Assembly: GCA_021818025.1 (NCBI GenBank)
Contig: JAKAFH010000009.1
Coordinates: 1-41,304, forward strand
Direction: 5' to 3'
DNA length: 41,304 nt
DNA from: Actinomycetes bacterium
Lineage (GTDB): Bacteria > Actinomycetota > Acidimicrobiia > Acidimicrobiales > RAAP-2
The notes below the pieces were generated by a model. That model worked only from the letters and a program-made list of their open reading frames with translations. It was not told where the DNA came from and did no database searches. How positions within the stretch are numbered: position 1 is the first letter of the stretch; every line of letters begins with the position of its first letter. The translations under genes and the position numbers were made by a program. Below are positions 1 through 41,304 of this stretch, one piece after another.

Positions 1-1
1 C

Positions 2-1240
2 GACCGCACCCTTGCCACCGCCGACCACAACGTGCCCACCGACCCGCTCGCAACGCCCGTGGCGGATCCGATCTCTCGGCGCCAGCTCGAGGCACTCGAC
101 GAGAACTGTCGCGAGTTCGGCGTGACCCTCTTTGCGCGAGGTCACGAGAACCAGGGCATCGTGCACGTGATCGGCCCCGAGCTCGGCGTCACCCAGCCGG
201 GCATGACCATCGTGTGCGGCGACTCGCACACCTCCACCCACGGTGCCTTCGGCGCGCTCGCCTTCGGCATCGGCACGAGCGAAGTCGAGCACGTCCTCGC
301 TACCCAGACGCTGCCCCAGCAGCGGCCCAAGACCATGGCGGTCACCGTGAACGGCACCCTGCCCGAGAGCGTGAGCGCGAAGGACCTGGTCCTCGCGATC
401 GTCGCGCGGCTCGGCACGGGCGGTGGCGCGGGCTACGTCATCGAGTACCGCGGCAGCGCCATCGAAGGCCTCTCGATGGAGGGTCGCATGACCGTGTGCA
501 ACATGAGCATCGAGGCCGGCGCCCGCGCCGGCCTGGTCGGGGTCGACGAGACCACGATCGAGTACCTGCGCCAGCGCCCGACCATCGCCGACGGTGCGGC
601 GTTCGAGGTCGCCGCGGAGCGGTGGCGTGGCTTCCGGAGCGACGCCGACGCGGCGTTCGACGCCGAGGTCGTGCTCGACGCCAGCCAGCTCGTGCCCTAC
701 GTGACCTGGGGCACCAACCCCGCCCAGGTCGTCGCGCTCGACGGCGTGGTCCCGTCACCAGACGACTTCGAGGACGCCGACCGCCGCGAGGCGACCGCGC
801 GGTCACTCGCCTACATGGGCCTCACGCCGGGAACGCCGATGGCCGACGTCGCGGTCGACGTCGTCTTCATCGGCTCGTGCACCAACTCGCGCATCGAGGA
901 CCTGCGCGCCGCGGCTCGCGTCGCCCAGGGCGGCCACGTCGCCGCGGGCGTGCGGGCCCTCGTCGTGCCGGGATCGCATCGAATCAAGGCCCAGGCCGAG
1001 GCCGAGGGGCTGGATCGGGTGTTTCGTGACGCCGGGTTCGAGTGGCGCGAACCGGGTTGCTCGATGTGTCTGGGGATGAACCCGGACCAGCTCACACCGG
1101 GACAGCGCAGCGCCTCGACCTCGAACCGCAACTTTGAGGGTCGCCAGGGCCGCGGTGGCCGCACGCACCTCGTCTCGCCGGCCGTCGCCGCCGCGACGGC
1201 GATCGCCGGTCACTTCGCCGCTCCCGAGGTGGTCCGATGA
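2..1240 (+). CDS. leuC: 3-isopropylmalate dehydratase large subunit (5' end cut by window edge)
   Basis: Large subunit of isopropylmalate isomerase, which converts 2-isopropylmalate to 3-isopropylmalate in leucine synthesis. The frame is open from base 2, where the translation reads [11 protein letters not shown], a typical LeuC N-terminal block, so roughly the first 60 residues of the usual ~465-470 lie left of the window; the GTG at 32 is internal. Visible family motifs are [19 protein letters not shown] near base 890 and [10 protein letters not shown] near base 1060. The cysteines in the last two blocks are the [4Fe-4S] ligands of the aconitase family. The stop overlaps the leuD start (ATGA at 1237-1240), so the two subunits are translationally coupled. 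Homoaconitase is the main alternative, but the adjacent leuD and nearby leuA favour LeuC. Confidence 0.97.
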
Positions 1241-1857
1241 AGGCCGTGTCGCTCATCGAAGGCCGGGCGGTGCCACTCGGACGATCCGACGTCGACACCG
1301 ACCAGATCATCCCGTCGGGTTGGCTGAAGCGCGTCGAGCGCACCGGCTTCGGACGCGGGCTCTTTAGCGAGTGGCGCGACGACCCCGGCTTCGTGCTGAA
1401 TCAGTCCATCTACCAGGGCGCCTCGATCCTGCTCGCGGGGCCGCGCTTTGGCACCGGCTCGTCGCGCGAGCACGCGGTCTGGGCCCTGATGGACTACGGC
1501 TTCGAGGCCGTCATCGCGCCGTCCTTCGGCGACATCTTCCGCAACAACTCGAGCAAGCAGGGTCTGGTCATCGTCCAGCTCGCCGCCGAGGACGTCGAGG
1601 AACTCGCCCAGATGGTCACCCACGACCCAGGGACGCTGCTCGTCGTCGACGTCGACAACCTCGCCGTCGAGGTCCCCGCCCGGGGCTGGCACCGGCCCTT
1701 CACCCTGGACCCGATGACCCGCCAGCGACTCTTGAATGGCTGGGACGACATCGGGCTCACGCTTCGCCACGCGGCTGACATCGATCGCTACGAAGCGAAC
1801 ACCGTCGCCCCCACGCTCGCCGGTCGCTTCGACGGCGACGGCCACGTCGTGGCCTGA
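1237..1857 (+). CDS. leuD: 3-isopropylmalate dehydratase small subunit
   Basis: A 206-residue protein that forms the swivelling aconitase C-terminal domain and pairs with LeuC. The family block [13 protein letters not shown], followed by a stretch containing [14 protein letters not shown] and NNSSKQGL, carries the conserved substrate-contact Ser-Ser-Arg-Glu. Length is normal for bacterial LeuD (about 200). The ATG lies inside the leuC stop codon region (ATGA), so the start is well fixed by coupling. An asparaginase gene follows 10 bases after the stop and is probably co-transcribed. Confidence 0.97.
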
Positions 1858-1867
1858 CGGTCGACGC

Positions 1868-2911
1868 GTGACAGCCCCGTCGAGCGAGCGAGGCGCCGGC
1901 ACGCGGACGCGCGTCGTCCTCTACACGACCGGCGGCACCATCGCCTCGACGGACGCCGATGGCTCGGGTGGCGTGCGACCCAACCTCGGCGGCGCCGCGC
2001 TGCTCGGCGACACCGCGGGCGCACTCGGTGACATCGACCTCGAGGTGATCGGCGTGCGCCAGGTGCCCTCGGGCGAGCTCACGCTGCGCGACGCCATCGA
2101 GCTCAGCGATCGCATCCGCCACGACCTCGACGGGGGCGCTGCGGGCGTCGTGATCGCCCAGGGAACCGACACGATCGAGGAGTTCGCCTTCGCGCTGGAC
2201 CTGCTCAGCACCGACGGACCCGTTGTCGTCACCGGCGCCATGCGCCACCCCGGCGAGCTCGGCGCCGACGGGCCGGCGAACCTCGCCGCGGCGATCCGCG
2301 TCGCGAGTGACCCGGGGATGCGGGGCTCGGGCGTGACCGTCGTCATGAACGACGAGATCCACGCGGCTCGCTTCGTGCGCAAGTCCGATTCCTCGAGCCC
2401 GGCGGCGTTCGCCTCGCGCACGGCGGGTCCGATCGGCCGAGTGGTCGAGGGACGCGTGCGCCGCTACGTCAGCCCCGCGGTGCTCGCGCGCGTCATCGAG
2501 CCCACCCGGCTCAGCGCCGACGTGCCGGCGGTCGCGCTCGTCACCTGCGCGCTCGGCGACGACGGACGAGTACTGGAACGCCTGCTGGAACTCGGCTACG
2601 CCGGAGTCGTCGTCGAAGGGTTTGGCGGCGGTCACGTACCCGGACGTCTGGTCGGGCCCCTCGCTGCGCTCGCCGGCCAGGTGCCCGTCGTGCTCGCGTC
2701 GCGCACCGGCGCGGGCGACACCCTCGAGACGACCTACGGCTACGACGGATCCGAGCGCGACCTGCTGGGTCGCGGCTTGATCAGCGCGGGATTCCTCGAC
2801 GGGCGAAAGGCCCGGGTGCTGCTCAGCCTCCTGCTCGCCACCGGCGCCCCGACGGCCCAGGTCGCGGCGGCATTCGCCTCGCTGCACCGCTCGGCCACGG
2901 GGCTCGCGTGA
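1868..2911 (+). CDS. L-asparaginase family protein
   Basis: Asparaginase/glutaminase-fold amidohydrolase of about 347 residues. The N-terminal TTGGTIAS block carries the nucleophilic Thr (T24 from the chosen start), and GTDTIEE carries the second Thr-Asp pair. A later stretch with MNDEIHAARFVRKSDS matches the region holding the catalytic Lys, and the GADGPANL block is typical of the family. I chose the GTG at 1868, 10 bases after leuD, because the frame upstream of it (back to 1736) only runs antiparallel to leuD coding sequence and has no conserved content. No signal peptide is visible, so a cytoplasmic type I-like enzyme is likely. Whether it prefers asparagine or another amide cannot be read from sequence. 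It may share the leuCD transcript. Confidence 0.9.
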   Translation: MTAPSSERGAGTRTRVVLYTTGGTIASTDADGSGGVRPNLGGAALLGDTAGALGDIDLEVIGVRQVPSGELTLRDAIELSDRIRHDLDGGAAGVVIAQGTDTIEEFAFALDLLSTDGPVVVTGAMRHPGELGADGPANLAAAIRVASDPGMRGSGVTVVMNDEIHAARFVRKSDSSSPAAFASRTAGPIGRVVEGRVRRYVSPAVLARVIEPTRLSADVPAVALVTCALGDDGRVLERLLELGYAGVVVEGFGGGHVPGRLVGPLAALAGQVPVVLASRTGAGDTLETTYGYDGSERDLLGRGLISAGFLDGRKARVLLSLLLATGAPTAQVAAAFASLHRSATGLA

Positions 2912-2957
2912 CCCACGGAGTCGTCCTACGCTCTCGGTAGCGACGACGAGGAGCGCC

Positions 2958-4331
2958 ATGGTCTCATTCCCCTACGCCGAGGAGTACCCGATCCATCGGA
3001 CCCTGCCCGAGGACGGCACGCGGCGCATCGACGTGCTCGCCCAGCTCGAGGACCTCGCCTCGCGCGAGGACCGGACCTGGGAGACCGGGCAGTGTTCGGG
3101 CACCATGTACTGCGGCGACCACGAGCACTACGACTTCTTGAACCGCGCGTTCGGCTACTTCTCGCACGTCAACACCCTGCAGCGCGACATGTGCCCGAGC
3201 GCCACCAAGTTCGAGGCCGAGATCATCGCCATGACGCTCGACCTGCTCGGGGCCGGCGGCCACACCGACCCGGCCGGACTCGTAACCTCGGGCGGCTCGG
3301 CGTCCATCGCCCACGCCGTGCTCGCCTACCGCGAGGCTAGCGCGCGCACCGTCGAGCGGCCGAACATCATCAAGCCCGAGACGGCCCACCCCGCCTTCGA
3401 CAAGGCCGGGCACCTCTTTGGCGTCGAGATGCGCGTCGCCCCTGTAGACCCTGCCACCGCCCAGGTCGACCTGGACTGGGTGCGCGAGCACGTCGACGCG
3501 AACACCGTCGCCCTCGTCGGCTCGGCGTGCAACTACGGCTACGGCACGATCGACCCGATCGTCGAGCTCGGTCAACTGGCCCTCGAAGACAACGTCGGGC
3601 TGCACGTCGACGGCTGCCTCGGTGGCTTCATCCTGCCCTTCGGACGTGAGCTCGGCTTCGTCGACGCGGCCTTTGACCTCGCGGTCCCGGGCGTGACGTC
3701 GATGTCGGCCGACACCCACAAGTACGGCTACGCCCTGAAGGGCACGAGCGTGCTGTGCTTCGCCGATCGGGCCCTTCGCAACAGCCAGTACTTCTACCAG
3801 CCCGACTGGTCGGGCGGGAAGTACTGCTCGCCGGGCATGGACGGTTCGCGCTCGGGCGGGCTGCTCGCGGCCACCTGGGCCGCGATGGTCCAGCTCGGCC
3901 GCTCGGGCTATCGCGAGTACGCCCGGCGGATCTTTGAGACCTCGGCGGCGATGCAGCGAGCGGTGCGCTCGCACGACAGCCTGCGCATCATCGGGTCCCC
4001 GAGCTTTCTGTTCTCCTTTAGCGCCACGGACTACGACGTGTACCTCGTCAACGACTTCCTGCGCCTCCGGGGCTGGCGACTCAACGGCCAGCAGTACCCC
4101 AACGCCCTGCACATGGCCGTGACCCGGCCCCAGACCCAGCCCGGCGTGCTCGAGCGCTGGGAGGCCGATCTGGCCGACGCCGTCGCCTACGCCGAGGCCC
4201 ACGCGGACACCCCGGCCCAGTCCGGGGCGATCTACGGGGGTGTCGCCGGCGGCCCGACCCCCGAGACCGACGACCTCATCCGGTTCTTCATGGCCGACAT
4301 GATGGACCACCAGCAGTCGATCCCCGACTAG
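2958..4331 (+). CDS. PLP-dependent lyase/decarboxylase, sphingosine-1-phosphate lyase-like
   Basis: A 457-residue fold-type I PLP enzyme of the group II decarboxylase superfamily. The block around K255 (SADTHKYGYALKGTS), followed by YFYQPDWSGGKYCSP and then GSRSGGLLAATWAA, matches sphingosine-1-phosphate lyases much better than glutamate decarboxylases; K255 is the expected Schiff-base lysine. Known family members split phosphorylated long-chain bases into phosphoethanolamine and an aldehyde. Unlike the eukaryotic enzymes it has no N-terminal membrane anchor. The ATG is preceded by GAGGAG, and a possible -10 box (TACGCT) lies at 2927-2932. An FGGY kinase starts 2 bases after the stop. The real substrate is unknown: a phosphorylated amino alcohol or a plain amino acid decarboxylation are both possible. 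Confidence 0.8.
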   Translation: MVSFPYAEEYPIHRTLPEDGTRRIDVLAQLEDLASREDRTWETGQCSGTMYCGDHEHYDFLNRAFGYFSHVNTLQRDMCPSATKFEAEIIAMTLDLLGAGGHTDPAGLVTSGGSASIAHAVLAYREASARTVERPNIIKPETAHPAFDKAGHLFGVEMRVAPVDPATAQVDLDWVREHVDANTVALVGSACNYGYGTIDPIVELGQLALEDNVGLHVDGCLGGFILPFGRELGFVDAAFDLAVPGVTSMSADTHKYGYALKGTSVLCFADRALRNSQYFYQPDWSGGKYCSPGMDGSRSGGLLAATWAAMVQLGRSGYREYARRIFETSAAMQRAVRSHDSLRIIGSPSFLFSFSATDYDVYLVNDFLRLRGWRLNGQQYPNALHMAVTRPQTQPGVLERWEADLADAVAYAEAHADTPAQSGAIYGGVAGGPTPETDDLIRFFMADMMDHQQSIPD

Positions 4332-4333
4332 CC

Positions 4334-5866
4334 ATGCACGACGCGCTCTACCTCGTGGTGGACCTGGGGACCGGTGGACCCAAGGTGGGCCTCGTGGACG
4401 CGCGAGGCTCCCTCGTCGAGCACGTGGTGGCGTCGGTCACCACGACCTTTCGCGCCGACGGCGAGGCGACCCAGGACGCCAACGAGTGGTGGGACCTCGT
4501 GCTGCGGTGCGCCCGGGGACTGCTCGCGGAGCCCGGGCGCGCCCGGCGCGTGCGCGCGATCGGGGTGACGGGCCAGTACGGGTCGACCGTGCCGGTCGAC
4601 GCGAACGGCGCCCCGACCGGTCCGTGCCTGACCTGGATGGATACCCGCGGCGGTCCGTGGAGCCGGCGCGCCGTCGGCGGACCGGTGCAGGGCTATCGCC
4701 CCCGCGCCGCCCTCGCCTTCATTCGCCACAGCGGCGGGGCCCCGTCCACCGCGGGCGCCGACCCCGTCGGCCAGATCCTCTTCCTCGAGCACGAGCAGCC
4801 GGCGGTCGTGGCGGCGACGCGCTGGTACCTCGAGCCCGTCGACTACCTCACCATGCGCCTCACCGGCGTCGCCTCGGCCACGCACGCGTCGCGACTGGCC
4901 ATGTGGATGACCGACAACCGGCGCCTCACCGAGTACCACTACGACCCCGTCCTGCTGCGCCTCGCGGGCCTGAGCGACCAGCGGCTCGCGCCGCTCGTGC
5001 CCTTCGGCTCAAGTGTCGGCACCTTGCGACCCGAGGTCGCCGACCAGCTCGGCCTCGCCGCCTCGACCGTCGTCGCGACCGGCATCCCCGACCTGCACGC
5101 GGCGACGATCGGCTCGGGAGCCATCCGTCCCTACGACACGCACCTCGCGCTGTCGACGACGTCGTGGATCAGCTGCCCCGTGCCGACCAAGAAGACCGAC
5201 GTGGTGCACTCGATCGCCTCCGTGCCGGGCCTGACGAACGACGACTACCTCGTCATCAACAACCAAGAGACGGGCGCGCGGGCCCTCGCCTGGCTGCGCG
5301 ACGTGCTGGCGGGACCGCGAGTCCCTGCTTCGTTCAGCGAGCTCACGGCCCTCGCGGCCACCTCGCCCGCCGGCGCCAACGGCGCGCGCTTCACGCCGTG
5401 GCTCGCCGGTGAGCGGTCGCCGGCCGATGACAAGAGCGCCCGAGGGGGGTTCGCCAACCTGTCGGTCACCACGACGACCGCGGACCTCGTGCGCGCGGTC
5501 CTCGAGGGGGTCGCGGCGAACAGCGCGTGGCTCTTTGCCCACGTCGAGCGCTTCGCCGGACGACGCCTCGACCCGGTTCGCCTGATCGGCGGCGGAGCGC
5601 AGTCAGACCTCTGGTGTCAGATCTACGCCTCGACGCTCGACCGGCCCGTCATCCAGGTGGCCGATCCCCTGACCGCCCAGCTGCGCGGGGTCGCGCACGT
5701 CGCCGCGAGCGCCGTCGGCGAGGCGACGCTCGGCGAGGCGCCGCTGCCCCGTCCCGGCCGGCTCTTCGAGCCGGCCCCCGGTGAGCGTGCGCTATACGGC
5801 GCGATCGCGCGCGAACTGCCGCGGCGCTTTGCCCACGAGCGTCGGTGGCGACGCTCGTCCCGGTGA
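4334..5866 (+). CDS. FGGY-family carbohydrate kinase (xylulokinase-like)
   Basis: A 510-residue sugar or polyol kinase with the two ribonuclease H-like domains of the FGGY family. The N-terminal phosphate-binding motif DLGTGGPK spans residues 10-17. The catalytic aspartate is probably D253 in the stretch GIPDLHAATIGSGA, and the C-terminal ATP-site block is LIGGGAQSDLWCQIYAS. Length fits xylulokinase or glycerol kinase, but no motif fixes the sugar. The gene starts 2 bases after the S1P-lyase-like gene, so the two are almost surely co-translated, which suggests that the kinase product and the lyase substrate belong to one pathway; that link is inference. The ATG at 4334 has no strong ribosome binding site of its own, consistent with coupling. 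Confidence 0.85.
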   Translation: MHDALYLVVDLGTGGPKVGLVDARGSLVEHVVASVTTTFRADGEATQDANEWWDLVLRCARGLLAEPGRARRVRAIGVTGQYGSTVPVDANGAPTGPCLTWMDTRGGPWSRRAVGGPVQGYRPRAALAFIRHSGGAPSTAGADPVGQILFLEHEQPAVVAATRWYLEPVDYLTMRLTGVASATHASRLAMWMTDNRRLTEYHYDPVLLRLAGLSDQRLAPLVPFGSSVGTLRPEVADQLGLAASTVVATGIPDLHAATIGSGAIRPYDTHLALSTTSWISCPVPTKKTDVVHSIASVPGLTNDDYLVINNQETGARALAWLRDVLAGPRVPASFSELTALAATSPAGANGARFTPWLAGERSPADDKSARGGFANLSVTTTTADLVRAVLEGVAANSAWLFAHVERFAGRRLDPVRLIGGGAQSDLWCQIYASTLDRPVIQVADPLTAQLRGVAHVAASAVGEATLGEAPLPRPGRLFEPAPGERALYGAIARELPRRFAHERRWRRSSR

Positions 5867-5914
5867 GATGGACTCGGATAACGTCGGGTCAAGGTTGCAT
5901 CAGAGAGGAGGACC

Positions 5915-6922
5915 ATGTCCCTCGATCAGTTCCCCCGGTACCCACTGCGCTTCGGCCCGTCACCGATCCATCGACTCGACCGATTGAGTGAGTACCTGGG
6001 TGGAGCCACGGTCTGGGCCAAGCGCGAGGACGTGAACTCGGGCCTCGCCTTCGGCGGGAACAAGGTCCGCAAGCTCGAGTACCTGGTCGCCGACGCACTC
6101 GCCCAGGGCTGTGACACGCTCGTGTCGATCGGCGGGGTCCAGTCCAACCACACCCGCCAGGTGGCCGCGGCGGCGGCGGCCGTCGGCATGAAGTGCGTGC
6201 TGATCCAAGAGAGCTGGGTCAACTGGCCCGACGTCACCTACGACCGAGTGGGCAACATCCTGCTCAGCCGACTGATGGGCGCTGACGTGCGGCTCGTGGA
6301 CGCGAACTTCGGCATCGGCTTCAAGGCCAGCTGGGAGCGTGCCATCGCGGAGCTCGAGGCCGCCGGGCACCGGCCCTACGCCATCCCGGCCGGGGCGTCG
6401 GACCACCGACTGGGCGGGCTCGGCTTCGCCGGCTGGGCGCTCGAGGTCGAAGAGCAGGAGCGCGAGCTCGGGATCGCCTTTGACTACGTGATCGTCTGCT
6501 CGGTCACCGGCTCGACCCAGGCGGGCATGATCGCCGGTTTCGCCATCAACGACCTGCCGCGCAAGGTCATCGGCATCGACGGCTCGGCCAAGCCCGCCGA
6601 GACCTGGGACCAGGTCGCGCGGATCGCCCGCGCGACGGCCGAGCTCATCGGCGTGCAGCGACCGATCCTGGACGAGGAGATAATCCTCGACGAGCGCTAC
6701 CACGCGGGCACCTACGGGATCCCCGACGACCGGACGATCCACGCGATGAAGCTCGGCGCCTCGCTCGAGGCGATGATCACCGACCCGGTCTACGAGGGCA
6801 AGTCCCTCGCCGGTCTCATCGACCTCGTGCAGCGCCACGAGCTCGAGCCCGACGCGCACGTGCTCTTCGCCCACCTCGGCGGGCAGCCGGCGATCAACGG
6901 CTACGCGAGCCTCTTCGGCTAG
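5915..6922 (+). CDS. acdS: 1-aminocyclopropane-1-carboxylate deaminase
   Basis: A 335-residue fold-type II PLP enzyme that opens ACC to 2-oxobutyrate and ammonia. From memory it aligns nearly end to end with the Pseudomonas enzyme: RYPLxFGPSPI at the N-terminus, LAFGGNK with the PLP lysine K50, [25 protein letters not shown], and DPVYEGKS. The residues that separate true ACC deaminases from D-cysteine desulfhydrases (Glu295 and Leu322 in Pseudomonas numbering) are present as E294 and L321, next to Y293. The start is fixed by AGGAGG five bases before the ATG. The stop overlaps the convergent membrane-protein gene in CTAG (6919-6922). The product 2-oxobutyrate is the entry metabolite for isoleucine synthesis, encoded elsewhere in the window. 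Confidence 0.93.
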
Positions 6923-7539
6923 TAGGCGAAGACCTCGTCGCGAATGATGCTGCGGCGCAGCTGGCGGTGACGCCAGGTGGCCAGCGCCGCGATCGCCACG
7001 TTGGCGATGCCGGCGGCACTGGTGGCGACGAGCGCCGCCCAGAGGTGGTCGCCGGCGTAGAAGGTGACCCACAAGACGGACCCTACGGCCCCGAGTGTCC
7101 ACGACGACGCGGAGACCCCGGTTGCCTCAGCGGTGCGAATGAGCTCGATGAGTTGGGGCAAGCGGGTGAGCGACATGGTGACCCCGATGCCATAGACCCC
7201 CGCCGACCACCCACCGATAAGTGCTGGCACCAGGCACGTCGCCGTGAAGATCGTGAACGAATACCCCAGCGTGCGCACGTTGCGCCACGGCGAGAGCCGC
7301 ACGAGGATCGCGCCCTGGATCGGCAGGACCACGAGGCTCCCGAGTACGACCGGCCACGAGCGCGCAACCAGCCCGTAGGCGATCCAGAACCCGCCCATCA
7401 TCGAGAAGAGCGACCAGGTCGCGAGCGACACCCCCTCGACGCCGTCGTCACTGACGCGACGCCACTGGGACCACGTGCTCACGAGACCCACCGCGACGGC
7501 CGCCCAGCCGATGGTGGCCGTCGACGCGTGCGAAATCAC
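6919..7539 (-). CDS. SWEET/PQ-loop-like membrane protein with two internal repeats
   Basis: A 206-residue, very hydrophobic protein with six to seven predicted membrane segments. Two halves resemble each other. Residues about 8-60 contain WSQWRR followed by [13 protein letters not shown], and residues about 115-165 contain [11 protein letters not shown] followed by [17 protein letters not shown]. This is the P/W-Q loop followed by S-x-x-[ST]W pattern of SemiSWEET and PQ-loop transporters, here duplicated in one chain. The family moves small sugars or amino acids; the substrate cannot be read here. The GTG start lies 6 bases after a TAGCAT box with no Shine-Dalgarno, suggesting a leaderless mRNA. 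It is convergent with acdS, sharing CTAG, and sits 25 bases downstream of leuA on the same strand, with its own promoter. Confidence 0.7.
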
Positions 7540-7545
7540 TTACCG

Positions 7546-7551
7546 ATGCTA
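7546..7551 (-). promoter_or_regulatory. -10 box of the SWEET/PQ-loop gene (leaderless start)
   Basis: On the minus strand TAGCAT is followed by 6 bases and the GTG start at 7539. This spacing puts the transcription start at or next to the start codon. No clear -35 hexamer is seen. Confidence 0.5.
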
Positions 7552-7564
7552 ATGGTGCTTCGCG

Positions 7565-12149
<4,585 letters not shown>

Positions 12150-12186
12150 TGTTCACCTTTCTGTTGTCACCCCACGCTAATAAGCG

Positions 12187-13383
12187 TCAGCCGTTGACGA
12201 GATCGCCCAGGCGTGTCAGACCCTCGACCAGGTCGTCGTCACCGAGGGCGTAACTGAGTCGGAAGTAGCCCGGCGTGCCGAAGGCCTCGCCGGGAACGAC
12301 CGCGATCTTGGCGGTCTCGAGGAGGTTCTCGGCGAGCTCGGCTGAAGTCTTCGCGACGCGCCCCGCGAGGGAGCGACCCAGCAGGCCCGTCACGTTCGGG
12401 TAGCAGTAGAACGCCCCTTCGGGCACCGCGCAGGACACGCCGTCGATCCGGTTGAGCATCGCGGTCATGGTCTGGCGGCGCCGGTCGAAGGCCGCACGCA
12501 TGTCCGCCACTGCGCTCAGGTCGCCGGTCAGGGCGGCGACGGCGGCGCGCTGGGAGATGTTCGAGATGTTCGAGGTGGTCTGGCTCTGGTAGTTCACGGC
12601 CGCGCTCATCACGTCCGGCGGTCCGACCATCCAGCCGATGCGCCATCCCGTCATCGCGTAGGTCTTGGCCACGCCGTTGACGACGACCCAGTGGTCGCCC
12701 AGCTCGGGGGCGACTACGGGCATCGAGACGTTGGTCGCGTCGCCGTAGACGAGGTGCTCGTAGATCTCGTCGCAGAGCACCCAGACGTCGTGCTCGGCGG
12801 CCCAGCGTCCGATCGCCGCGACGTCCTCGGGAGCCACCACGGCGCCCGTGGGGTTGGACGGCGACACGAAGACGAGGAGCTTGGTCTTGGCGCTGCGGTG
12901 GCGTTCGAGGTCCTCGACCGTGACGCGAAAGCCGTTGGCCTCGCTCGTGGGCACGGGGACGGGCACGCCACCGGCGAGGTAGACCGCCTCGGGGTACGTC
13001 GTCCAGAACGGTGACGGGATCAGGACTTCGTCGCCGGGATCGAGCATCGTCATGAAGGCCGTGGCGACCGCGTGCTTACCGCCGTTGGTGACCAGCACCT
13101 GGTTGGCGGCGATCTCGAGACCCGAGTCGCGCCTGGTCTTGGCGACAATCGCCTCGCGCAGCTCGGGCAGCCCGGCCGTGGGCGTGTACTTGTAGTTCAC
13201 CGGGTCGTAGCAGGCCTTCGCGGCGGCCTCGACGATGTGCGCCGGCGTCGGAAAGTCCGGCTCACCGGCGCCATAGACGATGATCGGCTCGCCGGAGGCC
13301 TTGAGTGCCTTGGCCTTTGCGTCCACGGCCAGGGTCGCGCTCGGCGCAAGTCCCCCCAGGAGGTCACTGACTCGGGCGCTCAT
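12187..13383 (-). CDS. Pyridoxal-phosphate aminotransferase, aspartate aminotransferase type Ib
   Basis: A 398-residue class I/II aminotransferase. Diagnostic blocks are [10 protein letters not shown] (39-47), [18 protein letters not shown] (with the PLP-contacting Asn), [12 protein letters not shown] and the Schiff-base lysine K240 in [15 protein letters not shown]. These are typical of the thermophilic-type (Ib) aspartate/prephenate aminotransferases. The ATG at 13383 is chosen because the family N-terminus [15 protein letters not shown] begins there; the frame is open about 38 codons further, across the divergent serC promoter and start. Its stop is 37 bases upstream of serA. In this context it supplies amino-group transfer (aspartate or a general acceptor); exact substrates are not determined. 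Confidence 0.9.
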
Positions 13384-14542
<1,159 letters not shown>

Positions 14543-14586
14543 TCGCCCAGCCATCAGACCCGGTACCCGCGAACGCGCCCAGTCGC

Positions 14587-16020
14587 GTGCTGGTTACCGG
14601 CGCAACGGGATACGTGGGCGGGCGGCTCGTGGCGCGCCTCCTCGAGGGCGATCACGACGTTCGCTGTCTCGTGCGCACCCCGGCGAAGCTCGCCGCCGCG
14701 CCGTGGCGCGACGACGTCGAAGTCGTGACCGGTTCGGTGGGCGGCGACCTCACCTCGGCGCTTCGCGACGTTGTCGTTGCCGTGTACCTCGTCCACGGCA
14801 TCGGTGCCAGCAGCGACTGGGCCAAGCGCGAGATCCTCGACGCCGCCAATTTCCGAGACGCGGCCGTGCGCGCAGGCGTGTCGCGGATCGTGTACCTCGG
14901 CGGTATGGGCCGTGACGATGCGTCCCTGAGCGTCCACCTCGCCAGCCGCCACCAGGTCGGACGGACCCTCGCCGACGGACCGATCCCCGTGACCGAGCTC
15001 CGCGCGGCGGTGGTGATCGGATCGGGTTCGGCCAGTTTCGAGATGCTCCGGTATCTCGTCGAGGTGCTGCCGGTCATGATCACCCCGAAGTGGGTCACGA
15101 CCCGGTCTCAGCCGATCGCCATCTCAGACGTCTTGGACTACTTGGTCAAGGCGATCGATATACCCCAACCACTAGCCGGTGTCTTCGAGATCGGTGGACC
15201 CGACATCGTCTCCTACGCCGAGCTCATGGCGCTCTACGCCGACGTGGCGGGCCTCAATCGCCGACGACTCATCCAAGTGCCGGTACTGACACCACGGCTG
15301 TCGAGCCACTGGGTCGGACTCGTCACCCCCGTGCCGGCCTCGCTCGCGCGACCACTCGTTGACAGCCTCGTCAACGAAGTCGTCGTTGACGACCCCTCGA
15401 CGCTGGCGATGCTCGGCGCGCCCAAGCGATCACTGCGCGACGCGATCACGCTGGCGCTTGGCGTGAGCGACCGCGGCGAGGCGCCGACTACCTTCACCGA
15501 CGCCGATTTCCGGCCCTTTCGCAGCTACGCCACCGATCCGGACTGGGCCGGTGGCACCGAGCTCACCGACGTGCGCGTCCTCGAGACGACGGCGTCACCC
15601 GAAGCCTGCTTTCGCGCCGCGAGCGCCATCGGGGGTGACCACGGCTGGTATCGAGGCGAGTGGCTCTGGCGCCTTCGTGGCCTGCTCGACCGACTGGTCG
15701 GCGGTCCGGGATTGCGGCGTGGACGGCGCCACCCCACCGAGCTGCGGGTGGGCGACCACGTTGACTTTTGGCGCGTCGAGGCGCTCGAGGCACCCGCCCT
15801 GTTGCGACTGCACGCCGAAATGATCCTTCCCGGCGAGGCGTGGCTGGAGTGGCGCTTCGAGCCCACGGCATCAGGCACGCGTGTGACCCAGCGTGCCCGC
15901 TTCCAGCCGCGGGGACTGTGGGGCCGCGCCTACTGGTACGGGGTCGCCCCGTTCCACGGACTGGTCTTCAAGGACTTGATTAAGGGGATCGTCGGCGACG
16001 CGCTCGGCGAGCGGAACTGA
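14587..16020 (+). CDS. NAD(P)-binding Rossmann protein fused to DUF2867
   Basis: A protein of about 477 residues. The N-terminal atypical short-chain dehydrogenase fold starts directly with LVTGATGYVGGRL, continues with CLVRTP, and has YLVHGIG and IVYLGGMG blocks typical of NmrA/complex-I-assembly-like members that lack a clear YxxxK active site. From residue about 320 to the end it is DUF2867, containing GDHGWYRGEWLWRLRGLLDRL and FDEAEL-free polar stretches that end in a hydrophobic tail (FHGLVFKDLIKGI). The fusion is a known domain architecture in actinobacteria, of unproven function. I chose the GTG at 14587 because the Rossmann motif begins there; an in-frame GTG at 14506 would overlap serC. 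The gene is convergent with ilvC, 1 base apart. Confidence 0.78.
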   Translation: MLVTGATGYVGGRLVARLLEGDHDVRCLVRTPAKLAAAPWRDDVEVVTGSVGGDLTSALRDVVVAVYLVHGIGASSDWAKREILDAANFRDAAVRAGVSRIVYLGGMGRDDASLSVHLASRHQVGRTLADGPIPVTELRAAVVIGSGSASFEMLRYLVEVLPVMITPKWVTTRSQPIAISDVLDYLVKAIDIPQPLAGVFEIGGPDIVSYAELMALYADVAGLNRRRLIQVPVLTPRLSSHWVGLVTPVPASLARPLVDSLVNEVVVDDPSTLAMLGAPKRSLRDAITLALGVSDRGEAPTTFTDADFRPFRSYATDPDWAGGTELTDVRVLETTASPEACFRAASAIGGDHGWYRGEWLWRLRGLLDRLVGGPGLRRGRRHPTELRVGDHVDFWRVEALEAPALLRLHAEMILPGEAWLEWRFEPTASGTRVTQRARFQPRGLWGRAYWYGVAPFHGLVFKDLIKGIVGDALGERN

Positions 16021-16021
16021 C

Positions 16022-17068
<1,047 letters not shown>

Positions 17069-17623
17069 CTACGGCTCGGGGGTGGTCGGGGTGCTTCGGC
17101 CAAGTCTAGGGAGTGCGACGCGGCCCGTTCGGTGCAGTTCGACCTCCGCGAAGGCCTCCAGGGCCCGCTCGAGGTCGTCGCACGCGCTTGGCGTGCCCGC
17201 GAGCATCACCGTCACGGCGCCCGGGTCGACGTCGACGATCGCCGCGCCGGCGTTGCCGAGCGTGTCGAGCAGCGGCGTCCGGTTCGCGACGTCGGTCTTG
17301 ATCGTCGCGAGCAGCAGCTCGCGTTCGACGGCCTCACGGGGCGCGATGTCGGTGATGTCGACGACGTTCACGAGCTTGTCGAGCTGGCCGACGATCTGCT
17401 CGAGGGGGGCTGACTCGGCGTCCACGACGATCGTGACCCGCGAGTACCTCGCGTGGCTCTCCGACGGGGCCACGGCAAGCGAGTAGATGTTGAAGCCGCG
17501 CCGCGCGAAGAGCCCGGCGATGCGCGCGAGCACGCCGGACTTGTTCTCCACCAGCACCGAGAGGATGTGGTGGCGAACCGGGGAGTGCGTCGACTCGCCG
17601 GCGAAGGGTTCGGGGACGTTCAT
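17069..17623 (-). CDS. ilvN: Acetolactate synthase small (regulatory) subunit
   Basis: A 184-residue regulatory subunit. The N-terminal ACT domain (about 18-90) contains ILSVLVENKSGVLARIAGLF and RRGFNIYSLAV, the valine-binding region of the family, followed by the usual C-terminal ALS_ss_C domain (about 100-170). It activates IlvB and confers valine feedback. The ATG overlaps the ilvB stop in ATGA (17620-17623), which fixes the start. The last ~10 residues (RSTPTTPEP) are a short extra tail. Confidence 0.95.
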   Translation of the reverse strand: MNVPEPFAGESTHSPVRHHILSVLVENKSGVLARIAGLFARRGFNIYSLAVAPSESHARYSRVTIVVDAESAPLEQIVGQLDKLVNVVDITDIAPREAVERELLLATIKTDVANRTPLLDTLGNAGAAIVDVDPGAVTVMLAGTPSACDDLERALEAFAEVELHRTGRVALPRLGRSTPTTPEP

Positions 17624-19335
17624 CGCGCACCGCCGCGCTGGGAGGGGTGCACCAAGATGTCGTCGTTAGAGACGCCGGCGGGCACCATCGGGAAGACCTT
17701 CTCGGCGCTGTCCGTGCGGAAGTCGATCACGACGGGCACGTCGTTGATGGTGTTGGCCTCGTCGATCACGTCGTTCATCTCCTTCACGTTGGTCGCGCGC
17801 AGGCCCACGCAGCCCATGGCCTCGGCCCACTTGACGTAGTCCGGCAGGTCCGGCGAGAGGTAGACCTCGCTATATCGCTCGTCGTAGAACATCTCCTGCC
17901 ACTGGCGGACCATGCCCAGGTAGGCGTTGTTGAGGATCGCGACCTTGATGGGGATGCCCTCGGACCGGGCCGTCACGAGCTCCTGGGCCGTCATCTGGAA
18001 GCAGCCGTCGCCGTCGATGCACCACACGGTGCGATCGGGACGGCCGGCCTTGGCGCCGATCGCCGCGGGGACGCCAAAGCCCATGGTTCCCGCGCCGCCC
18101 GAGTTCACCCAGGTGTTGGGCTCCTCGAAGGGCCAGTGCTGGGCGGTCCACATCTGGTGCTGGCCGACGCCCGAGGCGACGATGGTTCCCGCCGGCGCCG
18201 TGCGCGCGATCGACTCGATGACGTGCTGGGGGCGCAACGGCCCGTCCACCTCGGGCTCGTCGTAGGTCAAGGGGTAGCTCGCCTGCCAGGACCGGATCTC
18301 GCGCCACCAGCCATCGAGGTTCCTCGGCCTCGCGCCCGCGGCGTCAAAGGCGCGCAGTGCCGTGGCGACGTCGGTCTGCAGGGCCACGTCGGGCCGACGG
18401 ATCTTGCCGAACTCGGCGCGGTCGATGTCGACGTGGATCACCTTCGCGTCGGGCGCGAAGGCCGCGATCTTGCCGGTGACCCGGTCGTCGAACCGGGCGC
18501 CCAGGGTGATCAGCAGGTCCGCGCGCTGGATGGCCGTGACCGCGGCGTAGACGCCGTGCATCCCGGGCATGCCAAGGTGCTGGTCGTGCGAGTCGGGGAA
18601 GGCGCCGCGGGCCATCAGGGTGGTCACCACGGGAATGCGCGTGCGCTCGGCGAAGGCCAGCAGCTCCGCGGTCGCCCGGGACTTGAGGGTCCCGCCGCCG
18701 ACGTAGAGCACGGGCCGCTCGGACGACTCGATGAGCGCCACGCAGCGCGCCACCGCCGACTCGTCGAGCTCGACCGTCGGCCGGTAGCCCGGTAGTCCGA
18801 GCTCCTCGATCCCCGAGGGGTACCACCACTCCATCGTGGACTGGGCGACGTCCTTGGGCACGTCGATCAGCACGGGGCCGGGACGGCCCGTGGTCGCGAG
18901 GTGGAAGGCGGCCGCCACCGCGCGCGGCAGCTCGTGGGCCGACTGGACGAGGAAGTTGTGCTTGGTCACCCCCATCGTGATGCCCGTGATGTCGCACTCT
19001 TGGAACGCGTCCAGGCCGATCGAGCTGGTGGCGACCTGGCCGGTGATCACCACGAGGGGCGTGGAGTCCATGTGGGCGTTGGTGATCGGCGTGACGATGT
19101 TGGTCGCGCCCGGGCCACTGGTGACCATCGCCACCCCGGCGCGCCCGGTCGCCATCGCGTAGCCCTCGGCCATGTGGCCGGCCCCCTGCTCGTGGCGCAC
19201 GAGGATGTGGCGGATCGAGGAGTCGAGCAGCGGGTCGTACACCGGCAGGATGGCGCCACCGGGCAAGCCGAATACGGTGTCGACGCCCTGCTGCTCGAGG
19301 CTCTTGATGAGGGCTTGTGCGCCAGTGAGTTCCAC
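17620..19335 (-). CDS. ilvB: Acetolactate synthase large subunit
   Basis: A 571-residue thiamine-diphosphate enzyme that makes acetolactate from pyruvate, or acetohydroxybutyrate from pyruvate and 2-oxobutyrate. The catalytic Glu is E49 in VRHEQGAGHMAEG. The ThDP motif begins with GDGCFQMTAQEL and ends in ILNNAYLGMVRQWQ. The middle domain has the FAD-binding LGARFDDRVTG block. The start is GTG at 19335 with AGGA five to six bases upstream and gives the expected MELTGAQALIKSL. A 16-codon leader peptide and an intrinsic terminator precede it. The presence of IlvN and the biosynthetic operon argue against the catabolic AlsS type. Confidence 0.96.
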   Translation of the reverse strand: MELTGAQALIKSLEQQGVDTVFGLPGGAILPVYDPLLDSSIRHILVRHEQGAGHMAEGYAMATGRAGVAMVTSGPGATNIVTPITNAHMDSTPLVVITGQVATSSIGLDAFQECDITGITMGVTKHNFLVQSAHELPRAVAAAFHLATTGRPGPVLIDVPKDVAQSTMEWWYPSGIEELGLPGYRPTVELDESAVARCVALIESSERPVLYVGGGTLKSRATAELLAFAERTRIPVVTTLMARGAFPDSHDQHLGMPGMHGVYAAVTAIQRADLLITLGARFDDRVTGKIAAFAPDAKVIHVDIDRAEFGKIRRPDVALQTDVATALRAFDAAGARPRNLDGWWREIRSWQASYPLTYDEPEVDGPLRPQHVIESIARTAPAGTIVASGVGQHQMWTAQHWPFEEPNTWVNSGGAGTMGFGVPAAIGAKAGRPDRTVWCIDGDGCFQMTAQELVTARSEGIPIKVAILNNAYLGMVRQWQEMFYDERYSEVYLSPDLPDYVKWAEAMGCVGLRATNVKEMNDVIDEANTINDVPVVIDFRTDSAEKVFPMVPAGVSNDDILVHPSQRGGAR

Positions 19336-19356
19336 AATTCCTACTTCCGTCGATAT

Positions 19357-19385
19357 AAAGAAAAAAGCCTCCCGATTGGGAGGCT
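19357..19385 (-). terminator. Intrinsic terminator of the ilvB attenuator
   Basis: On the minus strand an 8-bp stem (AGCCTCCC / GGGAGGCT with a 4-base loop, 19385-19366) runs into TTTTTT CTTT (to 19357). It ends about 20 bases before the ilvB GTG. The GGGGATAGGC in the leader-peptide coding sequence (codons 12-15) can pair with the 5' arm GCCTCCC through a 2-base bulge, a plausible antiterminator. Confidence 0.92.
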
Positions 19386-19386
19386 T

Positions 19387-19414
19387 CCGGTGAACGCGTA
19401 TACGTGACTACCGG
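19387..19414 (-). promoter_or_regulatory. Hairpin between ilv leader peptide and terminator
   Basis: CCGGT at 19414-19410 and ACCGG at 19391-19387 can pair, enclosing a smaller ACG/CGT stem. The 5' arm overlaps the end of the leader peptide (CGG TAG). It sits where a pause or antitermination hairpin is expected. The outer stem is only 5 bp, so the fold is tentative. Confidence 0.5.
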
Positions 19415-19458
19415 TGCCTATCCCCTACTACTACCAGAATCAGGCGGCCCGTGGTCAC
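19408..19458 (-). CDS. ilvL: ilvBNC leader peptide MTTGRLILVVVGDRHR
   Basis: A 16-codon frame, GTG to TAG, containing Leu-Ile-Leu-Val-Val-Val in a row at positions 6-11: six consecutive codons for the three branched-chain amino acids. It ends 72 bases before ilvB and is followed by an intrinsic terminator. This is the expected design for attenuation of ilvBNC by charged Leu-, Ile- and Val-tRNA; a leader with a similar Val-rich run is known for ilvBNC in Corynebacterium. The GTG lies 5 bases after TAGATT, with no Shine-Dalgarno, so it is probably leaderless. The segment cannot belong to ilvD, whose stop lies at 19549. Confidence 0.9.
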   Translation of the reverse strand: MTTGRLILVVVGDRHR

Positions 19459-19463
19459 GGGAC

Positions 19464-19493
19464 AATCTAAGCACACGGAGCCAACCGGCACAA
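19464..19493 (-). promoter_or_regulatory. Promoter of the ilvBNC leader
   Basis: Minus-strand TTGTGC (19493-19488), an 18-bp spacer and TAGATT (19469-19464), followed by 5 bases and the leader GTG. The -10 region and the bases after it (TAGATTGTCCCGTG) resemble those of the leuA leader (TAGACTGTCACCGTG). Confidence 0.65.
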
Positions 19494-19548
19494 GACAGGG
19501 GAACGCGGCGAGCGTGGCGAGCGTGGCCCGGTTGCTGCGTCGCGTTTT

Positions 19549-21228
19549 CTAGCGCGACGTGACCGCGCCGGTCTCGGCGCCCTGGACGAGGCGCGCGAAC
19601 TTCTCGAGCACCCCTGACGTGTAGCGCGGCTCGAAGGGCGCGCGTCGCGTGGCGCGCTCGGCCAGCACCGCGTCGTCCACGAGCAGGTCGATGGTGTTGG
19701 TCGTCACGTCGATCTCGATGACGTCGCCGTCCTCGACGAGACCGATCGGCCCGCCGTCGAGGGCCTCAGGCGCCACGTGGCCCACGCAGAAGCCGTGCGT
19801 GCCGCCGCTGAAGCGACCGTCGGTCACGAGCGCGGAGTCACTGCCCCGACCCACGCCCTTCATGGCGCCCGTGACGGCGAGCATCTCGCGCATACCGGGT
19901 CCGGACTTAGGTCCCTCGTAGCGGATGACGACCACGGTCTCGGGCTGGATCTCGCCCGCGAGGATGGCCGTCATGGCCGCGTCCTCGCCGTCAAAGACCC
20001 GCGCCGTGCCGCGGAAGTGCAGGTTGTCGATGCCGGCGACCTTCACGACCGCACCCTTGGGCGCGAGTGAACCGCGCAAGACCGCGATGCCGCCGCGGTC
20101 GTGAATCGGGTCGTCCACGCCGTGGACCACGTCGCCGTCGGGCTTACGCGCGGCGAAGGCCTCCAGGCTCTCGGCCATCGTCCGGCCCGACACCGTCATC
20201 ACGTCGCCGTGCAGCAGGCCGCGCTCGAGCAGGTGCGCGAGCACCACGGGCACCCCACCGATCTCGTCGATGTCGCTCATGTGGTACTTGCCGTGGGGCT
20301 TGGTGTCGGCGATGTGGGGCACGCGCGCCGCGATCGTGTTGAAGTCGTCCAGCGCGAGGGGCACGCGCGCCTCGTGCGCGATGGCGAGCAGGTGCAGCAC
20401 GGCGTTGGTCGAGCCGCCAAGGGCCATGACCACGGCGATGGCGTTCTCGAAGGCTTCTCGGGTCATGATCTGGCGGGCCGTGATCCCCCGGTCGAGGAGG
20501 TTGACCACGGCCAGGCCCGAGTCGTAGGCGTACTGGTCGCGCCGGGGGTCGATCGAGGGCACGCTGGCGCTGCCGAGCAGCGACATGCCGATGGCCTCGC
20601 CCACGCTCGCCATGGTGTTGGCCGTGAACATGCCCGCGCAGCTACCCTCGCCGGGACAGGCCGCGAGCTCGACCTCGCGCAGCTCGTCGTCGCTCATCGA
20701 GCCCACCGCGTTCGCGCCGACCGCCTCGAACACCGAAGTGATGTCCAGGGACTGGCCGTGCAGGTGCCCGGGCATGATAGTGCCGCCGTAGAGGAAGACC
20801 GCGGGCACGTCCAGGCGCGCCGCCGCCATCAGCATCCCCGGCAGCGACTTGTCACAGCCCGCGAAGGTCACGAGCGCGTCGAAGCGCTCCGCGTGCATCA
20901 CCGTCTCGACCGAGTCGGCGATGACCTCGCGTGAGACCAGCGATGCGCGCATCCCCTCGTGACCCATGGAGATGCCGTCCGAGACCGCGATCGTGACGAA
21001 CTCGAAGGGCACCGCGCCCGCGTCGCGCACCGCGACCTTGGCGTGCTTGGCCAGCCGCTCCAGGGGCAGGTTGCAGGGCGTCACCTCGTTCCAACTCGAC
21101 GCCACGCCGATCTGGGCCTTGACCATGTCGTCGTCGCCCATGCCCATGGCGCGCAGCATCGCGCGCGCGGGCGCGCGGCCCTTGCCGAGGGTGACGTCGG
21201 TGCTTCGAGGAGTGGGGTGGGTCGTCAT
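19549..21228 (-). CDS. ilvD: Dihydroxy-acid dehydratase
   Basis: A 559-residue iron-sulfur dehydratase making the 2-oxo acids of valine and isoleucine. Cluster-region cysteines are visible: C52 in VTPCNLPL, C125 in [10 protein letters not shown] and C197 in [14 protein letters not shown], the pattern of [2Fe-2S] IlvD rather than of Edd. C-terminal blocks [19 protein letters not shown] and the neighbouring ilv genes support the call. The start at 21228 lies 6 bases after a TAGACT box and has no Shine-Dalgarno, so a leaderless mRNA is likely. ilvD has its own promoter and ends about 90 bases before the ilv leader promoter, so it is transcribed separately from ilvBNC. Confidence 0.96.
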
Positions 21229-21234
21229 GGTGGC

Positions 21235-21240
21235 AGTCTA
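21235..21240 (-). promoter_or_regulatory. -10 box of ilvD (leaderless start)
   Basis: TAGACT, six bases, then ATG. The 15-base stretch TAGACTGCCACCATG matches the leuA-leader stretch TAGACTGTCACCGTG at 13 of 15 positions. No convincing -35 is seen in the 16-18 base window. Confidence 0.6.
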
Positions 21241-21257
21241 CGAAATACGCCGACGGC

Positions 21258-22280
21258 TCACCCAGCCGGTGCGTAGAGGTCCACCGTCTCGCCGGGGCCG
21301 AGCAGCTCGACCCACGTCTGACCCGGCCGCAGCGCGATGACCTTGCCCGTGGACGTGCGGTACGCGGTCGTCTTGGCCACGCCCGAGCGGAACCACGAGC
21401 CGCGAATCAGTCGTCCGTCGGTGAGCACCATGGCCGGTCCGTGGCCGACGAGGTTGGCCTCGGCCCCCATCGCGCCCACCCCGCCGATGTAGTTGACGTC
21501 CATCACGATCACGTTGACCGGCGAGACCCTCGCGCCGCTCGCGGTCACGTCCGGCGCGCCGAAGATCGAGCGGTCCCACGAGCCGGTCCTCGCGTTCCAG
21601 TCGTAGTGCACGGCGTAGCCCGCGGGGAAGTTCACGGTGAAGGCCCCCACCGGCGCCCCGCGCGCCGGGGCGTTCTTCGCGACGTAGGTGAAGATCGGGT
21701 GCGGCGGGGTGGGTCGCCCGGCCATCGCCATCAGCTTGACCGGGTCGAGCAGGAGGTTGTGCGGTGCGTAGCGCGCGGGGTCCCGATACATGGCCGAGCC
21801 CGCCGTCGACTCGTCGTACAGCTTGACCGGGGCCGTCGCGATGCTCGCGAGCGCGTAGGCCGCGCCGCCCGAGAACGCGAAGAGCCCCTTCAAGGGAAAG
21901 ACAATCTCGCGGTCGGTTCGCCGCACCGAGCGCACCGGGCCCACGACGGGGGGCAGGTGCGAGTTGAACACCGCAGCCAAACGGGTGATGCCGCCCTCGA
22001 CGACCTCCTCGTAGACGACGTCGGCCTCGTTGATGCCGAACTGCGGATGGGCGAGCGGCGTGTTGTCGATCTTCACCGTCAGCGCCGACCGGCGCATCGA
22101 CACCGCCGTCGGGTCGGGCAGTCCCGTCAAGGGCGCGATTCGCTCGTGGCGCGCCAGAGCCGTCGCGTCGAGTCGCGCGTGACCGCTTCCCGCCAGCGCC
22201 GCGCCCACGGGCGGCGCGAGGGCCAGCGTGGCGGCGAGCACCAGCGCGAGCGGCCGGTACCGCAGCGGGCGCGCCCTCAT
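21258..22280 (-). CDS. DUF3048 domain-containing secreted protein (YerB-like)
   Basis: A 340-residue exported protein. Residues 1-30 form a signal peptide (basic MRARPLRYRP, then a hydrophobic Ala/Leu core ending around GAALAG); no lipobox cysteine is seen. The DUF3048 core is clear: KIDNTPLAHPQFGINEADVV, then EEVVEGGITRLAAVF and VVGPVRSVRRTD. A second DUF3048 C-terminal part has VHYDWNARTGSWDRS. Bacillus YerB belongs to this family; its biochemical role is unknown. The ATG is 3 bases after the gatB stop, so it is the last gene of the esterase-gatCAB unit. The link to amidotransferase function is probably only positional. Confidence 0.85.
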   Translation of the reverse strand: MRARPLRYRPLALVLAATLALAPPVGAALAGSGHARLDATALARHERIAPLTGLPDPTAVSMRRSALTVKIDNTPLAHPQFGINEADVVYEEVVEGGITRLAAVFNSHLPPVVGPVRSVRRTDREIVFPLKGLFAFSGGAAYALASIATAPVKLYDESTAGSAMYRDPARYAPHNLLLDPVKLMAMAGRPTPPHPIFTYVAKNAPARGAPVGAFTVNFPAGYAVHYDWNARTGSWDRSIFGAPDVTASGARVSPVNVIVMDVNYIGGVGAMGAEANLVGHGPAMVLTDGRLIRGSWFRSGVAKTTAYRTSTGKVIALRPGQTWVELLGPGETVDLYAPAG

Positions 22281-22283
22281 GAC

Positions 22284-23708
22284 CTAGCGCCGCGCGTGCA
22301 GCTCGGCGATGACCGCCTTGCCGTTGGCTCGGCCCTTCGTCTCGCGCATGACCAGCCCGACGAAGAACTGGGCCAGCTTGTCGTCGCCGTCACGGAAGCG
22401 CGACCACTCGTCGGGGTTCGCGGCGATCAGCGCCGCGACGATGTCACCGAGCGAGTCGGCCGAGAGCTGTTCGAAGCCGCGGGCCGCGGCGACCTCGCGC
22501 GGCTCGCCCCCCGAGGCGATGAGGTCGGCGAGCACGGTCTTGGCCTGGGTGGCCGAGAGCTGGCCGCTCGACTCCAGGGCGATGGTCGCCACGAAGGCCG
22601 CTTCGGTCAGCTTCGAGACGTCCTCGGCCGCCGCGAGCTCGTTGGCGACGCGCGCGAGTGCCACCGCCACGTCGCCGCCGGCGGCGTGGGTCGCGTGGAC
22701 GAAGCGCTCGAGGCCGAGGTCGATGACCACGTCGATCGCGTCGCGCTGGGCGTCGCTGGGCTCACCGAGCAGTCCGACCACCGCGGCCCGGCGCTCGGCC
22801 GGCATCGGCCCGAGCTCGTCGGCCACGCGCTGCTGCCACGCCGCGTCGGGTGCCAGGTCGACCAGGTCAGGCTCGCGGAAGTAGCGGTAGTCCTCGGCCT
22901 CTTCCTTCACGCGCATGGTGGACGTCGCCCCCACGGTCTCGTCCCAGTGGCGGGTCTCCTGGCGAACGACGCCGCCGCCTTCGAGCAGCTCGACCTGGCG
23001 CTGCGCCTCGAACTCGATCGCCCGCTGCAGGCTGCGCAACGAGTTCAGGTTCTTGATCTCACAGCGGGTGCCGAAGGGCTCGCCGTTGCGGCGCACCGAG
23101 ACGTTGGCGTCGATGCGCATCGAGCCCTCCTCCATGCGCCCGTCCGAGGCGCCCGTTGCGATCAACACCGCGCGCAGCTCGCTGGCGTAGAGCCGGGCCT
23201 GGGCCGCCGATCGGATGTCGGGGCCCGAGACGATCTCCACCAGGGGCACCCCGGATCGGTTGTAGTCCACGAGCGACCGATCGGCCCCGTGGATCCGCCC
23301 GCTGGCGCCCAGGTGGGTCGACTTGCCCGTGTCCTCCTCGAGGTGCGCGCGCTCGATGCGCACCCGGGACCCGTCGGGCAGGTCGAGGTAGCCGCCCGAG
23401 TTGATGGGCAGGTCGTACTGGGAGATTTGGAAGTCCTTGGGCATGTCGGGGTAGAAGTAGTTCTTGCGGTGGAAGGTCGACGGCGCGATCGTGGCGTGCA
23501 GCGCCATGCCGATCGCCATCGCCATCGAGACGGCCCGCTCGTTCAGCACCGGCAGCGACCCCGGCAGGCCGAGGCAGACCGGACAGACGTTGGTGTTCGC
23601 CTCGGCGCCAAAGACGTTGGCACAGCCACAGAACATCTTGGTGGCCGTTCGCAGCTCGGTGTGGACCTCGAGGCCCACCACCATCTCCCAGCCCTCGGGC
23701 AACGTCAT
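22284..23708 (-). CDS. gatB: Asp-tRNA(Asn)/Glu-tRNA(Gln) amidotransferase subunit B
   Basis: A 474-residue tRNA-binding kinase subunit of the GatCAB amidotransferase. It starts with GWEMVVGLEVHTEL and has the zinc-binding cysteines in CGCANVFG and NVCPVCLGLPG. HRKNYFYPDMPKDFQISQYD and the RIHLEED-type block (here IERAHLEEDTGKSTH) carry the active-site residues. The C-terminal ~150 residues are the helical and YqeY-like tail domains. The ATG overlaps the gatA stop in ATGA (23705-23708). Its presence implies that this organism makes Gln-tRNA and/or Asn-tRNA by transamidation. Confidence 0.97.
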   Translation of the reverse strand: MTLPEGWEMVVGLEVHTELRTATKMFCGCANVFGAEANTNVCPVCLGLPGSLPVLNERAVSMAMAIGMALHATIAPSTFHRKNYFYPDMPKDFQISQYDLPINSGGYLDLPDGSRVRIERAHLEEDTGKSTHLGASGRIHGADRSLVDYNRSGVPLVEIVSGPDIRSAAQARLYASELRAVLIATGASDGRMEEGSMRIDANVSVRRNGEPFGTRCEIKNLNSLRSLQRAIEFEAQRQVELLEGGGVVRQETRHWDETVGATSTMRVKEEAEDYRYFREPDLVDLAPDAAWQQRVADELGPMPAERRAAVVGLLGEPSDAQRDAIDVVIDLGLERFVHATHAAGGDVAVALARVANELAAAEDVSKLTEAAFVATIALESSGQLSATQAKTVLADLIASGGEPREVAAARGFEQLSADSLGDIVAALIAANPDEWSRFRDGDDKLAQFFVGLVMRETKGRANGKAVIAELHARR

Positions 23709-25126
23709 GATCCACGCTCCACGTCTTCGAGCACCTTGGCCGCCGCGAGGAGCCGGGCCTCGCTGCGGCCCGGTCCGAGCAGCTGCACGCCGGTCGGCAG
23801 GTCGGCCTCGCCCCGCCCGAAGGGCACCGAGAGGGCGGCCTCGCCGGCGAGGTTCGTCGGGATGGTGAACACGTCCGACAGGTACATGGCCATCGGGTCG
23901 TTGGTCTTGGAGCCGAACGTGAAGGCGACCGACGGCGTCGTAGCCCCGAGCAGCGTGTCGACGTCGCGGTAGGCACGCTTGAAGGCGTCGCGCATCTGCG
24001 TGCGCACCTTGAGCGCCTGGCCGTAGTACGCGTCGTAGTACCCCGCCGAGAGCGCGTAGGTCCCTAGCATGATCCGTCGCTTGACCTCGGCGCCGAAGCC
24101 GGCCGTGCGGGTCGCCTCGTTCATCGCGGTGACGTCCTCGTCGGTGACGCGCAGTCCGTAGCGCACGCCGTCGTAGCGCGCGAGGTTGCTCGACGCCTCC
24201 GCCGGGGCGATCAGGTAGTAGGCGCTCAACCCGAGGCGCAACTCGGGGATGGAGAGCTCGACGACGGTCGCGCCGGCGGCCTCGAGCACCGACGCCGCTC
24301 GCTCGACCGCGGTGACGATCTCGGCGTCGGCACCCTCGATGAGTTCGCGCACGAGCCCGATGCGCCGTCCCGCGACCCCGTCATCGAGGTGCGCGACGAG
24401 GCTCGGGGCCGGCTCGGGCAAGGACGTCGAGTCCATCGGGTCGTGCCCCGCGATCACCTCGAGCAGCAGGGCGGCGTCGGCGACGCTGGTCGCGAACGGT
24501 CCGATCTGGTCGAGGGAGCTCGCAAAGGCGATGAGCCCGTAGCGCGAGACGAGCCCGTAGGTGGGCTTCACCCCGACGATGCCGCACAGGGCGGCGGGCT
24601 GGCGGATCGAGCCGCCAGTGTCGCTGCCGAGCGCGAGGGGTGTCATCCCCGCGGCGACCGCCGCCGCCGAACCGCCCGACGAGCCGCCCGGCACCCGGGT
24701 CGGGTCGAGGGGATTACGGGTCGGGCCGAAGGCCGAGGTCTCTGTCGACGAGCCCATCGCGAACTCGTCGAGGTTGGTCTTGCCCATCGGGACGGCCCCC
24801 GCGTCCAGGAGCCGCTCGACCACGGTGGCGCTGTAGGGCGGACGCCACCCCTCGAGGATCCGCGAGGAGCAGGTGGTCGGCACGCCGACCTGGCACAGGT
24901 TGTCCTTTAGCGCGATCGGCACGCCGGCGAGGCGCCCCGGGTCCTCACCGCGCGCGATCGCGTCGTCGACGCGCGCCGCCGCCGCCATCGCCCCGTGCTC
25001 ATCGACGTGCAAGAACACGTTCAGTTCCTCGTTGCGAGCGCGAATCGCGCGCAGCGACTCCTCGGCGAGGAAGCGCGCGGAGGTCTCGCCGCGGCGAACG
25101 CGCTCGGCCATCGCGGTCGCGTTCAC
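23705..25126 (-). CDS. gatA: Asp-tRNA(Asn)/Glu-tRNA(Gln) amidotransferase subunit A
   Basis: A 473-residue amidase-signature enzyme that releases ammonia from glutamine for GatB. The Lys-cisSer-Ser triad is K74 (GVPIALKDNL), S149 (VPGGSSGGSAAAV) and S173 (GSDTGGSIRQPA), matching K79/S154/S178 of the Staphylococcus enzyme with a constant offset of five. The GTG at 25126 has GGAGGAG upstream and overlaps the gatC stop in GTGA, so the start is secure. The order gatC-gatA-gatB is the usual one. Confidence 0.97.
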   Translation of the reverse strand: MNATAMAERVRRGETSARFLAEESLRAIRARNEELNVFLHVDEHGAMAAAARVDDAIARGEDPGRLAGVPIALKDNLCQVGVPTTCSSRILEGWRPPYSATVVERLLDAGAVPMGKTNLDEFAMGSSTETSAFGPTRNPLDPTRVPGGSSGGSAAAVAAGMTPLALGSDTGGSIRQPAALCGIVGVKPTYGLVSRYGLIAFASSLDQIGPFATSVADAALLLEVIAGHDPMDSTSLPEPAPSLVAHLDDGVAGRRIGLVRELIEGADAEIVTAVERAASVLEAAGATVVELSIPELRLGLSAYYLIAPAEASSNLARYDGVRYGLRVTDEDVTAMNEATRTAGFGAEVKRRIMLGTYALSAGYYDAYYGQALKVRTQMRDAFKRAYRDVDTLLGATTPSVAFTFGSKTNDPMAMYLSDVFTIPTNLAGEAALSVPFGRGEADLPTGVQLLGPGRSEARLLAAAKVLEDVERGS

Positions 25127-25422
25127 AACTCCTCCCCCATGATCCGGGGCACGGCGAAGCAGCCGTCCTCGGCGTCGGGCGCCGCGGCGAGCACGACGTC
25201 GCGATCGAGGCTGGGTCGCACCACGTCCTCGCGCACCACGTTGATCAGATCGTACGGGTGCGCCGTCGCCACGACGCCGGCCAGGTCCAGGGACTGCATG
25301 TCGGCCGCGTGATCGAGGATCCGCGCGAGCTGCACGGTGAACAGGTCGAGCTCCTCGTCGCTCAGTCGCAGGCGGGCCAGCCGCGCGACGTGGGCGACCT
25401 CGGTTCGCGTGAGCCCGCTCAC
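25123..25422 (-). CDS. gatC: Asp-tRNA(Asn)/Glu-tRNA(Gln) amidotransferase subunit C
   Basis: A 99-residue GatC, the belt-like subunit that holds GatA and GatB together. The N-terminal block LTRTEVAHVARLARLRLSDE and the C-terminal DEV-R-type stretch (VVREDVVRPSLDRD), ending in FAVPRIM, are diagnostic. It starts with GTG inside the esterase stop codon (GTGA, 25419-25422) and ends in GTGA with gatA, so it is coupled on both sides. Confidence 0.95.
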   Translation of the reverse strand: MSGLTRTEVAHVARLARLRLSDEELDLFTVQLARILDHAADMQSLDLAGVVATAHPYDLINVVREDVVRPSLDRDVVLAAAPDAEDGCFAVPRIMGEEL

Positions 25423-26171
25423 GCGGCCACGACCTTGCGGATGAAGTCGCGCGTCAGCGTCTGGACCAGCGCCTGGTCGTTGTCGATCGTGGCGACGTGG
25501 TACGAGTTCTCCAGCCAGATCCGCTCGATGGGCCCGCGCACGCGCGCCACGAGGTCGTCGCCGTTGTCGGCGGTGACGACGTGGTCCTCGCGGCTCGAGA
25601 GCAGCAGGCTCGGCGCCACGATGTCACCGAGGGATTCGTAGACGTCACCGACGCCCTCGAAGAGGCTCCGCGCGCACGCGAGGGGCGTCGCGTCATAGGC
25701 GAGCTCGGTGACCCCGTCGCGCTTCACGTCCGAGCCGATTGCGTCGATCGTCTCCAGGCCGGCCTCGAGGAGCTGGTTGAGGCCATCGATCATCTCGGGC
25801 GCGGGGGGCTTGACGAGCGGGTTGATCAGTACCAGCGCGCCGACGTCGCGACGCTGCGCGACGAAGGCGCTCAATCCGCCGCCCATCGACAGACCGACGA
25901 CCGCCACCCGCGCGGTGCGACCGGCCAGGTCGTCAAAGGCGTCGAGCGCGGCCCCGGTCCAGTCCGGCCAGCCCGTGGTCATCATGTCGGCGACCGACGT
26001 GCCGTGACCAGGGAGTCGAGGCAGGGACACCGTGAAGCCGTCACCGGCCAGGAACTCGGCGAGTGGCCGCATCGAGGTGGGATTGCCGGTGAAGCCGTGC
26101 AACACGAGCACGCCCGTGTCGCCACCGGCGGCCTCGAAGGGCTCGCAGCCGGGGAGTATGGCAGTCGTCAT
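25419..26171 (-). CDS. Alpha/beta hydrolase, carboxylesterase/monoacylglycerol-lipase type (Est30-like)
   Basis: A 250-residue esterase. The oxyanion block LVLHGFTGNPTSM is at 22-34. The catalytic triad is S95 in VGLSMGGGL, D196 in SSREDHVV and H225 in ENSYHVATID, matching the Geobacillus Est30/monoacylglycerol lipase group. There is no signal peptide, so it acts in the cytoplasm, on short acyl esters or monoglycerides in relatives. The ATG is 7 bases after TAGTCT with no Shine-Dalgarno, suggesting a leaderless mRNA. It is the first gene of the coupled unit leading to gatC, gatA, gatB and DUF3048, so this promoter probably drives gatCAB. Confidence 0.88.
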   Translation of the reverse strand: MTTAILPGCEPFEAAGGDTGVLVLHGFTGNPTSMRPLAEFLAGDGFTVSLPRLPGHGTSVADMMTTGWPDWTGAALDAFDDLAGRTARVAVVGLSMGGGLSAFVAQRRDVGALVLINPLVKPPAPEMIDGLNQLLEAGLETIDAIGSDVKRDGVTELAYDATPLACARSLFEGVGDVYESLGDIVAPSLLLSSREDHVVTADNGDDLVARVRGPIERIWLENSYHVATIDNDQALVQTLTRDFIRKVVAA

Positions 26172-26178
26172 GGCTCAC

Positions 26179-26184
26179 AGACTA
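26179..26184 (-). promoter_or_regulatory. -10 box of the esterase-gatCAB unit
   Basis: Minus-strand TAGTCT, then 7 bases, then ATG. It lies in the 58-base gap between the SDR stop and the esterase start. No clear -35. Confidence 0.5.
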
Positions 26185-26229
26185 CCGGCCGGGTGGCGAG
26201 CGTCCGGTGGCGGAACCGCTCGCGCCGGT

Positions 26230-27108
26230 TCAGTCGAGCAGGGTCGGCAGTTGCGCGGCCAGGTCCGCGACGGACCAGCGGTCGCCGCGCTCGAGCGTCT
26301 CGGTCATCGTCCAGTTCTGGAAGAGCCGGACGGTGCCGCCCTGGACGAAGAAGACCCGCCCCGTGGCCTTGCAGTCGGCCATCGCCAGGGTCGCCACGAG
26401 CGGCGAGATGTTGGCGGGGTCCCACACGTCAAAGGTCGCCTCGTCGCTGGGCTTGACGACGTAGTCCGCGAGGCCCGGGGTGGACTCGGTCATGCGCGTG
26501 CGCGCGGCCGGCGCGATGGCGTTGGCGCGCACGCCGTAGCGGCCCAGCTCCTCGGCGATGATGACCGTGAAGGCCGCGATGCCGGCCTTGGCGGCGCCGT
26601 AGTTCGACTGGCCGATGTTGCCGAGCAGGCCCGAGGTTGACGAGGTGTTGATGATCGAGGCGTTCACCGGGCGACCGGCCTTGGCCTGCTCGCGCCAGTA
26701 GGTCGCCGCGTGGCGGGTGGGCACGAAGTGGCCCTTGAGATGGACGTTGATCACCGAGTCCCAGTCGTCCTCGGAGAGGTTCACGAGCACGCGGTCGCGC
26801 AGGATCCCGGCATTGTTGACCAGGATGTCCAGCTCGCCGTAGGTGTCCAGGGCCGTCTGGATGAGTCGAGCGCCGCCGTCCCAGTCGGCGATGTTGTCGT
26901 GATTCGCGACGGCCTCGCCACCGAAGGCGCGGATCTCGGCGACGACTTCCTCGGCCGGCGTGGCCGCACTCGCCGAACCGTCGAGCGCACCGCCGAGGTC
27001 GTTCACGACGACCTTCGCGCCCTCGGCGGCGAACAGCAGCGCGTGCTCACGGCCGATGCCTCGTCCCGCGCCCGTGATGATTGCTACGCGACCGTCTAAC
27101 GCTCCCAT
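26230..27108 (-). CDS. Short-chain dehydrogenase/reductase, hydroxyacyl-CoA dehydrogenase type
   Basis: A 292-residue classical SDR. The cofactor motif is TGAGRGIG (12-19), NNAG is at 98-101, and the active site S157, Y170 and K174 lies in NTSSTSG and QSNYGAAKAG. The stretch VVVNDLGGALDGSASAATPAEEVV resembles the (3R)-hydroxyacyl-CoA dehydrogenase domain of the peroxisomal multifunctional enzyme (HSD17B4) group, common in actinobacterial fatty acid and steroid degradation. D37 after the second beta strand suggests NAD. The ATG at 27108 has AAGGAG upstream. A -10 box (TACAAT) lies in the leader. Substrate not determined. Confidence 0.87.
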   Translation of the reverse strand: MGALDGRVAIITGAGRGIGREHALLFAAEGAKVVVNDLGGALDGSASAATPAEEVVAEIRAFGGEAVANHDNIADWDGGARLIQTALDTYGELDILVNNAGILRDRVLVNLSEDDWDSVINVHLKGHFVPTRHAATYWREQAKAGRPVNASIINTSSTSGLLGNIGQSNYGAAKAGIAAFTVIIAEELGRYGVRANAIAPAARTRMTESTPGLADYVVKPSDEATFDVWDPANISPLVATLAMADCKATGRVFFVQGGTVRLFQNWTMTETLERGDRWSVADLAAQLPTLLD

Positions 27109-27136
27109 GCGGGACTCCTTACTCGTTGGTAATCCG

Positions 27137-27142
27137 ATTGTA
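27137..27142 (-). promoter_or_regulatory. -10 box of the SDR gene
   Basis: Minus-strand TACAAT about 28 bases upstream of the ATG, leaving a short leader that contains AAGGAG. No clear -35 at 16-18 bp. Unlike most promoters in this window it gives a leadered mRNA. Confidence 0.5.
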
Positions 27143-27159
27143 CCGAGTCGCCAAACTGC

Positions 27160-27447
27160 CTAGTGACGCCAGAACGCCGGCGGGCGCGCGTGGGCGTGGT
27201 AGTGATCGGGGATGTTGCGCATGTGGTCGTCGATCGTCCACTGGCCGACGCCCAGTTCGCGATCGGCCACGGCGGCGAGGCGCTCGTGCAGCCGGCGCTT
27301 GAGGTCCTCGGGCGGGCTCGCGTCGTGGCTTCGCCACACCACCATCGGCACGAGGCAGATCTCGCAGTCCGCGATCCAGCAGATCTCGTCTTCGGCGTAG
27401 CGCGTCGTGATGATCGCTGCTTCGCAGAGCTCGCAGCCGCCGCTCAT
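27160..27447 (-). CDS. HIT-like small zinc-type protein (95 aa)
   Basis: A 95-residue protein with two Cys-x-x-Cys pairs (C5/C8 in CELC, C28/C31 in CEIC, plus C23) and a C-terminal DHYHAHARP. The HYHAH at 82-86 fits the histidine-triad spacing (His-x-His-x-His). In HIT proteins an early CxxC and a late HxHxH build the zinc site and the nucleotide-hydrolysis site, so I call it HIT-like, but it is shorter than a standard HIT protein (about 110-140) and this is tentative. The ATG overlaps the stop of the upstream PASTA gene in ATGA (27444-27447), so the two proteins are made together. The coupling fixes the start; the frame is open much further upstream inside the PASTA gene. Confidence 0.6.
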   Translation of the reverse strand: MSGGCELCEAAIITTRYAEDEICWIADCEICLVPMVVWRSHDASPPEDLKRRLHERLAAVADRELGVGQWTIDDHMRNIPDHYHAHARPPAFWRH

Positions 27448-29309
27448 TTCACGTTGACGATGATCGTGGAGCGATAGGGCACCATCGTGCCCGGCGCCGG
27501 AATCGTCGAGACCACCGTGGTCCAGGTGCCGTTGGACGAGCCCGGCCCCTTGGTCCTGAAGAACAGGACCGCCTTCTTGAAGGCGGCGAAGGTCTGGCTC
27601 TGGTCCATGCCGATCACGTTGGGAACGGGCCGCGGCGCGGCCGTGACGACCGTGGTGGTGGTCGCCGTCGCCGTGGTGCTCGTCGTGGGCGCGGCCGTGG
27701 TGGTGGTAACCGGAGCCGCCGTGGTCGTCGTCGCCGTTGGTCCCTTGCTCAGCGCGAGCACGACCGTCGCCCCGGCGGGAACGCTCGTCGGGTTGGAGAA
27801 CCCGTGGTAGATCACCCCGGCGACCTGCCCAGCGGCGCGGTTGCTCGCGACCACGGCCGTGCTCGGACAGGTCGCGGTGACCCCCGCCTTCTTCAGGACC
27901 GCGGTCGCCGTGGCGCACGTGTCACCGAGCACCGACGGCATGGTCACGCGTGCCTGGCCGTCCGAGACGGTCACGGTGACCACCGAGCCAGCCTTGGCCG
28001 AGCTACCCGCCGCGGGCGACTGGGAGATGATCTCGTGCGCGGCGATCGTCGCCGAGCGCTGATGGCTGGCGACTCGAATGGTCAGGCCCTCGCCACTCAG
28101 TTGGCTCGCGGCCTCCGACGTGGTCAGCCCGAGCAGCGAGGGCACCGTGTGGCTCTGGGTCAACAGGCCGCTCTTCCACACCGCGGCGCCCGCCGCGGCC
28201 GCGACTAGCACCAGCGCGGCGACCGCGATCGTCGCGCGCCGACGTCGCGGCGGCGGCACGATCGGATAGGGCTCGGACGCTCGAGCGCGGGCCCTGGCGT
28301 CGGCCGCGGGCGAACCAGGCGGGACCGAGCGGGCCGGCTGGGGGCGCGGAAAGCGCGTCGCGGGCGGCTCGTCGTAACCGGCGCCGACGATCTGTTCGGC
28401 GGAGGGCACACGGAAGCCAATCGAGGTGCGCGGCTCGGAGGGCTGGTAGTGCGCGAGCAGTGGTTTGGAGCGGCTGGCCGGCGTGATCACCAGCGGCGAC
28501 GGATCGGTCACGCTCGCGCTGAGCCGGTTCGCGAGCTGGTCGGCCGAGAGCCGCAGGAGCGGATCGGGCACGGCCGCCTGCGCGAGGATCATGTCAAGGG
28601 TGCCGAGCTCGGGGCGGATCGGCAACGGGGTGTTGATCCGGGCTCGCAGCATCGCCTCGGCCGACACGGCATCGAAGGGCGCCTCGCCGGTCGCGACCTC
28701 GAAGAGGATCAGGGCGAGCGCGTAGACGTCGGACTTCGCGTCGCCCGGCGCTCCCTGGGCCTGCTCGGGGCTGAGGTAGCGGACGTCGTTGATCGAGGCG
28801 TGCCCGGCGTGCATTGTGCGCAGCCCGGCCATCGCGACGTCGCCGATGCGAACACCGCCGTCGTCGCCGATGAGCAGCTTGCTCGGCGAGAGGGATCCGT
28901 GGACGAGGCCGTTGGCGTGCAGGTACGCGAGGGCCGACGCCACGTCGCCGCCCAGCTTCGCCGTGTCGCCGACGTCGAGCCGTCGGCCCGAGGCGAGCAC
29001 GTCCTCGAGCGACCCCCCGCTCATGTACTCACTGACCACGAAGATCGAGCCCGACTCCTGGCCGCCGTCAAAGACCCGCGCGAGGTGCGGGTGACTCAGT
29101 GTCGCCGATCGGATGATCTGGTCGCGAAAGGTCCGGCGCACGTCCTCGTGGGCGGCCAGCTGCGGGAGCAGAACCTTGAGAATCACCGTGCGGTGCAGGG
29201 TCTGGTCCTCGGCGAGATAGACCTCGGCGGTCGAGCCGACCCCGACGGTATCGGTGATGCGATAGCGCCCGACAACGTCGTGACCCGGAGAGAACGTGTA
29301 GCTAGACAT
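27444..29309 (-). CDS. PASTA-domain membrane protein with a degenerate Ser/Thr kinase domain (pseudokinase)
   Basis: A 621-residue PknB-like protein. The kinase fold spans residues about 14-265: a Gly-rich loop GVGSTAEVY, K45 in VILKVL, SPE at 180-182 and D194 are kept. The catalytic loop reads HGSLSPSK (137-144) where active kinases have HRDLKPSN: the base Asp is S139, Lys is S141 and the metal-binding Asn is K144. The helix-C Glu is probably Q64, and DFG is D157-V-A. A proline/arginine-rich linker precedes a membrane helix (about 360-377). Outside are PASTA repeats at about 383-450, 452-523 and, after a Thr-rich linker (525-558), 559-621. The ATG at 29309 gives the family N-terminus; TAGGGT lies 11 bases upstream. 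Such proteins sense muropeptides or lipid II in relatives; phosphotransfer here is unlikely. Confidence 0.85.
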   Translation of the reverse strand: MSSYTFSPGHDVVGRYRITDTVGVGSTAEVYLAEDQTLHRTVILKVLLPQLAAHEDVRRTFRDQIIRSATLSHPHLARVFDGGQESGSIFVVSEYMSGGSLEDVLASGRRLDVGDTAKLGGDVASALAYLHANGLVHGSLSPSKLLIGDDGGVRIGDVAMAGLRTMHAGHASINDVRYLSPEQAQGAPGDAKSDVYALALILFEVATGEAPFDAVSAEAMLRARINTPLPIRPELGTLDMILAQAAVPDPLLRLSADQLANRLSASVTDPSPLVITPASRSKPLLAHYQPSEPRTSIGFRVPSAEQIVGAGYDEPPATRFPRPQPARSVPPGSPAADARARARASEPYPIVPPPRRRRATIAVAALVLVAAAAGAAVWKSGLLTQSHTVPSLLGLTTSEAASQLSGEGLTIRVASHQRSATIAAHEIISQSPAAGSSAKAGSVVTVTVSDGQARVTMPSVLGDTCATATAVLKKAGVTATCPSTAVVASNRAAGQVAGVIYHGFSNPTSVPAGATVVLALSKGPTATTTTAAPVTTTTAAPTTSTTATATTTTVVTAAPRPVPNVIGMDQSQTFAAFKKAVLFFRTKGPGSSNGTWTTVVSTIPAPGTMVPYRSTIIVNVK

Positions 29310-29344
29310 GGACAGACCCAACCCTAGAGCACGCCCTCGCCGCC

Positions 29345-32430
<3,086 letters not shown>

Positions 32431-32464
32431 GCGCCCAGTCTGCCAGCCGGACCGTGGGCACCGT

Positions 32465-33619
32465 TCAGCGAAGTTGGTGCACGATCCTCGCCAGAATCGC
32501 GACCACGTCGCGCACGTCCTGGGCCGTGGTCTCGGCGCCCATGGAGAACCGCAGCGAGCCGCGGGACCGGTCGGGCGCGACGCCCATGGCCTCGAGCACG
32601 TGGCTGGCCTGGCTCGCCCCGCTCGAGCAGCTCGCCGCCGCGGAGGCGTAGACGCCAGCCTCGTCGAGCAAGAAGAGCAGCTCGTCGCTGACGAGTCCCT
32701 CGAGGGTCACATGCACGGTGCCCGGGACCCGTAGGGCCGAGGCAGCCGTGACCTGGCAGCCCGGCAGCAGTGCGAGGGCATTGACCATCATCGACTGCAG
32801 TTCCTCGACGCGCTCGTTGACCTCGTCGAGTTCGCGAGCCGTCGCGCGCACCGCCGCGGCCAGTCCCACCGCCGCCGCGACGTCCACCGTGCCCCCGCGA
32901 CGTCCCTGCTCCTGGCCGCCGCCGGGGACCAGCGCGTCCAGTGCCACGTCCCCGCGCACGACGAGCGCGCCGGCGTTCACGGGTCCGCCCAGCTTGTGCG
33001 CACAGAGCGACACCATGTCCACCGACGCGGTCACCGTCGGCAGGTACAGCCACGGCGCCGCCGCGACCGCGTCGGAGTGCACCACCGACCCGCCGTCGAA
33101 CGCGCCATGGGCGATAGCCGACACACCGTCGAGGGGCTGGCGAACACCCGTCTCGTTGTTCGCCGCCATCACGCTCACGACCGCGGTGTCGGGCCCGATC
33201 GCCCCGCGCAGGGACTCGAGGTCCACCACCCCGTCGCTGTCGACGTCGACGTAGCGCACCGAGACGCTCGGAAAGTCCCTCGCCATCATCGCAGCGGCGT
33301 CGAGCACCGCGTGGTGCTCGACGCGCGAGACGACGATCGAGGTCGTCTCGTGGAGACGGCGGTGCCGATTCGCGACCCCGGCCACCGCCAACTGGCAGGA
33401 CTCGGTGCCCCCGCCGGTGAAGATCACACCACCCGCCGGCGCGCCGACGAACTCCGCGACGACCTCGCGCGCCTCTTCGATGGCGCGACGAGCCTCGCGC
33501 GCCGCACGGTGGGCGCCCGAGGGGTTGCCGACGACGCCGTGCTGCCAGGGCGCCATCGCCTCGGCCACCTCGTCACGCCGTGGCGCCGACGCCGCGTGAT
33601 CGAAGTAGTACGTCGTCAT
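32465..33619 (-). CDS. Cysteine desulfurase (NifS/IscS-like)
   Basis: A 384-residue class V aminotransferase-fold enzyme delivering sulfur from cysteine. Motifs: YFDHAASAP, GGTES, EHHAVL, ANNETGV, PLP lysine K209 in CAHKLGGP, and the persulfide cysteine C331 in a CSSGASQASHVL loop. The residue that normally stacks with PLP as DA[VI]Q is DAVA here (D183-A186), so the conserved Gln is Ala. The gene sits directly upstream of mnmA, so tRNA thiolation is the likely use; Fe-S assembly is also possible. Its ATG shares TGATG with the stop of the aldehyde dehydrogenase gene. Confidence 0.9.
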   Translation of the reverse strand: MTTYYFDHAASAPRRDEVAEAMAPWQHGVVGNPSGAHRAAREARRAIEEAREVVAEFVGAPAGGVIFTGGGTESCQLAVAGVANRHRRLHETTSIVVSRVEHHAVLDAAAMMARDFPSVSVRYVDVDSDGVVDLESLRGAIGPDTAVVSVMAANNETGVRQPLDGVSAIAHGAFDGGSVVHSDAVAAAPWLYLPTVTASVDMVSLCAHKLGGPVNAGALVVRGDVALDALVPGGGQEQGRRGGTVDVAAAVGLAAAVRATARELDEVNERVEELQSMMVNALALLPGCQVTAASALRVPGTVHVTLEGLVSDELLFLLDEAGVYASAAASCSSGASQASHVLEAMGVAPDRSRGSLRFSMGAETTAQDVRDVVAILARIVHQLR

Positions 33620-34983
33620 CAGACCACGTAGTAGGACTTGATGTTCGTGAACTCCTTGATCCCGTAGACCGAGAGCTCACGACCGAACCCCGAGTTCTTG
33701 GTGCCGCCAAAGGGCAGCTCGGGCATCGAGGCCACGACCGCGTTGGCAAAGACCACCCCAACGTCGAGCCCGGCGACGGCCGCGTCGATCTCGGCGTCGT
33801 CGGTCGACCAGATCGACCCGCCCAGTCCCCACGGGGTCGCGTTGGCCAAGGCGATCGCCGCTGCGAGGTCCTCGGCGACGTGCACCACCGCGACCGGACC
33901 GAAGAGCTCCTCGCACCCGGCGCGCGAGTCGCTGGGCACGTCGGTGAGGACCGTGGCCGGGTAGAAGTACCCCTCACCCGCCAGCGGCGCGCCGCCGGCG
34001 TGCACGACGGCGCCGGCCTTCACCGACGACGAGACCTGCTCGGCGAGTTGGTTGAACTGCGACGCCGACACGATCGGCCCGAGCACGGTCGAGGGATCCA
34101 TCGGGTCCCCGGTGGGCACCGCGGCCATCGCCTCACTGAAGCGGCTGATGAACTCGTCGGCGCGCTCGCGCACGACGATGAACCGCTTGGAGGCGATGCA
34201 GGCCTGTCCGTTGTTCTGCACCCGCGCGGTCACGGCCATGGGCACGGCCGCGTCGAGGTCGGCGTGGGCACCGACGATGAACGGGTCCGAACCCCCGAGC
34301 TCGAGCACGCACTTCTTGAGGTGCGCGCCCGCGAGCGCCGCCACCGACCGGCCAGCGCGCTCTGAACCCGTGAGCGTGACCCCGACGACGCGCGAATCGG
34401 CGATGATGCCCTCGATGGCGTCGACCTCGACGAAGAGGTTCGTCATGATCCCGGCCGGGAAACCGGCGCGCGTGAAGAGCTCCTCGATGTACAAGGCGCT
34501 GCCGGGCACGTTGGGCGCGTGCTTGAGCAGCACCACGTTGCCGGCCATGATCGTGGGCGCGCTGAAGCGGATGACCTGCCAGAGCGGGAAGTTCCAGGGC
34601 ATGATCGCGAGGATCGGTCCGACGGGGTCGAAGCGGACGCCGCTGCGCTTGGCGCTGGTGGCGACGACCTCGGGCGCGAGGAAGGTCTCGGCGTTGTCAG
34701 CGAAGTAGCGCATCGTCGCCGCGCACTTGAAGGCCTCACCCTTGGCGGCGGCGAAGGTCTTGCCCATCTCGGCGGTCATCAGTGCCGCGATCACCGGGAT
34801 CTCGCCCTCGATGAGCTCGGCCGCCGTGCGCATCAGGGCCGCGCGCCGGGAAATGGGCGTCTCGCGCCACTGACGAAACGACGACGCGGCGAGCTCGAGG
34901 CGGGCCTGGACCTGCTCGGGGGTGTGGGCGGGGTATTCGGCGATGCGCTCGCCCGTGGCGGGGTTCGTGGCAATGAAAGGCAT
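33619..34983 (-). CDS. gabD: Succinate-semialdehyde dehydrogenase, short NADP-type
   Basis: A 454-residue aldehyde dehydrogenase. The catalytic cysteine is C262 in NNGQACIASKRF, the general base E228 in LELGGSDPF, and N131 is in PWNFPLW. It resembles the compact (about 455-residue) GabD1/Sad-type enzymes, lacking the oligomerisation-tail length of long ALDHs. It begins MPFIATNPATGE, with CAGACT 6 bases before the ATG, overlapping the upstream MFS stop codon. No other GABA gene is nearby, so the exact aldehyde is an inference from subfamily resemblance. Its stop shares bases with the cysteine desulfurase start. Confidence 0.85.
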   Translation of the reverse strand: MPFIATNPATGERIAEYPAHTPEQVQARLELAASSFRQWRETPISRRAALMRTAAELIEGEIPVIAALMTAEMGKTFAAAKGEAFKCAATMRYFADNAETFLAPEVVATSAKRSGVRFDPVGPILAIMPWNFPLWQVIRFSAPTIMAGNVVLLKHAPNVPGSALYIEELFTRAGFPAGIMTNLFVEVDAIEGIIADSRVVGVTLTGSERAGRSVAALAGAHLKKCVLELGGSDPFIVGAHADLDAAVPMAVTARVQNNGQACIASKRFIVVRERADEFISRFSEAMAAVPTGDPMDPSTVLGPIVSASQFNQLAEQVSSSVKAGAVVHAGGAPLAGEGYFYPATVLTDVPSDSRAGCEELFGPVAVVHVAEDLAAAIALANATPWGLGGSIWSTDDAEIDAAVAGLDVGVVFANAVVASMPELPFGGTKNSGFGRELSVYGIKEFTNIKSYYVV

Positions 34984-34987
34984 GGGC

Positions 34988-36238
34988 CTAGTCTGCCAGC
35001 AATTGCACCTCGGTCTTCGTGCTCAACGCGAACGGTGCCCAGAAGGAAGGGCGCATCACCGTGACGCCGAGCGCGACGACGGCCATCACGAGGGCGCCCA
35101 GCGCGGTCACGGTTCGAACGCCCCACCACCGCGCCGCGCTCGCCTGGAGGACCGCCCCGATCGGGTAGGCGATCGAGAGCGCGAGCGTGTAGAGCGACAG
35201 GATCCGCGATCGCTCGCGATCGGGCGCGTGCAGCTGGACCGACGTGATCAGGCCCGTCAGGGTGCCGACGTACGCACCGCCGAGCACGACGAGTGCCACC
35301 ATGCCCAGCGCGAGCGTCGGGGTGAGCGCGTACAGGAACTCACTCGCCACGGCCGCCGCGATCGAGAGCCGCAGCACGAACACCCTCGAGGTCCGTCGCG
35401 CGAGCCCGGGCAGGGTCATCGCCCCGACCACGGCCCCGACGCCCTGGGCCGTGACCAGCCACGACGTGCCGACCTTTCCCGCGTGCAAGACGTCGATCGC
35501 CATCGCCGGGACGAGCGCGATGAAGGGGCTGATCGTCACCGCCACCACGGCGACGGCGACGATCGGATACCGGCACCCGTCGATCGACCAGGCCCGCCGG
35601 GCCCCCTCGACCGTCTCGCCCCAGAGCCGTAACGGCGCGTCGACCTTGGGCCGGGTCGCGCTGTGCACGAACAGGAACGCGATCACCACGATCAAGAAGG
35701 TCACGGCGTTGATGGCGAAGCACCACCCCGGTGAGGCGAAGGCCAGCACCAGGGCCGCGAGCACCGGGCCGATGACCCGGCCGAGGTTGAACTGCGCCGA
35801 CGAGAGCGACACGGCGGCGAAGACCTCGCGCCGATCCACGAGGTCGGGCAGGAGCGACTGCCACGCCGGCCAGGCCGCGGCGCCCGCCAGGCCCTCGACG
35901 ACCGCCAGGTAGCAAGCGGTCGAGGGTGTGAGGTGCCCCGCGAGCTCGGCCAGCGCCAGCGAGCCCGCGGCGACGAACATCACCACGTTGTTGAGCTGGA
36001 TCCAGCGCTGGCGATTCCACCGGTCAGCGACGAGCCCCCCGAGGGGCGAGCCGACGATGCTCGGCACCCACGCCGCGGCCGTGACCAGTCCGAGCCACAC
36101 GGTGTTGTGAGTCGTCTGCGTGAGGTACACCCCCAGGGCGACCGACTGCATCCACGTACCCGTCGAGGACACGAACGACGCCGCGAGCGCGATCGCGAAT
36201 CCCCGGTGCCGAAGCGGGGCGAGGGACGCGGGCGACAT
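34988..36238 (-). CDS. MFS transporter, EntS/MFS_3-like
   Basis: A 416-residue permease with about 12 membrane segments. Motif A appears at 67-80 (GGLVADRWNRQRWI). The N-terminus RHRGFAIALAASFVSSTGTWMQSVALG resembles the enterobactin-exporter-like MFS_3 family. The ATG at 36238 is chosen as the usual N-terminus for the group; the frame is open ~65 codons upstream over the small gene at 36271. TAGGGT lies 8 bases before the ATG, suggesting a near-leaderless mRNA. The substrate is unknown. It ends 4 bases before the aldehyde dehydrogenase ATG. Confidence 0.85.
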   Translation of the reverse strand: MSPASLAPLRHRGFAIALAASFVSSTGTWMQSVALGVYLTQTTHNTVWLGLVTAAAWVPSIVGSPLGGLVADRWNRQRWIQLNNVVMFVAAGSLALAELAGHLTPSTACYLAVVEGLAGAAAWPAWQSLLPDLVDRREVFAAVSLSSAQFNLGRVIGPVLAALVLAFASPGWCFAINAVTFLIVVIAFLFVHSATRPKVDAPLRLWGETVEGARRAWSIDGCRYPIVAVAVVAVTISPFIALVPAMAIDVLHAGKVGTSWLVTAQGVGAVVGAMTLPGLARRTSRVFVLRLSIAAAVASEFLYALTPTLALGMVALVVLGGAYVGTLTGLITSVQLHAPDRERSRILSLYTLALSIAYPIGAVLQASAARWWGVRTVTALGALVMAVVALGVTVMRPSFWAPFALSTKTEVQLLAD

Positions 36239-36270
36239 GGACGCCCACCCTATTGGACGACGACCACGAC

Positions 36271-36384
36271 TCAGCCGCGACGGCGGCGCGGGCGCAGCGC
36301 GAACCACCAGATCGACAGCATCGTCACGATCACACCGAGCACGCCGAGTGTGGATCGCGACCCTTTGCCGTTCACCTCGTCCAC
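36271..36384 (-). CDS. Tiny single-pass membrane protein (37 aa)
   Basis: A 37-codon frame starting with GTG. Residues about 12-30 form a hydrophobic helix (VLGVIVTMLSIWWFAL), preceded by a short polar head and followed by a strongly basic end (RPRRRRG), the pattern of a real single-span protein with cytoplasmic C-terminus. It fills an otherwise empty stretch between the yceI hairpin and the MFS gene. A TACCAT box lies 6 bases before the GTG, as for the leaderless genes of this window. No family is recognised. It could be a stand-alone small protein or a partner of the MFS transporter 32 bases downstream. Confidence 0.5.
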   Translation of the reverse strand: MDEVNGKGSRSTLGVLGVIVTMLSIWWFALRPRRRRG

Positions 36385-36390
36385 GGACCC

Positions 36391-36396
36391 ATGGTA
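36391..36396 (-). promoter_or_regulatory. -10 box of the 37-residue membrane protein
   Basis: Minus-strand TACCAT, then 6 bases, then GTG. It follows the 13-bp hairpin directly, so transcription can restart there after yceI ends. Confidence 0.35.
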
Positions 36397-36400
36397 CTGA

Positions 36401-36430
36401 CGAGGCCGGGGGCCAATGCCCCCGGCCTCG
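36401..36430 (-). terminator. Strong hairpin downstream of yceI
   Basis: A perfect 13-bp inverted repeat (CGAGGCCGGGGGC and its complement) with a 4-base loop, 23 bases after the yceI stop. There is no T-run on either side, so it may be a U-tract-less actinobacterial terminator or an mRNA 3'-end stabiliser. It separates yceI from the small membrane gene. Confidence 0.7.
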
Positions 36431-36453
36431 CACCGAATCGTGGTGGAAACGAA

Positions 36454-36999
36454 CTAGTCCTGCTTGCTCGCCTCGACCGTGAGGTCAATGACGACCTTGT
36501 TGCCGACGACCAGGGCGCCGTTCTCCAAGACGCCTTCGAAGTTCACGTTGAACTCGCGGCGGTCGATCTCGGCGGAGGCCTCGAAGCCCGCGACCGTGAC
36601 CCCAGGCGCCGTGCCGGCACCCGCGCCCAGGAACTCCACGTCAAAGGGGACCGTCTTGGTCACGCCACGGATGGTGAGGTCGGCCAGCATCTCGATCTTG
36701 TCGTTGCCCTTCTCCACGAGCTTGGTGGAGGTCAGTGTCAGGGTCGGGTGGTTCTCGAGGTCGAGGAAGTCAGCGCTCTTGAGGTGACCGTCGCGCATCT
36801 CGTTGTCGGTCGTGATGCTCGCGGCCTGGACCGTCGCCTCGACCTTGGAGTCGGCAACGGTGTCACCGATGGTGATCGTGCCACCGAAGTCGCTGAAGCG
36901 GCCGCGGACCTTGGACGCGATCAGGTGGCGCGCGACGAAGCCGACTGACGAGTGGACACTGTCGATGGTGTAAACACCGGGAGCGGGAAGGTTGCTCAT
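36454..36999 (-). CDS. YceI family protein
   Basis: A 181-residue lipocalin-like beta-barrel protein of the YceI family, whose members bind isoprenoid or other amphiphilic molecules. It starts GVYTIDSVHSSVGFVARHLI, has the HLKSADFLDLENHP block, and ends with beta strands rich in Val and Thr. There is no signal peptide, unlike E. coli YceI, so this one is cytoplasmic. The ATG at 36999 is chosen because AGGAGA lies 7 bases upstream; a slightly longer frame starts at 37023 without support. It is divergent from a MarR regulator, with a strong promoter overlapped by an operator, so it is very likely the regulator's target. Confidence 0.9.
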   Translation of the reverse strand: MSNLPAPGVYTIDSVHSSVGFVARHLIASKVRGRFSDFGGTITIGDTVADSKVEATVQAASITTDNEMRDGHLKSADFLDLENHPTLTLTSTKLVEKGNDKIEMLADLTIRGVTKTVPFDVEFLGAGAGTAPGVTVAGFEASAEIDRREFNVNFEGVLENGALVVGNKVVIDLTVEASKQD

Positions 37000-37039
37000 T
37001 ATTTCTCTCCTACTTGGGAACACTGGTTGTGTGCTTCCC

Positions 37040-37069
37040 AGTATAGTTGCATCTACAACTATTTGTCAA
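37040..37069 (-). promoter_or_regulatory. yceI promoter with overlapping MarR-type operator
   Basis: On the minus strand TTGACA (37069-37064), an 18-bp spacer and TATACT (37045-37040) form the best consensus promoter in the window. A perfect 7-bp inverted repeat ATAGTTG-N6-CAACTAT (37043-37062) covers the spacer and part of the -10. This is the size and placement of a MarR-family operator, where binding would block RNA polymerase. The divergent marR start is 47 bases away. Confidence 0.85.
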
Positions 37070-37096
37070 GCAGTAATTGCTAAACCAAGCACCTGC

Positions 37097-37102
37097 TATA
37101 CT
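37097..37102 (+). promoter_or_regulatory. -10 box of marR (leaderless start)
   Basis: TATACT followed by 6 bases and the marR ATG at 37109. No good -35; TAATTG at 37074-37079 is at 17 bp. The operator at 37043-37062 lies about 35 bases upstream, so it could also affect this promoter. Confidence 0.55.
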
Positions 37103-37108
37103 TGATGC

Positions 37109-37567
37109 ATGTCGATCGACCCCACCGCCTGTCCGTCAGGGGACGAGAAGGTCACCCTGTTTGGCCTGCTGCTCGAGACGAACGCGCGGCTGGCCCGGGG
37201 GCTAGGCGTCGAGCTCGAGGCCACCTGCGACCTGCCGCTCCCCTGGTTCGAGGTGCTGCTGCAACTGCGCAAGTCACCCGAGGGTCGGCTCAAGATGAAC
37301 CAGATCGCCGACGCCATCGTGCACTCGACGGGCGGCACGACCCGCCTGATCGACCGACTCGAGGAGGCGGGCTACGTGGAGCGCACGATGTGCCCGTCGG
37401 ATCGTCGCGCGATCCACGTCGCGATCACCGACGGCGGCAACGCCAAGCTCGACGAGGCCCTCGCCGTGCACCTCGTTTACCTCAACGAGCGACTCGCGGG
37501 TCGGCTCAGCGAGCCCGAGCGCCAGTCGCTCTCCACGCTGCTCGGCAAGTTGAACGCCGGCGTTTAA
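37109..37567 (+). CDS. MarR family transcriptional regulator
   Basis: A 152-residue winged-helix dimeric regulator. The DNA-binding part (about 50-110) contains RLKMNQIADAIVHSTGGTTRLIDRLEEAGYVER, followed by the wing CPSDRRAIHVAITDGG with the conserved Asp-Arg-Arg. Flanking helices form the dimer domain. No redox-sensing cysteine pair like that of OhrR is obvious; the cysteines are at positions 8, about 41 and about 93. It probably represses the divergent yceI through the ATAGTTG-N6-CAACTAT site. The inducer is unknown. The ATG has no Shine-Dalgarno but follows a TATACT box by 6 bases. Confidence 0.92.
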   Translation: MSIDPTACPSGDEKVTLFGLLLETNARLARGLGVELEATCDLPLPWFEVLLQLRKSPEGRLKMNQIADAIVHSTGGTTRLIDRLEEAGYVERTMCPSDRRAIHVAITDGGNAKLDEALAVHLVYLNERLAGRLSEPERQSLSTLLGKLNAGV

Positions 37568-38011
37568 CACGTTAGCGATGTAGCCGACCGTAGGCGGTTG
37601 TGCGAGAACTGCGGTGATGCGTCACTCGCGCATGGTTCGATGACAGTCTCGAAGCACCGCGAAACCCGAATCCCAGGCCGGAGTCTCCACTCGCTGAACG
37701 AAGCGCTCAAACTACGACGGCTTCCCATTCATCGCGTGCGAGTCGTCCGGATTCGGCCTGCGAGTGCGAGACACGACGCTCCGACGTGAGCGATCTCGGT
37801 GACTGCCCCGTCCGACGTAGAGCGACGAGTGACGGGGTCCTCGAACCGGGGCCACGAGCGTTGCGATGCGACCACGCTCGAAAGTGACTTAGGTCCCAAC
37901 TGTCGCGTTCGCCCCGCTCGAACCCCCCTACGTAGGCTGAGCGCAGCGGCACTTCCGAATAGACCGCGCGGCGCGGGCGGCGCGGTCTCGGCAAGCCCCG
38001 AAGGAGGGCCC
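37568..38011. other. 444-base gene-poor stretch upstream of the propeller gene
   Basis: No convincing gene on either strand. A 63-codon frame at 37598-37789 lacks a start signal and family features. Two partial inverted repeats are visible: CCCCGTC/GACGGGG around 37807-37840 with a long loop, and the 9-bp hairpin at 37961-37988. A weak -10 candidate TAGGCT is at 37933-37938. This is the longest non-coding gap of the window and, like the gene after it, looks less G+C-rich than its surroundings. Confidence 0.5.
37961..37988 (+). promoter_or_regulatory. Leader hairpin upstream of the propeller gene
   Basis: A perfect 9-bp inverted repeat, AGACCGCGC / GCGCGGTCT, with a 10-base loop, ending 12 bases before AAGGAGG. 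No T-run follows, so it is not an intrinsic terminator. It is close enough to the ribosome binding site to affect translation or mRNA stability. It does not match any riboswitch I know. Confidence 0.5.
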
Positions 38012-40027
38012 GTGCGTTGGAATCGGTTCATGTTTCGTGCCATCGCTGGTATCGCTGTTCTGGGTCCCAGCGCACTCCTGAGCGCGGCTCCCGCGCCGGG
38101 CGCCCAAGGACGGACGAACGGCCCGGCGCTGGGCTTGCAAGCGGATCATCTCACGTCTTGGCAGTACCCGTTCGACCGAACGATCCACCGGATCGTTGTC
38201 GCCACGAATACCGGTACGTCGTTCGGTGCATGGACCATGCAGCAACCCAGTATCGCCGGTTACCCCGACGGCTCACCAATCTGCATGCCCCAACCGGGAT
38301 ACCTCTACCTCGCCCCTGGCCAGTCAGAGACCATCGAGTGCTCGATCGAGTTCCCCGCGAGCCTTCCCGAATCCATGACGTGGCAACTGGGTGAGTCGCA
38401 CGCCGTCCCCCTCGTTCTCAACTTCACGCCCATGACCCCGTCGGGCGCACCATCGGGGACGAGTCCCACGAGCATCACCCTCGACAACCAAGTAAATGTG
38501 GTCCTTCCCCCGGTCCAACAGACGACACCCAACTCGTTGCTGCCAAGTCCCAACGCCACAATTCGTGGCACGATCGAAGACGCCGTTACTCATCACCCGG
38601 TCACGAATCGGGTAGACATCGCCGTACGCAACCAAGAGGCCGGCTGGATCTACCACGCGGCCCCGACGCCATCTGGCACGTTCGAAATCCCCGTCGTCGC
38701 CCACCAGCGCCCGTACTTCAATGACTGGGAGGTCTACCTCGTCACCGTCACCGCACCCGGGTACACCACTCAAACCTTTCTGGTCCGTCCGGCAGCGCAA
38801 TCCACGACGACACTCACGTTCCGCGAGCGTCGCCCATCGGCGGTCGGACACTACCGCTTAGTGGCCACTATCGACACCGGAGCACCGACCGCTCGGATCT
38901 CGGTCTCGGCCAACGGCCGCTACGCCGCCATCGCACCGTTCGCAGACACCGCGTTCCCCCCGGGTTACGTCTCAACTCACGCCCAGTTAACACTGGTCGA
39001 TCTCGCCAAAGCGCAGCGCGTCTGGGGTTACCCACTCCAAGGCCTCGTGCTCGGAGTCGCGATCTCGCCCAATGGACAGGACGTGGCGTCCCCGTATCCG
39101 GGACCCAACGCGAGCATTGACCCCACCGGAGCTCCGAACGTCATCGAAGTTGACCAAGCTGGACACGTCGTGTGGAACCGTCTCGTCTACGGCGACCCGA
39201 ATCTAGCGACTGCGACCATCGATGGTCAGACGGTTAACGTGAACCCCTCGGGGGCTCACGCGGTAAGTTTCTCACCCGACAATCGATGGCTAGCGGTGGG
39301 AACCCCGACCGGCCAACTCGAAGTGATAAACGAGGCGACGCAGGCCGTTCGCTGGACGGCCTTTCTTCGTGATCAGGTCCGCGCGCTCGCCTGGAGTTCG
39401 GACGGCTCTCGACTCTTCGCCTCGTCCGGAGACAGCAATCTCTACTGCCTCGACGCGCAGACCGGTCACGTGATCTGGTCCACGTACGTAGCGGGATGGT
39501 CTCTCGCCTTCGCGTCATCGGCGCACTACCTCATGGTCAGTCCCAAGGAGGGGGACGCCATCAAACTCGTGAACGCGTCAAACGGTTCCGTCGTCTGGAG
39601 TTACCCGACGTCGGAGACTTCCATGGGCCTCGCCATCTCACCAAACGAGACCGAATTCGCTTCCGTCAATTCGAGTGGAAGTTCAGAGACCACCATCGTG
39701 TTCAACCGAGCGGGCCACGTTCTTTGGACGAGCCCCGATGCCTCCAACGCCGTGGCGTTCTCGGCCGACAGCAAGTATCTCGTCACCGAATCACCCAACT
39801 TCTCGGGCGCGGCCACCGATGTGGTCCACGTTTTCAACGCCCAGACGGGTGAGGAGCTCTGGTCAACCACGCTTCCCCCGGCTGCGGCGACGCCAGTGTG
39901 GAATCACGGCGAGGACGGCGTCCTCTACGTCTCGCGCGGCGCAAACACGATTCTCGTCGGGAGTGCCGAGAACGGTCAGGTCTACATCTACCGGGGGTGG
40001 ATCTCGGCGCTGCGGGCCAAGAAGTAG
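38012..40027 (+). CDS. Secreted beta-propeller protein with a carboxypeptidase-regulatory-like domain
   Basis: A 671-residue exported protein. Residues 1-32 form a signal peptide (RWNRFMFRAI, hydrophobic core, AAPAPGAQG). Residues about 35-180 are a beta-rich region of unknown family. Residues about 184-270 (ATIRGTIEDAVTHHPV to QSTTTLTF) look like a carboxypeptidase regulatory-like/Ig-type domain. Residues about 280-663 hold about seven PQQ/WD40-like blades, each ending in a Trp motif: VWGYP, VVWNR, VRWTA, VIWST, VVWSY, VLWTS, ELWST. No PQQ-binding catalytic residues are evident, so it is probably a binding or scaffold propeller. The GTG at 38012 is fixed by AAGGAGG; the longer frame from 37799 has no ribosome binding site. 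Codon use looks less G+C-biased than that of neighbouring genes. Function unknown. Confidence 0.75.
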   Translation: MRWNRFMFRAIAGIAVLGPSALLSAAPAPGAQGRTNGPALGLQADHLTSWQYPFDRTIHRIVVATNTGTSFGAWTMQQPSIAGYPDGSPICMPQPGYLYLAPGQSETIECSIEFPASLPESMTWQLGESHAVPLVLNFTPMTPSGAPSGTSPTSITLDNQVNVVLPPVQQTTPNSLLPSPNATIRGTIEDAVTHHPVTNRVDIAVRNQEAGWIYHAAPTPSGTFEIPVVAHQRPYFNDWEVYLVTVTAPGYTTQTFLVRPAAQSTTTLTFRERRPSAVGHYRLVATIDTGAPTARISVSANGRYAAIAPFADTAFPPGYVSTHAQLTLVDLAKAQRVWGYPLQGLVLGVAISPNGQDVASPYPGPNASIDPTGAPNVIEVDQAGHVVWNRLVYGDPNLATATIDGQTVNVNPSGAHAVSFSPDNRWLAVGTPTGQLEVINEATQAVRWTAFLRDQVRALAWSSDGSRLFASSGDSNLYCLDAQTGHVIWSTYVAGWSLAFASSAHYLMVSPKEGDAIKLVNASNGSVVWSYPTSETSMGLAISPNETEFASVNSSGSSETTIVFNRAGHVLWTSPDASNAVAFSADSKYLVTESPNFSGAATDVVHVFNAQTGEELWSTTLPPAAATPVWNHGEDGVLYVSRGANTILVGSAENGQVYIYRGWISALRAKK

Positions 40028-40253
40028 GAACGCCCTCACTCGCCGCGGTGCCCGTTCCTTTCGCATTGCGCCGTGCGTCTGGGTCGCCCGAACCGCGACT
40101 GATCATGACGTGCGTTGAGGTGCTCGACGTGCGCGTTGCGAGGATCCACGGCGAGGTTACCTTCGCGACCGATCGCTGCCGGCCCCTTCGACCGTTCCCC
40201 GTCGACTAGTGGCGCAATCAATGTCGCGGTGCGTCAACGCATTCTTTGGAAAC
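40028..40253. other. Intergenic gap between the propeller gene and ileS
   Basis: Two genes converge on this 226-base gap. I see no T-tailed hairpin and no supported reading frame in it. Confidence 0.5.
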
Positions 40254-41304
40254 CTAAGCGAAGTCCTTGGACCGCTCGATCCACACTGACGCCACCCGGC
40301 CGTCGTCGAGTTCGAGCGCGTGGGCCGGCTTAGCGCGGGTACCCGTTTCGATCGCGCTCGCGAGAACCTCGCGTGCCAAAACCTCGAAACCATCGGCCAA
40401 GTCGTCGAGACCGCTCACCGTGACGCGGATGTGGTCCGCGACGTCAAGTCCCGAGGACTTGCGAAGGTCCTGGATCTGACGCACGACGTCGCGCAGGTAG
40501 CCACGACGTCGAAGTTCGTCGTCCAGGGTGAGATCCAGCGCAATGACCTCGGCGCCGTCGCGCGAGACGGCAAAGCCACCCTGGCTGCGCACGCGCAGTT
40601 CGAGGTCGTCCACGCCGAGGTCGAAGGCGCCGGCAGAGAGTTCGACGCGCACAGTCCCACCGGCGTCGAGCGCGGCAGCGGCCGCCACGGGGTCCAGGGC
40701 GGCCAGCGCCGGACGAAGCTCCTTGACGGCCTCCCCGAGCCGCGGGCCGACCGAACGGAAGTTGGGTACGAGCTCGAAGCTCAGCACCTCGGCCAGTTCC
40801 GTGCCGTATTCGAGCACGTCGACGTTGAGCTCGTCCTCGACCACGTCGGCCGGCGGGCGCGGCGCGTCACTCGGCAGGAAGACGAGGGCCCGGGCGAGTG
40901 GCTGGCGGACCTTGATGCCGGCCTCGGCGCGCGCGGCGCGCCCGAGTGACGTCAGGCGACGGGCCACCACCATCGAGCGCTCCAGGTCCTCGTCGATGAG
41001 CCCGGCATTCGCGACCGGCCAGTCCTCGAGGTGCACCGAGGCCGCATCGTCGACCTGGTTGAGCGCCCGGTAGAGCCGCTCGGCGACGAAGGGGGTGAAC
41101 GGGGCGATGAGCAGCGTGATCCGCTGCAGCACCGTCAGGAGCGTCGCGTGCGCCGCCAGCGAGTCCGACGCCGGCGCGGCGGGGTCGGTCCGCCAGAAGC
41201 GGCGGCGACTGCGCCGGACGTACCAGTTCGACAGGTCGTCGATCAACGACGCGAGGGCGTCGGTCCCTCCGAGCGGCTCGTAGCCGTCCAGGGCCACGGT
41301 GACC
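40254..41304 (-). CDS. ileS: Isoleucyl-tRNA synthetase, C-terminal part (5' end beyond the right edge)
   Basis: The last ~350 residues of a class I aminoacyl-tRNA synthetase. The helical anticodon-binding domain begins with the hallmark DDLSNWYVRRSRRRFW, and ITLLIAPFTPFVAERLYRAL follows. The C-terminal ~170 residues, with ELNVDVLEYG, VPNFRSVGPRLGEAVK and DLTLDDELRRRGYLRDVVRQIQDLRKSSGLDV, match the extension of the long IleS2-type enzymes rather than ValS. The catalytic core with HIGH and KMSKS lies outside the window. The stop is TAG at 40254-40256. The frame runs to the right edge, so no start is visible. Confidence 0.93.
   Translation of the reverse strand, partial: VTVALDGYEPLGGTDALASLIDDLSNWYVRRSRRRFWRTDPAAPASDSLAAHATLLTVLQRITLLIAPFTPFVAERLYRALNQVDDAASVHLEDWPVANAGLIDEDLERSMVVARRLTSLGRAARAEAGIKVRQPLARALVFLPSDAPRPPADVVEDELNVDVLEYGTELAEVLSFELVPNFRSVGPRLGEAVKELRPALAALDPVAAAAALDAGGTVRVELSAGAFDLGVDDLELRVRSQGGFAVSRDGAEVIALDLTLDDELRRRGYLRDVVRQIQDLRKSSGLDVADHIRVTVSGLDDLADGFEVLAREVLASAIETGTRAKPAHALELDDGRVASVWIERSKDFA

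Follow-up and report, generated by a model that had tools for sequence, protein, structure and literature searches.

The ilvBNC operon of Corynebacterium glutamicum is preceded by an attenuator whose leader start codon lies one nucleotide from the RNA start and whose control codons are CUU and GUA. As the available text of that study describes it, an anti-antiterminator hairpin (H1) shields the start codon, and a GCC trinucleotide is common to the antiterminator (H2) and the terminator (H3) (PMC11857589). By description, the element analyzed here is very similar. It also precedes an ilvBNC operon, its main valine codon is GUA, its leader start is predicted to lie at or next to the RNA start, and its candidate start-shielding helix (1:2), antiterminator (2:3) and terminator (3:4) follow the same order, the last two sharing GCC. 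It differs in that its codon run usually holds two or three GTA codons, and in that the start codon itself serves as strand 1 of helix 1:2. The C. glutamicum terminator is backed by mutants in the accessible part of the report (PMC11857589), whereas ours is proposed from sequence. Because a near-leaderless start, a GUA control codon and three hairpins are published for C. glutamicum, this kind of attenuator is itself already known.

Other actinobacterial systems share these traits. The ilvB-II motif of Corynebacterium, again likened by description, has an upstream frame that is usually 15-17 codons long and rich in Ile, Leu and Val, a T-tailed terminator and an alternative antiterminator, and in the available account it occurs once per genome, upstream of ilvB (PMC10272879). 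Mycobacterium tuberculosis ilvB1NC resembles our locus in its branched-chain amino acid (BCAA) upstream frame with LVVI control codons, its terminator and antiterminator, and the ribosome-footprint logic applied to it; as far as the available text goes, GUA is named there as a regulatory codon, induction was lost when the LVVI codons were replaced by Ala codons, and the RNA from start to ilvB1 measures 166 nt (PMC13236596), compared with about 123 nt at our locus, counted from the leader GTG as the assumed RNA start. A 2005 survey predicted actinobacterial ilvB leaders with I/V/L runs and T-tailed terminators upstream, like those of our locus, and in its accessible portion called the mode of ilvB regulation unclear (PMC1262725). 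That text also cites work in Streptomyces coelicolor in which candidate ilvB leader codons could be changed without effect (PMC1262725). Attenuator-like anatomy is thus not proof.

In the literature searched, mostly non-subscription papers, we found no earlier description of leader-peptide attenuation of ilvB in Acidimicrobiia. The genome list of the 2005 survey, in its available form, contains no member of what we take to be this class. The DNA considered here, a 41,304-nucleotide stretch that we call the window, comes from an Acidimicrobiales genome assembly of 2.06 Mb in 148 contigs. Among the best 80 of 454 contig matches, the ilvB loci nearest to the window's belong to metagenome assemblies labelled Actinomycetes, Acidimicrobiaceae or Acidimicrobiales; ilvB of Acidithrix ferrooxidans, in the order Acidimicrobiales, is more distant, with 64% identity. 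The 213-bp gap between ilvD and ilvB holds a leader open reading frame and a terminator (Table 1). A preliminary description of the window had proposed a branched-chain attenuator upstream of ilvBNC at this place. The conserved codon run, terminator, folding and covariation presented below support that proposal, and we consider it highly likely that the element is a ribosome-mediated transcription attenuator of ilvBNC.

Table 1. Positions of the ilv and leu features in the window (position 1 is its first nucleotide)
Feature	Position	Strand	Remarks
ilvC, ketol-acid reductoisomerase	16022..17056	-	TIGR00465, 471.4 bits (cut-off 226.15)
ilvN, acetolactate synthase small subunit	17069..17623	-	TIGR00119, 143 bits (cut-off 56.9)
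ilvB, acetolactate synthase large subunit	17620..19335	-	controlled gene; TIGR00118, 757.9 bits (cut-off 538.35); GTG start at 19335
Putative intrinsic terminator 3:4, AAGCCTCCC-AATC-GGGAGGCTT	19361..19386	-	9-bp stem, AAUC loop, T6 tail; conserved pairing
Predicted antiterminator 2:3, AGGC/GCCU, CCGGU/ACCGG, apical ACG/CGU	19381..19419	-	81.3% of cells paired
Strand 2 of predicted helix 1:2, GUCACG	19403..19408	-	from last base of stop codon; pairs with strand 1
Leader open reading frame, GTG...TAG	19408..19458	-	encodes MTTGRLILVVVGDRHR; putatively leaderless
Regulatory codons CTG ATT CTG GTA GTA GTA	19426..19443	-	inside leader frame
Strand 1 of predicted helix 1:2, CGUGAC	19454..19459	-	contains start codon; 90.1% of cells paired, 57 sequences
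-10 element TAGATT, 5 bases before GTG (or TTAGAT, 6 before)	19464..19469	-	predicted promoter
-35 element TTGTGC of leader promoter	19488..19493	-	TTG at matching distance in relatives
ilvD, dihydroxy-acid dehydratase	19549..21228	-	TIGR00110, 713.2 bits (cut-off 618.15); upstream of ilvB, co-directional
leuA	7565-9247	-	preceded by leucine-run leader
leuA leader, GTG...TAG, 12-residue leucine-run peptide	9357-9319	-	six bases after TAGACT -10-like element
leuA terminator CCCCCGC-ATCC-GCGGGGG-T6	from 9295	-	hairpin GGCGAG...CTCGCC also follows leader

The short leader frame rich in codons for the end products, as looked for in ilvB attenuators, is present. The reported run Leu-Ile-Leu-Val-Val-Val lies in a 16-codon frame as described, and no other open frame of up to 40 codons, counted from its first start, has at least six consecutive L/I/V codons on either strand of the window. 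The accompanying idea that the run allows sensing of all three amino acids is too strong. Among 55 distinct leaders of the close group, valine occurs in all and leucine in 53, and isoleucine in only 41, being missing from the other 14. VV is found in 50 of these leaders and VVV in 39, and the distance from the last valine codon to the stop is five codons in 47. The valine codons themselves are strongly skewed: GTA makes up 136 of 161 (84%) in the close leaders and 74 of 2798 (2.6%) in the adjacent ilvB genes, and the same holds in 31 distinct leaders from elsewhere in the order (49 of 70 leader valine codons, against 61 of 1727 in the genes). Valine dominates the sensor, chiefly through the rare codon GTA. 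Since GTA recurs amid differing RNA context, selection on decoding seems a likelier source of this preference than a folding constraint. The genome encodes tRNA-Val with anticodons TAC and GAC, as seen in the 30 tRNA loci scanned of 44 matches.

Two near relatives (L035 and L036) have natural frame-shifted leaders in which the peptide ends early, as VVGG with a stop at GGATAG, and the usual stop is lost. Both keep the strands of helix 1:2 (5 pairs) and of 2:3 (6 pairs) despite the shifted frame. The string GTAGTAGTAGG was rejected as a genome-wide signature: it has 3 sites in the genome, as does a reversed control pattern, and no leader is visible by eye at the other two.

An intrinsic terminator lies between the leader and the first structural gene. 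It begins 21 bases past the leader stop and carries the expected T tail, although its stem has nine pairs, not the eight first reported, and the distance from the last T to the ilvB GTG is 25 bases, which corrects an earlier figure of 20. When positions 18800-20200 were scanned with the terminator consensus, 2 terminator-like sites were found, one of them 3:4, where 0.3 was expected from shuffled sequence. We aligned 57 distinct close sequences, the window included (alignment A1; three rows, L031, L072 and L074, have alignment errors near strand 2 and were counted unchanged, and the stop-side segment of the two frame-shifted leaders was placed by its distance from the terminator). In this alignment, 98.8% of the cells of helix 3:4 are paired and 7 show double changes, compared with 1.0 after shuffling. 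All 57 sequences have a tail of T5 or longer. RNAalifold reports the terminator only.

RNA folding and covariation, which the preliminary description had named as checks, both support an alternative antiterminator as the counterpart of this terminator. The predicted 2:3 pairing has 10 double-change cells against 2.9 in shuffles, and 0 of 500 shuffles scored as high. In an alignment-free comparison, CCGGU:ACCGG is swapped for GCCUCU:AGAGGC in five rows and for GGCCUCGGUA:UACCGAGGCC in two, and a mean helix as long as this was not reached in any of 500 re-pairings of the strands. The close group thus keeps an antiterminator pairing that would exclude the terminator, though RNAalifold does not see it and controls in which the strands were slid by -3 and -2 columns exceed it in double-change cells (13 and 17), with only 43% and 30% of their cells paired. 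The antiterminator strand proposed at the outset, GGGGATAGGC (19425-19416), can pair with the 5’ arm of the terminator in this genome, but its GGGG part is a local feature: the full string GGGGA(T/C)AGGC occurs in 6 of the 57 sequences, and the part that is conserved is GGC. The conserved candidate antiterminator is GGC/GCC plus CCGGU/ACCGG.

Helix 1:2, which like the likely leaderless start was absent from the preliminary description, has the weakest support of the three, as its controls show. A single pair shows double changes (3 cells against 1.2 shuffled), sliding by +2 columns gives 7 double-change cells and an equal covariation score at 66.4% paired, and 5 of 500 strand re-pairings are as long. 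GUGC:GCAC and GUGC:GCGC forms of the helix occur in at least two lineages of the ilvB tree. Taken at the level of predicted structure, three mutually exclusive helices are kept in the 57 close sequences, with modest covariation.

A promoter is predicted immediately before the leader. Of 57 distinct upstream regions, 53 have TTG where a -35 element is expected, with a spacer of 15-20, compared with a mean of 6.1 and a maximum of 13 in shuffled regions; in 86% of the 57, a T stands seven bases ahead of the start. The leader starts were picked using the -10 score, which makes the -10 statistics partly circular and affects the -35 test less. Of the 57 sequences, 4 have a Shine-Dalgarno-like sequence ahead of the leader and 48 have one ahead of ilvB. 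From the position of the promoter and the missing ribosome-binding site, the leader mRNA is probably leaderless.

The same evidence bears on a simpler reading, in which the hairpin serves only to end the ilvD transcript or to attenuate transcription constitutively, and the open frame plays no part. Intergenic terminators are common, and ilvD lies just upstream on the same strand. RNA that reads through from ilvD would not have the leaderless start, and the element therefore probably terminates the ilvD transcript too. However, a plain terminator needs neither the conserved L/I/V codons, the GTA skew and the conserved spacing from last valine to stop, nor a -35/-10 promoter at a near-fixed distance before the leader start, and the antiterminator pairing exceeds shuffled pairing. 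We judge it very improbable that termination of ilvD transcripts or constitutive attenuation is all that the element does.

How a translating ribosome might choose between the helices of the attenuator was modelled by folding only the RNA ahead of it, with a footprint that reaches 12 nt past the codon centre; this is close to the 26-nt footprint used for M. tuberculosis in the available text of that work (PMC13236596). Equilibrium folding with a masked ribosome and pairing allowed across it had been uninformative and was replaced by this scheme. For the window, the energy of the exposed RNA is -20.4 kcal/mol with the ribosome at codons 6-7, -17.4 and -15.4 at codons 8-9, -10.8 and -10.2 at the last two valine codons, and -1.7 at the stop. 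Over the 57 sequences, the mean is -19.3 kcal/mol at the first codon of the run and -2.1 at the stop, the two energies differing by at least 3 kcal/mol in 57 of 57. The mean probability that the 5’ arm of the terminator is held upstream falls from 0.68 at the first run codon to 0.25 at the last valine and 0.14 at the stop. In these models, a ribosome at the control codons thus permits the antiterminator, and one at the stop blocks it.

Some of these values need to be read with care. The first-codon effect is stable for a footprint edge of 9-17 nt, and at 15 nt the effect at the last valine is mostly lost (18 of 57). Taken alone, the difference in energy between first codon and stop is not diagnostic, because it is partly just a matter of length and is also found in 32 of 32 order-level leaders, for which no overlapping antiterminator is predicted on average. 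Relative to mononucleotide shuffles, the exposed RNA at the first valine has a mean z of only -1.21. In nascent transcripts that end just after strand 2, helix 1:2 has a probability above 0.5 in 52 of 57, and in 7 of 57 once segment 3 has been made, which points to an early, transient structure in models without a ribosome. In full-length folds of the close-group leaders listed, the terminator wins at every ribosome position. Switching must therefore be kinetic, as in known attenuators.

Folding also speaks to the alternative that the main effect of the upstream frame is on how ilvB mRNA is translated or how stable it is, or is exerted through Rho, and that the intrinsic terminator contributes little. 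In the full-length fold of the window, the ilvB ribosome-binding region is paired with leader codons (CCUG and UUCUG) at a probability of 0.49. A published precedent exists in the LEU element, where leucine codons pair with the leuA Shine-Dalgarno box, and the S. coelicolor ilvB leader cited in the same source does not behave as a classical attenuator (PMC1262725, available text). However, the candidate pairing lacks conservation, with a mean probability of 0.11 and values over 0.5 in 3 of 57 sequences, and we rejected it; all 57 close sequences retain a strong T-tailed hairpin. We therefore think it highly unlikely that control of ilvB translation, mRNA stability or Rho outweighs intrinsic termination. 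A metabolite-binding or T-box riboswitch is barely credible, even though some ilvB genes elsewhere are described, in the accessible text of one study, as controlled by a ppGpp riboswitch (PMC10272879): a comparison of the whole window with Rfam 15 gave 0 matches at gathering score, the leader scores highest below threshold with Phe_leader (25.2 bits, where 55 is required), which is likewise a family of leader peptides, and only 72 bases separate the leader start from the terminator, 51 of them taken up by the leader frame.

We envision the ribosome-mediated attenuator working as follows. A promoter just upstream would start RNA at or next to the leader GTG, and translation would begin from an essentially leaderless 5’ end. 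If charged Val-tRNA (above all the tRNA that reads GUA), Leu-tRNA or Ile-tRNA is short, the ribosome would stall at codons 6-10, and the RNA ahead of it could fold as 2:3, taking up the GCC(U) of the 5’ arm of the terminator. RNA polymerase would then continue into ilvB. With these tRNAs charged, the ribosome would move on to the stop codon and cover strand 2 and its neighbours, letting terminator 3:4 form. Without ribosome loading, helix 1:2 may occupy both the start codon and strand 2, which would also favour the terminator.

A more specific version of this scheme can be put forward tentatively, and we think it rather unlikely to hold in full. Here, the leaderless 5’-terminal GTG is itself strand 1 of the anti-antiterminator, so that one hairpin decides both whether a ribosome loads and whether RNA polymerase stops. 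Only RNAs from the element's own promoter could escape termination, since ilvD readthrough RNA would load no ribosome and always stop, and the sensor would read essentially tRNA-Val(UAC) as a proxy for the whole BCAA pool. The preference for rare GTA makes it testable whether switches of this type read one tRNA or an amino acid more generally.

The leader is widespread among relatives. We examined 110 ilvB loci, 30 of them, counting the window, from the genome set and the other 80 being the best of 454 contig matches, with some species present twice, and scored a leader as at least 3 L/I/V residues near the end of a frame, 15-40 bases before a CCTCC...GG[AG]GG hairpin; these criteria are lenient, and in distant loci some chance frames would satisfy them. 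A leader of the window's type was found at 106 of the 110 (the start of one, L049, was reset by hand). The four misses are two loci with a run of 29 N (L022 and L063), one with only 41 upstream bases (L088) and one anchored at residue 104 (L094), in which a leader is visible although the rule missed it. In a sample of 25 ilvB loci that was not ranked by similarity, with a single locus from each genome and 22 loci from outside the genus, 23 pass the leader-plus-terminator rule. Two of the 25 (L152 and L167) are the same DNA as loci of the larger set (L100 and L096), and two partial ilvB matches (G030 and G048) were left out. Of the two that fail, one shows by eye the run LLQVV (L164) and the other a weaker candidate (L155).

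A covariance model of the close group matches 32 of 198 genomes of the order, five of them in the genus; all 7 matches for which the position of ilvB was available lie just upstream of it, and one genus member (G110) gave no match to this model. The codon run and the terminator, whose conservation in relatives the preliminary description had named as a check, are both retained within the genus and are widespread in the order. The close-group antiterminator is unsupported in order-level leaders, where the terminator arm is held with probabilities of 0.16, 0.11 and 0.27 at the first run codon, last valine and stop. Our order-level claim is thus limited to peptide and terminator. Within that scope, the element extends classical BCAA attenuation to Acidimicrobiales and is otherwise an expected control element on an expected operon. 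The 86 distinct leaders collected (55 close and 31 order-level) can be used to calibrate the matching of codons, stop position and hairpins.

The leaders outside the genus have an arrangement of their own. At 32 order-level loci (mostly L078-L111) and at L146-L167, almost no space is left between the L/I/V run and the stop codon. Between the stop and the terminator, the same loci have a strong hairpin that often reads UAGCGCACG...CGUGCGC and does not clearly overlap the terminator.

The window holds what appears, from its sequence, to be a second, leucine-specific attenuator, a candidate that precedes leuA. Its leader is apparently leaderless. Of 30 leuA loci, 23 pass a rule that combines a leucine run and a terminator; among the remaining seven, five have a leucine-run leader by eye, and two (L174 and L180) are without one. 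The published actinobacterial LEU element has a leucine leader like that of the window, but in the available portion of its description a pseudoknot and a Shine-Dalgarno stem take the place of a terminator (PMC1262725). The leuA leader of the window seems to differ from it by its intrinsic terminator.

Finally, four records titled 'Acidobacteria bacterium' (L057, L060, L073 and L091) carry ilvB genes 77-82% identical to that of the window and the same type of leader; one of them, L057, was also placed on the ilvB tree. These records are probably mislabelled assemblies.
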